Positions 1-64,000 of a stretch of DNA of 64,000 nucleotides are shown piece after piece. The DNA lies in contig JAFIFY010000136.1 of NCBI GenBank assembly GCA_020831765.1, forward strand, positions 1-64,000, read 5' to 3'. The translations under genes were made by a program, and so were the position numbers. This DNA is from Phycisphaeraceae bacterium (GTDB lineage Bacteria > Planctomycetota > Phycisphaerae > Phycisphaerales > Phycisphaeraceae). Position 1 is the stretch's first letter. Each line of letters starts with the position of its first letter. A model generated the notes under the pieces. The model was given only the letters and a program-made list of their open reading frames with translations. It ran no database searches and had not been told where the DNA came from.

Positions 1-80
1 AGCGCGGCTTGGACGTGATCGGCAAGCCGGGTTCGAGTGGGTGGTTGCAGACGGCAATTGCGGGTTCGCAGGGCGCGTAA
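1..80 (+). CDS. possible 3' end of a gene cut by the window edge
   Basis: Reading frame 3 is open from the first base to a TAA at 78-80 and encodes about 25 residues ending in GSQGA. This could be the C-terminus of a gene starting outside the window. No family is recognisable from so short a piece, and another frame is open to about base 153, so the assignment is weak. Confidence 0.25.
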   Translation, partial: RGLDVIGKPGSSGWLQTAIAGSQGA

Positions 81-166
81 TGGACATGAGTTTGCGCGCC
101 CAAGGATTCTCGAATAGAGGTGGACCCCAGATCTTGGACAGCCGGTCGGGCTGAATGGAGGGTTTC

Positions 167-775
167 ATGACGTTTTGGCAAGCTTCGCGGACAACGGTAT
201 GCACGTTGGTGCTGGCGATATTCCTCTTGAATCTCCTGCAATGTCAGTCGAATGGGGTTGAAGTCGCTGATGAGGACAACGGGCCTGAAGCGATTGCGCT
301 TCAGGCGCTAACCGCGCTGAAGGAAGACCGCATTCCCGATTACGTGGACAAAATGCATCCTCGAGCGTTGGAGTCGCTGCGGTCGATGATGCTCGACGTC
401 GTTGATGCCGCGGAGGAGGCCGGCGGCGTTGATGATTTCTTGAGGATTTTCGACAACGTGAATTCGGCCGACCACCTCCGCCAGCTTGATGAAACCGAGT
501 TCTTCACCGCATTCCTGAACGGGATGTTGCGGATACAGCCGCAAATTCGCGACATGCTCGAAGCCATGGAGATGGAGGTGCTCGGCCATATTCGTGAGAA
601 GGAAGATCTTGTTCACGTCGTTTATCGAGGCATCATCACGCAAGATGACGCGAACTTCACAACGATGACCGTCGTCAGCCTCAAGGCGGATGGTGACAGT
701 TGGGGTATGCTTCTGACCAGTGAGATCGAGAACATGGCCGCGATGTTGAGGTTGGAATTCGAAGTACCAGATTGA
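167..775 (+). CDS. small secreted protein of unknown function
   Basis: About 202 residues. The ATG at 167 is preferred over the upstream ATG at 155 because GGAGG at 157-161 lies 5 nt before it. The N-terminus is a clear export signal: a short polar start, then a hydrophobic stretch (TLVLAIFLLNLLQC). The cysteine is in a poor lipobox because Gln precedes it, so simple secretion or lipidation are both possible. The remainder is acidic and helix-rich with no motif I recognise; it may resemble the small DUF-type proteins with a NTF2-like or all-helical fold, but this is not shown. It stands alone, about 120 bp before a cupin gene on the same strand. Function unknown. Confidence 0.6.
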   Translation: MTFWQASRTTVCTLVLAIFLLNLLQCQSNGVEVADEDNGPEAIALQALTALKEDRIPDYVDKMHPRALESLRSMMLDVVDAAEEAGGVDDFLRIFDNVNSADHLRQLDETEFFTAFLNGMLRIQPQIRDMLEAMEMEVLGHIREKEDLVHVVYRGIITQDDANFTTMTVVSLKADGDSWGMLLTSEIENMAAMLRLEFEVPD

Positions 776-896
776 TCTACTCGAATTGGATTGATGCGGT
801 CTGCTCTCGTTCGAATGCGCGGGCCGCCCCATCAATCGTGCGCAAGGGTAGCATCCGCCAGCGACAAACCATCTTTGCGGCTGAAGCGATAACGAT

Positions 897-1358
897 ATGA
901 AAGAATTCCCAACCGATGTGATGCCGTACGTTAGCGCGAAGTCAACGAACGCCACGCTTCGTGCATTTGGCGAGGAAGTGGTGATCCTCCTCAGTGGGGC
1001 GAACACGGCTGGGAAGCTGACGATGTGGGTAGAGACGACGCCCCCGGGAGGCGGTCCACCCCCTCATTACCATGAGAACGAGGATGAATGGTTCTTCGTT
1101 CTGGAGGGCAGCGCGGAGTTCTTCTTGAATGGCTGGACCCGGGTAGCGCCCGGTGGTGCGGTATTTGTGCCCAAGGGCACTGTCCACACGTTCAGAAATG
1201 CCGGGGACAGCGAGTTGAAGATGCTGATACAAGCCACCCCTTCCGGTTTCGAGACTTTCTTCGCATCATGCGCTGAAGAATTCGCCCGGTCATCCACGCC
1301 GGACATGGAGCGCATTCTCGCTATAGGCGCCAGGCACGGGATACATTTTGTCAGTTAG
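897..1358 (+). CDS. cupin-domain protein
   Basis: A 153-residue single-domain cupin. Both cupin motifs are visible: motif 1 as PPPHYHENEDEWFFVLEG (two His and a Glu as metal ligands) and motif 2 as GGAVFVPKGTVHTFRN (the last His ligand). The length fits a small mono-cupin of the quercetinase/isomerase-like or sugar-binding type; the actual substrate cannot be inferred. There is no signal peptide, so it should be cytoplasmic. It lies downstream of a secreted protein on the same strand and converges on the UDP-glucose dehydrogenase gene. The Shine-Dalgarno before the ATG at 897 is weak. Confidence 0.8.
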   Translation: MKEFPTDVMPYVSAKSTNATLRAFGEEVVILLSGANTAGKLTMWVETTPPGGGPPPHYHENEDEWFFVLEGSAEFFLNGWTRVAPGGAVFVPKGTVHTFRNAGDSELKMLIQATPSGFETFFASCAEEFARSSTPDMERILAIGARHGIHFVS

Positions 1359-1544
1359 CGATTGCGGGCCAATGCTCGAACAAACAGGCTGGACCGAACT
1401 CGTGGCACTTGCCGTATGGCCGCTTGCCTTACGTTGAGGTGCGTGACCGCGATCGCGGACTCGTGGATGCCGAGCCTGCGGGCTTCTGCCGGATAAGCCT
1501 TTTTACCCGTAAAGGGCCCTTGGTTGCTTTGCCCGCCGAATCGA

Positions 1545-2942
1545 TCACGCGGTTGGCGTGGTTGACACCGGTGTCGCGGGGGTATTGACTCGGGCGTTGA
1601 CCGTTGGGCGTCCGACGGAGTAGTACGTAAAGCCCAGTTCGGCCAGGAATTCCGGGCGATAGAGGTTGCGGCCGTCGAAGATGACTGGCTGTTTGAGCCC
1701 GGCCTTGATCAGGTCGAAATCCGGCTGCTTGAACTCATCCCAATCGGTGCAGACGACCAGGCAGTCGGCATCCTTGACGATGCCGTACATGTCGTCGCTG
1801 TATTCCACCGTATCGCCGAGGATTTCCCGGCAGGTTTCGTGGGCCACCGGATCGTGCGCCACCACCTTCGCGCCCCGGTCGATCAGCCTTCGCATCAGCG
1901 TGATGGAGGGCGCTTCGCGGACATCGTCGGTGCCGGGCTTGAAGGCGATGCCCCAGATCGCGACGCGCCGGCCGGCGAGGTCGCCGGCGAAATACTCCTC
2001 GATTCTCGACCAGAACATATCCCGTTGGCGCTGGTTGACCTCATGCACCGCCGCCAGCAGCAGCGTGGTCAGGTCGGTCTCCTCGCCCATGGAAATGCAG
2101 GCCAGCACATCCTTGGGAAAGCACGAGCCGCCATAGCCCAGGCCGGGATAGAGGAACTTGTTGCCGATGCGGACATCGCTGCACATACCGCGTCGCACCT
2201 CATCGACATTGGCCCCGTAACGCTCGCAGAGCAGGGCGATTTCGTTGATGAAGCTGATTTTGGTCGCCAGCATGGCGTTGCTGGCGTACTTGACCATCTC
2301 GGCCGAGGGGATGTCCATGATGAAGATCGGGTTGCCCTGCCGCACGAATGGTTCATAGAGGTCACGCAGGCGATCGCCGGTGCCCTTGTCTTCGCAGCCG
2401 ATCACCACGCGGTCGGGCCGGTTGAAGTCATTGATCGCCGCGCCCTCTTTGAGAAACTCGGGATTCGATGCCATGCGAAACGGCTTGCGGGTGAAGCGGC
2501 CGATGGTGTCGCGAACCTTGGCGTTGGTGCCGACGGGCACGGTGCTCTTGATCACGATGATCTTGGCGCGGCGGTCATCAGTGCCGCCGCCGGTCGGGCC
2601 CGGGCCGGCTTCGATCGCGCGGCCAATATCCTCAGCCGCGGCCAGGACGTACTTGAGGTCGGCCCGGCCACGGGCATCGCTGGGGGTGCCGACGCAGATG
2701 AAGATGATCTCGGCCGACTGATACGCCTGCGCCTTATCGGTCGTGAACTCCAGCCGACCGGCCTTGATGTTCCGCCGCAACAGGTCATCGAGGCCGGGCT
2801 CATAGATCGGGCTCTTGCCCTCGCGCAGGCGGCCGATCTTCCGCTCATCGATGTCCAGGCAGGTCACATGATTGCCGGTGTTGGCAAAGCAGGTTCCGGT
2901 AACCAGTCCGACGTATCCGGTGCCGACCATGGTAATTCGCAC
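1545..2942 (-). CDS. ugd: UDP-glucose 6-dehydrogenase
   Basis: 465 residues. Oxidises UDP-glucose to UDP-glucuronate in two NAD-dependent steps, supplying uronic acid for cell-surface polysaccharide. The N-terminal Rossmann motif MVGTGYVGLVTG (residues 5-16) and the catalytic-Cys motif GLGYGGSCFPKD (267-278, Cys274) are intact. The second Rossmann domain with AIWGIAFKPGTDD follows. Length fits the family (about 440-470), extended by a Thr/Pro-rich tail. A charged insert rich in Gly (about 113-126) lies between strands of the NAD domain. Transcribed away from the nitrite/sulfite reductase gene, with about 230 bp between the divergent starts. GDP-mannose dehydrogenase is the close alternative; the overall motif set favours Ugd. 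Confidence 0.93.
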   Translation of the reverse strand: MRITMVGTGYVGLVTGTCFANTGNHVTCLDIDERKIGRLREGKSPIYEPGLDDLLRRNIKAGRLEFTTDKAQAYQSAEIIFICVGTPSDARGRADLKYVLAAAEDIGRAIEAGPGPTGGGTDDRRAKIIVIKSTVPVGTNAKVRDTIGRFTRKPFRMASNPEFLKEGAAINDFNRPDRVVIGCEDKGTGDRLRDLYEPFVRQGNPIFIMDIPSAEMVKYASNAMLATKISFINEIALLCERYGANVDEVRRGMCSDVRIGNKFLYPGLGYGGSCFPKDVLACISMGEETDLTTLLLAAVHEVNQRQRDMFWSRIEEYFAGDLAGRRVAIWGIAFKPGTDDVREAPSITLMRRLIDRGAKVVAHDPVAHETCREILGDTVEYSDDMYGIVKDADCLVVCTDWDEFKQPDFDLIKAGLKQPVIFDGRNLYRPEFLAELGFTYYSVGRPTVNARVNTPATPVSTTPTA

Positions 2943-3174
2943 GCGTTGCTCCTTTGTTCAGTATCCGATGGCGGGTTCACCGCCCAGCCCCTTATGTGGA
3001 CGCCCGTACCGTTGGGGGCCATTTACCGACCTCCTCAGCCTACCCCATGAACGGCCGGGCGCAGCGATTTTATCGGCTAGATGCAAATCGCCCCATCACC
3101 TATCATGACGAAAAAGCGGGTTGCCCAATGCCGATATCACCGCCCGAACCACCGCCCCAGGGTACTGACCAGCC

Positions 3175-4836
3175 ATGACCGACCAGGATGACGACAAGAA
3201 TCTCAACAAGGTTGAGCTGCTCAAACGCGAGAAAGATGGATTCGATGTGCTCAAGGACCTGCTTCGGTATTCCGAGCAGGGCGACTTCGATGCCATAGAG
3301 GCCAACGACCTTGCCATCCGCTTCCGCTGGTTTGGCGTCTATCAGCAGAAGCCCAACGTCGGCCACTTCATGCTTCGGATCAAGATTCCCGGCGGTCAGC
3401 TCAGCCCGGCCCAGCTCCGGCGGATCGGTGAACTGGCCGACCGGCATGCCCGGGGCTTCAGTGACATCACCACGCGGCAGACGATCCAGTTCCATTGGCT
3501 GACGATCGGTGACCTTAAGCCCGTCTTCGACAGTCTGGCCGAGATCGGCCTGAACAGTCAGTTCGCTTGTGGCGACACCCCGCGAAACGTGGTGAGCTGT
3601 CCCCTGGCCGGCGTGCTGAAGGATGAGATCATCGATTCGAGCGCGCTGGTGCGGGAGGTTTCGGCGATGTTCGAAGCCGGCGGGCGCGAGTTCAGCAACC
3701 TGCCGCGCAAGTTCAAGACCTCGATCGGTGGCTGCGACATTCACTGCCATCAACCCCAGATCAACGATATCGGCATTTTCGGCGTGAAGCGCAAGGATGG
3801 TGAGGTCGGCTATGGCCTGCTGGTCGGCGGTGGCCTTTCACGCGCGCCCCATTTCGGTCAGCCGATGCGCGTCTTTCTCAAGCCCGGTCAGGTGCCCGAG
3901 GTCTGCCGCGCCATTGCCATCCTCTTCCGCGAACACGGCTATCGGAAGACACGGACCCGCGCCCGGTTGAAGTTTCTCGTGGCCGATGAAGGCTGGGAAT
4001 GGACGCGCGGCAAGATCGAAGAGATTCTCGGCTATTCCCTCGAGCATGATGATTCGATTCTGCATCCCGATGCGATCCACAGCGACCATATGGGCATTGG
4101 CGAGCAGAAGGATGGGAATTTCTACGTGGGCATACCGATCGAGCGCGGTCGATGGACGGCCAGGAACATGATCGCCATCGCCGACCTGGCCGAACGCTTC
4201 GCCGGAAGCCCGGATAAGCCGGCGCGCATTCGTCTCACCGGCAAGCAGAACGTGTTGATCCTCGATGTGCCCAAGGCCAAAGTCGATGACCTGGTCAAGG
4301 AGCTGGACAGCGCCGGCCTGCCGCCGCATGCCCCTGCCGTTCGCCGGTCGCTGATCTCGTGTACCGGAACCGAGTTCTGCAATCTCGCCGTGGTCGAAAC
4401 CAAGCACCGGGGCGGGCGTGTGCTGCGATGGCTCGAAGAACACACCGATATCGATTTCCCGCTGTTCATCAGCTTCACCGGCTGCCCCAACGCCTGCGCA
4501 CAATTCCAGATCGCCGATATCGGCCTGACCGGAACGATGACCAAAGACCCCGCAAAGCTGGATGAGAAGGGCCGACCGGCCAAGGTCGAGGGCTACAACG
4601 TACTCCTTGGCGCGGGTATCGGAGCGAATCCGGTGTTCGGCGAGGTGATCGCCAAACAGGTGATCGCCGACAAGATTCACTTGTCGCTCAAGTCACTGGT
4701 CGATGCCTATCGAAAGCAGCGCGTGGATGAGGATGAATCCTTCCAGTCATGGGTCGCTCGCTCGGAGCCCGAGGACTTGCGCAAGCTGATCCTCGATCCG
4801 ACCCTCGAGCCCGCCGCCGAGCCACTCTTGGCGTAG
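3175..4836 (+). CDS. ferredoxin-dependent nitrite or sulfite reductase
   Basis: 553 residues, the usual length of ferredoxin-type NirA/Sir enzymes, which reduce nitrite to ammonia or sulfite to sulfide by six electrons using siroheme coupled to a [4Fe-4S] cluster. The cluster cysteines are present as CTGTEFC (Cys396, Cys402) and CPNAC (Cys437, Cys441). The duplicated half-domains are visible, with the substrate-side basic segment DITTRQTIQFHW early in the chain. No nitrate transporter, nitrate reductase or cysteine-synthesis gene is adjacent, so nitrite versus sulfite cannot be decided from context; the sequence looks closer to NirA-type. Cytoplasmic. A repeat-rich GC region separates it from the next gene. 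Confidence 0.88.
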   Translation: MTDQDDDKNLNKVELLKREKDGFDVLKDLLRYSEQGDFDAIEANDLAIRFRWFGVYQQKPNVGHFMLRIKIPGGQLSPAQLRRIGELADRHARGFSDITTRQTIQFHWLTIGDLKPVFDSLAEIGLNSQFACGDTPRNVVSCPLAGVLKDEIIDSSALVREVSAMFEAGGREFSNLPRKFKTSIGGCDIHCHQPQINDIGIFGVKRKDGEVGYGLLVGGGLSRAPHFGQPMRVFLKPGQVPEVCRAIAILFREHGYRKTRTRARLKFLVADEGWEWTRGKIEEILGYSLEHDDSILHPDAIHSDHMGIGEQKDGNFYVGIPIERGRWTARNMIAIADLAERFAGSPDKPARIRLTGKQNVLILDVPKAKVDDLVKELDSAGLPPHAPAVRRSLISCTGTEFCNLAVVETKHRGGRVLRWLEEHTDIDFPLFISFTGCPNACAQFQIADIGLTGTMTKDPAKLDEKGRPAKVEGYNVLLGAGIGANPVFGEVIAKQVIADKIHLSLKSLVDAYRKQRVDEDESFQSWVARSEPEDLRKLILDPTLEPAAEPLLA

Positions 4837-5083
4837 CGTCACACCGCCCCCTGGAACGGCCCTCGTCCCCCGGCCCCAGCCCCCGGAAGCCCCCTCCGGT
4901 ACGGCCGTCCCCGGCCTCAGGAAGTCCCGGCACGTTTCCATGTCCCGGAACTCGGTACAGCCGATTCCCTGTCACCATGGGCACCCCGCATCGTCACGGA
5001 AGGCTCTACGGACCCGCCGCGCGCCATGGCCATACCGTCGGCTATCATTGCCCCTTCGGCCCTGGTGGGTCGGGTGATGAACC
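4837..5083. repeat. GC-rich intergenic region with G-quadruplex-type C-runs
   Basis: This 247 bp gap carries four C-runs (4867-4871, 4874-4877, 4880-4884, 4890-4894) separated by 2-5 bases, so the minus strand can form a G-quadruplex. The core is almost the same as the C-run block upstream of sufS at 41102-41127. The 9-mer CCCCCGGAA (4880-4888) recurs in other intergenic regions. Further downstream, TATCAT near 5042 could serve as a -10 element for the MATE gene, but no convincing -35 is seen. Confidence 0.5.
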
Positions 5084-6613
5084 ATGGCCGAGTCGGAATC
5101 CCCACAACCTGACCCAGCGGAGATCGAAGAATCGGCTGAATCGGCGGTCGGCGAGCCGTCGGTTTCGGCTGGCCCGAGTGCTCCATTGGAGTTGGGCGGC
5201 CGGCTGGCGGGCCTGAGTATCGGCGGGCAAGTGGTGGTGCTGGCGATCTGGCCGCTGCTTGAGCAGTTCCTCGGTTTCTTTGTCGGTTATGTGGATACCT
5301 GGCTGGCGGCGCATTCCAGCGTGGCCACGGCCAATGCCGTTGCGGTGGGCGCTTATGTCGGCTGGTTGATCGGGCTGGTGCAGGGTTCGGTGGGCATCGG
5401 CGCCACGGCGGTAATCGCCCGAGCGGTCGGCGGCCGGCGGATGGGCGAAGCCAATGTGGCCCTGGGACAGGCCGTGATCGTGGCGATGCTGGCGGGGCTG
5501 AGCATCGGACTTGTCATCTTTTCCATTGCCCCGTTGATGGCCCGGTTCGTCGGCTTGACCGGTGAGAGTGCCGAGCTATGTGTGCTCTACCTGCGGATTA
5601 TGGCGATGGCCGCGCCCTTCAGCTCGCTGCTTTTTGTCGGCGCGGCGTGCCTGAGAGGGGCGGGCGATACCCGCAGCCCGTTTCGCGTCCTGCTGGTGGT
5701 CAACCTGACGAACATGCTTCTGAGTTGGCTGCTGGTGGCCGGTCCATCGACGATCTTCGGCTGGTTGGGCGGGTGGGGACTGCTTGATCAGGCCGGGTGG
5801 CTGCTTGCGCCAACGATGGAGCAGCTTGGCGGTCTGGGTGTTCTGGGCATCGCCGGCGGCACCCTTCTGGCGTGGGTGATCGGTTCGGTCCTGATTCTTC
5901 GGCTGCTCGTGGCCGGGAGCGAGGGGATGAAGCTTGCCCGGCCGTCACTGCGGCCGGTGTGGAGCCAGATGAAGCGCATCCTTCGCGTCGGCGTCCCACA
6001 CCTGATCGAGCTTTTCCTGGTGATGTGGATCGCCAATTTCGCGATCGTCCGGATCGTCGGCCAACTGGGCGACCCGGCCGCGTGGGGCGCACATCTGATC
6101 GCCATTCGCATCGAGGCGATCAGTTACCTGCCGGGATTCGCTCTGGGGATCGCCTCGGCGACGCTGGTGGGTCAATACCTGGGCTTGGGCGATCCCGAAC
6201 GCGCCCGCCGCGCCGCGGTGATCTGCTGGCGCTACGGCGCCGGCCTCATGGGCGTGATGGGCCTCATGTTCATCCTTGTGCCCCACTGGCTGGTCAACAT
6301 CACCACCAACCAGCCCGAATTTCTTGCCCGAGCGCCCGACCTGCTTCGCATCGCCGGGCCGGTGCAGGTTTTCTTTGCCACCTCCATCGTGCTGGGCCAG
6401 GCCCTGCGCGGGGCGGGGGCGACCCGTACCACGCTCTTCATCACCGCCGTTTCCACCTACACCGTCCGTTTGCCCTTGGCGTATCTGCTGGGGGTTCACT
6501 TTGAACTGGGTCTTGCCGGCGTCTGGATCGGCCTGAGTGTTGAACTTTTCGTGAGAGGCGTGCTGGTGGCGATCTTTTTCCATCGTGGACGTTGGCAGGA
6601 CACCAGCGTTTAG
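5084..6613 (+). CDS. MATE-family multidrug/cation efflux transporter
   Basis: 509 residues with about twelve hydrophobic segments arranged in two homologous halves, preceded by a hydrophilic, acidic and Ser-rich N-terminus of about 40 residues. MATE exporters exchange drugs or organic cations for Na+ or H+ at the inner membrane. Typical family segments are GSVGIGATAVIARAVG in the first half and the matching LPGFALGIASATLVGQYLG in the second, plus RGAGDTRSPF after TM6. Length matches NorM/DinF-type proteins (about 450-500) with the added N-terminal extension. It stands as a single gene; the substrate cannot be deduced. Confidence 0.9.
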   Translation: MAESESPQPDPAEIEESAESAVGEPSVSAGPSAPLELGGRLAGLSIGGQVVVLAIWPLLEQFLGFFVGYVDTWLAAHSSVATANAVAVGAYVGWLIGLVQGSVGIGATAVIARAVGGRRMGEANVALGQAVIVAMLAGLSIGLVIFSIAPLMARFVGLTGESAELCVLYLRIMAMAAPFSSLLFVGAACLRGAGDTRSPFRVLLVVNLTNMLLSWLLVAGPSTIFGWLGGWGLLDQAGWLLAPTMEQLGGLGVLGIAGGTLLAWVIGSVLILRLLVAGSEGMKLARPSLRPVWSQMKRILRVGVPHLIELFLVMWIANFAIVRIVGQLGDPAAWGAHLIAIRIEAISYLPGFALGIASATLVGQYLGLGDPERARRAAVICWRYGAGLMGVMGLMFILVPHWLVNITTNQPEFLARAPDLLRIAGPVQVFFATSIVLGQALRGAGATRTTLFITAVSTYTVRLPLAYLLGVHFELGLAGVWIGLSVELFVRGVLVAIFFHRGRWQDTSV

Positions 6614-6797
6614 CGAGACCTTCTCGTTGTTGGAAAAACGGACTTTCGTCGTGGCAGCGATGATCGAGGGTCGGAAGGTGGGACTCCGACCCATGTTTGG
6701 ACAGCCGATACATGACCGGCGATACTGATCAAGACTGATGCGGCCCATCATGAGCGCACGATTATTCCTGACGCCGCGGGTTCACGAAGTTCACACC

Positions 6798-7856
6798 ATG
6801 GAAATGACTTCACGCGAACGCTGGCTCGCCCTGCTTGAAGGCCACCGCCCCGATCGTATCCCCACCGATTACTGGGCCACGGAAGAGTTCAGCCGCCGCT
6901 TGCGCGAAGCGCTTGGCTGTGAAGATGATGAGGCGGTTGCGCGGCGGTTGCATATCGATCGGCTCCGGGTCGTCGGACCGCGATGCCGACTGCCCCACCA
7001 TCCAGACGATCCAGAGGCCGATATCTGGGGCGTTCGGCATCAGATGGTGGACTATGGCACGGGCAGCTACAACGAGGCGGTTCACCATCCGCTCGCCGGC
7101 GCGACCTCTGTGGCCGACATCGAGCGTTACCGTTGGCCCGGTGTCGAGAATTTTGATTTCCAGCCAGTTCGTGAAGCCCTGAAGACCGATGATGGCCTGC
7201 GGGCGGTCCGCGCCGGGCATTATGAGCCGTTCCTGCTTTACTGTTCTTTACGCGGCATGGAACAGGCTTATGAGGATCTGCTTCTGAACCCCGAAATCGC
7301 CGAGGCGATCCTCGGCCAACTGCTGGCGTTCTTTCTCGAGTACAACCGCCGCATCTTTGAAGCCGGCCAGGGCCGCATCGATCTTTTCTACCTGGCCGAG
7401 GACCTTGGCGCCCAGACCGGCCCGCTGATCAGCCTCGAGCTCTACCGCCGCTTCCTGCGCCCCGGACAACAGGCGATGGCCCGCCTGGCCCGTGACCATG
7501 GCGTGCATGTCTTCTACCACACGGACGGCGCAGCGGCCGTGTTCCTGCCGGATCTGATCGATGTGGTCGGCATCGAAGTGCTCAACCCCATTCAGTGGCG
7601 ATGTCCCGGCATGGATCGCCAGGCGCTGGCGGCCGGACACGGTGACAAGGTGGTTTTCCACGGAGCCATGGACAACCAGCAGACATTGCCCGGCGGCAGC
7701 ATTGACGATGTACGCCGGGAGGTCGAGGAGAACATGGCGCTTTTCAACGGGGCGCGCTGGATATGCGCTCCCTGCCACAACATCCAGCCGGTCACGCCGG
7801 TGGAAAATGTCATCGCGATGTACGAGCACATCCACGCCATCGGACGGCTGAACTGA
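6798..7856 (+). CDS. uroporphyrinogen-decarboxylase-family protein (probable methyltransferase-like)
   Basis: About 352 residues, starting at the ATG at 6798 (or 6804, giving the usual MTSRERW opening); a longer reading from 6738 adds a non-conserved leader. The fold is that of HemE/MtaA. The opening with RERWLALLEG and the late HTDGAAAVFLPDLIDVVGIE and FHGAMDNQQTLPGG blocks are typical of the divergent family members, not of true HemE, which has a conserved N-terminal FLRAC segment that is missing here. Members of this group are often corrinoid- or folate-linked methyltransferases, or unassigned, and are frequently found beside polysaccharide loci. It converges on the locus running from 22.9 to 7.9 kb. 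A role in removing methyl groups from methylated sugars is only a guess. Confidence 0.75.
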   Translation: MEMTSRERWLALLEGHRPDRIPTDYWATEEFSRRLREALGCEDDEAVARRLHIDRLRVVGPRCRLPHHPDDPEADIWGVRHQMVDYGTGSYNEAVHHPLAGATSVADIERYRWPGVENFDFQPVREALKTDDGLRAVRAGHYEPFLLYCSLRGMEQAYEDLLLNPEIAEAILGQLLAFFLEYNRRIFEAGQGRIDLFYLAEDLGAQTGPLISLELYRRFLRPGQQAMARLARDHGVHVFYHTDGAAAVFLPDLIDVVGIEVLNPIQWRCPGMDRQALAAGHGDKVVFHGAMDNQQTLPGGSIDDVRREVEENMALFNGARWICAPCHNIQPVTPVENVIAMYEHIHAIGRLN

Positions 7857-7887
7857 ATCTGCGCTGCGGCCGTCGTGAATCAATGAT

Positions 7888-8985
7888 TCATGAGCCCTCG
7901 GGGGTCGCGATCGCCGTCGGCACACCTTCCCACTTCCGCCCTGGTTCCGGCCAGCCGTTGGCGGATTCCATACGATACACGGTGGTTCGCGGGGGATCCT
8001 TTGGGGTGAATATCCCGGGTCTGCTCAACGAAGGCGCATCGCCGAGAAAAACAACGCGCGAAAGACTTTCGCACCCAGCGAAGACTTCGCTCTCACGCCC
8101 GCATCCAAGCATGGTCACGCTTGCCGGGAGGGTAATGCTCTCAAGGCTCTGACATCCATAAAAGGCGTGGCCCTGGATCGTCGTCACCGAGTCATTCAGG
8201 GTGACCGACTCAAGATTCACACAGCCACGGAACGTACGCCGCTGGATGACGGTGACGCCATCGGGGATGACGATGCTCTTGAGATTGATGCAATCCTTGA
8301 ATGCCCGGTGGGTGAGCGTGGTCAGGCTCTTGGGGAGGGTGATTTCGGTCAGACGATCGCAACCACGGAAAGCCTGTTTGCCGATGAAGGTGACGCCATC
8401 GGGTATGGTGACACCGGTCAGTTGCCTGCAGAAACGGAAGGCTTCGTCCATGATGACGGTGACGGTGTCGGGGATGACATAATCGCCGGCACGAGCATGC
8501 GGATAGCGGCGGATGGCTGTCATATCCTTGGTGAAAAGTACACCATCGACGCTGCGAAAGGCGGGGTTATCTTCGGCGACATGGATGTTCTCGAGCTTCG
8601 GATTGCGGCTGAACGCCGGCCTTGCGATACGGGTGACACTGCTTGAAAGATGGACCGTGGTCAGTTCGCGGCAATCCCTGAAAGCTTCGCGTCCGATATA
8701 GGTGATGGTGTCCGAAATCGTGACACTGGTGATGTTCCGGTTACCCATGAACGCACGGCGCGCGATGGTGGTTACGGGCCTGCCATCGAGTGTCGTGGGA
8801 ATGGTGATCGCGCCTCCGGGCCCCCTGTAGCCGGTGATGGTGACCGAGCCGTCTTCATCGGATACCGCGAACCGGTAGTGGCTTGAGTCGTTCTGTGCGC
8901 CCTGTCCGGTAAGCGCCAGGAAGAGAACCATTGAGAAGGCAGTGATCGTCAAGGTTGCCAAGCGTGCGTACGGAATGCGTTTCAT
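7888..8985 (-). CDS. secreted BspA-type leucine-rich repeat protein
   Basis: 365 residues from the ATG at 8985; longer upstream readings overlap the next gene and lack coding character. Residues 1-27 form a signal peptide (basic start, hydrophobic core, LTGQGAQ). After a short beta segment (VTITGYRG) come about nine LRR_5 repeats of roughly 23 residues with the pattern VTVIxxxAFRGCxxLTxITLPxSV, ending in a capping segment. BspA-like LRRs mediate extracellular binding to proteins or glycans. It is the last gene of the minus-strand exported set; 131 bp separate it from the FG-GAP gene. No enzyme motif is present, so a binding or scaffold role is inferred. Confidence 0.85.
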   Translation of the reverse strand: MKRIPYARLATLTITAFSMVLFLALTGQGAQNDSSHYRFAVSDEDGSVTITGYRGPGGAITIPTTLDGRPVTTIARRAFMGNRNITSVTISDTITYIGREAFRDCRELTTVHLSSSVTRIARPAFSRNPKLENIHVAEDNPAFRSVDGVLFTKDMTAIRRYPHARAGDYVIPDTVTVIMDEAFRFCRQLTGVTIPDGVTFIGKQAFRGCDRLTEITLPKSLTTLTHRAFKDCINLKSIVIPDGVTVIQRRTFRGCVNLESVTLNDSVTTIQGHAFYGCQSLESITLPASVTMLGCGRESEVFAGCESLSRVVFLGDAPSLSRPGIFTPKDPPRTTVYRMESANGWPEPGRKWEGVPTAIATPEGS

Positions 8986-9116
8986 GACTTCGAATCCTCT
9001 TTTGCGTCTGTTGATTGCATGGAGTGGTTGTTCATGGGGCGGTATTGGTCGAGGAATGGTCGGGGCGGCCTGGGGAGAAAGCACAGACCGCGGCGAGCCG
9101 TTGATTTCCGTCCGGG

Positions 9117-11003
9117 TCAAGGCGCCAGCCGCGCGTTGGTCGGCTGGATGACCACGATGCGCTGGGTTTTCCGTGATCCATCCGGCTCGGTCCATGTCAG
9201 ATCGACAGGCCCTCGGTTGCGGCAGCCGATCAAGGCTGGAACACCTGGTCGAATCACGTGGATGCCCTCGACACGATCGCGGACGGTGACCGTGACCGTT
9301 CGTGGGCCGACCGCGCCTTGAGGCAGCGAAAGGGTCAGCCACAGGCCCGAACCTTCGATCATGCGCCCCTTAGCCAGCCAGATGCGATGTTCAAGGTCCA
9401 CCGTCATCAGATCCTGGGCGCTGTTACCGGTCAAGTCAGCCATCAAGCCGGCGGATTGTCCGCGTGAAAGGTCCGCCGCGCCTTCAAGGTTGCTCTCGGC
9501 CAGCACCAGGTTCATCGCCAGTCCGAATACGGCAAAGCCCCGATTGAAGAAGACCATCGGGTTTGCGCCCGGCATCATGAGCACGACGCCCGGCCGACTG
9601 TCGGCATTGATGTCGGCCGGCGCGATGTCGGCAATCCCTTCATCTCCGACATTGGCGTGCCGCCAGAGTTCGCCGGTGATCTGGGTCGCATCCTCCCAGC
9701 GAAGTCCCTCTTCCTGTCGAAGCAGGACCAGGCCACCATCTCCGGCAATCATCAGATCAAGCCGACCGTCGATATCGAAATCAGCCGCGAGAACGCCGGT
9801 GGGATTTTGGACCAGCCGCATGGGTATGGTCACGGGCTCATGGAATGTGCCCGGCTCATCGCGTCCCCGGTAAAGGATGAGGCCCCTGGCCAAGACCTCC
9901 ACCACATCCCAGCGGCCGTTGCCATCGAGGTCGGCCGCGAGGGAAACGCCGCCGGTGCCCAAGTCCGATCCCGAAGCCGTCAGCGGACGCGACGCGAAGC
10001 CTTCCCCCTCGGGGATGAGCAGCAGCGGTGGCCCATCGCCCCGACCGACGAGCAATCCACTTCCACGCCGGCCTCCGACATCCACCGCCGCCAGCGATCG
10101 GCAATCGGCCAGTGGAACGCCGACTGATCGCGTGGTGAAGTGTCCTTCTTCGCCGTGGATGGCCAGAACCAACTCGCGGCCATTCCAGGACGCGACATCC
10201 AGACGACCGTTCCCGGTGAAATCCCCGACCACGGCGCGGCGTGATGCGGTCGCCAGTTTGGACTGCCCGGTGATGTCTTGTGGCGCCCGGCCATCGCCCT
10301 GAACCTGGTACAAGCGGTCTCCGCCGGCCGACAGCACCATCGCCACCGGGCCGATCGTGCCCGCCAGATCGGCGCGGAGCATCCCCGTCGCCGGGCCATC
10401 GAGCTGCCCCATCGACTCGATCGCTTCCCATCGCATTCGCGCTGCCACGGGAAACGCAGCGCCGCGGTCTTCCAGCACATAACGCACCGCACGCTCGAGC
10501 TGGCGCGCGCCGCCCGCCCAGACAGCCTCGACATCCTGATCGTCTCGGTCCAGGTGCCAGACGCCATCATCACCAAAGCGGACGGCGAACCATGTTGTGT
10601 CCAGACGAAGAATGCCATCGGGCTGTTCCCATCCCGGTTCCTCATGCTCAAGGAATATGGCCGGAACACGGTCTCGCCCGGCGAACGCGGCGACGACTTC
10701 ATTGGGGCGCATGTCCTCTCCCTGCGTGCTATCGATCTGGATCGCACGCAGGGCGAGCGCTTCGCCTTTGAGTGTCCGCAGCACACGGGCTGTCATGCGG
10801 CCTTCCTCGGTCGGTGCCGTCACCTCCAGGACAACGATTCGGTCGGTCGCCCGCACCATATCGACGGGGGTGAAGTTGGGGTTGATCAGCGCCAACGCCG
10901 GTCGGCCCGGCAGCAATAAAGCCGCCAGGCTGGCCACCACGGCGCAGACCCAGAGCGTGGCGGGATGCGCGCCGAAATATCGTTCCGATGCATAATTGAT
11001 CAT
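9117..11003 (-). CDS. exported FG-GAP/VCBS beta-propeller protein
   Basis: 628 residues with a long signal peptide (hydrophobic about 18-38, ending PALALI). Residues about 240-540 contain at least five FG-GAP/VCBS blades with Ca-binding-like loops, for example GDFTGNGRLDVASW, ADLDGNGRWDVVEV, ADFDIDGRLDLMI and ADLTGNSAQDLMTV. A short C-terminal beta domain follows (TVTVRDRVEG). Such proteins act as extracellular adhesion or binding propellers, sometimes with catalytic activity; none is evident. An N-terminal region of about 200 residues has no recognised family. It lies between the DUF4091-type gene (49 bp upstream) and the LRR gene, same strand, suggesting one transcript. Confidence 0.82.
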   Translation of the reverse strand: MINYASERYFGAHPATLWVCAVVASLAALLLPGRPALALINPNFTPVDMVRATDRIVVLEVTAPTEEGRMTARVLRTLKGEALALRAIQIDSTQGEDMRPNEVVAAFAGRDRVPAIFLEHEEPGWEQPDGILRLDTTWFAVRFGDDGVWHLDRDDQDVEAVWAGGARQLERAVRYVLEDRGAAFPVAARMRWEAIESMGQLDGPATGMLRADLAGTIGPVAMVLSAGGDRLYQVQGDGRAPQDITGQSKLATASRRAVVGDFTGNGRLDVASWNGRELVLAIHGEEGHFTTRSVGVPLADCRSLAAVDVGGRRGSGLLVGRGDGPPLLLIPEGEGFASRPLTASGSDLGTGGVSLAADLDGNGRWDVVEVLARGLILYRGRDEPGTFHEPVTIPMRLVQNPTGVLAADFDIDGRLDLMIAGDGGLVLLRQEEGLRWEDATQITGELWRHANVGDEGIADIAPADINADSRPGVVLMMPGANPMVFFNRGFAVFGLAMNLVLAESNLEGAADLSRGQSAGLMADLTGNSAQDLMTVDLEHRIWLAKGRMIEGSGLWLTLSLPQGAVGPRTVTVTVRDRVEGIHVIRPGVPALIGCRNRGPVDLTWTEPDGSRKTQRIVVIQPTNARLAP

Positions 11004-11052
11004 GGAAAGCTCACCAATTAGGGTGCCATGGGCGGCGCGTTGGGGTCAGTGA

Positions 11053-13506
11053 TTACGGTTGCGGTGGACTGTCCCAGGACCCGGCCTCGGATTCTCCGGA
11101 CAGTTCCGCGGCCGCCGCCATCTTCGCGGCGGTCAATCCCTGCCAGTCAAGGCTCAGCCGCATCTGGCCCATACCGATGTTGGCCATGTGCCATGAGTGG
11201 CGGCGCTGCTCCATCAGGGCTTGAATTCGCTGCTTCTTGTCCTCGTCGAGTTGGTGCAGACGTGCGGTCAGGAAAATCCGGACCTCGGTTTCCTCAAGCC
11301 CCTCGCGCAGATTCAGGAAGCGGACCGTCGGCACCGCCCCATCGGGTCCCGGTGCCAGCACATCCATTGGGTTGGACTTGTACAGCCATGCACCACTGAT
11401 ACTGGCGTTGAAAAGGTTGCCTTGGCTGCCATCCGGTCGGGTCACACGCCAGAAGTCCAGACCGATGCGGGCGACGTTCCCCTGCACGCCGAGGTTGCGA
11501 TACGAGGTCGGTCCGGACCAGCTCAATACGTCGGAGCGGTTGGCCCCGCCCACGAAGTACTCCCTGGGCTCCACATCCGGCCACTCGTCCGTGAGTTCCG
11601 GTGCCGAGGGGCGGCCGAAGGTTTCGGCATATCCCACCTCCATGCCATCGCTGACAACAAGCCGACCGTCTTCCGGCCCAGGGTCACGAATCCAGTGGCT
11701 GAAGATCACCCACCGGATACCCGGCGCGATCCGATTGAAGAAGTCCACCTGCTCGCGGAGCGGTCGGCTGTCGAAGCCCTGGCCGAGCATCAGGGATTCT
11801 TCCTTCCAGCCCCGCTCGCGCACCACGGCGCGCGTCCCGTCGATAAGCGCTTTCCAGAACGGCCCGGCATTCTCATCGGCCGGGGTCTTGGGCACCAGAC
11901 CGCGGCCGAGGTGTTCGGGGGTTTCGAATTCGCCGTCGCCGTAGATCGGCGCTCGCATCGGGGTCATCCGGCCGGTGGCCGGATCGAGCCTGGTCACCAT
12001 GATCGGTTCTTCATCCTGGCGCTGCGCACCGCGGAAAAGGGCCCGACTGCCGAACTGCGGCTTCCAGACGATCAGGCAGATGACATCAGGCTCACCGGCA
12101 TGTTTCTCCCACATGTCGAAGTAACGCTTCAGCGCGCTGAACTCCGGCTTGTAGCCGTTTTCGCCTTCGACAAATCGGACAAGCCCGGTCTGGTGGCCCA
12201 TATGAGTGTGGTGAATGACCGGGATATACAGTACGTTATTGCCGATCTGGCCGAGCATCCTGATGGTGGACTCCATCTTTTCAAAGTGCTCATCGGAGAG
12301 TGGCTGGACATCATGCTGGAGGGCGATGGTGTCCGGCGAGTGCAGTACGCCCCCCCATGTGCGTCGCTTGGCCTGCTCCGGCAATGTCCAGGCACTGACC
12401 AGAAGTTGCACGGGAACGGTGAACTGCTTGCCGCCGCCGGCCACCTTCAGCTCGCCGGTGTACCAGCCCGGGCGCTGTTCCCGTGGGACGTCGACGAGTA
12501 CCCAGACGGGTTGTATCGATGCGGTTTCATCGGGCTCCGCCATCAAGGCATCAAAGAATCGCGCGCCTTGCTGCTCCGCGGCATAACGAATCTCCAGAGC
12601 ATCGGCTGGAATGCGGGCGCCATCGGGTCCACGCAACGTCCCGAGGCTCGCTCGCACCTCACCCAACGGGCCGGGGCCGCTGAGCACGACCTGCCCCGAT
12701 GCCGATCCGCCGCGCGGCGCCACCATTCGCATCGGCCGTAGCGGGTCGAAAGGATTGGCGTGGTCGAGACCGATCGGAGAGACGGCGACGTGCTTGACGT
12801 TCCAGGTGGCGCGGAATGGCGCCCCGCGGCTCGTATCGGAGGTAATCGTGTCAAAGGGGAGCGCGTTCCAGAGTCGAACATCCTTCAGGGCTTCTTTGTA
12901 GGCAATAACCCCTCGGCCCGATTGGCTGGTCAACGCAATCTCATCGAATGCCACATTCGCCCTGTCATTTCGCAGTTTGATCGCCAAGGTATTGCCGCCC
13001 TTGCGCAGCACATCCCGGGGCACCGCCACATCAAGGGTCTGGACACCGCCTCCTTGCCCGTGGTTGGCGATCTCGTGGCCGTTGACATGGATCACGGCCT
13101 GTCCGCGGAACTTCACCGATAGCTTCAAGTCGGTCACCTCGGTCGGGTCAGCCACGCCGAAGCGGCTGCGCAGATAGAGCTGACGCCAACCCCTTCTGTC
13201 ACCGGCCGCGCGGCTGGTGCTACTGAGAAAGTTCTCCCGGTCGGTCGAGAAGCGCCCCCAGACCGAGTCATCAAAGTCAGCCTCATGCCAGTTGTCGGCC
13301 GGGCTGGGCGTATGCCCGCCGTCACGCGGCTCCAATACCAGCCAGAACCGCCACGGCGTATGGTCCTGGATGAGGGTGACGCCTTCTTCGGCCGCCGAAA
13401 CGACAACCGGGAACAGCACGGAGACCACGAACACAGCCAGAAGCATCCAGCCACCCCGCACCAGATGTGTTCGATCATTTCGTCGCATTCTCAGAGATTT
13501 AAACAT
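11053..13506 (-). CDS. exported DUF4091-type glycoside-hydrolase-like protein
   Basis: 817 residues from the ATG at 13506 (MFKSL); a start 30 bp further out is less likely. A basic N-terminus and hydrophobic segment (WMLLAVFVVSVLFPVVVSAA) direct export. Residues about 30-190 form a jelly-roll carbohydrate-binding-like domain (KFRGQAVIHVNGHEI). The middle looks like a TIM-barrel region (LLVSAWTLPEQAKRRTWGGV onward), and the end holds the DUF4091 signature (PTVRFLNLREGLEETEVR). DUF4091 proteins are glycosidase-like and often found in polysaccharide loci; the reaction and catalytic acids are not established. It lies 268 bp downstream of the first heparinase-like gene on the same strand. Confidence 0.72.
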   Translation of the reverse strand: MFKSLRMRRNDRTHLVRGGWMLLAVFVVSVLFPVVVSAAEEGVTLIQDHTPWRFWLVLEPRDGGHTPSPADNWHEADFDDSVWGRFSTDRENFLSSTSRAAGDRRGWRQLYLRSRFGVADPTEVTDLKLSVKFRGQAVIHVNGHEIANHGQGGGVQTLDVAVPRDVLRKGGNTLAIKLRNDRANVAFDEIALTSQSGRGVIAYKEALKDVRLWNALPFDTITSDTSRGAPFRATWNVKHVAVSPIGLDHANPFDPLRPMRMVAPRGGSASGQVVLSGPGPLGEVRASLGTLRGPDGARIPADALEIRYAAEQQGARFFDALMAEPDETASIQPVWVLVDVPREQRPGWYTGELKVAGGGKQFTVPVQLLVSAWTLPEQAKRRTWGGVLHSPDTIALQHDVQPLSDEHFEKMESTIRMLGQIGNNVLYIPVIHHTHMGHQTGLVRFVEGENGYKPEFSALKRYFDMWEKHAGEPDVICLIVWKPQFGSRALFRGAQRQDEEPIMVTRLDPATGRMTPMRAPIYGDGEFETPEHLGRGLVPKTPADENAGPFWKALIDGTRAVVRERGWKEESLMLGQGFDSRPLREQVDFFNRIAPGIRWVIFSHWIRDPGPEDGRLVVSDGMEVGYAETFGRPSAPELTDEWPDVEPREYFVGGANRSDVLSWSGPTSYRNLGVQGNVARIGLDFWRVTRPDGSQGNLFNASISGAWLYKSNPMDVLAPGPDGAVPTVRFLNLREGLEETEVRIFLTARLHQLDEDKKQRIQALMEQRRHSWHMANIGMGQMRLSLDWQGLTAAKMAAAAELSGESEAGSWDSPPQP

Positions 13507-13774
13507 AGATTGCACTCTTTCTTGATCCTGCCTCACCGTACGTCCCAGGCCATAACGGGCCTGGACTCGTCTGGTGATCCACTATCTTCATAAGACAAGG
13601 GGTCGTCTTTCAATCCACGGCCAGCGAAGCTCAAGTCGGCGACGATTCCGCCGTACCCCCAAGCACCCCGGCGCAAGGTGGCGGCGGCGTATGACATCCT
13701 GCCGAAGGTCACTGCTCAGAATTCCACGGCCGAACCATCGCGATGGTCGATTGCCGACGGCCTCGATACAACAT

Positions 13775-16765
13775 TCACTCCATCACAATCCGGTTATCCA
13801 CGAAACGATATCGCCGCTCACCGATACGAATCACCGAATCAAGTCCGCTACCGGTGATTTCCACCGTCGGCTTGGGGGCATCGGCTTTTCGAAGCATGAA
13901 AATCGCCAGGAAATCATCACCGCCCTCGGCGACTGCGCGGCGAACCGTCCCGTGAAAATCATTCCGGGCTGTGCCGATCTCCAGGTCGACCGTTTCGGTT
14001 CGCAGGGCCAGCGGCTTCTCGGAAAGGATGATCGCATCCATGACCGCCTCTCCTTGCCGGATGGTCAAGCGATTGGACGCCACGTTCGCCTCCCCGCCAG
14101 GCGGCAACTGCCACGTCCAGAGCTTGCGGCCTCCTCCCTGAATGGAGTCCGCCATAACCATCACCGCGGGAAGACCGCTTGCCTCGCTGTAATCCACGGC
14201 AACCGCTCGGATACCGGTGATCCCGGAGTCCACGCGCCTGGATTCATCACGCAGGAACATCGAATCAACCAGACCTGGTGATCGCCGAGCATAAACATCA
14301 TCCATGTTCAGCGTCAGACTCATCGATCCATCCGGCCGACTCTCAAAATGAGTGCGACGGGCGCCGGCACCCTGATGAATCTGGTCATCCGGCAGCAGAA
14401 CGACCGAATAGTTTTGGCGAACTCCATTCCGCTCACGGCGAACCGTCGTCCATTCATGTCCCATGCCCCACAAGTGCACAGCGCCGGCGTTGGGATGACT
14501 CCAGCCGTGGATCGGCGATGCCTTGGCGAATACCTGTGCCAGCACTTCTTCACCATTGGCGTAGCCAGAGCGGGCGGCGAAGAGACCGAACGTTTCGGCC
14601 CGCCAGGTTTTCGGCATGCCCTCATCCGGATGGACGGGCTTCATTCCGAGGGGATAGTGCAGGAAGGTCTGGGCCAGGGTCAGACCGCTTGCCTCATCAG
14701 CCGGTTGAAAAAGCCGTTCCAGCGTATCGGCGCCTTCGACGCCCGTCAGGTGATTCCAGACCCAGAGCACGGAGGGTTGATATCGTGGGGGAATGGTCGG
14801 AAAGAGTGCCGCGATCCAATGGCGTCCGGTTCTAGCGTTGGCGCCGGGCACGATGTTGAGCGTTGCGATGCTGTTGATCGCGATGACCTCCGCCGACCCG
14901 GGCTCACTAAAAATCGCTTGCACGATCTGACGTGGTATCAGGTGCGAGACATCGGGATGAGGTGACACCGGACGGCCGAGAAACCGCCACGCCGTGCCGG
15001 CGTAAACCGAGGGGAACCAACTGGAGATTCGTCCATAAACGCCCGTCTCGGCTTTGAAGCCGCCATCCCCGATGCCCAATCGATAGTGTTGGTAATTCTG
15101 CCACCATCCGCGCTCAACCCAGAAGCGTCCGCGCGGGTTCAGCCCGTCCGTCTTCCAATGAGCGTGATCGTGATTCCAGAGCCGCCGCTTGATGTCATAC
15201 AGCGCCAGGGTCGGGTTCTGAGCATCCCCCGTCACGGAATGCAAGACCGGCCCGATCGCTCCCCGAGCACGACCTTCGGCGCGAACTTCCACCAGCAATG
15301 GATGCATCCCGGCATCAAGGCGGAAGACGCCTCCCGTTTCCAGCTCGATGCCTGAAATGAAGATGCGTTGGCCCTCGGGATGGCGATCAAGGCTGACGGC
15401 CACATCTTCGGCGACCTCGATGGCGGTAAAGAATACGGATGTTGATGAAGGTTCTTCGCCCATGAGCTTGGGAAGCTCAATCCCTGATTCGCCGGTTGCG
15501 TCGGCCGGAACTTCGACGAACTTCAGCTTCCCTTGAGTAAACTGGCGATTCACCTGGGCCAGGTAGGTTACCTCGGTGCCGACCTTCGGCGTTGCCCGCG
15601 AGTATCCACCGATGCCGGCCATGACGTCCCGCGAGACCTCCAGGGGCAGCCGGCCGCTCCATATCCAACGGCCCCCCATCGGCTTGCCCAGCTCAAGCCT
15701 GGCCGCCGCCACGCCGTCACCCGGAGTAAAGCCTTCCATCGGCGCAATCACCCGCGGTCGCTCCAATGGATTGCGAGGCATCCGGGGCATCGGGCCCTGA
15801 TCGCCCCACAACGCGATCGCCACGATCGCCGGGACGCCACGGCCCGGACCATAGTAGTTGCTGCACGGGTGGTAATTGGGATGGGAAGTCATCAACTGCA
15901 GTTGGTGACGATCCACGAAGTCTTCAAGCTGTTCGCGAATGCGCGACACGAAACGTTCCGGCCAGGCTTCAACGCATAGATCGAAAGCCAGTGCGACCTC
16001 GAAGACGGCATGGCCGAATCCACCCGATCCGGAATCGGAAACAAACAGCGGAATCTCGCGGCGATGTCGTCGCTCGATCTCTTCCATCGCCTGGCGTGCA
16101 TACTTCGCATCGCCGGTAAGCTGATATCGCATGCCAAGACTGATCAGGTCGGTACGACCCTCAGTCGCCTTCAGATAAGCTTTTCCGAACGGCGTGGCGG
16201 CTCGTTCTCGAAGTTGCTCCAGCTCCGAAGCTCGGAAGAGCAACCGCGGCCTTTCGTCCGGCCGTGGCTCGATGAAGCCGGGTTGATCAACGGGTGGAAG
16301 TACCCGGCCTTCCACGCGTCCTTCCATCCGGTGGCCGTTGAAATGGCCCTCGAAACGACCTTCCAGCCGCCCATCAGCGTCGCGTTCAGCTCGAACATGG
16401 AAGACCGCGGGCCACTCCCCTCGGGCCCAGAAATCCCCCATCACGAGAAGGCTCACGGTCATCTCCACCCGCTCATCCGTGATCCGGGCTTCATCAACCA
16501 GTCCGTAATGATCACCGACACCAAATTCCTGCGCCTTACCCCATACCCTGGCCCAGTTACCCTCACGTGCCGACGCGAAGATCATCAGGTTCCGGGCCTC
16601 GCCGGGGTCCGCCGGTTCGTGGCTTACCGCCCCGTAGAGGAACAGTTCCACATCACCCGAGAAATCGTCCGCCCGAAGTCGGTCAGGCCATGTCAAGGTT
16701 ACGAGCATGGTGAGCAACAGAGGCCATGTGGGGCAAGCAAGAAGACGGAGCAACGAAATCTTCAT
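13775..16765 (-). CDS. large exported heparinase-II/III-like protein, copy 1
   Basis: 996 residues with an N-terminal signal peptide (about 1-32). Residues 40-150 form a beta-rich module shared with the next two upstream genes. At 172-178 comes RPRLLFR, the typical opening of an alpha/alpha-toroid polysaccharide lyase (compare Alginate_lyase/Hepar_II_III families), followed by a helical region with the substrate-type segment HPNYHPCSNYYGPG. A long C-terminal beta-sandwich (about 720-996) matches the heparinase II/III C-terminal fold in layout. It would cleave a uronic-acid polysaccharide by beta-elimination if active; the catalytic residues are not provable here. Clear paralogue of the adjacent 1049-residue gene, 98 bp upstream. 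Confidence 0.68.
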   Translation of the reverse strand: MKISLLRLLACPTWPLLLTMLVTLTWPDRLRADDFSGDVELFLYGAVSHEPADPGEARNLMIFASAREGNWARVWGKAQEFGVGDHYGLVDEARITDERVEMTVSLLVMGDFWARGEWPAVFHVRAERDADGRLEGRFEGHFNGHRMEGRVEGRVLPPVDQPGFIEPRPDERPRLLFRASELEQLRERAATPFGKAYLKATEGRTDLISLGMRYQLTGDAKYARQAMEEIERRHRREIPLFVSDSGSGGFGHAVFEVALAFDLCVEAWPERFVSRIREQLEDFVDRHQLQLMTSHPNYHPCSNYYGPGRGVPAIVAIALWGDQGPMPRMPRNPLERPRVIAPMEGFTPGDGVAAARLELGKPMGGRWIWSGRLPLEVSRDVMAGIGGYSRATPKVGTEVTYLAQVNRQFTQGKLKFVEVPADATGESGIELPKLMGEEPSSTSVFFTAIEVAEDVAVSLDRHPEGQRIFISGIELETGGVFRLDAGMHPLLVEVRAEGRARGAIGPVLHSVTGDAQNPTLALYDIKRRLWNHDHAHWKTDGLNPRGRFWVERGWWQNYQHYRLGIGDGGFKAETGVYGRISSWFPSVYAGTAWRFLGRPVSPHPDVSHLIPRQIVQAIFSEPGSAEVIAINSIATLNIVPGANARTGRHWIAALFPTIPPRYQPSVLWVWNHLTGVEGADTLERLFQPADEASGLTLAQTFLHYPLGMKPVHPDEGMPKTWRAETFGLFAARSGYANGEEVLAQVFAKASPIHGWSHPNAGAVHLWGMGHEWTTVRRERNGVRQNYSVVLLPDDQIHQGAGARRTHFESRPDGSMSLTLNMDDVYARRSPGLVDSMFLRDESRRVDSGITGIRAVAVDYSEASGLPAVMVMADSIQGGGRKLWTWQLPPGGEANVASNRLTIRQGEAVMDAIILSEKPLALRTETVDLEIGTARNDFHGTVRRAVAEGGDDFLAIFMLRKADAPKPTVEITGSGLDSVIRIGERRYRFVDNRIVME

Positions 16766-16863
16766 CCAGGCTCTTCCATTTCGCTCGATTCACCGGGCAT
16801 GCGGGTTCGGCCTGGTGGTGATCCACCTGCTGACTCATCGCCGGCGCATCAGTCGAGCACTCT

Positions 16864-19800
16864 CTATTCAAACACGATTCGGGTTCCATCAAAACGCACG
16901 GTCCGGTCGCCGACCCGCACCCGGGCATCCAGACCTTCGCCTTGGACCGTTACCTCCGGGTGCCGGCCGTCTTTGGTGATGGTCAGCACGACAAAGTACT
17001 TTCCTTCGCCCTCGGCGAACAGGGATTTGCTGTGGATTCGGCTGACATTGCGCTTGTAGCGCATGACCTCCTGCCATCGCTCCTCGAACCGCATTGGCAC
17101 ATCGCCGGGTTCCACGAAAGTGCCCTGGAGACTGGCACCGTTCTCGCCGGTGATACGGAATCGCTGCCCGTCCACGGTGCAATCGTCGCGGTCCAGTGCC
17201 TGGGCACCGCTACCAATCACCTGTCCGGGGCGATACTCGATCACCTCGCCACGCCATGTCACGCCATCCGAACGCGTTCCATCCGTAACATCCGTCGCCC
17301 TGCCGATGGTCCGTCTGCCGCTGTCAAGCTGCCAGGCCCAGAGCGAGTTTTTGACACCGTCAACCTTGCCGACGCCGGTGATCTTGTCCACGATGACGAT
17401 CAGGGCCGGTGCGCCGCTTTTGCCGCTGTAATCCACACCGATCGACCGCAGGCCCGACAGGCCCGTGTCGGCGAAAGCGATCGGTCGTCGGACACTGCCG
17501 TAGCGCTCATAAAGCGGACCGTTCCCGCTCGATCCGGCATAGACGTCGGACATGTCGATGGTCAGCACGCCGGAACCGTCTTGCTCGGTTCGGGCGTATA
17601 CGACCTTACCGCAGGCACCGGTGTTGATTTCGGCTCCCGGCAGGAACACGAGGTTCTCGCCGAAATGGAAGGCGCCGGGGTTGCTCCAATGCTGGCCCAG
17701 GCCCGTGACGCGAAAGGTACCGGCATTGTCGCGCGTGGCCGCACCGGCGTCATAGGCGTTCGCCCAGGCCTGAACGAGGATTCCATTCGGGTCGTCCCAG
17801 TTATTGCGGAACCCGTGATACCCGAACTGGGGTGCCGACCAGGTAAGTGGCATGCCCTTGGCGGGGTGTTTCGGGGTCATGTGCATGGGGTAGTTGACGA
17901 ATACCCAGATCGGGTGGGTGTCATAATCGCCGTAGTTGCCATGAGTTCGGCCGGGACTTCGAACAAGCTTTTCCGCATCTCCGGGGCCTTGAACGCCCAG
18001 GTGACGGTTCCAGAACCAAAGTGCTGCCGGTTGCCACTCCTCGGGGATGATCGGGAACATGGCGGCGAAGAAATCGCCGGTCAGGTCGCGCGTTTCGTGA
18101 TAGACGTTGCGGATGTATAGGTCCGGCTCGCCAACGATCTCCTGCATGAGATCCTCGCCATCATCGCGATAGATGCGGCTGAACATCTTGAACGGCAGGT
18201 AATGGGTCACATCGTTCAGCCCGGAGACATTGCGACCCATCACGTTGAGATAAGCGGTGGCGTACTTGTTTGGACCCTCGTGTCCCATGGGGAACACGGA
18301 ACTGCCCTGGGCGCCGCCCGCTCCGATCCCCTGCTGGTAGTTCAGCCGCATCAGCATCCGTGTTCGCTCGAACAGCCTCGTGAATCCAACGTCCGCCCCG
18401 CCGCTGTGGCGCCACTCATCGTGATTGTGTTGCCACACCGTTAGTTGCTCTTCGTACCGGTTCCGGGCGGCTTCGATGCCCTCCCGCGCCTCCTCCTCTG
18501 AGACCTCAGCCAGACGAGGTTCCATGGCGATCACGCCCCAGGGATTCGTCACACCGATGCCCACCTGGACCATCATGGGGTAAAGGCCCGGCTCGATGCG
18601 GAAGTAGTCGTTCTCACGGAGGCGGACACCGCTCAGATAGACGACCGCATCGCTGTCGGTCCGCAAGCGCACCCACCGTGCCCGATCGTTGCGGATCACG
18701 GTGAAGAAGTAGCTCTTGCTGTGATACTCGCGATTGATCGCGGTGGTGATGTTCAGTTTGGTTCGTCCACCGGTGTGTCTGCCCTTCCAGAGGTGATTCT
18801 CGGCCATGACCTTGAACTCGGCGGTCTTGCCCTCGTGGCGGGCCATCGTGCCCACCTCCGGACGCGCCTTGGCCACACCGCCCAGATCGCCCAGGTGGTC
18901 GGTGTGGCGAGGCTGGAAGCCCCCGACAAAGATCCACTCACGTGGCATTTCGTCGCTGTCAAAGGCAAGCACCGGCACACCTTTGCCCGGCTTGTAATCG
19001 GCATCGGGCGAGACATTCGGGTCCTCTTCATTCATGGCCAGCGGGGCTGCGGGCTTCTGTGGCTCTGGCCCCTGTTCGCCCAGGATCGCCAGCGCACCCA
19101 TGGCCGCGCCGTAGTAGATGGTCCCCGGATAAGTCGAGGCCATGTGCCACTGAATCTCCCCATGCAGAAAACTGGGGTTATCCATCAGCCGGTTGCCCCA
19201 GTCGAGGATGTACGCCTCCACCTGCTTGCGAAAGTCCTCGTCCCAGGCGTCGTAGCTCATGTCGTATGCAAGCGCGACTTGCTCCAGTCGCCAGCCCCAG
19301 ACGCGTGAGCGGACGCCTTTACTGCCGGAATTGGTGTCTTCCATGTGCTTGACCGTGAGCGCTCTGGCCTGGTCGGCGTAATCCCGGTCACCGGTGAGTT
19401 GGTACTTCATCGCAAGGCCGGCGGCGGTGTTCATCCGCTCCATGGCCGCCCGGCCCAGAGGCGTTTCCATCCGCTGTCGAAGCTCCGGCAGGTCCCCCTT
19501 GCGGAACAATAACCGCGGATGCTCGCCCGCCTTGACGGACTTGCCAGCTTCCTGGCGCGGCAGCCAGTACCCGGTTGCGCGGCCATGGATGGGCTGGTCT
19601 CGGAACGTGCTTTCAAACCGGCCCTCGTAACCACCATTCTCAGCCGGTGAGAGCGTGACCTCGTAGATGGCCCTGCCGCCACGAACCCAGGCATCGCCCT
19701 GGATATTCATCTGCACGGTGAGTGAAAGGGAATCACCTTCGGCCTTGCTCGCGGTCACCAGGCCGGTGTGATGGGAGCGGTTGAAGTTTCCAGCCAACCC

Positions 19801-20013
19801 CCAGGCACGGCCCCAGTCGTCGCCGCTTCGGCTCAACCAGAGCAGCAGCGCCCTGTCGCGATCGCCGCCCGGCTCATCGCCGATGAACAGTGCATCTTCG
19901 AGCACCAGATGAAACTCGTCGGTTTCACCGAGTCCCGCCATGGTCGCCAGGGTTGGCTGCGCTGCCACAAGGCCCAACGCGGCCGCAATGAATAGGATCC
20001 AAAATCGATACAT
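16864..20013 (-). CDS. large exported heparinase-II/III-like protein, copy 2
   Basis: 1049 residues from the ATG at 20013 (MYRFW); a longer reading to 20088 adds 25 residues before an obvious signal peptide (ILFIAAALGLVAAQ). Order of parts: signal 1-20, beta module about 35-145, HPRLLFR at 165-171 opening a helical toroid region, a beta insert near 330-520 (MPREWIFVGGFQPRH), then a C-terminal sandwich ending DGTRIVFE. Copy 1 ends NRIVME, and the two align through most of their lengths with many gaps, indicating an old duplication. Predicted exported polysaccharide lyase or an inactive relative; substrate unknown. It follows the quinoprotein-like gene by 128 bp on the same strand. Confidence 0.68.
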   Translation of the reverse strand: MYRFWILFIAAALGLVAAQPTLATMAGLGETDEFHLVLEDALFIGDEPGGDRDRALLLWLSRSGDDWGRAWGLAGNFNRSHHTGLVTASKAEGDSLSLTVQMNIQGDAWVRGGRAIYEVTLSPAENGGYEGRFESTFRDQPIHGRATGYWLPRQEAGKSVKAGEHPRLLFRKGDLPELRQRMETPLGRAAMERMNTAAGLAMKYQLTGDRDYADQARALTVKHMEDTNSGSKGVRSRVWGWRLEQVALAYDMSYDAWDEDFRKQVEAYILDWGNRLMDNPSFLHGEIQWHMASTYPGTIYYGAAMGALAILGEQGPEPQKPAAPLAMNEEDPNVSPDADYKPGKGVPVLAFDSDEMPREWIFVGGFQPRHTDHLGDLGGVAKARPEVGTMARHEGKTAEFKVMAENHLWKGRHTGGRTKLNITTAINREYHSKSYFFTVIRNDRARWVRLRTDSDAVVYLSGVRLRENDYFRIEPGLYPMMVQVGIGVTNPWGVIAMEPRLAEVSEEEAREGIEAARNRYEEQLTVWQHNHDEWRHSGGADVGFTRLFERTRMLMRLNYQQGIGAGGAQGSSVFPMGHEGPNKYATAYLNVMGRNVSGLNDVTHYLPFKMFSRIYRDDGEDLMQEIVGEPDLYIRNVYHETRDLTGDFFAAMFPIIPEEWQPAALWFWNRHLGVQGPGDAEKLVRSPGRTHGNYGDYDTHPIWVFVNYPMHMTPKHPAKGMPLTWSAPQFGYHGFRNNWDDPNGILVQAWANAYDAGAATRDNAGTFRVTGLGQHWSNPGAFHFGENLVFLPGAEINTGACGKVVYARTEQDGSGVLTIDMSDVYAGSSGNGPLYERYGSVRRPIAFADTGLSGLRSIGVDYSGKSGAPALIVIVDKITGVGKVDGVKNSLWAWQLDSGRRTIGRATDVTDGTRSDGVTWRGEVIEYRPGQVIGSGAQALDRDDCTVDGQRFRITGENGASLQGTFVEPGDVPMRFEERWQEVMRYKRNVSRIHSKSLFAEGEGKYFVVLTITKDGRHPEVTVQGEGLDARVRVGDRTVRFDGTRIVFE

Positions 20014-20141
20014 GACTGTTGTCCTGATGGGTCTTGAAAATAAAGTCAGGTCAAGGAAACTGGCCGCGGATTCAAGTTCATGGTTCACTTCTCACGGAGC
20101 GCGGCAACAAGCCACACTCTTGAATCACGTGGTTGAACGGG

Positions 20142-22904
20142 TCAGTCCAGCTTCCTCAGGTCGAAGGCGTAGATACCGTCGCCGCCGCGGACGATGAGGC
20201 GTCCGTCGACAATGGCGTCGCTAATTTGCGTGTGGTGATAGCCCCGGGAGGTGATGATGGGGATGTCCCAGACATCGCTGGTGCGGCGGAACTCATCGCC
20301 GGCATCGATCCAGCGATAGTTGTTGCGGTCAAACATCACCCGATCACCCATGCCGACGGGGAAGCTCATGCTGCCGAGACGGCCGAGGTCTGCCAGCATC
20401 TTGAACTCACCTGTTTTCAGGTTGACGCGGTAGAAGTGATCATGATCACTGCCCTCCTGACCAAAATTATAGGAGTGACCATTGTTAATCATCAACAGCC
20501 GTCGGCCGGTTTTGTCCTGTTTCTTTTCAAGCGTCCACAGGCGCTCAAGACGGTCGGCGTGGATGCGGAATCCGGCGAGGTGGTAGTCATCGCCATTCTC
20601 CGCCTCCACGATCGCGGTGAGGATGTCTCCCTCGACAGGAACCGGATAGGCACGGGGAATGCGTGCGACTTCCTTCTGCCAAAGCACTTTGCCTTGCGCG
20701 ACGGTCACGGCGCTCAGGGCCTCTTGATTGTGAACAATCACCACCGGCTCGCTATGGCCGCGCCACAGCGAGGGGGTGTTCTGGCTGGCGATCACACCGT
20801 CGGCCCGCCAGCGTTTCTCGCCGGTACTGGTGTCGATGGCGACGAGGTTGCCCCGAAAATCGGTGCCGACCAGCAACCCATCAATGACGATGCGGGTGCC
20901 GGCATGGAAGCTGCCGGCACCCGGCTGACTGTTTTCTCGCAGAGCTTCCGCTCGGTTCCGCTGCATCCCTTCGTAAAACCCGGGCAGTCCGGATTCCCAC
21001 AGGACTTGCCCGGTGTTGGCGTCCATCGCCCACAACTTTCCGGCGGATCCGACGGCGAAGACTTTGCCCTCACCCACGGAAACCGTCGAGCCGGGGGCTT
21101 CTTTCCAGGTGTTGTACAGGTTCAGCCCCGTCTGCTCGAAGCGCTGCTTCCATAGCGTGGCGCCGGTTTCGAGGTCGATGCAGATCACCACATCATCGGC
21201 AAGGATCTTCCACGATTCGTCGAGCTGACGACGGTAGCTGCTGGCAACACTCTGAGCGGTGGAGGCCTCGCCGGACGGCTCGTAGTAATGGAGATAGACC
21301 TTGCCGTCGTAAACCACCGGCGATCCGGCGCCACCCCCGGGGCCGCCCCGCAGGTTTCGGCCAATGTTGCTGGTGCCGTATCGCTGAATCTGTGATCGGG
21401 CCGGCGGGGTTCGTTCACTCTTCCACAGCATGCGAGCCCGAGAAAAATCCTCAATGAGGGGGGTGTTGGTGTCCGCCGCGCTCATCGAGTGCTTGGGTCC
21501 ATGCCAGGTCGGCCAGTCCACTTTCGGCGCTGGATTGGCCGCACGCAGTTCCTCGACAGGAACTTGCCGACCGGTGACCGCGCCGCCTGCGCTGCGCGTT
21601 CGGTCGATTCGCACTTCGTATTCGCCGGTGCTGTTGCCATCGTCAACGCGAAGGTCGAATTTGTAGGCGTGCTCCTTGTTGCCCCATTCTTCCGGATAGG
21701 CGGGATTATTCGGATCGATCAGCAGCGAGCCGTGCAGGCGGTCGCCCTCGAGACTGACCTCTGAATCAAGGGTTGCAGTAGGGAAATTGACCCCGCCGCC
21801 GCGGTAGATAGGCTCGATCAGTGCGCTGGCCAGTTGCCCATCCTTCATCTCGAACACCGCAGTCACCTCCCGATCCATGCCTTGCGACGGTTTGAACGTG
21901 ATGCGATGAACGGCATTGGCAGGGTCAGTGGCACCGGCGTTAACGAGTTGGGCATGCCCATCGACCTTGTGAGTGGTCTCGCGTGTGCCATGGTAGCCAT
22001 GGGGTCGCTCGTGATACACCGTTGTACTGCCCTCGATCATGTTGTGCTCGACCTCGGCCTCGAAGTCAAAACGATATACCCCACTCCAGGGATAGCTAGC
22101 CTCGATGTCGATGGTCACCTTTCCCTTGATCCGCTTGCCGTCAAAGCTCACCTCGGCGTCAATCTCATCCCGAAGCCTCCAAGGATTACCGCGGACCGGG
22201 GTGGCATCGATCGACACCAGTTCATCGCCTTTGATCACGATATCGAGATACACCTCACGTTGCCAGTTGGCCGAGGGGCCGCGCAGCGGTTGCCCCATGT
22301 TGATGCGGAACCGCACAGGCTTGTCAGTCCGGATGGCCGCCTCTAAAGTCCCTTCGGCCGGTCCGGAGTATTCATCGCCGGATCGCAGGAAACGGATTTG
22401 ATCCATCGTCACCACCGGTGTGTCATGGTCGAGCGTCTCGTCCGTAAAGATGTAGAAGCCGTGACCATAGGCGTGTCCAAGCTCCAGCCCGTAGCGGGTC
22501 TCGTGCTTGCCGGTGATCCTGCCGGACTCATCCACGACGGCGTCGATTTCAATACTGAGGAAGCGGTTGTTTCGACGGCCGCGGACAAACGTGACATCCA
22601 CGAGACCGCGGATGGCCCCGTCACGCAGGGAAAGCTGCGACAAACTCACGTGGCTCGATACCGTTCGGCCATCCACTTCGGCCCAGCCCTGCAGAAACCG
22701 GCCGTCCTGATAGTTCAGGTGAAGCGTCATCGCCCCCCCGGCGGCAAGATCGGTTTCAGTGAGGGTGATGACGAAGCGCTGAAAATCTTCGGGCAGGTGC
22801 TCCGCCCCGGCGGACATGGCCGGACGAGAACAGGCCGCGGTTGTGATCGTCAGGAGAACAAGTGCTAAAAGCGCGGGTACTGCTCGCGATTTCGGGGTGG
22901 CCAT
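20142..22904 (-). CDS. PQQ-like beta-propeller lipoprotein with three beta modules
   Basis: 920 residues. An N-terminal signal ends in a lipobox TAAC (Cys25), so the mature protein should be lipid-anchored. Residues about 88-136, 247-295 and 378-430 are three copies of a beta-rich module also seen once in each heparinase-like protein downstream. From about 465 (WPTWHGP) to the end is a quinoprotein-type propeller with repeat features such as GKVYLHYYEP, LETGATLWKQRF, MDANTGQVLWESG and STGEKRWRADGV. Such propellers in planctomycetes are usually binding or assembly platforms rather than dehydrogenases. It is the first gene of the minus-strand set, preceded by a 553 bp gene-free region that probably holds the promoter. 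Confidence 0.8.
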   Translation of the reverse strand: MATPKSRAVPALLALVLLTITTAACSRPAMSAGAEHLPEDFQRFVITLTETDLAAGGAMTLHLNYQDGRFLQGWAEVDGRTVSSHVSLSQLSLRDGAIRGLVDVTFVRGRRNNRFLSIEIDAVVDESGRITGKHETRYGLELGHAYGHGFYIFTDETLDHDTPVVTMDQIRFLRSGDEYSGPAEGTLEAAIRTDKPVRFRINMGQPLRGPSANWQREVYLDIVIKGDELVSIDATPVRGNPWRLRDEIDAEVSFDGKRIKGKVTIDIEASYPWSGVYRFDFEAEVEHNMIEGSTTVYHERPHGYHGTRETTHKVDGHAQLVNAGATDPANAVHRITFKPSQGMDREVTAVFEMKDGQLASALIEPIYRGGGVNFPTATLDSEVSLEGDRLHGSLLIDPNNPAYPEEWGNKEHAYKFDLRVDDGNSTGEYEVRIDRTRSAGGAVTGRQVPVEELRAANPAPKVDWPTWHGPKHSMSAADTNTPLIEDFSRARMLWKSERTPPARSQIQRYGTSNIGRNLRGGPGGGAGSPVVYDGKVYLHYYEPSGEASTAQSVASSYRRQLDESWKILADDVVICIDLETGATLWKQRFEQTGLNLYNTWKEAPGSTVSVGEGKVFAVGSAGKLWAMDANTGQVLWESGLPGFYEGMQRNRAEALRENSQPGAGSFHAGTRIVIDGLLVGTDFRGNLVAIDTSTGEKRWRADGVIASQNTPSLWRGHSEPVVIVHNQEALSAVTVAQGKVLWQKEVARIPRAYPVPVEGDILTAIVEAENGDDYHLAGFRIHADRLERLWTLEKKQDKTGRRLLMINNGHSYNFGQEGSDHDHFYRVNLKTGEFKMLADLGRLGSMSFPVGMGDRVMFDRNNYRWIDAGDEFRRTSDVWDIPIITSRGYHHTQISDAIVDGRLIVRGGDGIYAFDLRKLD

Positions 22905-23457
22905 TGTGCTGTTCCTTTCAGTCTCAGGGAGTCGATGGTTCTACGGATCAATCGTGTAATGGGTTCCGTTGAGTTCCGGGCAACGGGCAGCCCACCGGTC
23001 AGCCAGGGCGTTTAAACATATTGTCGTGAGGGATCGTGATTCGCATCAGCCGTAATCCGCCCCCGTCGCTTTAGGCCAGTCTGAGCCGTGTGCCGCCTTC
23101 GCATGGAATAAGAGAGTGCGTCCGGCTCGCATAAGGTTAAAGCGTCGGGGAAAAAGTAAAAAAATCGGCATACGGTGCTATAGCGACACGGATCCCCATG
23201 CGCGGGTCGGGTTGGCAAGCGGCCTGCGTGGGCCTATCACGGACCGCGAAAAGAACCCGGCATATCGCCACGCTCTCGAATGGTTCGATGTATGGAGTTC
23301 TGTTTGGGTCATGATAAAAGAGCGTTCCGCGCATTGCCCTATTGCATGGTGGTCGAGTTCGTGACGAATTTTCACATATATCAGGGTCGGATCAGGCAAT
23401 TCTTCCGCACGGTGTCGGGAATCACGTCATAGTGGTCGCGGCGGCGTCAGCATTTCA
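22905..23457. other. 553 bp gene-free region upstream of the exported-protein set
   Basis: No convincing gene in any frame. It separates the pseudopilin gene (ending at 23458) from the quinoprotein-like gene (starting at 22904), so it should hold the end of one transcript and the promoter of the other. An A-rich patch at about 23149-23163 reads as a T-run on the minus strand and could belong to a terminator, but I see no strong hairpin. The 21-bp direct-repeat operator found three times elsewhere is not present; only an ATCATGAC fragment at about 23309-23316 (minus strand) resembles it. Confidence 0.5.
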
Positions 23458-24174
23458 TCAATCGGCTTGCTCCAGTGTGTCCAGGACCTGGTTGAAGTGG
23501 AACCAGTTGCCGCTGGCAACCTGTCCTCCGGCATGCATAATCGTGTCCAGCGCTTCCTGGCTGATGACAAAGCGAGCACTGCCATCGCCAGATAAGACGC
23601 TCCATCCCGGCGCCTCGATGTGCGATGTGGCCTCGGGCGAGTGGATGACATCGGTGATGAGGATGCGGCCCGGTTCAAGATCGCGCATCGTCTGATAGGT
23701 GCGCGGCACGCCGCGCCGTTCCTGGCGAGGATTGAAGTAGTAGCTCAGTCGAATCCCCGTGTCGCCGAACCCGGGCGGCCTGGCCAACTTCGGCCACGGT
23801 TCATAGTCCTTGAGTGTGAAGCCGACGGTATTGAAGCTGGGGCAGTACAGCACCCGTGGTTCGGTCAGATGCCCGCTCTCCCACATGTGGCCGAGATTGC
23901 GCGGCCCATCGCGGTGATGATGCCACCAGTATGCTTCATGCGGATTATTGAGCGAATCATCCGGCGTATGGCGGATATGCGGCAGACGGCCTTTATGGTC
24001 CTGGGCAAAGGCCAGGACCGCGATGCCCTGTTGATGGACGTTGGAAAGGCACTTCACTCGCTGGGCCGCGACCCTGATCCCAGCGAGGGCCGGCAACAGG
24101 AGTCCGATCAGAAGGGCGATGATGGAGATGGCGACGAGTAGTTCGATCAGCGTGAAGCCTCGTGCACGTGCCAT
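23458..24174 (-). CDS. pseudopilin-like protein with type II/IV N-terminal methylation motif
   Basis: 238 residues from the ATG at 24174. It begins MARARGFTLIELLVAISII, the prepilin peptidase site (G before F, Glu at +5) followed by a long hydrophobic helix. The remainder (CPSFNTVGF, SYYFNPRQ, SGDGSARFV) resembles the planctomycete/verrucomicrobial pseudopilin-like family related to DUF1559, often present in many copies per genome. These are exported and processed by the type II secretion/type IV pilus peptidase, but their role is not defined. It lies 179 bp downstream of a PEP-CTERM gene on the same strand, and is probably expressed with it from the operator-bearing promoter near 25.3 kb. 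Confidence 0.85.
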   Translation of the reverse strand: MARARGFTLIELLVAISIIALLIGLLLPALAGIRVAAQRVKCLSNVHQQGIAVLAFAQDHKGRLPHIRHTPDDSLNNPHEAYWWHHHRDGPRNLGHMWESGHLTEPRVLYCPSFNTVGFTLKDYEPWPKLARPPGFGDTGIRLSYYFNPRQERRGVPRTYQTMRDLEPGRILITDVIHSPEATSHIEAPGWSVLSGDGSARFVISQEALDTIMHAGGQVASGNWFHFNQVLDTLEQAD

Positions 24175-24353
24175 GGGGCTTCCTTGGATGCCCAGAGGAT
24201 CAGTGGTTGTCCCACCGGTAGGTTCCGGGTTCGGACTCAAAGGCGGGTGGCCGCCCGCGGGGCTGGCCGGAAAAGGAACCAGCCAAGTGGTAACCTGGCT
24301 GGCTCGGGGTGCATATTTATGCGTCAGTGGCCGGCATGGATCGGTCCTGTTCG

Positions 24354-25199
24354 TCACGCCCTCCGCCGCGTCAGCATGAGCAGGCCGCCCAGCCCCAAGA
24401 GCGCCAGCGAAGCGGGCTCGGGGATGTAGGTGACCTCAAGGTTGTCGATGGTGAAGTTCGTGCTCCGATTTTGGATGCCGAACCAGATTTCGTCGATCTC
24501 GATCGCGGACGTGGCCGTGATGGTGTGATCGAAGCTGCCCAGATCACGCGGTCCGTGGACGCCGCTGAGGCGCATCTCAGTCGCACTGATCCGCTCGACC
24601 CGGAACGTGGCCTGATTGCGCTCATCATCGAGCAGCAGATCCGATCCGATGTTAGGGGTGCCGGGGGCTGTGCTGGTGGCGTAGAAGTGGTTGGTGCCCA
24701 CAACAGCGTCCACGTTGAGCCTGGAGTTCATGTCGTCGCCGGGTGAGTCGGCCTGGTTGTACCCCGAAAGGAAGTACCCCACGGCATCGGCGTCAACGGC
24801 CGCCCCCTGGAAGAACCCGTAGCGCAGCACGCGGTTGCCTCGGGTATGACCCTCGGTGGTGAAGTCGAATGTCATCTGGATGAAATCGCCGACATTGGCC
24901 AGTGAGATCGTCTGGGGCAGCGCTGCAGTGATGTAAATGCTGCCACTGCCATCGCCGAGGTGCAGGGCGCCGTCATCCAGCGTGCCGACAGACAGCGTAT
25001 GGCTGCTGGTTGCGGTCGCCGGGCCGTAGTCGAGGGTTGACTTCAAGACCCCGTTGTCCATCACGGCGTTGGTAAAGTCATCGGTGAACAGCACGGCACC
25101 ATGGGCCGGGCCGACACCACCCATGAGCGGCATGGCCAGCAGTCCGGCGAAAGCGCCCATCACGAGACATTTCGAGTTCGTTGCCTTTTTCATGTTCAT
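24354..25199 (-). CDS. PEP-CTERM sorting-domain protein
   Basis: 281 residues from the ATG at 25199 (or 25193); longer readings to 25307 lack coding character. Signal peptide about 1-30 (FAGLLAMPLMGGVGPAHG). The body is beta-rich (jelly-roll-like, LFTDDFTNAVMDNGVLKS) and may bind carbohydrate. The C-terminus is a textbook PEP-CTERM tail: IPEPASLALLGLGGLL followed by a basic end (TRRRA), which exosortase systems recognise. The exosortase is not in this window. Operator copy B lies 139 bp upstream of the start. It is followed by the pseudopilin gene in the same direction. Confidence 0.85.
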   Translation of the reverse strand: MNMKKATNSKCLVMGAFAGLLAMPLMGGVGPAHGAVLFTDDFTNAVMDNGVLKSTLDYGPATATSSHTLSVGTLDDGALHLGDGSGSIYITAALPQTISLANVGDFIQMTFDFTTEGHTRGNRVLRYGFFQGAAVDADAVGYFLSGYNQADSPGDDMNSRLNVDAVVGTNHFYATSTAPGTPNIGSDLLLDDERNQATFRVERISATEMRLSGVHGPRDLGSFDHTITATSAIEIDEIWFGIQNRSTNFTIDNLEVTYIPEPASLALLGLGGLLMLTRRRA

Positions 25200-25527
25200 C
25201 CTCTTTTCTCCCGAACGGGAAGCTCCTTTGGACGCGCTCCCCCGATGAGAGCGCATATCGCGGCAGTCGAGCCGAGTGGCTCGCGGATTCACCGCATCAA
25301 GAAACATACCCGGTGCTTAAGTATTTGGATAGTCAAAACGTGTCAAAATATGATCACAGCGTGCCAAATGGATCGAGTTTCTTTTTGGCTGGTTACCAGA
25401 TGGCGTTAAACCACCGTCGTCCGGCGCAGATGCGGCAAGGGGATGTGCCGGGACTTCCACGTCACCAGCCTACGTCGGTGCGCACCGATACGGGTTTGAT
25501 CCGATCGGTTCGTGTTGCCGCGCTGAT
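25200..25527. other. intergenic region carrying operator copy B
   Basis: 328 bp between the GH67-like gene (ends 25528) and a PEP-CTERM gene (starts 25199), both minus strand. Besides operator B it is AT-richer than its surroundings around 25300-25390, as expected for a promoter. A TTGACT on the minus strand at about 25332-25337 is a possible -35 element without a well-spaced -10. No gene is supported. Confidence 0.5.
25339..25366 (-). promoter_or_regulatory. operator copy B (direct repeat at 21 bp)
   Basis: CGTGTCA at 25339-25345 and CGTGCCA at 25360-25366 lie 21 bp apart, with an AT-rich centre containing ATATGATCA. Copies A (32698-32725) and C (27679-27706) share both half-sites and the centre. 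A two-turn direct repeat is typical for AraC-family activators. Copy B lies 139 bp upstream of the PEP-CTERM gene starting at 25199. Confidence 0.75.
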
Positions 25528-27369
25528 TTACTCGACTTCGAGAGGGAACGTCTTGCCGCCCATGCCGGTTTCGAATCCGCGGGTGCGTTCCGGCCAGCCT
25601 TCCTCGACGATCCATCGCCAGTAGCGATCGGCGGTCTGGGCATCGCTGATCCATTCCCACTGCCCGGTTGGCGGCTTGATGGGATAGTCGCGGATCTCCT
25701 GGGCCACCTGCTTCATCCGCAGCAGGCCCTGGCGCGTGGTCTGTGTGACAAACTCCGTCTGGTGCTCCCCGCCGCGGCACCATGTTCGAAAGCCCCAGTA
25801 CGCCGCGGCGGCGCCTCGATACAGCCGCGCGGTGAGCAGGGTGTGATTGAAGTGGTGGTATAGCGACTCGTAATCCTCGTCTGAAAGATGCGGTCGGGCC
25901 TGCCGGATGTGATCAAGCGACCGCTCGGCCAGATCGACACCGTGCTCCTTCTGCGTGATGATGTGGCGGAGATACTGCTCGTTCATCCGCTCAACTTCCG
26001 TCAGCCAGCCGGCCTCGACGACATCGGGGATTTCCGAGAGGTGGGCCCCGCCCCGCTTGGCCCAGGGCGGTGCGATGTGGTCGATGACATCCTTCCAGTA
26101 GTGAAACTCGCGGTCCACGCCGTGGCCGACCCTGGCGATGGGCGGATCGATCCATTTGCCTGAAACATGGCGGGCATAGCTGGAGCGATACGGATCAAAG
26201 TCCATTCGCGAATGATCGGCCACGTTGGTGCCGAGCGTATACATGGTCGCGGTGACGATATCGAAGGCGTTTTCGAACGCCGCGCGGACATGCGGGTAGG
26301 CCGCTTCACCGTAATGCTCGACGATGAACTCCCGATAGATACGATCCGCATCCACACTTCGGTCTTCGAAGTATCGCTTCAGCGCCAGGAGGTTGATCTC
26401 GGACGGGCGGTCGATGATGCGCGTATCGCCGTATCGGTCGGTGCGGGCCACATAGCCGACGATGTGATCGCGCTGAAGGAAATCACGCCAGCGGTCCAGG
26501 ATGTACCCTGGCCAGGTGTTGGCGATCATGCCCTGACCGTTGAACTCGCCGGCGGTATCGAACTCGACGATCGTCGGCCGGGGGATCGCGCCGGCGAAGC
26601 GATTACTCGGATGCGTCAGGAAGAAATCATGGGGCGATTCCTTCATCATGAGGCGGATCTCCGGCCGCTCGTACAGCTCGATCGCCCCGACGATGTTCTC
26701 ATACTCCGCATCATCGTAGGAGAATGTGCGGGCGTAGAGATTGAGTCCCCGTTCACCGATGACCACATCCGCGACGGCGTTGACGGCCGCGGCGAGCTTC
26801 TCCTGGTTGGTGAGCATCTTCTCCGAATGCTGGCGCTCGACGCGAGCGCCGGTTTCGATGAAGGTCAGGATCAGGCCCTGGATGTTGGGAGCCTTGTCGA
26901 GCATCTGGCGATAGTCATCCTTGAACCACGCCCAGAATTCGGGGTTATCCAGGTCGATCGTGCGATTCGGGCCGGTTCGAAACCGCTCGGGGTAGTAACC
27001 AAGGCCATAAAGCGTCCGGTCCCAGAGCACCACCTCCTGGATGCCGGCCTCGTGCGCGGCCTCGGTCATTCGTTGAGCCAGCTCGAGCCGACGCGGATCA
27101 CGCACGTGACGCAGGTCGTGGATCACGTGATGAGAAATCTGCAGGTGATTGATGTCGTACGCCGGTGCCCGCTCGATCACACGAAGGCCGTCCGGCAGAC
27201 TGTCGGAAAGGATGGTCCACCCGCGAACAGGTTGACCCTTGGCCAGCGGTGCGGGTTTGAAGGGTGCCTCGGCCGGAGTTGCGCGGCAGCCGGAGGACAG
27301 AGGAGCAAGCATCAGCAGCATGAGCATAACCAGGTAAGAGAAGGAAAGCGGGTACGGCCTGATCGGCAT
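25528..27369 (-). CDS. exported lipoprotein resembling GH67 alpha-glucuronidase
   Basis: 613 residues. The signal peptide ends in SSGC (Cys28), a good lipobox. The body looks like a (beta/alpha)8 glycosidase. The segments MMKESPHDFFLTHPSNRFAG, VEFDTAGEFNGQGM and the following WPGYILDRW region resemble in order the GH67 alpha-glucuronidase pattern (IKNGPxDF, LEFQxTQEYxGQ, then the catalytic-half helices), which removes 4-O-methyl-glucuronate from xylan oligosaccharides. Two candidate acids are Glu and Asp in IVEFDTAGEF, but catalytic identity is not established. GH115 or an unassigned family is possible. It is divergent from the XylR-like regulator gene, with operator copy C between. Confidence 0.55.
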   Translation of the reverse strand: MPIRPYPLSFSYLVMLMLLMLAPLSSGCRATPAEAPFKPAPLAKGQPVRGWTILSDSLPDGLRVIERAPAYDINHLQISHHVIHDLRHVRDPRRLELAQRMTEAAHEAGIQEVVLWDRTLYGLGYYPERFRTGPNRTIDLDNPEFWAWFKDDYRQMLDKAPNIQGLILTFIETGARVERQHSEKMLTNQEKLAAAVNAVADVVIGERGLNLYARTFSYDDAEYENIVGAIELYERPEIRLMMKESPHDFFLTHPSNRFAGAIPRPTIVEFDTAGEFNGQGMIANTWPGYILDRWRDFLQRDHIVGYVARTDRYGDTRIIDRPSEINLLALKRYFEDRSVDADRIYREFIVEHYGEAAYPHVRAAFENAFDIVTATMYTLGTNVADHSRMDFDPYRSSYARHVSGKWIDPPIARVGHGVDREFHYWKDVIDHIAPPWAKRGGAHLSEIPDVVEAGWLTEVERMNEQYLRHIITQKEHGVDLAERSLDHIRQARPHLSDEDYESLYHHFNHTLLTARLYRGAAAAYWGFRTWCRGGEHQTEFVTQTTRQGLLRMKQVAQEIRDYPIKPPTGQWEWISDAQTADRYWRWIVEEGWPERTRGFETGMGGKTFPLEVE

Positions 27370-27712
27370 TTTCGAGTTTCCAGAGTTGTTGGTGAAGTTC
27401 GTCAGTTGGGTAACCCTTCAGGTCCAGTGGTGACGGCGTCCCGGGTTGTGCGCGGCGATGCCGCCGCTGGCACAGATCGTGTCCGTGAGCACCAAGGGAG
27501 CGGCGCGGCGACGCCGAGGCCCCGGAGGGCACGCGGTTCCTGAGCAACCGCCACCCGGAGACGATCGCATGGGTGGCGCCAGGTTGGGCGGTGTGGATCG
27601 CTGGCACTGGCCGACTCATCCACCTCCAGTTCTCGCCACGGCATATTACCGTCTCCCGCAGGCCGCGGCATGGCGGAGCGTGCCACAATATGATCATGGC
27701 ATGCCAGGCCCA
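27370..27712. other. divergent region between GH67-like gene and regulator, with operator copy C
   Basis: 343 bp without a supported gene. It should contain the promoters for the regulator (plus strand, ATG 27713) and for the lipoprotein (minus strand, ATG 27369). Operator copy C sits at its right edge, directly before the regulator start. The rest is GC-rich and shows no clear -35/-10 pair. Confidence 0.5.
27679..27706. promoter_or_regulatory. operator copy C, next to the regulator start codon
   Basis: CGTGCCA at 27679-27685 and CATGCCA at 27700-27706, 21 bp apart, with the same AT-rich centre as copies A and B. It ends 6 bp before the ATG at 27713; another ATG, at 27701, lies inside the second half-site. 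Its place suggests autoregulation of the XylR-like gene and possible control of the divergent lipoprotein gene 309 bp away. Confidence 0.75.
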
Positions 27713-28924
27713 ATGAACAGCCCGGAGCCGGGCCGGACCGCCTCCCCCGCTCGAGTCGCCTTGCGCCGCGTACTGGTGGCGTTCGATCCCGGCCGATGGC
27801 GCTTCCGCGGTGCGCTGCGTGGGATCAACCGCTTTGCCGCCGGTCACGGGGAGTGGGATTTGATGATCGTGCGTTACAGCCGCGCCCTGTGGCCGCTGAG
27901 CGGCGCGGCGTATGACGTCGATGGCATGTTCATCGATGCCGCGCCCGATTCGCTGGAACTGGCCGGCCGCCTCGGTGTCCCCTGCGTCACGCTTTCGGCC
28001 CACGCGGCGCTCGAAGCCATCCCGACGGTGGGTCATGATGATGAGGCGATCGGTCGGCTGGCGTTCGAGACGTTGGAGGGGCGTGGGCTGCGGCGATTCG
28101 GCCTCTTTACCACCGGCGAGACGCACCGCCTGGATGTTCATCGCTTCAGTAGTGCGTTTCAGCGGCATGTCGAGCAGGCCGGGCGAGCGCTTGAAGTGTT
28201 CGTGATTGGCCCTCGGACACAGCAGCGTGGCCACTGGCTGCTCGATGACCAGATCGCCGATCTCGCCGATTGGCTGCGAGCGAGGGCGCACCCATTGGGC
28301 CTTCTGGCGATCGATGATGAGCATGCGTGGCGCGCGGCCGAAGCCGCTCGGTTGGCCGGGCTGAACGTGCCCGGTGATGTGTGCATCCTTGGGGTCGGCG
28401 ATGACGACTGCCTGTGCGAATCGTGCCAGCCGACGCTATCGAGCATCGCCCTGGACTACGAGCAGTTTGGATTTGAGGCGGCAAGGCTGCTTCACACGCT
28501 GTTGACCCATGACCAACAGCCCACGCCCCGCCCCGTCCCGCCGCTCGGTGTCATCGAGCGCGCCAGCACGGACATGCTGGCCATCGAAGACCGTCTGGTG
28601 TCCGATGCCCTGGCGATCATCCGCGATCACGCCGAGCGGCCGCCCGACATTGATGACCTGGCGGTTCGACTGCACACATCCCGCCGTACGCTGTATCGCC
28701 GCTTCGTCGCCGCCCTGGGCTATACGCCCGGCGAAGCACTCCGACGGACGCGACTGGAGGCAGCGCGGCGGTTGATCGTGGGGACCGATCTGAAACTCGT
28801 GACCGTCGCCGACCGCGTCGGCTTCCCGAGCATCTCGCAATTGAGCCGTGACATTCAGCGCGAATACGGCGCCCGTCCCAGCGTGCTCCGCCGCCGCGCC
28901 CAGCGACACCATCCGGCGAAATAA
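27713..28924 (+). CDS. XylR-like transcriptional regulator (LacI-type sensor plus AraC HTH)
   Basis: About 403 residues from the ATG at 27713 (an in-frame ATG at 27701 lies within operator C). Residues about 15-280 form a periplasmic-binding-protein/LacI-like sugar sensor (RRVLVAFDPGRWRFRGALRG; ILGVGDDDCLCESCQPTLSS), as in E. coli XylR. The last 100 residues are two AraC helix-turn-helix units (DDLAVRLHTSRRTLYRRFVA; ADRVGFPSISQLSRDIQREYG). Members bind direct repeats and activate sugar-catabolism genes. The nearby 21-bp direct repeats in front of itself and two PEP-CTERM operons make those the likely targets. The inducer is unknown. No strong Shine-Dalgarno precedes the start. Confidence 0.85.
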   Translation: MNSPEPGRTASPARVALRRVLVAFDPGRWRFRGALRGINRFAAGHGEWDLMIVRYSRALWPLSGAAYDVDGMFIDAAPDSLELAGRLGVPCVTLSAHAALEAIPTVGHDDEAIGRLAFETLEGRGLRRFGLFTTGETHRLDVHRFSSAFQRHVEQAGRALEVFVIGPRTQQRGHWLLDDQIADLADWLRARAHPLGLLAIDDEHAWRAAEAARLAGLNVPGDVCILGVGDDDCLCESCQPTLSSIALDYEQFGFEAARLLHTLLTHDQQPTPRPVPPLGVIERASTDMLAIEDRLVSDALAIIRDHAERPPDIDDLAVRLHTSRRTLYRRFVAALGYTPGEALRRTRLEAARRLIVGTDLKLVTVADRVGFPSISQLSRDIQREYGARPSVLRRRAQRHHPAK

Positions 28925-29119
28925 ACCAGATCCGTTCCGATCACCGAGGGCATGGGGTGGCTTCGCTCGCGCATGATCGGCGATGGGGGTCGGAGCAACG
29001 ATAGAAGCTCAAACTCGCCTGTGGGTGAACCGTTGTCCGTCGAAAACCCCCGGAATCGAATCGTGCGGCGGTCACGGGGAGATCACCCGGGGTCGGGCAG
29101 GCTGGTCGGAAGCGGGGGG

Positions 29120-30721
29120 TTACCGACGGCGCCGACTCAGCCCAAGCAAGCCGCCGATGCCCAGCAGCGCCAACGACGTCGGCTCAGGTATGGCGTCGAA
29201 GCCGGCAGCGCCGTCTACCGCGGGCATGTAATTCTGAAAGAGGATGAAGGCGTCGGCAAGGCCGACCCTGCCGTCTCCGTTGAAGTCGCCCATGGTCCAG
29301 TCCGCGTCGGTCGAACCCAGATTGGCTTGAAGAATGGCCAGGTCGAGGTCGTTGACGATCAGGTCGCTGTTGGCGTCGCCGAAGATGGGCGCTGCATAGA
29401 TGGCGGTGTTGTAGCTCGTCCAACCGGACATGGACCCTTCCAGCCACAGCGCCTTGATGGGATTGGGTGTGTCATCCAATCGCCAAGGGGTAATGACCGT
29501 CGAGATACGGCCGACATCGGAGATTGCGCCCAGCGACTCCCATGTCTGCCCATTGTCGGTTGTGTACATGCGATGAACCTGGGACTGGCTGCCGGTGGCG
29601 TTCGTGGCTACGGCGACATAAAGCAGGTTGGGGTCATCCTGATCAATGGCGATGCTGTAGTTCTTTCGCTGCGGGTTGTTGTCCCAGCCAAGGGCAAGTT
29701 GCGCCACCTGGCTTGAGGACCATTCGCCGTTATCGTCCACGGTGGCCCAGTAGCCGAAATGGGGCGGTGAGCCTCCGGACTCGAACCCGTTGTAGTCCTG
29801 AACGGCCATGGTGACATAGGGTTTGCCGTCCTTGACCGACAAGTCGGCCCAAAGCGCCCGCTGCTGATTGTTTCCGTCGTTGCCCCAGTGCCAGATCGTG
29901 TCGAACAGATGGGTATCGGCGCTGGTCAACTCCGGGAAGTCGCCGAGGTTGAAGGTGTGCGTGCCATCGGCCCGGTAGAAACCCTGCGTGTTGATGTCGT
30001 AGCGAACGTAGTAAATCCCTTCGACCCGACCGATACTCCGTCCGACCAGACTCTCACCCCAGCCGACCCGTGCCCCGACCATATGTATGCTGTCACCTTC
30101 GATGTAGGCTTGGGTGTAGCTACGGTCCTGGCTCAACCCCCTACCGAGCCCGAAAAGCCGATCGAACTGGGTGAAGGTGCTTCCGCCGTCGGTCGAGGTC
30201 CACATACCGGTCTGGCGCCTGCCCGAGAGGTAGTTGACCACCTGATACAGATCACCCGTACTTTCATGCACCATGGGAAAGAACTGCCGGCCCTGATTGA
30301 AGCCGGAGTTCGTGCTGGATTGAATCGGTCCGAAGCTGGTGACATCCCCGGGGTTCTCACTGACTCGCCAGTACGTTCGTCCATCGTTGTAGACCGCGCC
30401 CTGATTGAATGGGACGTGGATGTGGCCGTCGGGCCGGACCATGATGGCTCCAGCCTGGTGAAGGTCGCCGTAGGTCTGGTAGACCAGTCCCGTCTCGATG
30501 TTGCCCGTGGCCACCTCGTAGGATTTGGCGAAGATGTCGCCACCGGAGGTGATGTAATTCATGAACAGCTTGCCATCGGCATAGACGGCATGCGGCCCGT
30601 TGTAACCCCAGGAACCATTCGGTGCGAGCATGGTTGGTGTCTGCGCACTGGTCTGGACGGCAATCGCAAGGGAAGCCGCATAGGCGAATGCGAAGTACAG
30701 CTTGGTGGAGGCGGTGATCAC
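29120..30721 (-). CDS. BNR-type propeller with dockerin-like pair and PEP-CTERM tail
   Basis: 533 residues from a GTG at 30721. GAGGAG at 30731-30736 lies 9 nt before it, and the ATG-type reading to 30889 would overlap the upstream gene. Signal peptide about 1-28 (LYFAFAYAASLAIAVQTSAQ). Residues 35-410 resemble the BNR_4 propeller group, which includes some ulvan lyases and sialidase-like proteins (WTSTDGGSTFTQF, MYTTDNGQTWESLG). Then two dockerin-like Ca-binding repeats (GDANSDLIVNDLDLAILQ; GDFNGDGRVGLADAFILFQ), and finally IPEPTSLALLGIGGLL with RRRR. Extracellular or surface-sorted. Third gene of a probable operon after two PEP-CTERM genes. Confidence 0.8.
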   Translation of the reverse strand: MITASTKLYFAFAYAASLAIAVQTSAQTPTMLAPNGSWGYNGPHAVYADGKLFMNYITSGGDIFAKSYEVATGNIETGLVYQTYGDLHQAGAIMVRPDGHIHVPFNQGAVYNDGRTYWRVSENPGDVTSFGPIQSSTNSGFNQGRQFFPMVHESTGDLYQVVNYLSGRRQTGMWTSTDGGSTFTQFDRLFGLGRGLSQDRSYTQAYIEGDSIHMVGARVGWGESLVGRSIGRVEGIYYVRYDINTQGFYRADGTHTFNLGDFPELTSADTHLFDTIWHWGNDGNNQQRALWADLSVKDGKPYVTMAVQDYNGFESGGSPPHFGYWATVDDNGEWSSSQVAQLALGWDNNPQRKNYSIAIDQDDPNLLYVAVATNATGSQSQVHRMYTTDNGQTWESLGAISDVGRISTVITPWRLDDTPNPIKALWLEGSMSGWTSYNTAIYAAPIFGDANSDLIVNDLDLAILQANLGSTDADWTMGDFNGDGRVGLADAFILFQNYMPAVDGAAGFDAIPEPTSLALLGIGGLLGLSRRRR

Positions 30722-30730
30722 GGTCGAAAG

Positions 30731-30736
30731 CTCCTC
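30731..30736 (-). promoter_or_regulatory. ribosome binding site that sets the GTG start of the BNR/PEP-CTERM gene
   Basis: Reads GAGGAG on the minus strand, 9 nt before the GTG at 30721. This is a much better site than any in front of the longer reading, and it places the start just ahead of a good signal peptide. Confidence 0.7.
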
Positions 30737-30854
30737 AAAAGGCTTGCCGTCAGGGTGTTGGCCATGGTCGCCCCGACGTCGATGGGCAATCAACAAAAAC
30801 GGGCGGAGACGAAATGTCTTCCGCCCGACTTTGTTGGTGCTTGTATCGGTCAAT

Positions 30855-31646
30855 CTAAGGCCTGCGACGAAGCAGCAGCAGGCCGCCAACGCTCAGCAGG
30901 GCGAGGCTGGCCGGTTCGGGGATCAGAAGCGTGACGTTGTCGATGAAGATATTTCCTTCGGCATTGGTCGCCGTTGCTCCGCCGAAGTAAATACGGAAAT
31001 CAACGGTATCGGTCGCGGTGATCCCAAGGTCCGCCGAATATCGGTTCCAGGAAAAAACCGCGCTCGCGGGCCTGATGACATTGAGCGAGCCGTTGTCGCC
31101 GAAATCGATGGCCGCATCAGCCGGATCGTCGATAAATCCCTGTCCTTCACCGAAAACCGTCTGCGTGGAAAAACCATCGGTGCTGTAGGCAAAACGGACG
31201 TGGTCGGGGCCGCTGCCACGCCAGCCGATATCCAGCACGAGTGAATCCAGGTGAATCGATTCTCCTGGATCAAGCGTAATGCTGAAGGTGAAGGCGTGGG
31301 TGTCAATATCTGAAAATACCCGTCCGAACGCTCGACCATTGGCACCCGACCAGGCCGCCTCGCCCAGACTCTGGATTGGGTCGCCTCCGGCGTAACTCGT
31401 ACCATCGGCGTCGATCCCTTTGCCGCCACTTTGCCCCCCGTTGGATGGCGAAAAAGTGAAGCCCACGGCCGAGGCGCTGACCCCGGGCGCTGTCGAAGTC
31501 GCATTCAAATTGCTGGCGAATTGCCACTGAGCCACGGTATCCGGGCCGGGCGTCAGGTCGACCACCGCCGCACCAGCGGCACCGGACATGCCGACGCACG
31601 TCCCCGCCATTACGGTCAACATATGCTTGAGTCTGAGTCTGCTCAT
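30855..31646 (-). CDS. PEP-CTERM protein, tandem paralogue 1
   Basis: 263 residues from the ATG at 31646 (MSRLRLK), with GGAG 10 nt upstream; the longer reading to 31670 is not needed. Signal peptide about 1-28 (LTVMAGTCVGMSGAAGA), then VVDLTPGPDTVAQWQF and a beta-rich domain, ending IPEPASLALLSVGGLLLL plus RRRP. Its start and body align with the gene immediately upstream (MSRLNIK, VIDLTPGSNTVAQW), so this is a tandem duplication that has diverged. Function is unknown; the beta domain may bind carbohydrate or build surface structures. 64 bp separate the pair, so one transcript is likely. Confidence 0.85.
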   Translation of the reverse strand: MSRLRLKHMLTVMAGTCVGMSGAAGAAVVDLTPGPDTVAQWQFASNLNATSTAPGVSASAVGFTFSPSNGGQSGGKGIDADGTSYAGGDPIQSLGEAAWSGANGRAFGRVFSDIDTHAFTFSITLDPGESIHLDSLVLDIGWRGSGPDHVRFAYSTDGFSTQTVFGEGQGFIDDPADAAIDFGDNGSLNVIRPASAVFSWNRYSADLGITATDTVDFRIYFGGATATNAEGNIFIDNVTLLIPEPASLALLSVGGLLLLRRRP

Positions 31647-31710
31647 GGTTCCATTTCTCCTTCGATCCATAAAAGTCTAAACTCTGTTCTTCACGCCTGT
31701 ATAGGTCGCT

Positions 31711-32553
31711 CTAAGGCCGTCGACGAAGCAAGAGCAGGCCGCCAACGCCCAGCAGAGCGAGGCTGGCTGGCTCGGGGATGACTTGGCCTGTGATGGTGAG
31801 GTTTCCAAGCAGGAGGCTGTTTGCTGGATCCGTACCGGAACCTCCGCCAGCGGCATAGATGCGAAAGTAAACATCACCGGTGAGGTTCTGGCCCTCAGTG
31901 CCTTCAAGGTCATCGTGGACAAACCGATTCCACGAACTGCCAAAATTGCCGGATCCCTTCACCATGTTGAGGGAGCCATCGGCACCGTACCCCATCCCGG
32001 CGTCGCCTTCATTGTCGATAAAGCCGTCGCCGCCACCGATGAACACCTCACTGGTGAACGAGGAATCAAGGCTGTAAACGACTCGAAAAGCGCTGGGGCC
32101 ACTGCTTCGAGGGCCGAAGTCGGCCACGACGCTCTCGAGGTTGAGCCAGTAACCATCCGCGATGGAGATGCTGAACTCCAGCGCCTTCGTGGCCGTTGCG
32201 ATATCCGACTCGTCCCAGGCTCGCGAAAAGTAATATCCCGACTCACCGACCACATCTCGAAAGTCCACGTTCTGCACCGGACTCGGCGGATCACCGTAGG
32301 TGCCGCCATCAGCCGAGGGCCTGTGGTTCGTGCTGAAGCCGGAGCCGGCCGGACTGAAGGTTAAGCCCACATTGCTCGCGGATGCGACGTTGTCTCCGAT
32401 GGTTGTCGCGCTCAGGCTGCTCTCGAGCGTCCACTGCGCCACAGTGTTCGAACCGGGCGTCAGGTCGATCACCCCAGCTTGGGCTGCGCCGGACATGCCG
32501 ACGCACGTCCCCGCCATCACGGTCAACACATGCTTGATATTGAGTCTGCTCAT
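31711..32553 (-). CDS. PEP-CTERM protein, tandem paralogue 2
   Basis: 280 residues from the ATG at 32553 (MSRLNIKHV), with AAAGGAG in the leader. The signal peptide LTVMAGTCVGMSGAAQAG is nearly identical to the next gene's, while the middle has diverged. It ends IPEPASLALLGVGGLLLL plus RRRP. Operator copy A lies 144 bp upstream, almost the same distance as copy B from the other PEP-CTERM operon. It is the first gene of a probable three-gene unit (this gene, paralogue 1, BNR protein). Exosortase-dependent surface or extracellular placement is expected from the tail; the molecular role is unknown. Confidence 0.85.
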   Translation of the reverse strand: MSRLNIKHVLTVMAGTCVGMSGAAQAGVIDLTPGSNTVAQWTLESSLSATTIGDNVASASNVGLTFSPAGSGFSTNHRPSADGGTYGDPPSPVQNVDFRDVVGESGYYFSRAWDESDIATATKALEFSISIADGYWLNLESVVADFGPRSSGPSAFRVVYSLDSSFTSEVFIGGGDGFIDNEGDAGMGYGADGSLNMVKGSGNFGSSWNRFVHDDLEGTEGQNLTGDVYFRIYAAGGGSGTDPANSLLLGNLTITGQVIPEPASLALLGVGGLLLLRRRP

Positions 32554-32877
32554 CGTTCCTTTTCTCCTTTGATCCACGAAAAAATTACATATGGCCCTCA
32601 CGCTGAGAGGCCTACCGCGACTACGGAGACCGAGCGGCCTCCTCCAATTGCGGCGAAATAGACTCTACACTAGGTTGTGGCGTGGAGATTGGCGTAGCGT
32701 GCCAAAATATGATCATGACGTGCCAAGGCGACCGAAAAAGGTGCCGCCGGGCCGGCTTGCGGCTTCCCGGATGCACTCGCGCAGCTTGCTGATCGCGTTC
32801 GGCCCCCGGCTGATGGCACTTCCGCGGAAGACTTTCGGAGATTCCGGGGGGCCTGGCACTTCCCGGGGGCGGGGTGT
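32554..32877. other. intergenic region with operator copy A and GC-rich repeat
   Basis: 324 bp between the PEP-CTERM gene and the end of putA. The left part should be the PEP-CTERM promoter; a TAGAGT on the minus strand at about 32661-32666 could be a -10 element without a good -35, as expected for activator dependence. Right part: TTCCGGGGG at 32842-32850, a member of the intergenic GC-rich repeats, just after the putA stop codon. No gene is supported. Confidence 0.5.
32698..32725 (-). promoter_or_regulatory. operator copy A (direct repeat at 21 bp)
   Basis: Two perfect CGTGCCA half-sites at 32698-32704 and 32719-32725, 21 bp apart, with an AT-rich centre containing ATATGATCATGA. Nearest gene is the PEP-CTERM gene starting at 32553 on the minus strand, 144 bp away. 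Probable binding site of the XylR-like regulator encoded at 27.7-28.9 kb. Confidence 0.78.
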
Positions 32878-35800
32878 TTACTCGGAGAGGTCGATGGCCA
32901 GGGATTCATCGGGGGCGAAGCCGCGGCGGAGCGTCTCTTCGGTGATGGTTCTGGCTTCGACGAACTGGTGGAGATAGTCCGGGCCGCCGGCCTTGGCGCC
33001 GACGCCGCTGAGCTTGAACCCGCCGAACGGTTGGCGCCCGACGATCGAGCCGGTGATGGGTCGGTTGATGTAGAGGTTGCCCACCTCGAAACGCTCGCGC
33101 GCCATGCTGCAATGAATCGGACTTCTCGAGTAGATGCCGCCGGTCAGGGCGTATGGGGTGTTGTTGGCGATTCGCAGTGCCGTCTCGAAGTCCGGCGCGG
33201 CGATGATGGCCAGCACAGGGCCGAAGATTTCTTCCTGGGCCAGGGGTGAATCGGGATCGACATCGGCGAATACGGTCGGCCCGACGTAATGGCCGGGCGT
33301 TGGGGCGCGGGATTCCAGAAGACAGGTTGCCTGTTCCCTGCCTCGCTCGATGGCCTGGCCGATGCGCTGTTGCGCCTCGGAATCGATCACGGGCGGGACG
33401 ATGTTGGCCGGGTCGGCGGGATCGCCGATGCGCAGACTTCGCGCGGCTTCGACAACCCGTCGGCCAAACGCGCGAATCTGCCCGCCCACCACGATGACAC
33501 GTGAACAGGCCGAGCATTTCTGCCCGGCATAACCAAAGGCCGAATCCACCACGCCGCGCACCGCATCGTCGGGATCGGCATCATCATCGACGATAATGGA
33601 ATTCTTGCCGCCCATCTCGGCGACAATGCGGCGGATGTGGTGTTGCCCTTCGGCGACCTTCGCGCCGCTGTGGTTGATCCAGCAGCCGACCTTTCGCGAG
33701 CCGGTGAAGCTGACAAAGCGGATGCGCGGATGCTCGACCAACGCTGCGCCCAGTTCATCATCGCCGGGAAGAAAGCCGATCACGCCCGGTGGCAGGCCGA
33801 CCTCTTTACTGATCAGAAGTTCGACCAGTTTGCCGGCGATGGCGGGCGTCTGGGGCGCGGGCTTGAGGATGACGGCGTTGCCGGTGACCAGGGGCGCGGC
33901 GATCATGCCCGTGACGATGGCCAGCGGGAAGTTCCAGGGCGTGATGACCGCGCCGATGCCCCGTGGCTGGTAGTGATAGCGATTGGTCTCACCGGGCACA
34001 TTGAGCCAAAGTCCACGATCCAGCACCACCGCCTGGCGGGCGTAATACTCCAGAAAGTCGATCGCTTCGCAGACATCGCCATCGGCATCGGCCCAGGGCT
34101 TGCCCGCTTCGAGGATGATGCGGGCGGTCAGTTCATCCCGTCGTTGACGAATCGCCTCAGCAGCGCGGATCATGCACGCAGCGCGTTCCGATGCCGGTAC
34201 CCGGCGCCAGCTTTCAAACGCGCGTTCACCGACCTCGATCGCGCGCTTCATCTCCCCGGCCCCGGCCAGGTGAACCCGGGCGATGACCTGATCGGGCGCG
34301 GCGGGATTGGTCGAACGATCCAGTCGATCGGTGGTGATGGCACGGCCGTCGATCAGTGGCCGGCAGGTCCACGCTCCGGCGGAGCGGACCTTGTCGATCG
34401 CTTCGTGGAGATTCCCGCGTTCCCTCGGGTCGGTGAAGCGGCGAACGGGTTCGGGCTGGTATTCGGGCAGTTCGGCAAGCGAATCGATGGCGCGGGTTTG
34501 TGAAGTGGTCGCCATGTTGGGCTCCGTGGTGTTCTCCAAAGCCGGGGCTGGCGCGCTGCCCTCGGCTCGCTGGGGTTGGTTCGATCGATCTTCAATGCCA
34601 ACATCGCCGGGTGGAGCCAGCAGCGTGTCCGGGTCCATGCCTTGGGCAAAGCCCATACGCAGGAAGGACTGGCTGGAGGTATTCTCCAGCAGGCGGCGAA
34701 CCAGGTAAGCCATGCCGGGCAGCAGCTCGCCAAAGGGCACATAGATGCGCAGCGGGTGGCCCTGGCTCACCATGGCCCGTTTGAGCTTTTCGGCCATGCC
34801 GTAAAGCATCTGGAACTCGAAGCGCGAGTGCTCCAGTTTCAGCGAACGAGCCATGGCGACGGCCAACGCCAGCGAACGGACATTGTGCGTCGCCACGGCC
34901 GCTTCGATGTGTGGATGGGCATTGAGCAGCTTCCAGAGGCAACGCTCATAGGACCGATCGGTGTCCGCCTTGCGTGTCCAGACGGGGATGGGCCAGCCGC
35001 GCTGCTGCGCGATGACGGTTTCGTAATCCCAGTAAGCGCCGCGCACCAGGCGGACCATGATCGGGGCCGGCCGGTCCGCGGCCCAGCGGATCAACGCTTC
35101 GAGGTCATCTTCGGTCTCGCGCAGATACGCCTGCATGGCGATGCCCACATCGGGCCAGTCGCGCAGCTCCGGCTCCATGAGCAACTCCCGGAACACGCGC
35201 AGGGTGATCTGCTTGGTGTCGTACTGCTCCATGTCCAGGTTGATCAGCGCGCCGTGCTTTCTGGCTTCAAGCATGATCGGGCGCAGGCGGTCGCGGACCA
35301 CGGCCGCGGTATGTGCCGGGTGCAGGGCGCGGAACTGTGAGCAAAGGGCGGTGATCTTGACCGAGACATTGAGAACCGGGGCCGCGGGCCGATCGCCGTT
35401 GAGCCACGGGCGTTGGACGGCCAGGCCGCGGACATGGGGTGACAAGCGACGGATCAGATCGAGGCAGCGAGCCTGATAGCTTTCGGCTTCCTGTTCCGAG
35501 AGCGTGGCTTCGCCGAGCAGATCGAGCGTGAAGCCCATGCCGCGCCGGGCAAGCTTCCTGATGGCGGGGAGGATCGAATCCGCATCGTGGCCCGCGATGA
35601 AGCTGTGAGCCATCATCCCCGCCGCGCCTCGAACCAACGCGCTGATCGCGTGGGCCAGGGGCCCGGATTCGGAGTGGCGAAGCAGCGTGTTCAGGAGCGC
35701 GGGGCGTCGGCCGATCAGAGGCAGGCCGGCAAGCACCTTGGGTTGATGGGTGAAATACTCGCGCAGATGCCGGACAAGCCCGGTATCGTTCTCTTCCAGT

Positions 35801-35997
35801 GCCGGCAGCACATCGACAAAGCGCAGCGCCTGAACGCGCAGCCGTTCATCGGCCATCAACCGCGTCATCACCGGGCCGCCCGGCACCGCCGAGCCGCGTT
35901 GACGGGCAGCGCTGGCCAACAGTTCACGGCCGATGGCCGTTGCGGTCGATTCGATCGAGCCCGGGTGATTGTCGGTCCGGGCGATGGCCTGATGCAT
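32878..35997 (-). CDS. putA: bifunctional proline dehydrogenase / L-glutamate gamma-semialdehyde dehydrogenase
   Basis: 1039 residues from the ATG at 35997; a slightly longer reading to 36036 is possible. The N-terminal half (to about 480) is the FAD-dependent proline dehydrogenase barrel, recognisable from VRLVRGAYWDYE and the YLVRRLLENTSSQSFLR segment that binds proline carboxylate. The C-terminal half is the NAD-dependent aldehyde dehydrogenase with VITPWNFPLAIVTG, EMGGKNSIIVDDDAD and the catalytic Cys in FGYAGQKCSACSR. Together they oxidise proline to glutamate, channelling P5C between sites. There is no DNA-binding N-terminal domain or extra C-terminal domain, so this is a minimal PutA. 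No proline transporter is adjacent. Confidence 0.93.
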   Translation of the reverse strand: MHQAIARTDNHPGSIESTATAIGRELLASAARQRGSAVPGGPVMTRLMADERLRVQALRFVDVLPALEENDTGLVRHLREYFTHQPKVLAGLPLIGRRPALLNTLLRHSESGPLAHAISALVRGAAGMMAHSFIAGHDADSILPAIRKLARRGMGFTLDLLGEATLSEQEAESYQARCLDLIRRLSPHVRGLAVQRPWLNGDRPAAPVLNVSVKITALCSQFRALHPAHTAAVVRDRLRPIMLEARKHGALINLDMEQYDTKQITLRVFRELLMEPELRDWPDVGIAMQAYLRETEDDLEALIRWAADRPAPIMVRLVRGAYWDYETVIAQQRGWPIPVWTRKADTDRSYERCLWKLLNAHPHIEAAVATHNVRSLALAVAMARSLKLEHSRFEFQMLYGMAEKLKRAMVSQGHPLRIYVPFGELLPGMAYLVRRLLENTSSQSFLRMGFAQGMDPDTLLAPPGDVGIEDRSNQPQRAEGSAPAPALENTTEPNMATTSQTRAIDSLAELPEYQPEPVRRFTDPRERGNLHEAIDKVRSAGAWTCRPLIDGRAITTDRLDRSTNPAAPDQVIARVHLAGAGEMKRAIEVGERAFESWRRVPASERAACMIRAAEAIRQRRDELTARIILEAGKPWADADGDVCEAIDFLEYYARQAVVLDRGLWLNVPGETNRYHYQPRGIGAVITPWNFPLAIVTGMIAAPLVTGNAVILKPAPQTPAIAGKLVELLISKEVGLPPGVIGFLPGDDELGAALVEHPRIRFVSFTGSRKVGCWINHSGAKVAEGQHHIRRIVAEMGGKNSIIVDDDADPDDAVRGVVDSAFGYAGQKCSACSRVIVVGGQIRAFGRRVVEAARSLRIGDPADPANIVPPVIDSEAQQRIGQAIERGREQATCLLESRAPTPGHYVGPTVFADVDPDSPLAQEEIFGPVLAIIAAPDFETALRIANNTPYALTGGIYSRSPIHCSMARERFEVGNLYINRPITGSIVGRQPFGGFKLSGVGAKAGGPDYLHQFVEARTITEETLRRGFAPDESLAIDLSE

Positions 35998-36105
35998 CCA
36001 GGGACTCCGAGGCAAGCCGGAAGTAAACCCGCCCAATCGTATGCTCGACTCGAGGCCGAACCGCGCATGATGCGCAATCTTCGAGCGTTGGTGGCCGGGG
36101 GCGGT

Positions 36106-36801
36106 TTACGTCGCGAGGCGATCGGCGGCTTCTTCCAGCAGCGATTCGATCGTATCGGGCTCGAAGCCGCGCCGGGCAAGCAGACCCGCGAGTCTTCGCA
36201 ACACGCCCGCCCGGGCTCGGGCTGCCTGGTCGCCAACGCCGCGCTTCGCCGTGTCGAGCCGTGCAAGCTCGGCACCAAGGAACTGGTCCATCAGTTGCCG
36301 CGCGGCCTCGGACTCGTTCGCTACTCCGGCTTCCAGTGCCGGGTCCAAAGCGTCCGGGTCGATGCCACGCCGTTGAAGCTTGATGCGCAGCAGGTTTGAG
36401 CCCGCGGGCCGACGGCGTGTTGCATCATGCACCACCGCCTCGGCCAGGGCACGATCGTCGATCGCCCCGCTCTTCTCCAGATCATTCACGATCCCCTCGG
36501 CCAGCGATTCATCCGCGCCCCGGTCAAGCAGAAAGGCGCGCATCTCGGCCCTGCTCAGATTGCGGCGGTTGATTCGCGCGATGGCCTGCCGATACAGATC
36601 ATCGCGCTGGGCCATCCGCGTGGCACGCGCGGCCAGCTCGCCGGTCCATGCGGTCCCCACCGCAAGCCCCAACTCCTCGATGCGCCGCTGATGCAGGCGA
36701 ACCAGGCAACGGCCCGCGGCCAGAACGCTGAACCACCCTTCGCGCTTCAGCGGCCGGATGGCGGTGATATTGACCTGCGATTCCTGATTCTCGGTAGGCA
36801 T
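36106..36801 (-). CDS. recX: RecX-family regulator of RecA
   Basis: 231 residues from the ATG at 36801; the reading to 36978 overlaps the CPxCG gene and is rejected. RecX binds RecA filaments and limits their activity. The three-helix RecX repeats are visible (RRNLSRAEMRAFLLDRGADES; RRRPAGSNLLRIKLQRRGID; ARAGVLRRLAGLLARRGFEPD), with the N-terminal beta extension (EGWFSVLAAGRCLVRLH). Length is at the long end for the family. RecA is not in the window. It lies 17 bp after the CPxCG mini-gene and 108 bp before putA, all on the minus strand. Confidence 0.82.
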   Translation of the reverse strand: MPTENQESQVNITAIRPLKREGWFSVLAAGRCLVRLHQRRIEELGLAVGTAWTGELAARATRMAQRDDLYRQAIARINRRNLSRAEMRAFLLDRGADESLAEGIVNDLEKSGAIDDRALAEAVVHDATRRRPAGSNLLRIKLQRRGIDPDALDPALEAGVANESEAARQLMDQFLGAELARLDTAKRGVGDQAARARAGVLRRLAGLLARRGFEPDTIESLLEEAADRLAT

Positions 36802-36818
36802 GATCGACCCGGGAAATT

Positions 36819-37004
36819 CTACTCCGGCTCCACATCGACCGAAGCCCGACCATGTCGATCGAAGCGGACTCGAATCCGATTCGGACGACAGCACACCGGG
36901 CAATCTTCGACATACTCCTGCTCGCGACCGGCCGACGGATCCAGCACGATATCGATCGTCTGGCCACAGGCGGGGCAATCGTACTGGGCGAACTCATCGA
37001 GCAG
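36819..37004 (-). CDS. CPxCG-type cysteine-rich zinc-ribbon mini-protein, non-ATG start
   Basis: 61 residues read between thiC and recX. It carries two zinc-binding pairs, CPAC near the start and CPVCC in EQEYVEDCPVCCRPN, the exact layout of the small CPxCG family (about 60-70 residues; function unknown). The frame has no ATG, GTG or TTG: an in-frame TAA lies 6 bp before the first usable codon, CTG at 37004, which has GGAG about 9 nt upstream. A CTG start is therefore inferred. It begins 21 bp after the thiC stop and ends 17 bp before recX, so it probably belongs to that transcript. Confidence 0.72.
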   Translation of the reverse strand: MLDEFAQYDCPACGQTIDIVLDPSAGREQEYVEDCPVCCRPNRIRVRFDRHGRASVDVEPE

Positions 37005-37025
37005 TGATGGTTACTCCGCGCCGGA

Positions 37026-38903
<1,878 letters not shown>

Positions 38904-38979
38904 GGCAAGGCTCCTTCCAAGGGGGCGCGGCGGCACGATCCGAAGGAGACAAGCGAAAAGAGGTGGCCGAGTCGGGCCG

Positions 38980-39065
38980 TTCGCCTCCCTTCGCCGGTAT
39001 CAGCCGGATCAGGTTCCAAGGGTTTACTCTCAGTCCCGGGATTTTGGTGGGACACCCCTGGCGAA
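38980..39065 (-). promoter_or_regulatory. TPP riboswitch (THI element) upstream of thiC
   Basis: On the minus strand the order AGGGGTGTCCC, ACTGAGAGT, CCTTGGAACCTGATC and GGCTGATACCGGCG is the conserved TPP aptamer. The closing stem P1 pairs TTCGCC (39060-39065) with GGCGAA (38980-38985). It ends 76 bp before the thiC GTG, long enough for a ribosome-site sequestering or terminator switch; I see no strong U-tailed hairpin, so translational control is more likely. Confidence 0.95.
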
Positions 39066-39072
39066 CAACTCC

Positions 39073-39101
39073 ACTCTAGCACCCGGCGGGAGCGATCTCA
39101 A
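39073..39101 (-). promoter_or_regulatory. sigma70-type promoter for the TPP riboswitch-thiC transcript
   Basis: TTGAGA (39096-39101, minus strand) and TAGAGT (39073-39078) are separated by 17 bp. The predicted start lies just before the 5' stem of the riboswitch, as expected for a leader that begins with the aptamer. Confidence 0.6.
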
Positions 39102-39147
39102 GACCTGTATTGGATTGTCGCGAGGCGGAACCCCGGGCCATCGAGGA

Positions 39148-39615
39148 TCAGCAAGAGGATGGCCGGGCGTCGGCATCAGCGGCCGATTCCATCGCCCGGC
39201 GCGCCAGCGACTGGATGCGCTTGACCATTTCGTGCAAGCCGTTTCGCCTTGTCGGGCTCAGATGTTCATCCAGACCCAGCCGCTTGAGCAGCCCGTGGGC
39301 ATCGAAGGCCAGCACCTCGGGCGCGGGGCGATCGGCGTAGATACGCCGAAGGATGGCAATCAGCCCGTTGACGATCGCCGCGTCGCTCTGGGCCTGGAAA
39401 TCGATGATGGGCGGGTCGCCGGACTGGATTCGCGGGACAAGGTAGACCGTTGATTGGCAGCCATGGACGCGGTGGGCTTCGATCTTCAGCGATTCATCCA
39501 GGGGTTCAAGGCGGCGGCCAAGGTCAATGATGAAGCGATATCGCTCTTCCCAGTCGCCCAGCAGGGCGAAGGCTTCGACGAGTTCTTCGGCGGCATCGTG
39601 TTGGGTGATGGTCAT
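39148..39615 (-). CDS. sufE: SufE-family sulfur acceptor
   Basis: 155 residues. SufE accepts persulfide sulfur from SufS and stimulates it, feeding iron-sulfur cluster assembly. The active Cys53 is in VHGCQSTVYL, the usual motif, and LKRLGLDEHLSPTRRNGLHEM near the end matches the family's C-terminal helix. Length fits (about 140-150). It follows sufS by 134 bp on the same strand; the gap holds short GC-rich repeats. The scaffold genes sufBCD are not in this window. Confidence 0.92.
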   Translation of the reverse strand: MTITQHDAAEELVEAFALLGDWEERYRFIIDLGRRLEPLDESLKIEAHRVHGCQSTVYLVPRIQSGDPPIIDFQAQSDAAIVNGLIAILRRIYADRPAPEVLAFDAHGLLKRLGLDEHLSPTRRNGLHEMVKRIQSLARRAMESAADADARPSSC

Positions 39616-39749
39616 GTCTGGGGGATGGTCCGGGTGGTCCGGGCGGTCCGGCCGGCTTCACCGGCGGTTTCGGGCGTATTTTGGGCGGTCGTTCCGGGAG
39701 TTATTCCGGGGGCACTTCCGTGAAAACTTCCGTGAAAACTTCCGGGGGG
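39616..39749 (-). repeat. short tandem repeats between sufS and sufE
   Basis: Three 12-bp units lie at 39714-39725, 39726-39737 and 39738-39749: two identical copies of ACTTCCGTGAAA and one ACTTCCGGGGGG. They end directly at the sufS stop codon. Upstream in the same gap TTCCGGGGG occurs again (39704-39712), after several TCCGG/GGTCC units near 39625-39650. Probably slipped-strand growth of the intergenic GC-rich repeat family. Confidence 0.6.
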
Positions 39750-41045
39750 TCAGGAGAGGTCACGAACCTTTTCCAGACCTTGAACGAGGGAATCGATTTC
39801 CCGTTCGGTATTGTAGACGGCCAGTGAGGCTCTTACGGTTGCGGGAATCTTGAAGCGATCCATGACCGGCTGGGCGCAATGATGGCCGGTTCGCACGGCG
39901 ATGCCCTGACGGTCGAGGATCATGCCCGCATCCAGCGGATGGGCGAAATCGAGCACGAAGGACAGGACCGCGGCTTTTTGCGCGGCGGTTCCGATCAATC
40001 TCAGCCCCGGGACCGAACCAAGCGCTTCGGTGCCCCACGCCAGGAGCGCTGCTTCGCGTTGAGCGATGCGCTCGGGACCGAGGCTTTGAACGTAGTCGAT
40101 CGCCGCGCCGAGGCCAATCGCGCCGGCGATATTGGGTGTGCCGGCCTCGAAGCGATAAGGCGGGTCGTTGAATTCCGAGCCATCCAGGCGAACCTGCTTG
40201 ATCATCTCGCCGCCACCGAGGAACGGGGGCATTGATTCAAGCAATGCCTCGCGGCCGTAAAGCACGCCGATGCCGGTCGGGCCGAAAACTTTGTGTCCGG
40301 AAAAGGCCAGAAAGTCGCAATCCAGGTCCTGCACATCCACACCCAGATGCGGCACCGATTGCGCTGCATCAATGAGCACTTTGGCGCCGGCGGCGTGTGC
40401 TCGCTTGATCAGCGATGACACGGGATTGATCGTGCCCAGGGCGTTGGACATCTGCGTAATGGCGAGCAGGCGGGTTCGCTCGGTCAGGAGATCATCGAGC
40501 GAATCGAGAACCAGTTGGCCGTGATCATCGATGGGAATCACCCGCAGGCTGGCACCGGTCTGGGCGCAGATCAATTGCCACGGCACGATGTTGCTGTGAT
40601 GCTCCATGTGGGAGATCAGCACTTCATCGCCGGGCTTGAGATTCGCGCCGCCCCAGCTCCGGGCGACGAGATTGATGGATTCGGTCGTGCCGCTGGTGAA
40701 GATGACGCTTCGCTCTGATGGGCTGTTGATGAACGCGGCAACCCGCTTCCGGGCCGTCTCGAAAGCCTCGGTCGCCTCCTCGGCCACCGCGTGAATGCCT
40801 CGGTGGATGTTGGCGTTGTGCATGCGATAGTAGCGGTCGAGGGTTTCGATGACGGGCAGGGGTTTCTGCGTGGTCGCGGCGTTATCGAGGTACACCAGCG
40901 GTTTGCCGTGGACCTTGCGGGCCAGCAGGGGAAAATCCGCCCGCAGCCGATCGATATCCAGGTTCCCCCGGTCATCGAACAACTCGCCGGGATGGGCCGA
41001 GCGTTCGGCTTCGATCGAAGGCGTGATGGATGGAGGTTTATTCAT
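39750..41045 (-). CDS. sufS: cysteine desulfurase SufS
   Basis: 431 residues from the ATG at 41045; upstream readings run into the C-run block. A PLP enzyme that converts cysteine to alanine and holds sulfur as a persulfide for SufE. The opening YLDNAATTQKP, the PLP-Lys motif FSGHKVFGPTG and the catalytic Cys in VRTGHHCAQP are the SufS (group II) hallmarks. It is followed by sufE. A strong G-quadruplex motif lies 56-81 bp upstream of the start, in the likely leader. Only the N-terminal 35 residues (Ser/Glu-rich) differ from the usual family length of about 405. Confidence 0.95.
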   Translation of the reverse strand: MNKPPSITPSIEAERSAHPGELFDDRGNLDIDRLRADFPLLARKVHGKPLVYLDNAATTQKPLPVIETLDRYYRMHNANIHRGIHAVAEEATEAFETARKRVAAFINSPSERSVIFTSGTTESINLVARSWGGANLKPGDEVLISHMEHHSNIVPWQLICAQTGASLRVIPIDDHGQLVLDSLDDLLTERTRLLAITQMSNALGTINPVSSLIKRAHAAGAKVLIDAAQSVPHLGVDVQDLDCDFLAFSGHKVFGPTGIGVLYGREALLESMPPFLGGGEMIKQVRLDGSEFNDPPYRFEAGTPNIAGAIGLGAAIDYVQSLGPERIAQREAALLAWGTEALGSVPGLRLIGTAAQKAAVLSFVLDFAHPLDAGMILDRQGIAVRTGHHCAQPVMDRFKIPATVRASLAVYNTEREIDSLVQGLEKVRDLS

Positions 41046-41101
41046 AATTGGACAGAAAGTTGGAATCGGTAATCGGGTCGCGCATCTCGAAGCGTCCCGG
41101 T

Positions 41102-41127
41102 CCCCCAGCCCCCGGCCCCCAGCCCCC
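41102..41127 (-). other. four-tract G5 G-quadruplex motif in the sufS leader
   Basis: The plus strand has C5 runs at 41102-41106, 41109-41113, 41116-41120 and 41123-41127, each separated by two bases. On the minus strand, which is the coding strand for sufS, these are four G5 tracts with 2-nt loops, about 56-81 nt before the ATG. This is a near-ideal quadruplex sequence and could form in the mRNA leader or in DNA. Confidence 0.7.
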
Positions 41128-41319
41128 GGGATCACGCATGGCGTCCACGTCTTGAACCCCGGGGAACACCGGGCGAAGGTCATGCGCCGATGGCCCGTGG
41201 CCGTAAGCGTGTTTCCGGCGATTGGCTTTGTGCATGCGCAATCATAGCACTGGCCAGATGCCGGACTTGGCGATATCCGCCGGGAGTCAGCCGGGCTTGA
41301 GGGGTGCCGGAGATGAGGC

Positions 41320-42657
41320 TCAGAAACTCGCGCTGACCCGGCGCGTGGTCGGGTCGAATTGCTTCAATCGCGTGGGCACGGGCTGGGCCAGTTCCGTGCG
41401 TACGTAAACACGGGCCAGCCGCGTCGATAGACGGCAGAGCAGTTCGTAGCAGTTGCTCTTTGCGGCCTCGGCCAGGCGGGCCAGCGAAGCGGGAGAATCC
41501 GGCCGGTTGCTGATCAGTTCCACCTTCTGATCGATCGCAACGTCGGGGATGTCCGTCAGGTCGATGACGGTCTGATCCATGTTGACCTTGCCCAGAACCG
41601 GGGCCAGCGCCGGCTCGAGCTGCTGGTCTTCACGGTTGATCTCGACCATGCCCCGATTCGACAGCGACAGGGGATACCCGTCGGCATAGCCCACCGGCAC
41701 CACACCCAGGACACTGTCGCGCTGGAGCGTGAAGGAAGCGTCATAGCCCACGGTCGCCCCGGCGGGGTAGCGCTGGATATGCACCAGTTGGCTGATCCAT
41801 CGCACGATCGGCAGCAGCGTCGGAGCCGGATCAAGCCGCGGCCCGCCATCGAGCATCTCGGGCCCATAGCCGAACAGCCCCAACCCCAGCCGAACCATGC
41901 CGTGATGGAACGCCCGATCGCGTAGCGCGGCGTAGGTGCCGGCGGCATGAAGCAATAGCGAGGGATCGCATTGGCCCGGGGCGAGGCTGGCCAGCACCCG
42001 GCCGAAGAGGTCGTTCTGCCCGCAGGTGCGTTCCCAGTTGTCGCGGGGCGAGGAAAAATGAGTATAAATACCTGTCAAACAGAGGTTTCTGGCATCCAGG
42101 ACGCGGGCCACCGCCGCCGGGATCGCCTCGGGCCGCAGGCCGGCGCGGCTCATCCCCGTATCCACATAAAGCTGAATCGGGAGAATCAGCCCCAATTTCC
42201 GGGCGAGGCGGGAGAGCTCTTCGATATGTTCCGGATCGTGAGCGGTCAGATGCAGGCGCTTGGCGGCGGCCAGCCGGTAAAGCACATCCCGCCGCGCCAG
42301 GTCACGGACAGGCATGAGTAGGAGCACGGGGCAATTGAGGCCGCTGGCGGCGATATCGCGTGCCTGCTCGGGTGAGTAGACCGCGATCATGTCCACGCCG
42401 CGCCCGCTGAGCCGATGGGCCAGTGAAACCGCGCCCAGGCCGTAGCCATCGGCCTTGAGCACCGCGCATATCTTCGTCGCCGGAGCCGGCGGATCAGCCG
42501 GCGGCGCTACCGATTCGACCGGATCGGCCGGGTCCGCCGCTTCGTCAACCGGACACGGGCTGGAATCACGCTCGGCCAGAAAATCACGCCAACTCGACAG
42601 GTTCGCGTCCAGGCGCGATAGGTCGATTTCCAGCCAACTGGCGTGCAACGAAGACAT
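41320..42657 (-). CDS. alr: alanine racemase
   Basis: 445 residues from the ATG at 42657 (MSSLHASWLEIDLSRL); the longer reading adds 45 residues without family similarity. Interconverts L- and D-alanine for peptidoglycan. PLP-Lys lies in AVLKADGYGLG and the second catalytic residue, Tyr, in VGYDASFT; other blocks (DTGMSRAGLRPE, VPVGYADGYPLSLS, VNMDQTVIDLTD) are typical. A run rich in Asp, Pro and Ala of about 30 residues is inserted between the first strand and the PLP lysine, making it longer than most (about 370). Divergent from the DEAD-box gene at 43.0 kb. Confidence 0.92.
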   Translation of the reverse strand: MSSLHASWLEIDLSRLDANLSSWRDFLAERDSSPCPVDEAADPADPVESVAPPADPPAPATKICAVLKADGYGLGAVSLAHRLSGRGVDMIAVYSPEQARDIAASGLNCPVLLLMPVRDLARRDVLYRLAAAKRLHLTAHDPEHIEELSRLARKLGLILPIQLYVDTGMSRAGLRPEAIPAAVARVLDARNLCLTGIYTHFSSPRDNWERTCGQNDLFGRVLASLAPGQCDPSLLLHAAGTYAALRDRAFHHGMVRLGLGLFGYGPEMLDGGPRLDPAPTLLPIVRWISQLVHIQRYPAGATVGYDASFTLQRDSVLGVVPVGYADGYPLSLSNRGMVEINREDQQLEPALAPVLGKVNMDQTVIDLTDIPDVAIDQKVELISNRPDSPASLARLAEAAKSNCYELLCRLSTRLARVYVRTELAQPVPTRLKQFDPTTRRVSASF

Positions 42658-43025
42658 CGGGCGTGTGGTTTCCTGCCAGGTCGTGCCTAACCATAGCATG
42701 ATGGCGATGCGGTGAAGAAACCCATCCGGCCAACGGACGACCAGAGCTTCGATTGCCGGGCCGAATCGGTCACTCCATCGAGTTATCGGCATATCGCCGA
42801 CCGGATCATGATTCGACCCGCTGAGGGCGGGCCAAGCCTCGATCCATCAGTTTTGGCTATCATGGATGGCTGCTGAAAAGTTGATCCTGGTGTGGGGTGT
42901 GGTGCGGGATCGACCTGAACGGGGTCAGCATCCATCGGCCACGCCACCGAACCCGCGGTATCCTCCACCCCACCGGCTCCCAGCGCCCGGCCGTAACGCG
43001 GCCCGGGGCGATTCAAGAAAGAAGT

Positions 43026-44384
43026 ATGAGCGACCTTTTTGACACCAACATTACCTTCAAGGACTTCGCCCTGACGCCGGATGTGCTCAAGGGGGTCGAG
43101 GAGATGGGCTTTGTCCATCCGACCTGGATTCAGTCCCACATGATTCCCCTGGCCCTCGAGGGCGAAGATGTCATCGGCCAGGCCAAGACGGGCACGGGCA
43201 AGACCGCGGCGTTCGGCCTTCCCCTGCTGAGCGTCATGGACCCGGAAATTCCCGGTCAGGCGTTGATTCTGACGCCGACACGGGAGCTTGCCGCGCAGGT
43301 TGCCGGCGAGCTTAAGGAGATGGGGCGCTATACGAAGATCGCGCCGGTCTGCATCGTGGGTGGAGAGAGCTTCGATCAGCAGATGAAAGCGATCAAACGC
43401 GGCGCGCAGATCGTCGTGGGCACGCCCGGAAGAATCATGGACCTCCAGGGCCGCGGCCAACTCAAGTTCGAGCAGACCCGCTTCGTGGTGCTTGATGAGG
43501 TTGATCGAATGCTGGACATCGGCTTCCGGGATGACATCCGGAAGATATTCAAGCGAATTCCCACCGGTCGGCAGACCCTCTTTGTTTCAGCCACGATCGG
43601 CGAGGATATCGACCGGCTGGCCCGGCAGTTCATGCGCCCGGACGTACGCCGATTGACCATCGAGAGCGAAGCACTGACCGTGTCGATGGTGGACCAGAAG
43701 TATTACAGCGTCGAGGCATGGGACAAGCGCGATCTGCTGATGCACCTGCTGGCGAAGGAGAATCCGGACCTGGTCGTGGTGTTCTGCCGTACCAAGGCAT
43801 CGGTCGTGAAGCTGGGCAGGCACATGAAGGACAAGGGCATCGAGGTCCGGGAGATTCACGGCGATCTGTCCCAGAAGAATCGCAACAAAGTGATGAAGGA
43901 GCTGCGCGATAATCGCGTGCGAGTACTGCTCGCTTCCGACTTGGCCGCTCGCGGGCTGGATGTGGAGCACATCACGCACGTGATCAATTACGACCTGCCC
44001 GAGGATGCGGAAATCTACGTGCATCGCATCGGCCGCACCGCGCGCGCCGGGCGGCGGGGCGTGGCCTGGAGCTTCGTCACGCCCGATGAAGGCCGGCTGC
44101 TGACGGCGATCGAGAAGCTTACCGGCGTGCTGATCGACCGTATTTCGGACGATGATTTCAAGCCCGGCCCGGTGCCCGAGCACCAGCGCTCCACCCGGCC
44201 GATGCGCGGTGAACGCGAGCCGGTGTCGATCGGTGAAATGGCCGGCCGCCGTGCGGGCCCCTCGGTCAGCAGCGATGAACTCTCGCCGGAGGAGATGGCA
44301 TTGCGATTCCCCGGCGGCATCGTGCCCAAGGGCCCGCCACCCAAAACGCTGGGCTCGCGGTTCCGCACACGCCGATCCAGGTAA
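43026..44384 (+). CDS. DEAD-box-type RNA helicase with DEVD motif II
   Basis: 452 residues from the ATG at 43026 (MSDLFDTN), with AAAGAAG just upstream. All helicase motifs are visible: Q motif region, AKTGTGKTAAF (motif I), PTRELAAQ, motif II written DEVD (residues 157-160) instead of DEAD, SAT in FVSATIGED, and HRIGRTARAGRRG (VI). ATP-dependent RNA unwinding in ribosome assembly or mRNA decay is the usual role. The C-terminal 70 residues are basic and low in structure. The DEVD exchange is uncommon in bacterial family members but conserves the two acids. Second DEAD-box gene of the window, the other lies at 60.8 kb. Confidence 0.92.
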   Translation: MSDLFDTNITFKDFALTPDVLKGVEEMGFVHPTWIQSHMIPLALEGEDVIGQAKTGTGKTAAFGLPLLSVMDPEIPGQALILTPTRELAAQVAGELKEMGRYTKIAPVCIVGGESFDQQMKAIKRGAQIVVGTPGRIMDLQGRGQLKFEQTRFVVLDEVDRMLDIGFRDDIRKIFKRIPTGRQTLFVSATIGEDIDRLARQFMRPDVRRLTIESEALTVSMVDQKYYSVEAWDKRDLLMHLLAKENPDLVVVFCRTKASVVKLGRHMKDKGIEVREIHGDLSQKNRNKVMKELRDNRVRVLLASDLAARGLDVEHITHVINYDLPEDAEIYVHRIGRTARAGRRGVAWSFVTPDEGRLLTAIEKLTGVLIDRISDDDFKPGPVPEHQRSTRPMRGEREPVSIGEMAGRRAGPSVSSDELSPEEMALRFPGGIVPKGPPPKTLGSRFRTRRSR

Positions 44385-44466
44385 TCGCAAGCCGGTCGCC
44401 TGCCGCACGCCTGCGTGAAGCGTTCCAAGTTTCACCATCTGCATGTGCGCGATCGCCCAATCCGCC

Positions 44467-45057
44467 ATGGCCCAACCCACTGACCCCGATCATCGTCCGT
44501 CCATCGGCGCGGCGGGTTCCGCCTCGGAACGAATCGCCTTCGAGGGGAAGTTCATCCAGATCATCCAGCGCGGGGGCTGGGAGTTCGCCCGTCGTGTCGG
44601 CAATCGGCCGGCCGTGGCCATCGTCGCCATCACCGATGACCGGCGGCTGGTCCTCGTCGAGCAGTTCCGCCCGCCGGTCGGTGCCACGGCGCTGGAACTC
44701 CCCGCCGGACTGGTGGGTGATGACCCGGGCCATGCCGGTGAGGCCGAGCTTGTCGCCGCGCAGCGCGAGCTGCTCGAGGAAACCGGCTACGAGGCAGCGC
44801 ACTGGCGGCGGATGCTCGAGGTCGTCTCCTCGGCGGGATTGAGCGATGAGCGCGTGGCGATCTACAAGGCGTGGAAGCTGAAAAGGTCCAACCTCGGCGG
44901 CGGAGTCGGCACGGAGGCCATCACCATCCATGAGCCGCCGCTGGAAGAGGTCGAGGCGCTGGTCGAAGCCCGATGCGCTGCCGGCGCGGTGGTCGATAGC
45001 CGCGTATTGATGGGTCTGCATCTGGCCTTGCGGCACATGGAAGAAATCGGGGGCTGA
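44467..45057 (+). CDS. Nudix hydrolase, probably ADP-ribose pyrophosphatase-type
   Basis: 196 residues from the ATG at 44467 (MAQPTDP); the ATG at 44443 adds eight residues. Hydrolyses nucleoside diphosphates linked to another moiety, probably ADP-sugars. The Nudix helix is present as [18 protein letters not shown] with the metal-binding REXXEE core; the leading Gly of the consensus is replaced by Asp. The preceding strand [22 protein letters not shown] is typical of NudF/ADPRase members (VEQFRxP). It starts 82 bp after the helicase gene on the same strand. Convergent with the GH50-like gene. Confidence 0.87.
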
Positions 45058-45100
45058 TCCGGTTAGCGACCGCCGGCCACGCGGCCTTGCGCCGGCCCGG

Positions 45101-47146
45101 TTACGCGCGCGACTCGTGATGCCAGGCGTAAATCTTCGTCGCCACCTCGCGTGCCGCTGAAACCAGTTCCGCGTGCGGCTGATCGGTCACATCCACAAAC
45201 CCCACCGTCTGATTCTCGCCATCACTGCCACGCCCCGTCGCCGCCTGATCAGCGTGCTGGAACCAGTGACTGCCCACGGCGTACGGCCTGCTCGCCCACC
45301 GATGGAGGAAGTTGACATAGAGCAACCTTCGCTCATCGGCGGTGAACGCCGGATAAAGCGGGGGAAGCTGCCGGACGCTGCGCAGCGGGAAGTGATGTTC
45401 GCCAATCATCAGCGGCTTGCCGCCGCCGGCTTCATACCAGCCATCAAACTGCTCGGGCCGCGGGTAGACGTCATAGCAATTGATGCTCAGCACATCGGCC
45501 TCGGCGCCTTGCGCGGCAACGATCGACCGATCCGGCATGGCCCGAACGAAGCGGCATCCCAGATAAAGATGGTTGGGGTCATGCTTGAGAAGCGTCTGTC
45601 GCACCCCCTTGAACATGGTGGCCGCGTAATGGGCCTCGAACGCCTTCATCAACTCAGCCGCCGGCCCCTCATCGGCGATGTTCGCCTGACCGAGTGAAGC
45701 GACCTCCTCCCACGATGCCAGGTCCCGGCCCAATGCCTTGCCCAGCGCGCGCAGATCGCCCCCGAAGCGGTCATGACAGAATCGCCGCCACTCGCCGCGA
45801 ATCGCCATATCCCGACCCGCCTCGAGCAACCGCATGTTGCGCCAGGGGCTTTCGTTGTCCACGAAGTATCCGATCACCCACGGGTTATCCCGATGCGGCG
45901 CGACCTCCTCGGCGAACTTGGCATCGAGAAGCTCCAGCCACTTCGGATCGAAGACATCGGCGAACGCCCGATGGATCAGGGGAAAGCGTTCATCGCGCGA
46001 TGTGGTGGTCCGCGCATGGGGGATCAGCTCCTGCTGAAGCGCGATCGGCTCGGACCAGTTGGCAAAGGTATTGAAGCCCCACTTGCGGAACCGCAGGCAA
46101 ACCCGATCGCGCCATGCCTCATGATTGCCGTATTTGCGAAGGATGTTCCAGCGATAGAAGCCCACGCCCCACATGTTGCCCGGCGTGCCCATCACCCACG
46201 CCTCACTGCCCGGCCCCTCGCGCGGCGGGACAATCTCGTAAAGCTCCTCGCGGCCGATGGGAACGGTGTTGTCCGTGCTCCGCACCCCGGTCGTGCCGAT
46301 CGAGAAAAACGGATGGCCCAGTGGATCGACCAGCCACCAGACGCCATCGTTGTTGTGCGTTCGAAAGAAGCCGGTGGCCTCGAACTTCGGCCCACCGGTC
46401 CAGCCGCCGAAGCGGTCCCGATCCGGCGGCTCGTCCAGTGTCTCAAGATGCGCCCGCTCGTCATCCCGACGGCGGATCAGGTCTTCTTCGCCGCGCACTT
46501 TGCCCGGCCAGTCCGCGTTGACCCGCTGCCCGAAACGATCGACACGAAACGGAGGCTCGCCCGTGGCGGGCACAAGCTCGAGCCGATGCAATCGCAGCCT
46601 GCGCGGTCCGGATGCCGCCGGCGGAACCTCGGGCAGGAATGGCTCAGGGGACTTCCATTTCCGCCTTGCCCGCTCGAAATCGCTCAGATGCTCATCGCCG
46701 TTCCAGAGCGCGGCCAGTCGAACGGCCGTCGGTTCATACGCCGCGCGAATACCCGCCGTCAGCGGCAGGTCCAGCAGATCAACTTCCACGGTTCGCCGTT
46801 CGCCTGGCGGCAGATCAAGCCGCTCGATCAGCCGGTTTCGCGCCCCGACGATCACCAGCTCCAGCACCATGCCATGATCAAGCGTCTCGAGGACAAGTCG
46901 CATCGTTCGATACGCCTTCCAATTGGCCGGCAGATCCCAGACCTCGACCAACGCTTCAAAAGATGAATCGCTGTGTTCAAAGGAAAACTCGGCCGAATCG
47001 CCCGCCATCCGGCAGTCGGCGTCATTGGCGACAATCACCCGCCGCCGCACCATCCCCCCACCCCCGGCCTGATACGCCTCAAAACGCTCAGTCATCCCCC
47101 GATTGGCCGGATCAGCCAACCCCAAAAACGAGGCGGTACGAATCAT
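45101..47146 (-). CDS. GH50-like beta-agarase homologue (GH-A clan)
   Basis: 681 residues starting at the ATG at 47146, because AAGGAG lies 9 nt upstream; ATG 47164 and farther starts are less well placed. An N-terminal beta-sandwich carbohydrate-binding-like domain (about 1-210) is followed by a TIM-barrel opening with GVWWLVDPLGHPFFSIGTTG, the pattern of GH50 agarases. Candidate acid/base Glu is in GYFVDNESPWRN, candidate nucleophile Glu in PLMIGEHHFPL. No signal peptide is visible, which is odd for an agarase and suggests a cytoplasmic oligosaccharidase or a wrong start. Related GH-A families (GH42, GH86) are alternatives. A 290 bp intergenic region precedes it. Confidence 0.65.
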   Translation of the reverse strand: MIRTASFLGLADPANRGMTERFEAYQAGGGGMVRRRVIVANDADCRMAGDSAEFSFEHSDSSFEALVEVWDLPANWKAYRTMRLVLETLDHGMVLELVIVGARNRLIERLDLPPGERRTVEVDLLDLPLTAGIRAAYEPTAVRLAALWNGDEHLSDFERARRKWKSPEPFLPEVPPAASGPRRLRLHRLELVPATGEPPFRVDRFGQRVNADWPGKVRGEEDLIRRRDDERAHLETLDEPPDRDRFGGWTGGPKFEATGFFRTHNNDGVWWLVDPLGHPFFSIGTTGVRSTDNTVPIGREELYEIVPPREGPGSEAWVMGTPGNMWGVGFYRWNILRKYGNHEAWRDRVCLRFRKWGFNTFANWSEPIALQQELIPHARTTTSRDERFPLIHRAFADVFDPKWLELLDAKFAEEVAPHRDNPWVIGYFVDNESPWRNMRLLEAGRDMAIRGEWRRFCHDRFGGDLRALGKALGRDLASWEEVASLGQANIADEGPAAELMKAFEAHYAATMFKGVRQTLLKHDPNHLYLGCRFVRAMPDRSIVAAQGAEADVLSINCYDVYPRPEQFDGWYEAGGGKPLMIGEHHFPLRSVRQLPPLYPAFTADERRLLYVNFLHRWASRPYAVGSHWFQHADQAATGRGSDGENQTVGFVDVTDQPHAELVSAAREVATKIYAWHHESRA

Positions 47147-47436
47147 CGGTGTCTGCTCCTTCATGCAAGGCAGGATATCGATTCCCTGCCGCACAGCCGA
47201 ACGCTCGGGACCATCATGCGGCAGAACCATTCAACACTAAGCCACTGGATCAACATACGCAACTTGCTTTATCGGAGTGACTTGCGCTCAATCACAAGAC
47301 TTTTTCGCAATTGTGCCAGCGCGGGTCGGCTTAGGCGGAGCGTGCCGCAAAGCGGCCGCACCAGAGGAGCTACCCTCCCGTTGGAGTTGTTCCGACATGC
47401 ATCTGGCCAGCCATGCCGCCGCGCGGCCGGGTGGGT
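47147..47436. other. upstream region of the GH50-like gene
   Basis: 290 bp between the dprA stop and the GH50-like start, both minus strand. It is expected to hold the GH50-like promoter. No copy of the 21-bp direct-repeat operator and no clear -10/-35 pair were found. No gene is supported. Confidence 0.45.
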
Positions 47437-48615
47437 TTATGGGTCGCTTCGGCGGGCGAAGCGGCCGTTGCGGGTGTTGACCAGGCCTCGGATTTGAAGG
47501 AGGGTCAGGTCCGCCTGGAGTTTGGGGATGATCATGCCGCTTTGCATGGCCAGTTCATCGAGACTGCGGGGCTTGTCGAGCAGTTCCAGGATTTTGCGCT
47601 GCTCGGGAGTGATGGACTGGTCGTACAGCGTCGGTTGGACAGTGGGTTCATTCGACGCATTGGCGGCATTGTCGTCGAGGCCGGCCGAGAGCAGCGTTTC
47701 GCTTTCGGGCAGGCCGCGGATGACATCGCCGATGCCGGTCACCAGCGATGCCCAGCCCTCGCGGATCATCATGTTGCAGCCGGCGGATTCGGGTGAATCG
47801 ATCCGGCCGGGCACGGCCATGACGTGCCGGTGGTGTTCCTCGTTGGCCAGCCGGGCGGTGATCAGCGCGCCGGAGCGCATCGCCGCTTCGATGACCAGGA
47901 TGCCCAGGGACAGGCCGGAGATGATGCGATTGCGCGCGGGAAAGTTCTCAGCGCGCGGAGGTGTGGTCATGGGCAGCTCGCTGATGACCGCTCCAAAGCG
48001 GCCATCATCCGCGGCGATTCGATCGAACAACTCGGCGTTCTCCGGCGGATAGAGATTGGCATGGCCACTGCCGATGACCGCGATCGTTCGGCCCCTGACG
48101 CGCATCACCGCGCGGTGGGCCGCGGTATCGATGCCCAGGGCCCCGCCGCTGATAATCACCAGGCCGGCCTGTGATGCCCCGGCGGCGAAGCGATCGGCCT
48201 GTTCACGCCCGTAGGTCGTGCATCGCCTCGAACCGACGATCCCCAGGGACAGCCCATCATCGGTCCGCAGCGATCCCCGGACATACAGCAATGGCGGCGG
48301 GTCATCGAGGAACCGCAACAACGCCGGATATTCCGGCTGGCCCAGCGCGATCAGCTTGACGCCGAACTGATCGATCAACGCGCACTCGCGCTGGAGCGAT
48401 TCGACATGCTCCGGCGCTCCAAGGGCGCTTGCGATCTTGCGAGCCTGCGATTTGCGAATCTGCGCGGCATGGGCCAATCCTTCGGGCGCAAGCTGAAGCA
48501 CGGCCTCGGCCGAGCCACAATGGTCCAGGGCGCGGCGGGTTGCTCGCGGACTGAGCCCGGAAACCAGGGTCAGCCTCAGCATCGGTGTCAGTGGATGATC
48601 CATGTAACCGCCCAT
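47437..48615 (-). CDS. dprA: DNA-processing protein DprA/Smf
   Basis: 392 residues from the ATG at 48615 (or 48603); the longer reading to 49239 overlaps the small gene on the other strand. DprA loads RecA onto incoming single-stranded DNA in natural transformation. The Rossmann-like DprA domain is clear: LGIVGSRRCTTYGREQA, ISGGALGIDTAAHR, FPARNRIISGLSLGILVIEA, GALITARLANEE and the VMAVPGRIDSPESAG segment. An N-terminal SAM-like/HhH region (LRLTLVSGLSPRATRRAL) and a C-terminal winged-helix region (SLDELAMQSGMIIPKLQADL) flank it. Divergent from the small coiled-coil gene. Confidence 0.93.
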   Translation of the reverse strand: MGGYMDHPLTPMLRLTLVSGLSPRATRRALDHCGSAEAVLQLAPEGLAHAAQIRKSQARKIASALGAPEHVESLQRECALIDQFGVKLIALGQPEYPALLRFLDDPPPLLYVRGSLRTDDGLSLGIVGSRRCTTYGREQADRFAAGASQAGLVIISGGALGIDTAAHRAVMRVRGRTIAVIGSGHANLYPPENAELFDRIAADDGRFGAVISELPMTTPPRAENFPARNRIISGLSLGILVIEAAMRSGALITARLANEEHHRHVMAVPGRIDSPESAGCNMMIREGWASLVTGIGDVIRGLPESETLLSAGLDDNAANASNEPTVQPTLYDQSITPEQRKILELLDKPRSLDELAMQSGMIIPKLQADLTLLQIRGLVNTRNGRFARRSDP

Positions 48616-48870
48616 GGCTCCTGATCCTAACCGATCCGAACCCGCAAACTTGTGCGCATCGCGCCCGCTGTGGCGTATGAATTCACGTGGCCCGGCGCGG
48701 ATCGAGTCCGGCCCCGGTCCGGGTGCCACCCACTCAAGGCGTCCGCACAGCCGGGACGATGATATAAAAGCTCGAATTGCATGCGATTGTGGCCACGACT
48801 TGACCCTTGACCGGTGGATTCCTGACAGACCGCCACCGGCCGCTTCGTCTTGTTCATGGATAGGAATGTG

Positions 48871-49071
48871 ATGACCAGCGACGGCTATAATTCCGAGGCT
48901 GCCCTGATCGCCGAACTGGAAGCTCTGCGCCTGGAGGCGCGGGAGATCGAGGTGCGGCGGCAGGCGTCCACGCGCAACGATGAGCGATTGATGCTGGACC
49001 GTCAGTTGCGCGAGGTGATGGACAAGGTCGGGCGCATCCGCAAGTCGCTTGCGCTGCGCACGCCGGTTTAG
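48871..49071 (+). CDS. small coiled-coil protein of unknown function
   Basis: About 66 residues from the ATG at 48871, preceded by AGGA 5 nt upstream (an ATG at 48856 is possible). The sequence is rich in Glu, Arg, Leu and Ala in a heptad-like spacing (ALIAELEALRLEAREIEVRR), so it should form a coiled coil. No signal, no enzyme motif and no family recognised. It precedes the secretin-type N-domain gene on the same strand by 78 bp. Confidence 0.5.
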   Translation: MTSDGYNSEAALIAELEALRLEAREIEVRRQASTRNDERLMLDRQLREVMDKVGRIRKSLALRTPV

Positions 49072-49149
49072 AGACTTCCATCGCCGATGCCGCCGTGGTT
49101 TTGCGGCCGTCACCAAGTGACCGCTGGCCGTCGTCCGGAGAAACCAGCC

Positions 49150-50319
49150 ATGAGCCGAAAGCGAGTGATTCGATCCATGCTGGCGATGGTCCTGGGACTG
49201 GCGGCGATGCTGCTGGCGGGTCCGGTCGCCGGTGTCCATGGCTCGGATGAGCGAACGCTTGAAGATCGCGTGCTGGGGCGTCCGGCTTCAGGCGGTTCGG
49301 CCGCCGCCGCGCCGGTTGAGATCGATCGTCGAAGCACTGCCGCGGCCAACCCATCACCGCGGTCCCCCGCCGCGCGCCCGACAGCCGACCGGGATCGCAC
49401 TGCCCGGACCGCATCCGAAACAGGTGACCCGCGCCAGACCTCGGCGCCTCCGCCTGCGCGCACCATGGCCAGCCGACTTGCTGATGTCATCACGCATGTC
49501 GATATCGAGGATGCCACGGCCCGCGAGGCGTTGGATTGGTTCAGGCAAACCACCGATGTGAACCTCATCGTCAGTTGGAATCAGCTCGAACAGCAGGGGC
49601 TGAGCGGGGATACGCCGATCGAATTGAACATGAGGAACATCACGGCCGGGACGCTCCTTGGCCTGATCCTCGAACAGCTCTCGCCCCACGAGCCGATCAT
49701 CTACGAGATCACGCCGTGGTTCGTCCGGATCATGACCCGCGAGGATGCCAATCGACGGCGCGAGATTCGCATCTACGATGTGGGCGAGTTGACCCACGTC
49801 GCACCGAACTATCACGTCGAGGGCGGTGGGTTGGGCATGTTCTCCGAGCGCGGCCGGGATCGAGACCCCTTCGGGCGGCAAGGTGGTTTTTCGGAGCGGC
49901 GGTTTGGCGCTGACACCGCCCGGCTGACCTCATCCACGATCGATCAGCGTGATGATGGGATGGCATCGCTGATCGAGTTGATTGAAACGATGGTCGAGCC
50001 GGATGTCTGGGAAGGTCGAGGCGGGGAGAGCACGATACGGCCGTATCGTCGACAGTTGATCGTCAGCGCCCCGGCCTATGTCCATGAGCAGATCGGAAGC
50101 GTGGCGGTGGGCGCGACGGGGCAGCGCCTTGGTGGAGCGGCGCGGACGCCCGGTGGCGTGCGACCCGTGGCCCATGGACAGCGGCGGTTCGTGCAGGTTG
50201 GCCCCGTCTCCGGAACGTTGGAATCGGATCGCAAAGTCAGCGGCGTAAGGGCACCGGACCTCGGTCCGAAACCCGGTGCCGCGGGTGCGGTGACCTCCCG
50301 TGCCAGCGCTTCGGACTGA
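49150..50319 (+). CDS. secreted protein with a secretin-type N-domain (STN/N0-like)
   Basis: 389 residues from the ATG at 49150 (MSRKRVIRS). Signal peptide about 1-30 (MLAMVLGLAAMLLAGPVAGVHG). After a Ser/Pro/Arg-rich linker (about 40-110) comes a domain of roughly 100 residues with the N0/STN pattern (HVDIEDATAREALDWFRQTT, then VNLIVSWNQL and PIELNMRNITAGTLLGLIL) seen at the periplasmic end of secretins. The remainder (DVGELTHVAPNYHVEGGGLG) also resembles secretin-associated segments, but the membrane-spanning secretin domain is missing. Same strand as, and 392 bp before, a full secretin gene; perhaps it modulates that pore. Function is inferred only. Confidence 0.65.
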   Translation: MSRKRVIRSMLAMVLGLAAMLLAGPVAGVHGSDERTLEDRVLGRPASGGSAAAAPVEIDRRSTAAANPSPRSPAARPTADRDRTARTASETGDPRQTSAPPPARTMASRLADVITHVDIEDATAREALDWFRQTTDVNLIVSWNQLEQQGLSGDTPIELNMRNITAGTLLGLILEQLSPHEPIIYEITPWFVRIMTREDANRRREIRIYDVGELTHVAPNYHVEGGGLGMFSERGRDRDPFGRQGGFSERRFGADTARLTSSTIDQRDDGMASLIELIETMVEPDVWEGRGGESTIRPYRRQLIVSAPAYVHEQIGSVAVGATGQRLGGAARTPGGVRPVAHGQRRFVQVGPVSGTLESDRKVSGVRAPDLGPKPGAAGAVTSRASASD

Positions 50320-50711
50320 ACTTTCATCTCAAGCTGAACTTTGAACGTTGTCTTCGGTCTTGACATTCGCCCGTGAGCTTTCTCGCGGCCGCGGTTCCGT
50401 TCCAGACCATTCATTTCCGGGAGCCCCAAGCGACTTCTCGGACCTGGAGGCGGCGCCATGTCGGCGGCTGCGTCCGAGTATGTCAATTTGGGCAAGTTGG
50501 AGAAAGTCGGATGGGCATCATGCCGATGAGTTTGGACAGACCGCCGACGCCGACTGGCGCGTGCTTGTGGTTTCGGAGGTCTGGTGAAGGCGGTTTGATC
50601 GTGCGGGCCGGCTCACGGGTCGGATACCCGGAACGGTCGGTGGGCACGGTTCTTCGGTCGAGTGAAACACAGTGGGCGAAACGGCACGCCCCAGGCACTA
50701 AGGAGTAGGTC
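50320..50711. other. gene-free region before the secretin gene
   Basis: 392 bp with no supported gene; readings in it are short and lack signals. The sequence does not show the core of a cyclic-di-GMP or other riboswitch that I can recognise. It probably contains the promoter and a leader for the secretin, whose ATG at 50712 is preceded by AAGGAG at about 50699-50704. Confidence 0.45.
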
Positions 50712-53024
50712 ATGTTTACGAGGCAATGGCTAAGCGGAATGCTGATTCTGGCGATCGCCGGATGCGGCCTGTTCGGGGCGTTCACCCCGTCCCTGGCGAA
50801 CAACGGTGCGGGGCTCTTCGCCAATGAAGAGCGGCCCGAAGGTGAAGGTGAGATCAAGCCGGGGGCTTTCGGGAAGATCAGCGTGCAGGCGCGCGATCTT
50901 GAGATCGGCAAGGTGCTGCAGATGCTCGCCATGCAATCGCAGCGCAACATCGTCGCCAGCCGCAACGTCGCGGGCACGGTGACCGTGAACTTGACCGACG
51001 TCGACTTCCATCAGGCGTTGGATGCGACGCTTCGACCCAATGGACTGGGCTACGAGGAGCGCGAGGACATCATCTTCGTTTACACGCAGGATGAGCTGGC
51101 CCGGATCAAGGAGCAGAGCCGGCGGATGGTCAGCCGCGTGGTACGTCTTCAGTATCTGCGGGCTTCCGATGCGGTGACACTGCTGGGCTCCCAGAAATCG
51201 CAGGGCGGCACGATCGTGCCGCTGGCCGATCCGGTGCAGAACCTCGAACCCTCCCTGGCCAATGTCGGTGGCGAGACCTTCGCCAACACCAATCTCCTGG
51301 TCATCAACGATTTCCCGGAGAACATGGAGAAGATGCTCGGGCTGCTCAAGGAGGTCGATGTTCGTCCGCGGCAGGTGCTCATCGAGGCGGCGATCATGTC
51401 GGTCACCCTCAATGAAGAAAACAAGTTCGGCGTCGACTTCACCGTCCTGGCCGACTTCCGCACCTTCGAAGGCGCCAGTCCGCTGAATAAGATGAGCTCG
51501 TTGCTCACCGGTTCGGCGGTTCCCAGCGCGACGGTCGGGCGCGGCCAGGGCACGCAGTCCTCCATGACGCCCAGCGGCACCGACTTCCGCGTCGGTTTCA
51601 GTGACAACAACATCAATGTCGTCCTCAGCACGCTGGCCGAAGTCAACGATACGACCGTCCTGGCCAAGCCCAAAGTGCTCGTGCTCAACCGTCAGCGCGC
51701 CAAGCTGGAGGTGCTGCGCCGGGAAGGTTACATCACACGAAAGACCACGGAATTCGCCGAAACCGAAACCGTCGAGTTTCTCGATGTGGGTACCGAGCTG
51801 ACCGTGCGGCCCTTCGCGACCGAGGATGGATTCATCCGCCTGGAAATCTTCCCGAAGATCTCCGACGGTGTGGTTGAAGAGCGTGGCGACTCCCTGGTGC
51901 CCCGCGAAACCACGCAGAACATCCTGACCAACGTGATGGTCCGTTCCGGCCAGACCGTGATCCTCGGTGGACTTTTCGAGGAGAAGACCATCACGGGTCG
52001 CAATCAGGTGCCTTTCCTGGGAGACATTCCGATCCTGGGCAGCGCGTTCCGCGGGCAGGCCGATCAGGTACAGCGCAACGAGTACATTTTCATGATCCGC
52101 GCCAGTCTGGTTCGGGATGAGCGTCTGGGCGATGGCTCGGCGGCTTACCTGGATCGGTTCGAGCAGCTTCGCATCGGTGCCCGTGAGGGCCTGCTGCCCT
52201 GGTCGCGCGACAAACTCGCCGCCGCGCACTTGCAGCGGGCCATCAGCTACCAGCGTAGTGGCAACGACAATCGTGCCCTGATGGCGACGCGCTGGGCTCT
52301 GGCCAGTGATCCAAGGTTCTTACCGGCCCGCGAGTTGCGCGATCAACTCACCGGTTCGCGCCGCTTCCATGTCGATTACGAAGGCTTGCAGGAGGCGGTG
52401 GACATGTTCATCGATACCGAAATTGGCCAGATCAAGCCACGGAACGATGAGAACGCCGTCAATGACCAGACCTCGGGCAAGGCGGTTCCGATCGAGCCCA
52501 TCGCCGATGCGGCCAAGGCCACGGATCAGGCCGACGCGATCAATCCCGAAACTGAAGCGGTCGCCGAAGAGAAAAAGTCCAGTCCCCGGACACATACCGC
52601 CGGAACGGAATCCGCAACCAAGGCTGATGAAGCCAAGGTGACCTCTGAGGAAGCGGCCTCGGAAGAAGCCCGGACCGTCGAGCAACCGGTTGATGAGCGC
52701 GAGTCGGTCACCGATGCCGGTGAAACCTCCGACAAGAGCGCCGAAGCTGCCGGCGAGTCCAGCGCCGCCGCCGATGAGGCTGAGCCGATCGCCGATGAAT
52801 CGGCCGAGGCCGCGCCTGACGCCTCGGTCGCCGCGGAGGAGTCGGCTGAATCGACGCCCGATTCCTCGACCGCCGCCGAAGAATCGGCCGACGATGACAC
52901 CATCGCCGAGGCTTCGGACGAGGAAAGTGACACCCCCAAGGACGATGCCCAGGCCTCGGAAGAGCGGTCGGATGATGACCCGCTGGCTGGTGAATGGGGC
53001 GTGCTCTGGGATGATGAGGAATAA
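50712..53024 (+). CDS. type II/IV secretion secretin (GspD/PilQ-like) with acidic C-terminal tail
   Basis: 770 residues. Signal peptide about 1-30 with a cysteine (IAGCGLFGA) that could be a lipobox. Residues about 52-125 are an STN/N0 domain (VQARDLEIGKVLQMLAMQSQ), 140-215 an N1-like domain, and about 240-480 the secretin domain, ending with VPFLGDIPILGSAFRG, the canonical motif. A short linker (480-570) precedes a tail of about 200 residues made almost only of Ala, Glu, Ser, Asp and Thr (AEAAGESSAAADEAEPIA and similar), which is unusual. Secretins form outer-membrane pores for type II secretion or pili; the other gsp/pil genes are absent here, so the partner system is unknown. Confidence 0.9.
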   Translation: MFTRQWLSGMLILAIAGCGLFGAFTPSLANNGAGLFANEERPEGEGEIKPGAFGKISVQARDLEIGKVLQMLAMQSQRNIVASRNVAGTVTVNLTDVDFHQALDATLRPNGLGYEEREDIIFVYTQDELARIKEQSRRMVSRVVRLQYLRASDAVTLLGSQKSQGGTIVPLADPVQNLEPSLANVGGETFANTNLLVINDFPENMEKMLGLLKEVDVRPRQVLIEAAIMSVTLNEENKFGVDFTVLADFRTFEGASPLNKMSSLLTGSAVPSATVGRGQGTQSSMTPSGTDFRVGFSDNNINVVLSTLAEVNDTTVLAKPKVLVLNRQRAKLEVLRREGYITRKTTEFAETETVEFLDVGTELTVRPFATEDGFIRLEIFPKISDGVVEERGDSLVPRETTQNILTNVMVRSGQTVILGGLFEEKTITGRNQVPFLGDIPILGSAFRGQADQVQRNEYIFMIRASLVRDERLGDGSAAYLDRFEQLRIGAREGLLPWSRDKLAAAHLQRAISYQRSGNDNRALMATRWALASDPRFLPARELRDQLTGSRRFHVDYEGLQEAVDMFIDTEIGQIKPRNDENAVNDQTSGKAVPIEPIADAAKATDQADAINPETEAVAEEKKSSPRTHTAGTESATKADEAKVTSEEAASEEARTVEQPVDERESVTDAGETSDKSAEAAGESSAAADEAEPIADESAEAAPDASVAAEESAESTPDSSTAAEESADDDTIAEASDEESDTPKDDAQASEERSDDDPLAGEWGVLWDDEE

Positions 53025-53065
53025 CACCGTCGGGGTTATCAGCCCTGCCGGACACCCGCTCAATC

Positions 53066-53114
53066 CCCGGGACGGTCATTGCCCGATATTCAAGGCAGGC
53101 CGTCCCGGGTTTTT
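53066..53114 (+). terminator. intrinsic terminator after the secretin gene
   Basis: A 10-bp stem pairs CCCGGGACGG (53066-53075) with CCGTCCCGGG (53100-53109) around a 24-nt loop, followed by five T residues (53110-53114). It lies 42 bp after the secretin stop and before the TPR lipoprotein gene, so the two may be transcribed separately or by read-through. Confidence 0.8.
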
Positions 53115-53170
53115 GTTTGAAGATCGATCATGCCGGCTCCGGCGAGCCGGCCATCAAGAGGGAATTCGCG

Positions 53171-54382
53171 ATGCCGCAACTCAAGTCCTCACGTTCGAAG
53201 TTCGCCACGCTGCTCATCACCCTGCTGCTGATCGGCTGGGTGGGTGCGTGCGAGAGTCACAAGACATTGAATGACCAGAAGAACGCCGCCCAGTCGCGCT
53301 GGCAGCAGATGCGATCGAGCATGATCCTCGAGGAAGCCGTCTCGCAATTCGAGACCGGCGATCTCGAGTCGGCCGAATCCAGTGTTCTGGGCGCGATCAA
53401 TCTCGACCCGGACAATCCGCGTCTGTACATCATGATGGGCCGGATCACCATGGAGCGCGCCCAGCTTGAGCGGGCCAACAACTACTTCCGCCTGGCCATC
53501 GAGATGGATGAGAACATGCCCGATGCCCATTACTTCCGCGGTGTGATCATGCAACGCTGGGAGAACTATGAAGAAGCCTACGCGGCTTATCATCGGGCTT
53601 ACCTCCTGCTGCCGGATCGTCCGACCTATCTGCTGGCGGCGACCGAGATGCTGATCTATCTGGACCGTGAGGAAGAGGCGCTGGAGACGCTACTGGAGAA
53701 GGTGGTTTACTTCGAGGGCAATGCGCCGATCCGCGTGGCGATTGGCCAGATTTACATGCTCCGGGGCCAGCCGGACAAGGCCGCTGAATACTTCGAATCG
53801 GCACTGGTGCTTCAGCCTGAGGACTTGCAGATCGGTGAGGAACTGGCCTTGGCGCAGTTGGCGGCCGGCCGGTTCAGCCTGGCGATCATCGGGCTTGAGC
53901 GATTGCTGATGTTGCCGGGCCATGAAAACCGGACGGACCTTCGCTACGCACTGGCCAGCGCGATCTCCGCGCAGGGCCGCGAACAGGATGCCCGCAGGAT
54001 TTACATTGAACTGACCCGCGGGGAACCGCGCGAGCCCGAGCACTGGATTCGTCTTAGCCGGTCATCATGGAAACTCGGTGACATGAGCGGCGCGCTCACC
54101 GCGGCGCAGCGCTTCATCGAACTGGCCCCCCGCCGTCATGAAGGGCACCTGATGGCCGGTATGGTCTGGCTCCGCAATGGAGACTGGGACCGGGCGATCC
54201 TGGCGCTTGAAGTGGCGGCACAGACCGCGCCCGAGCTGGCTGCGCCGCTGATCATGCGGGGCATGGCGTTCGAGCGCACCGGCCGAACCGCCGCGGCCCG
54301 GGGCTCGTACCGCGAGGCACTGCAACGCAGTCCGGGCGACAGTCGGGCATTGGCCCTTCTTGAACGCCTTGAGCATGAGTAA
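53171..54382 (+). CDS. tetratricopeptide-repeat lipoprotein
   Basis: 403 residues from the ATG at 53171 (MPQLKSS), with GAGGGAA upstream. The signal peptide ends in VGAC (Cys around 26-28), a good lipobox. The rest consists of about ten TPR-like helical pairs of 34 residues (EEAVSQFETGDLESAESSVL; AAEYFESALVLQPEDLQIGE; DWDRAILALEVAAQTAPELA). Such lipoproteins often act as pilotins or scaffolds for secretins (PilF/PilW type) or in envelope assembly. It follows the secretin, consistent with that role, although the pairing is inferred only from position. Confidence 0.82.
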   Translation: MPQLKSSRSKFATLLITLLLIGWVGACESHKTLNDQKNAAQSRWQQMRSSMILEEAVSQFETGDLESAESSVLGAINLDPDNPRLYIMMGRITMERAQLERANNYFRLAIEMDENMPDAHYFRGVIMQRWENYEEAYAAYHRAYLLLPDRPTYLLAATEMLIYLDREEEALETLLEKVVYFEGNAPIRVAIGQIYMLRGQPDKAAEYFESALVLQPEDLQIGEELALAQLAAGRFSLAIIGLERLLMLPGHENRTDLRYALASAISAQGREQDARRIYIELTRGEPREPEHWIRLSRSSWKLGDMSGALTAAQRFIELAPRRHEGHLMAGMVWLRNGDWDRAILALEVAAQTAPELAAPLIMRGMAFERTGRTAAARGSYREALQRSPGDSRALALLERLEHE

Positions 54383-54425
54383 GGCAGGGTGACAGGGAAG
54401 TCACCATGTCGGGTTTCACAGTCAG

Positions 54426-54453
54426 AAGGCTTCGATCGACGGGTCGAAGCCTT
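54426..54453 (+). terminator. intrinsic terminator after the TPR gene
   Basis: A 10-bp perfect stem pairs AAGGCTTCGA (54426-54435) with TCGAAGCCTT (54444-54453), loop of 8 nt, followed by TTGCTTT. It lies 43 bp after the TPR lipoprotein stop and is expected to end the secretin-region transcript; it may also serve the converging LysR gene. Confidence 0.82.
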
Positions 54454-54561
54454 TTGCTTTGGGTCGCGGGTCGCGAAGCATCGGGCATTCAGCCAGACCG
54501 CGGAAACCAGGGGCCGAGGCACGATCGTGGCGCGGGAGCGGCTCGGCGACCAAAGGCGCGG

Positions 54562-55533
54562 TCACGCTTCTCCCTGCGAATCCTCCGGACCGATCTTGCT
54601 CAGGAGAAATTCGGCGAAGAGCTGGACCGCCGGCAGCAAGCCCAGGTGTGACAGGGCACTGGATGAGGCGCGGTCGGCCGGTCCGATGTCCTTGGCGGCC
54701 ATGCCGCCCGCCCGAGCGCGGCGACGAAAGATGATGCCCATTGGTCGAACCAGCTTCGGCTCCAGGGAGATCGCCACGAGCGAACCGGCGGCGACCTCGC
54801 GCCTGACCGCGCGGTGCGGCAGAATCGCGACCTGATCGGTCACGGCCACCACCGCCTTGATGGTGTCCAGATTGTCGAAGACGTTGGTGATCCGGGGGTG
54901 ACTCTCGTGCTCGCGGAAATAGTGCTTCAGATGGCGACCCACGGGCAGGCCGGGATCGAAGCCGATCATGGGCAGGCCGGAAAGCTCGCGCACATGAAGA
55001 CGCTTGCGCGATGCCAGACCATGGCCGGTGCCGCACACCACCGCCATGATCTCATCCCTCAGCGGAAACGAATCCACGCCGCGGTAACGGGCCGGATACG
55101 AGACCACGCCTAGATCGCACTGCTGTCGTTCCACCGCCTCGAACACTTCATCCGGATGCTTGTAGTTGACCAGAACGCGGACCTTGGGGTGCTGGGACTC
55201 GAATTCGGTCTTGACCTGGTTGAGCAGTTCCACCCCCGCCGAGTAGATGGCATCAACCCGGATGTGGCCGGCCGGCTCGGGCCGGTATTCGCGGACGCGG
55301 CGTTCAAGTTCGTCATACCGCTCCAGAATGTCCAGGCAGTGGCGATGGAACAGCTCGCCGGGCGGGGTCGCGGTCAGCGGGCGGACCGATCGGTCGATCA
55401 GCTTGACGCCCAGGCTTCGCTCCAGCGCCAGCACCCGCTGACTCGCCGCCGACTGCGTGATGCCGTGTACCTGCGCGGCCTTGCTGAAGCTGCGAAGCGA
55501 GACGACATCACAGAGCAGGCGGAGGTTCTGCAT
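54562..55533 (-). CDS. LysR-family transcriptional regulator
   Basis: 323 residues. The N-terminal winged HTH is clear (VVSLRSFSKAAQVHGITQSAASQRVLALERSLGVKL), followed by the LysR substrate domain (IRVDAIYSAGVELL; DLGVVSYPARYRGV; HPRITNVFDNLDTIKAVV; VAILPHRAVRREV). The start at 55533 has no Shine-Dalgarno, while TTGACA (55562-55567) and GATAAT (55542-55547) on the minus strand lie so close that the transcript may begin at the ATG. It is divergent from the RND efflux operon with about 370 bp between, the usual arrangement for a regulator of that pump. Ligand unknown. A CysB/CbbR-like role is possible but not shown. Confidence 0.9.
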   Translation of the reverse strand: MQNLRLLCDVVSLRSFSKAAQVHGITQSAASQRVLALERSLGVKLIDRSVRPLTATPPGELFHRHCLDILERYDELERRVREYRPEPAGHIRVDAIYSAGVELLNQVKTEFESQHPKVRVLVNYKHPDEVFEAVERQQCDLGVVSYPARYRGVDSFPLRDEIMAVVCGTGHGLASRKRLHVRELSGLPMIGFDPGLPVGRHLKHYFREHESHPRITNVFDNLDTIKAVVAVTDQVAILPHRAVRREVAAGSLVAISLEPKLVRPMGIIFRRRARAGGMAAKDIGPADRASSSALSHLGLLPAVQLFAEFLLSKIGPEDSQGEA

Positions 55534-55909
55534 GAAGGAAGATTATCATAAGAATTATTAATGTCAAGGGCTCCTGGCAACAGGGCTGCTAATGGTTGGT
55601 GGCTCCCGCTCGAAGATGCCATGGACCCCGGCCGCGCGGTGTCAGGGCGACTGATCGGTGGGGATTTCATCGATATGCGATCCCGGAGTGTTTATTGGTG
55701 CGCAGCGGCTAGAATCACGGACTTCGAGCCATGTTGACCGGCCCAGGACGTGGCCGGCGGGCAAGTCGAGTCCATGGCCGAGTGGATGGTCGGCAGTCGA
55801 TCACGGGTTACCCGGCGTCACGGAGCATGTGCCGGGATGAGGACCGGTGGCCGGACCAGTTCGTTGTGCGGCAAGTCACCGCCTCCCACGGAGTTGAGAG
55901 CGATTGAAC
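55534..55909. promoter_or_regulatory. divergent control region between LysR gene and RND operon
   Basis: 376 bp. Next to the LysR start is the AT-richest segment (55542-55563), containing TTGACA and GATAAT on the minus strand, spacing 14 bp, shorter than ideal. It may also hold LysR binding sites of the T-N11-A type. The right two-thirds are GC-rich and carry the leader of the efflux operon without a recognisable motif. Confidence 0.4.
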
Positions 55910-57271
55910 ATGAGGCTTCGCAGCGAAACCATTTCCGCCGCGATCAAGTATGCGACCCGAGCATTGGTCATGGTGCTGATCGTGGGTATTGGCGTTCTTA
56001 TCGTTGCCCGATTGATCGCCACCGCGCCGGAGCCGGAGCGGCGGGCGCCCGATGAAGGGTTGCGCACGGTGCCGGTCGCCGAGCTGCGGCCGCTGGAGGT
56101 TCAGCGAAGCTGGACGGCCATCGGCAGCGTTCGTCCGGTCGATGCGGCGACGATCACCGCCGAAGTCATCGCTTCGATCGCCCGTGCGCCGGAACTTCGC
56201 GCCGGTGATGCGGTCGTGGCCGGGCAACTTCTGATCGAACTGGACGACACGGATTTCAGACTCCAGCGGGAGATCGCCGAATCCCGCATCGAAGAGCTCG
56301 AATCCCAGATCGAACAGCTCCAGACCGAGCGGCAGGTTCTTGGCCGTCAGCTTGAGCTTGAGCAAGAGAATGTCACCGTCGCCCGTCGTCAGTTTGAGCG
56401 TATCGAATCCCTTTTCCAGCGGCAGGCATCCAGTCAGCAGGACCTTGACGCCGCCAGACAGGGCTTGATCGCCGCCGAATTGACGTTCGAGCGTGTGCGG
56501 GAGCGCCTTTCGCTCATCCCCGGCCGATTGACCACGACCGGGGCTCAACTCCGCACGGCCCAACGCCAGCTTGCCCAGGCCGATCAGAACATACGCCGCG
56601 CCCGAATCGTGAGTCCGATGGATGGCGTGATCCAGTTCATCACGGCTGAAGTCGGGCTCCAGGTTCAACCCGGCGAAGTGCTGGCCCGCATCGTCGATCC
56701 CACCCGTCTGGAAGTTCCGTTGCGGATTCCCGCCACCGCGCGCCGGACGCTGGCGGTCGGCGATGAGGTTGAAATCACCGCCGATTCGCAACCCGAACAT
56801 CGATGGCGGAGCCGGATTGTCCGCATCGAACCCGAGGATGATGTCCGCACACGGACACTCACCGCTTTTGTCCGAATCGATCCGACATCGAACAATCCCG
56901 AGTCGGGGGATTCGCTTTCCGTCGGGGTGCTCCATCCCAACGCTTTCGTGACCGCGACGGTTCGCACCGGTGAAAAGCGCCAGCGATGGGTCGTGCCCCG
57001 CCGTGCGGTCCGTGCCGGCCGCATCATGATCGTCGAGGATGAACGGCTCCGGAGTGTGCCCGTGATCGTGGATTTCACCCTGGAAGAGAAACTGGGCGCT
57101 GCCGGTCTTCCTGATGAGCAGTGGCTGGTGCTGGCCGACCAGGGCGATCTTCAGTCCGGCATGCTTTACACGGTGAACTACTCAGCCGGTTTCCTCGACG
57201 GCCAGCGCGTTCGACCGGTCGCCCACCAACAGATCAACAACCAGGCGGCCGATCCGGATTCAGAGGACTGA
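55910..57271 (+). CDS. RND efflux periplasmic adaptor (HlyD/MFP family)
   Basis: 453 residues from the ATG at 55910; a TTG at 55904 is possible. One membrane segment near the N-terminus (ALVMVLIVGIGVLIVARLI), then the lipoyl-like half (GDAVVAGQLLIELDD), a long coiled-coil hairpin about 115-230 (ESRIEELESQIEQLQTE; LIAAELTFERVRERLSL), the second lipoyl half (RARIVSPMDGVIQF) and the beta-barrel. It links the inner-membrane pump to an outer-membrane channel. The RND pump gene follows 4 nt later. No outer-membrane TolC-type gene is adjacent. Confidence 0.9.
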   Translation: MRLRSETISAAIKYATRALVMVLIVGIGVLIVARLIATAPEPERRAPDEGLRTVPVAELRPLEVQRSWTAIGSVRPVDAATITAEVIASIARAPELRAGDAVVAGQLLIELDDTDFRLQREIAESRIEELESQIEQLQTERQVLGRQLELEQENVTVARRQFERIESLFQRQASSQQDLDAARQGLIAAELTFERVRERLSLIPGRLTTTGAQLRTAQRQLAQADQNIRRARIVSPMDGVIQFITAEVGLQVQPGEVLARIVDPTRLEVPLRIPATARRTLAVGDEVEITADSQPEHRWRSRIVRIEPEDDVRTRTLTAFVRIDPTSNNPESGDSLSVGVLHPNAFVTATVRTGEKRQRWVVPRRAVRAGRIMIVEDERLRSVPVIVDFTLEEKLGAAGLPDEQWLVLADQGDLQSGMLYTVNYSAGFLDGQRVRPVAHQQINNQAADPDSED

Positions 57272-57275
57272 AGGC

Positions 57276-60200
57276 ATGACGTTCCTCACACGATTCGGAG
57301 TGCGCCAGCCGGTGCCCATCAACCTGCTGATGGTGGCGGTGCTGGTCGGCGGCCTGTTGTCGGTGCTGTTTCTGCGGCGCGAGTTCCTGCCCGAGGTGAC
57401 GCCGGATCAGGCGATCATCACCATGGTCTGGCCGGGCGCTTCACCCGGCGAGATCGAGGATTCGATGGTCATCAAGATCGAGGACCGACTCACCGAGCTT
57501 GAGGACATCCGGGAAATCCAGACCACGATCAGCGAGGGGGGCGGGGCGATCAACGTCGAGTTCCGTCCGGGAACCAATCTCCGCGCCGCTTACGACGACC
57601 TCAAGCGGCTGATCGATTCGATCACCGATCTTCCACCCGAAGCCGAGCGGTTGCAGGTCAAGCTCCTGGAGCCGCGCATCCCCGTGATACAGGTGGCCGT
57701 GTCCGGTGATGTTGATGAGCGGACGCTCAAACGCGCGGCCAGGGGCATCGAGGAAGACCTCAAGTCCCTGTCGGACATGGGCGAGGTCGTCATCACCGGC
57801 ATGAGGCCTTATGAGCTCTCGATCGAAGTCGATTCCGCGGCGCTGGCGGCTCACGGCCTGAGCATGACCGAGCTGACGGACACGGTGCGCGGCTGGATGG
57901 CCGAAACACCGGGCGGAACCATCCGGACCTCGACACTCAATATCAATGTCCGCACGATGGGCATACCCGAGCGGGCGTTGGAGATCAGGGATCTGGTGGT
58001 GCGCTCCGATGAGCGGGGCCCGCTGATCCGGCTTGGTGATATCGCGACCGTTCGGGACGCCTTCACCGATGTCCAGGTCGTCAGCCGATTCAATGGCAAG
58101 CCATCGGTGATGCTGACCACCTACAAGGTCGGCAGCCAGGACCTGATCCGCATCGCCGAATCGGTGCGCTACTACGTCAAGGGCCGGAACCAGGAGCCGC
58201 TGGGGCTGAACAATCTTCAGATGATGCTCGGCCCGCATCGTGTCGAGGCGTGGGAACTCGGCCGCGATTCGGCTTATCCGATTCCGGTCGGTGTTGCCAT
58301 TGAGTCCAATGTCGATCTGGCCCGCTTCGTCGAGGAGCGGTTGGACCTGCTGATCCGCAACGCGACCTACGGCGGCATCCTGGTCTTTCTAACGCTGCTG
58401 GTCTTCCTTAACTGGCGGGTGGCGCTGTGGGTGGGTGTGGGGTTGACGCTCTCTCTGCTGGGCACGCTGATCTTCATGCATGGAACCGGCATCACACTCA
58501 ACCTGCTGACCATGTTCGGGCTGATCGTGGTGCTGGGGCTGCTCGTGGATGATGCGATCGTGGTGGCGGAGAACATCCAGACGCATCACGATCGAGGTAC
58601 GCCCGCGCTGACCGCCGCGATCGAGGCGACCGAAGAAGTGAGTTGGCCCGTGGTGGCCACCATCCTGACCAGCGTGGTGGCGTTTCTCCCGCTGATGTTC
58701 ATCAAGGGCCAGATCGGGGAGCTGATGGGCGCGCTGCCGCTTGTCGTCGCCTGCGCCCTGATCGCCAGTCTCATCGAGGCGCTGCTCATGCTCCCCAGCC
58801 ATGTGGGGCACTCGCTGGACAAACGGGATCGGCGAACGATCCTGACCGGGTTCGGCAAGTGGCTTCGCAAGGCCGAGGCATGGCGTGATGATCTGTTTCA
58901 GAACAAGCTGGCCCACTCCTACGAAAGATTGCTCGACCGGTTGCTCCGGGTCCGCTACATCACGGTCGCGGCGGCGCTGGTTGTCCTGATGATCTCGATC
59001 ACCATGGTCACCACCGGACGCACCGGCTACAACTTCCTGCCGGTCAGTGATTCCGAGATGTTCGTCATCGATGCCCAGGTGGCCGTGGGCACGCCAATCG
59101 ACGAAACCCAGCGCGTGGCCGGGGTGATCGAACGGGCCGTTCGCGCCCAGCCCGAGACCCGCAGCATCTCCACCATGATCGGCGAGGTGGGCGATCTGAA
59201 CACCGGCGAAGCCACGCGTGGCGGGGCGCACACCATCCAGCTCTACATCGAACTCCATCCGCTGGAAACACTCACCCGGCCCAGCGATGAGGTGATCCAG
59301 TCGATCCGGGACGGCCTGCGGGGACGGATCGATGAAGTGGAACGGATCGCCTTCCAGGAAATCGGCGGCGGGCCCGCCGGGCGGGCGATCACCCTGCGTG
59401 TGCGGGGCCGCGATGAAGAGCGCAAGCTCGAAGCCGTGCGCGCGATCAAGGAGCGGCTTGCCCAGTTCGAGGGTGTTTACGACATCGCCGACGACCGCAA
59501 CGAAGGGCAGCTTGAGTACCGGCTCCGACTCAAGCCGGGCGCCGCGGCGGCCGGCTTTGACACGATCGGCGTCGCCAGCCAGATTCGTGGCTTTCTCTTC
59601 GGCCTTGAGGCGCATGTTTTCGCCGCCGATCGCGAGGATATCGAGGTTCGTGTCCGCCTGGATGAAGCGGCCCGGACCCGGTTGGCGACGATCACCGATG
59701 GCTGGATCGTACCGACGCGGCCGACGGCCGAGCCCAACGCCAACCCCGACCCGGCCGCCCGCGCGGTGCCGCTTTCGGAGATCGCCGAATTCGTCGAAGG
59801 CTCGACCTATTCGCTGATCCGACGGGTGGACCGCAATCGGGTGGTCACCGTGACCGCCGACACCGCGCCCGGCTTCAGTGCCTCGGACATCATGGGCGGC
59901 ATGAACCTGCCCGAACTGTCCCAGGCGTTTCCCGGTGTCCGCATCGAACGCGCCGGCCAGCAGCAGCAGGAGATCGATGCGTTCAGCACATTGCCGCTTG
60001 GCTTTGGCGCGGCGGTCATCGGCATCTACATCATTCTCGCATGGCTATTTGGAAGTTACCTCCAGCCGCTGGTGGTCATGCTGGTGATCCCCTTCGGGTT
60101 CATCGGCGTGGTCTGGGGTCACATGCTGCTGGGCTTTGACATCACGTTCCTGAGCATCATCGGCTTCGTGGCACTGTCCGGCATCGTCGTCAATGATTCG

Positions 60201-60557
60201 CTGATCCTGGTCAAGTTCTACAACCAGCGCAGAATGGAGGGCATGGATATTCACGATGCCCTGCTGGCCGCGGGCCGGGCACGACTGCGGGCCATCCTGT
60301 TGACCACCATCACCACCTTCCTGGGCCTGACCCCCCTGCTGCTGGAACAGAGCTTCCAGGCGCGATTCCTGATCCCCATGGCCATCAGCGTCTCGATGGG
60401 ACTGGTGGCCGCGACCGCCATCGTGCTCATCGTGCTGCCCTGCTATATCGCGATCTTCGGCGACATCAAGGCGGTGGCCAGATACCTCTGGCACGGGGGA
60501 CGAGCCCCGGAAGCTACCGAGCAGGCCGCCGATGCGAGATTCGATCCCATGGCCTGA
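57276..60557 (+). CDS. RND-family efflux pump permease (AcrB/MexB-like)
   Basis: 1093 residues, typical for hydrophobe/amphiphile efflux RND proteins (about 1030-1050), with twelve membrane segments and two large periplasmic loops. The opening GVRQPVPINLLMVAVLVGG, the TM4 proton-relay pair in LLVDDAIVVAENIQ, and the second-half match GFVALSGIVVNDSLILVKFY are all present. It would expel drugs, bile-like compounds or metals using the proton gradient. It is 4 nt downstream of the adaptor gene, and the divergent LysR gene is a probable regulator. Substrate cannot be deduced. Confidence 0.95.
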   Translation: MTFLTRFGVRQPVPINLLMVAVLVGGLLSVLFLRREFLPEVTPDQAIITMVWPGASPGEIEDSMVIKIEDRLTELEDIREIQTTISEGGGAINVEFRPGTNLRAAYDDLKRLIDSITDLPPEAERLQVKLLEPRIPVIQVAVSGDVDERTLKRAARGIEEDLKSLSDMGEVVITGMRPYELSIEVDSAALAAHGLSMTELTDTVRGWMAETPGGTIRTSTLNINVRTMGIPERALEIRDLVVRSDERGPLIRLGDIATVRDAFTDVQVVSRFNGKPSVMLTTYKVGSQDLIRIAESVRYYVKGRNQEPLGLNNLQMMLGPHRVEAWELGRDSAYPIPVGVAIESNVDLARFVEERLDLLIRNATYGGILVFLTLLVFLNWRVALWVGVGLTLSLLGTLIFMHGTGITLNLLTMFGLIVVLGLLVDDAIVVAENIQTHHDRGTPALTAAIEATEEVSWPVVATILTSVVAFLPLMFIKGQIGELMGALPLVVACALIASLIEALLMLPSHVGHSLDKRDRRTILTGFGKWLRKAEAWRDDLFQNKLAHSYERLLDRLLRVRYITVAAALVVLMISITMVTTGRTGYNFLPVSDSEMFVIDAQVAVGTPIDETQRVAGVIERAVRAQPETRSISTMIGEVGDLNTGEATRGGAHTIQLYIELHPLETLTRPSDEVIQSIRDGLRGRIDEVERIAFQEIGGGPAGRAITLRVRGRDEERKLEAVRAIKERLAQFEGVYDIADDRNEGQLEYRLRLKPGAAAAGFDTIGVASQIRGFLFGLEAHVFAADREDIEVRVRLDEAARTRLATITDGWIVPTRPTAEPNANPDPAARAVPLSEIAEFVEGSTYSLIRRVDRNRVVTVTADTAPGFSASDIMGGMNLPELSQAFPGVRIERAGQQQQEIDAFSTLPLGFGAAVIGIYIILAWLFGSYLQPLVVMLVIPFGFIGVVWGHMLLGFDITFLSIIGFVALSGIVVNDSLILVKFYNQRRMEGMDIHDALLAAGRARLRAILLTTITTFLGLTPLLLEQSFQARFLIPMAISVSMGLVAATAIVLIVLPCYIAIFGDIKAVARYLWHGGRAPEATEQAADARFDPMA

Positions 60558-60587
60558 TCGGGTTTCCCACATAAATCCGCCCGCCGC

Positions 60588-60615
60588 TGGACATCACCGG
60601 TTTGTCCGCTATACT
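60588..60615 (+). promoter_or_regulatory. sigma70-type promoter for the second DEAD-box helicase gene
   Basis: TGGACA (60588-60593) and TATACT (60610-60615) are separated by 16 bp. The leader from here to the ATG at 60811 is about 190 nt, GC-rich and repetitive (CCCCCGGAA at 60651-60659; a 7-bp hairpin GGGAACT 60679-60685 with AGTTCCC 60705-60711). Confidence 0.5.
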
Positions 60616-60810
60616 TCCGCCACTGACCGCGTCCGCCGATCAACTCCGGACCCCCGGAACCCCGGAACCCGGGAAACCGGGAACTCAGGCCGCTGGAACC
60701 CCCAAGTTCCCCCGATCGGCCCTGACCGGACGCCTCAGCCGCGCATCTGACGGTTCTTCGGGGCAACGAGCCTTGACCCAATGGTGCGAATCAACCACCA
60801 GAGGGTTGTC

Positions 60811-62217
60811 ATGCTGTTTACCGATTTAGGGCTCATTGAGCCCGTCCTTCGCGCTGTCGAAGCCGAAGGCTACCGTGTCCCCACCCCCATTCAAGCCCAG
60901 ACGATCCCGCATATCCTTGCGGGTCGTGATGTGGTCGGCTGTGCCCAGACGGGCACCGGCAAGACCGCGGCGTTCGCCCTTCCCTTGATTCAGCGTCTGG
61001 CTCAGACGACACGCGCTGTCGCCTCGAAGGGCAAACCCAGGCCCGCGCCCCGCCTGCTCGTCCTCTGTCCCACCCGCGAACTGGCCCTTCAGATCGCCGA
61101 CAGCTTCCGAACCTACGGCAAGTTTCTCGGCCTCCGATATGCCCTGATCTACGGTGGCGTCAACCAGAACCCGCAGGTTGATTCGCTTCGCCGAGGGGTC
61201 GATGTCATCGTGGCCACGCCCGGCCGCCTGATGGACCTGATGCAGCAGGGGCATATCGACCTGATGACGATCCAGACGCTGGTGCTCGATGAAGCCGACC
61301 GGATGCTGGACATGGGCTTCATCGAAGATATCCGCCGGATTGTGCGGCATATGCCGCGCCAGCGCCAGACCTTGCTCTTCTCCGCGACAATGCCCGAAGC
61401 CATCCGACGGCTTGCCCAGGCGCTTTTGAGTGACCCGGCCGAAGTTCAGATCGCTCCGGAAGTCACCACCGCCGAAGGCATCGACCAGGTGGTTTACCTC
61501 GTCAATCGGCCCGACAAGACCGTGCTGCTGGCCCATCTGGTGCAAAGCCTGAACATCGATCGTGGCATCGTCTTCACCCGTACCAAGCACGGTGCCGACA
61601 GACTTGTTCGCCATCTTGTCCGCCACGGCATCCGTGCCCAGGCGATTCACAGCGATAAGAGTCAGAGTTCGCGGGTCAACGCCTTGAAGAACTTCCGCGA
61701 GAACAAAACCCCCCTGCTCGTGGCCACGGACATTGCATCGCGCGGGATCGATGTCGATGGCATCACGCACGTGGTCAATTACGACTTGACGCACGACCCT
61801 GAGACATATGTCCACCGGATCGGCCGCACCGCCCGCGCCGGGGCCAGGGGCGCGGCGATTTCGTTCTGCGATCGCGAGGAGGTCAAGAACCTGCGTGCGA
61901 TCCAGCGTCTGATCGGCCGGGAACTGCCGATTCATCCCGTTCCCGACATGCCCGCGGCTTCTTTCCTGGATCGGGGCGGCGAACCCGTTCATGAGGTGGC
62001 CCGGGAGCCAAGGGCCGCACGGTCCGAGACGGTCGATCGGCCGCGCCGGAACCAGAACACCTCCGGTCGCCGTCGCAGCGCTCCCACGGCCGCGAACACC
62101 GCGAAGCCGCGCCGCAACCGGGCCAACGGCTCGCGCGCTGGCAAGCCTGCCAAGAGTACCGCCGTGGCCGCCGCCCCGCGACGACCGGGTGGCCGACGCA
62201 AGGCGCGGCGGGCCTAG
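60811..62217 (+). CDS. DEAD-box RNA helicase (RhlE-like)
   Basis: 468 residues from the ATG at 60811 (MLFTDLGL), with GAGGG about 6 nt upstream; the start at 60781 is not needed. Complete helicase core: Q motif (GYRVPTPIQAQTI), AQTGTGKTAAF, PTRELALQ, DEAD, SAT in FSATMPEA, HRIGRTARAGARG. The C-terminal 90 residues are very rich in Arg, Ala, Pro and Gly (RPGGRRKARRA), a typical RNA-binding tail. Probably involved in ribosome biogenesis or RNA turnover. The long structured leader suggests post-transcriptional control. Confidence 0.93.
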   Translation: MLFTDLGLIEPVLRAVEAEGYRVPTPIQAQTIPHILAGRDVVGCAQTGTGKTAAFALPLIQRLAQTTRAVASKGKPRPAPRLLVLCPTRELALQIADSFRTYGKFLGLRYALIYGGVNQNPQVDSLRRGVDVIVATPGRLMDLMQQGHIDLMTIQTLVLDEADRMLDMGFIEDIRRIVRHMPRQRQTLLFSATMPEAIRRLAQALLSDPAEVQIAPEVTTAEGIDQVVYLVNRPDKTVLLAHLVQSLNIDRGIVFTRTKHGADRLVRHLVRHGIRAQAIHSDKSQSSRVNALKNFRENKTPLLVATDIASRGIDVDGITHVVNYDLTHDPETYVHRIGRTARAGARGAAISFCDREEVKNLRAIQRLIGRELPIHPVPDMPAASFLDRGGEPVHEVAREPRAARSETVDRPRRNQNTSGRRRSAPTAANTAKPRRNRANGSRAGKPAKSTAVAAAPRRPGGRRKARRA

Positions 62218-62312
62218 TCCAGAAGCGCGACGGATCCAGCCCCAGCACGTTGTCTTGCCCCAGTACCGGGCAACCGGATCGGCTCTGCTATCTTGTTGCC
62301 CGGAAACTGGCC

Positions 62313-64000
62313 ATGTTTAAACCCTTTGATGATGATCACATCCTGATGCGCGCCGGCGCGATGTGGCTGCCCGAGGATCGACCGGATCAAGGTGCCGATG
62401 GACCGCTGATCGTCGCCCTTTTCCGATGCCGACTTTCGCTTGCCAACGCCACCGCCCCGGAAGCCTGCTGGATCACCGCTTCGCAACGGTACGAGCTTTA
62501 CCTGGATGGGCAACCGCTTTCCAGGGGACCATCACGAAGCGATCCAATGCGATGGGGCGCACGGTGTATCGAACTGCCGGCCATGGAGCCCGGTGAACAC
62601 CTCCTGGCCGTGCGGGTTGTGCATTTCGGGCGTCACTCGGGCATTGGACAGTTGGGGAACCGCCCGTTTCTCGCCATCGCCGCGGATGTGCCGGGCGGGA
62701 CGTTGGATACGGCTTTGAGCGATCCCGATCATTGGCGATGTCTGGCCGATGAATCGGTCAGGCCGATTGAAGATCACCCCTGGGGCGGAAAGCGACCTTA
62801 CTTCGTCGTGGGCTGTGGCGAGCGGATGATCGGCGGCGGGGCCCATAGCGGCTGGACTGAGCCGCATACGGATGATTCATCCTGGCTTCGGCCGCGCCTC
62901 ATCACCCGGAGCATCGCCAATCCCTGGGGCAATCTTCCGTTGGATCACCAGTTGGGAGCTGATCCGCTCCCGGCCATGGAGGAACAAGCCGGACGATTCT
63001 CCCGCATCGCATCCGGGCCGGAATCACTGCATTCGGATGCCACCATAATGCTGAACGGCAAAGGCAGCCTGACCATCCCGCCGCGAACCGAGGCGACACT
63101 CATCCTCGATTACGGAGAGTTGACCAATGCTTACTGGTCGATCCGGCTGTCCGGTGGTGCAAGGGCAACCATCGACATCATCAACAACGAAGCGCCGTTC
63201 GCCGGTGAAGGCAAGGCCAAGCTCCACCGCGACACGGTTGAGAATGCCCACTTCTGGGGCCTTGCCGATCGAATCGAGCATGATGGCGGTCCGGGCCGAA
63301 CCTATCGACCGCTCTGGTTCCGCAGTTTTCGTTACCTGAAGCTGGATGTGCTGACGGCGGATGATCCCCTGACCATCGAGGACATCTCGACGACCACCAC
63401 CGGCTATCCCCTGCCCCGCCGATCGAGCTTCCAGGCGCAGGGTGAGCATGCCGCGGAGCTGGAGCGCATCTTTGAAGTCAGTCATCGAACCGCGCGGCTG
63501 TGTGCCCACGAAACGTTCTTCGACTGTCCACATTACGAGCAGGCCCAGTTTCCCGGTGACAGCCGGGTGCAGGCGATCTATCACTATCTTGTAGCGAACG
63601 ATGATCGCCTGGCGCGCAAGGCGCTGGATGATTTTTTCGCTTCACGCCTGCCTGACGGCCTGACCCAATGCCGCTTCCCATCAAGACGATTACAGATATT
63701 GCCGACGTTCAGCTTGCAGTGGGTTGGCATGCTGGCGGATTTTCTGCTCTATCGAGGCGATCCGGCTTTCTGCCGACCGTACCTGCCGTTCGCCCGCGAG
63801 GTGATCGGTTGGTTCGAGCGTCGCCTTCGTCCCGATGGTCTGCTTGGGCGGATACCCCAGGCGCCGTTCATCGACTGGACCGAAGGTTTCGCCCAGGGCA
63901 ACGCCCCGCAGGCGCCTGATGGGCGATCGGTGATGTTGACGCTGATCCTGGCTGAAGCGTGCCGGGACATGGCTTTCCTCGAGCATCATGCCGGTGAACC
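62313..64000 (+). CDS. GH78-like alpha-L-rhamnosidase homologue, cut by right edge
   Basis: At least 562 codons without a stop from the ATG at 62313 to the window end; the 3' end is missing. The first 230 residues are a beta-sandwich of the GH78 N-terminal type (RYELYLDGQPLSRGPSRSDP), then a second beta domain, and near residue 380 onward the (alpha/alpha)6 barrel begins. The segment DCPHYEQAQFPGD (about 410-422) and DGLTQCRFPS match the GH78 catalytic-region block DCPxxExxxxxGD. GH78 enzymes release alpha-L-rhamnose from pectin, ulvan or glycosides. No signal peptide is seen. It starts 95 bp after the helicase gene. Confidence 0.78.
   Translation, partial: MFKPFDDDHILMRAGAMWLPEDRPDQGADGPLIVALFRCRLSLANATAPEACWITASQRYELYLDGQPLSRGPSRSDPMRWGARCIELPAMEPGEHLLAVRVVHFGRHSGIGQLGNRPFLAIAADVPGGTLDTALSDPDHWRCLADESVRPIEDHPWGGKRPYFVVGCGERMIGGGAHSGWTEPHTDDSSWLRPRLITRSIANPWGNLPLDHQLGADPLPAMEEQAGRFSRIASGPESLHSDATIMLNGKGSLTIPPRTEATLILDYGELTNAYWSIRLSGGARATIDIINNEAPFAGEGKAKLHRDTVENAHFWGLADRIEHDGGPGRTYRPLWFRSFRYLKLDVLTADDPLTIEDISTTTTGYPLPRRSSFQAQGEHAAELERIFEVSHRTARLCAHETFFDCPHYEQAQFPGDSRVQAIYHYLVANDDRLARKALDDFFASRLPDGLTQCRFPSRRLQILPTFSLQWVGMLADFLLYRGDPAFCRPYLPFAREVIGWFERRLRPDGLLGRIPQAPFIDWTEGFAQGNAPQAPDGRSVMLTLILAEACRDMAFLEHHAGE

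Follow-up and report, generated by a model that had tools for sequence, protein, structure and literature searches.

A predicted XylR-type regulon with 21-bp direct-repeat operators in a PEP-CTERM gene cluster of a Phycisphaeraceae bacterium

In a window of 64,000 nucleotides, the whole stretch of DNA analysed here, we found three copies of a 28-bp element grouped around the gene for a XylR-like regulator in a Phycisphaeraceae bacterium. We consider it highly probable that the three elements are the operators of this regulator, which would bind them as a dimer, probably activating transcription from copies 1 and 3 and limiting its own synthesis at copy 2. Read from the sequence, the locus is best explained as an ordinary XylR-type local regulon over a carbohydrate and surface-protein cluster that includes PEP-CTERM genes.

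Results

Three copies of a 28-bp element and their occurrence in the genome

The predicted operators all lie on the plus strand and all are intergenic. Copy 1 (25339-25366; CGTGTCAAAATATGATCACAGCGTGCCA) reads CGTGTCA-N14-CGTGCCA, copy 2 (27679-27706; CGTGCCACAATATGATCATGGCATGCCA) reads CGTGCCA-N14-CATGCCA, and copy 3 (32698-32725; CGTGCCAAAATATGATCATGACGTGCCA) reads CGTGCCA-N14-CGTGCCA, confirming the original prediction of three elements at these positions with half-sites 21 bp apart. Any two copies agree at 23 to 25 of 28 positions, and the AT-rich centre of the element contains the perfect palindrome TGATCA. In all three copies, the half-sites recur with a 21-bp period as a direct repeat spaced by about two helical turns, as in operators of the AraC family, so both the spacing and the half-site support the earlier assignment to this operator type.

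We searched the genome of the organism (G000; 4,714,536 bases, 98% complete) with the pattern CGTGYCAMAATATGATCAYRRCRTGCCA, allowing up to 3 mismatches, and recovered these three sites and no others. The reversed pattern, used as a control, gave no genome match at up to 3 mismatches. Random occurrence throughout the genome, the check proposed with the original prediction, was thus not seen. A matrix derived from the three copies scored them at 48 to 52 bits in a scan of the window, and the next best site reached 16 bits. Pairs of half-sites were more widespread: YGYGYMA pairs at 21 bp had 15 exact matches in the whole genome versus 10 in the reversed control, and 84 CGTGCCA pairs were counted when as many as 2 mismatches were allowed, versus 106 in the control. 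Since such pairs are not rare genome-wide, half-sites alone are insufficient to define the regulon, and the AT-rich centre or a place beside the regulator is needed to do so. The complete 28-bp motif had no match in 40 relatives, as expected given that no orthologue of the regulator was found.

A different 28-mer, CGCGTCAGATTGGGGGGCGTCCGTGCCA, occurs in identical form at C61:2970-2997, C80:7919-7946 and C157:74604-74631 and has no relation to the motif of the window; it is probably part of a repeated element.

A full-length XylR homologue beside the middle copy

The gene at 27713-28924 (plus strand) encodes a regulator of 403 amino acids in which a LacI-type sensor (Peripla_BP_3, residues 119-286, E=1.2e-29) is joined to an AraC-type DNA-binding domain (HTH_18, residues 316-395, E=2.4e-19); no LacI helix-turn-helix was reported. 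Residues 18-391 align to residues 26-402 of Escherichia coli XylR (4fe7; E=1e-33), making the protein a full-length homologue. The domains and the homology to 4fe7 together uphold its earlier description as a XylR-like AraC/LacI hybrid. The same genome encodes 12 homologues with 29-37% identity to it, and many more are found in relatives, while no close orthologue was present among 400 genomes of its order (best identity, 34-37%).

Position of the copies and their predicted targets

Copies 1 and 3 begin 140 bp and 145 bp above the starts of two minus-strand PEP-CTERM genes, at 25199 and 32553, respectively, and the distances of 139 and 144 bp given in the original prediction therefore hold. 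Copy 2 covers positions -34 to -7 relative to the regulator ATG at 27713. Its earlier assignment to the beginning of the regulator gene was correct as far as it went, but the same copy is also part of the intergenic region that separates the regulator from a divergent minus-strand gene (25528-27369) for a 613-amino-acid protein with a lipoprotein signal, and its orientation toward that gene is the same as that of copies 1 and 3 toward theirs. The 613-amino-acid protein has no relative in Pfam, NCBIfam or the PDB. A simple scan found no sigma-70-like promoter close to copies 1 and 3 on the minus strand.

The genes below copy 1 run on the same strand and encode a PEP-CTERM protein, a prepilin-type protein, a PQQ-like beta-propeller protein and two heparinase-like proteins. 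The PEP-CTERM protein (24354-25199, minus strand; 281 amino acids) ends in IPEPASLALLGLGGLLMLTRRRA and scores over the TIGR02595 cut-off and just under the Pfam cut-off. Its gene overlaps that of the prepilin-type N-methylation protein (23458-24357, minus strand), and the two are likely carried on one transcript. A lipoprotein-like protein with a PQQ_2 beta-propeller (20142-22904, minus strand) is a possible further target by virtue of its strand. Another possible target is the 1,074-amino-acid heparinase/DUF4962-like protein at 16864-20088 (minus strand), whose match is weak and below the cut-off.

Below copy 3 lies a run of three PEP-CTERM genes, all on the minus strand. The first (31711-32553) and second (30855-31646; TIGR02595, 17.9 bits against a cut-off of 16) are tandem paralogues, with an operator copy upstream of the first but not of the second. 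The third encodes a BNR_4 protein with a dockerin and a PEP-CTERM signal (29120-30721, with an estimated GTG start at 30721 in a reading frame that opens at 30889), for which comparison with the PDB returned nothing significant besides dockerin-like matches. The signal peptides of the tandem paralogues, MSRLNIKHVLTVMAGTCVGMSGAA and MSRLRLKHMLTVMAGTCVGMSGAA, are nearly the same. Four C termini in the window combine a PEP motif, a hydrophobic stretch and a basic tail, and the genome encodes two exosortases and gives 91 PEP-CTERM profile matches, as befits a PEP-CTERM/exosortase system.

Judging by its domain types, the cluster appears to be a locus for carbohydrate degradation whose products are anchored at the surface, and no xylose isomerase or kinase was found among its annotated neighbours. 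Paralogous heparinase-like proteins of about 1,000 amino acids stand beside XylR-like regulators at several places in the genome (13775-20088 on the minus strand of the window, L048 4098-7328 and L053 6159-9116) and share a C terminus like EGLDSRVRVGxRTVRFDG. This recurrence suggests repeated cassettes of a regulator plus an enzyme.

Proposed mode of action

The regulator would act as a dimer, each of whose AraC-type DNA-binding domains contacts one of two CGTGYCA half-sites; a distance of two helical turns places these on the same face of the DNA. Ligand binding by the sensor domain would probably activate the PEP-CTERM transcription units of the minus strand from copies 1 and 3. The domain type and the gene neighbourhood suggest that this ligand is a sugar or an oligosaccharide set free from the polysaccharide handled by the locus. 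Copy 2 abuts the start codon of the regulator gene, so at this site the protein would hold down its own transcription; it may also act on the divergent lipoprotein gene. We infer binding and transcript boundaries from the sequence, and activation at copies 1 and 3 with self-limitation at copy 2 from the position of the sites and by analogy with XylR and XylRA.

An unlikely variant of this scheme keeps the same regulator and makes it mainly a repressor, released by its ligand as in LacI-like logic. The LacI-type sensor would suit such a protein, and copy 2, directly before the regulator start codon, is in a repressing position. Copies 1 and 3, however, sit 140-145 bp above start codons and not on one, and both XylR and Vibrio XylRA are activators (PMC12125979).

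A 21-bp half-site rule upstream of homologous regulators

If the element is a XylR-like operator, the genes of homologous regulators should likewise be preceded by direct repeats of a related half-site with equal spacing. We fixed a half-site, YGYGYMA, after viewing the upstream regions of a few paralogues and counted pairs with at most 1 mismatch at spacings of 9-60 bp between -250 and +40 of each regulator start. A repeat at 21 bp was present upstream of 24 of 84 regulators, whereas the counts for the 51 other spacings averaged 2.98 and never exceeded 7. With the regulators viewed when choosing the motif removed from the first set, the count was 9 of 38 versus 1.27. A hold-out set of 40 regulators, retrieved once the half-site was already settled, gave 10 at 21 bp (other spacings: mean, 1.37; maximum, 4), whereas control tiles of equal length from the same loci had the repeat in 12 of 806 cases (P ~3e-10). 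Dropping three of four near-identical relatives (L026, L027, L031 and L085) left 21 of 81. In several loci, the repeats are placed and oriented like copy 2, for example at -35 (L044), -54 (L041), -45 (L086) and -50 (L090).

Two other searches were negative. A spacing test without a half-site model, in which the wrong side of minus-strand regulators was read, showed no clear peak at 21 bp, and when the surroundings of 12 paralogues and 8 relatives were searched for multiple near-identical 28-bp copies, only coding or low-complexity repeats came up. In the four near-identical relatives, ACGCAA-N14/15-TGCGCAA recurs as an operator-like block some 40 bp upstream of the start; the block is partly palindromic, so its orientation is ambiguous.

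The family-wide rule and the clustering of the sites bear on whether the regulator at 27713-28924 is the cognate protein at all. With twelve paralogues in the genome, and with a TGATCA palindrome at its centre of the kind that dimeric repressors from a different family could use, the element could in principle be bound by a regulator encoded elsewhere and be close to this gene by coincidence. We regard this as very improbable: the three sites span only 7.4 kb around the regulator gene, random placement would put two further sites this close to the first with a chance of about 1e-5, and neither this clustering of all three sites nor the recurrence of the 21-bp half-site rule upstream of homologues would be explained. 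Hardly credible is a third possibility, that the three copies have no regulatory role and were left behind by duplication of a promoter segment or belong to a small dispersed repeat, for although the tandem PEP-CTERM paralogues at 31711-32553 and 30855-31646 attest to duplication in this region, the 40-bp flanks of the three copies agree at only 9-21 of 40 positions, identity ends at the motif edges so that no longer duplicated stretch is indicated, the 4.71 Mb searched hold no further copies, and the second paralogue lacks one.

Recognition helix and half-site

The first recognition helix is SRRxLExRF in most homologues of the regulator at 27713-28924. All 23 other regulators with a 21-bp repeat have Glu in this helix, and the repeat was found for 23 of 67 regulators with Glu versus 0 of 16 with Asp, Gln, Leu or Thr (Fisher P=0.004, uncorrected for relatedness). 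The regulator of the window is alone in having Tyr in the helix (SRRTLYRRF) and CGTGCCA instead of TGCGYMA as its predicted half-site. This one case is consistent with co-variation, and Tyr and CGTGCCA may belong together.

PEP-CTERM genes beside XylR-like regulators

Using a limit of 1.5 kb, which was our own choice, we found a PEP-CTERM gene near 6 of the 13 XylR-like regulators in the genome (1.0 expected). The excess persisted when the regulator of the window was left out (5 of 12; P=0.0014) and was weaker when the limit was widened to 4 kb (P=0.012). Across six relatives with measured PEP-CTERM density, 9 of 28 regulators stood beside a PEP-CTERM gene, against 1.2 expected. At two paralogue loci of the same genome (C170 and C145), the regulator and a PEP-CTERM gene point away from each other and flank a 21-bp repeat.

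The enrichment supports the proposed PEP-CTERM regulon in part. The targets at the locus form a wider carbohydrate-degradation and surface-protein cluster, with heparinase-like, BNR_4 with dockerin, pseudopilin, PQQ-like beta-propeller, lipoprotein and PEP-CTERM types, and not PEP-CTERM genes alone.

Discussion

The type of regulator and the geometry of its operators are already known. E. coli XylR (4fe4, 4fe7) is homologous in its sensor and DNA-binding domains over the whole length of the protein. XylR sites have been described as AT-rich direct repeats (PMC12125979), whereas the half-sites here are CGTGYCA and no xylose genes are seen in the cluster. The closest parallel in layout comes from Vibrio, where a XylR-like activator has several direct-repeat sites in one polysaccharide locus, with binding and ligand measured (PMC12125979). 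Here, too, one XylR-like regulator has several direct-repeat sites, in this case predicted, within its own polysaccharide locus. The Vibrio targets are xylanases, transporters and xylose genes; those predicted here comprise unclassified proteins of carbohydrate type alongside PEP-CTERM surface proteins. A 21-bp period is also found in the XylS/Pm system of Pseudomonas putida, where the 15-bp direct repeats bound by a dimer of XylS, an AraC-family protein, have 6 bp between them (PMC5481539). Unlike the present regulator with its LacI-type sensor, XylS carries an AraC/XylS effector domain, and its sites consist of TGCA and GGTA boxes.

For PEP-CTERM genes, the known regulation is of another kind. 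Sigma-54 control via PrsK/PrsR, with -24/-12 motifs, has been reported only in Proteobacteria (PMC1569441), and an RpoN-dependent PEP-CTERM gene has been reported as well (PMC9850573). Both PrsK/PrsR and the system proposed here place a shared cis-regulatory site above PEP-CTERM genes, but the former is a two-component, sigma-54 system, whereas in the latter a one-component regulator of the XylR type would act through 21-bp direct repeats. A literature search that covered few subscription journals found no work linking XylR-like regulators to PEP-CTERM genes. The original suggestion that the arrangement had not been described thus stands for its PEP-CTERM part only, a multi-site XylR-like activator being known from Vibrio (PMC12125979). 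The PEP-CTERM link and the family-wide 21-bp code look new, and of these the code is the more general result.

More speculatively, XylR-like regulators might control PEP-CTERM proteins throughout this bacterial family, dozens of paralogues each using its own version of the 21-bp repeat, with Glu in the helix reading TGCG and Tyr going with CGTG. Surface proteins would then be coupled to the polysaccharide at hand, in a counterpart of the sigma-54 PrsK/PrsR control of Proteobacteria. We offer this wider picture tentatively and think it rather doubtful as a whole.

The paper that defined the PEP-CTERM system expected more regulators and DNA motifs outside the sigma-54 class (PMC1569441), and the locus described here provides a concrete candidate regulator-operator pair for PEP-CTERM genes. 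For many XylR-like regulators of these uncultured bacteria, the 21-bp half-site rule would allow operators to be assigned, and operators assigned in this way would in turn yield predictions of the carbohydrate clusters and surface proteins under each regulator.
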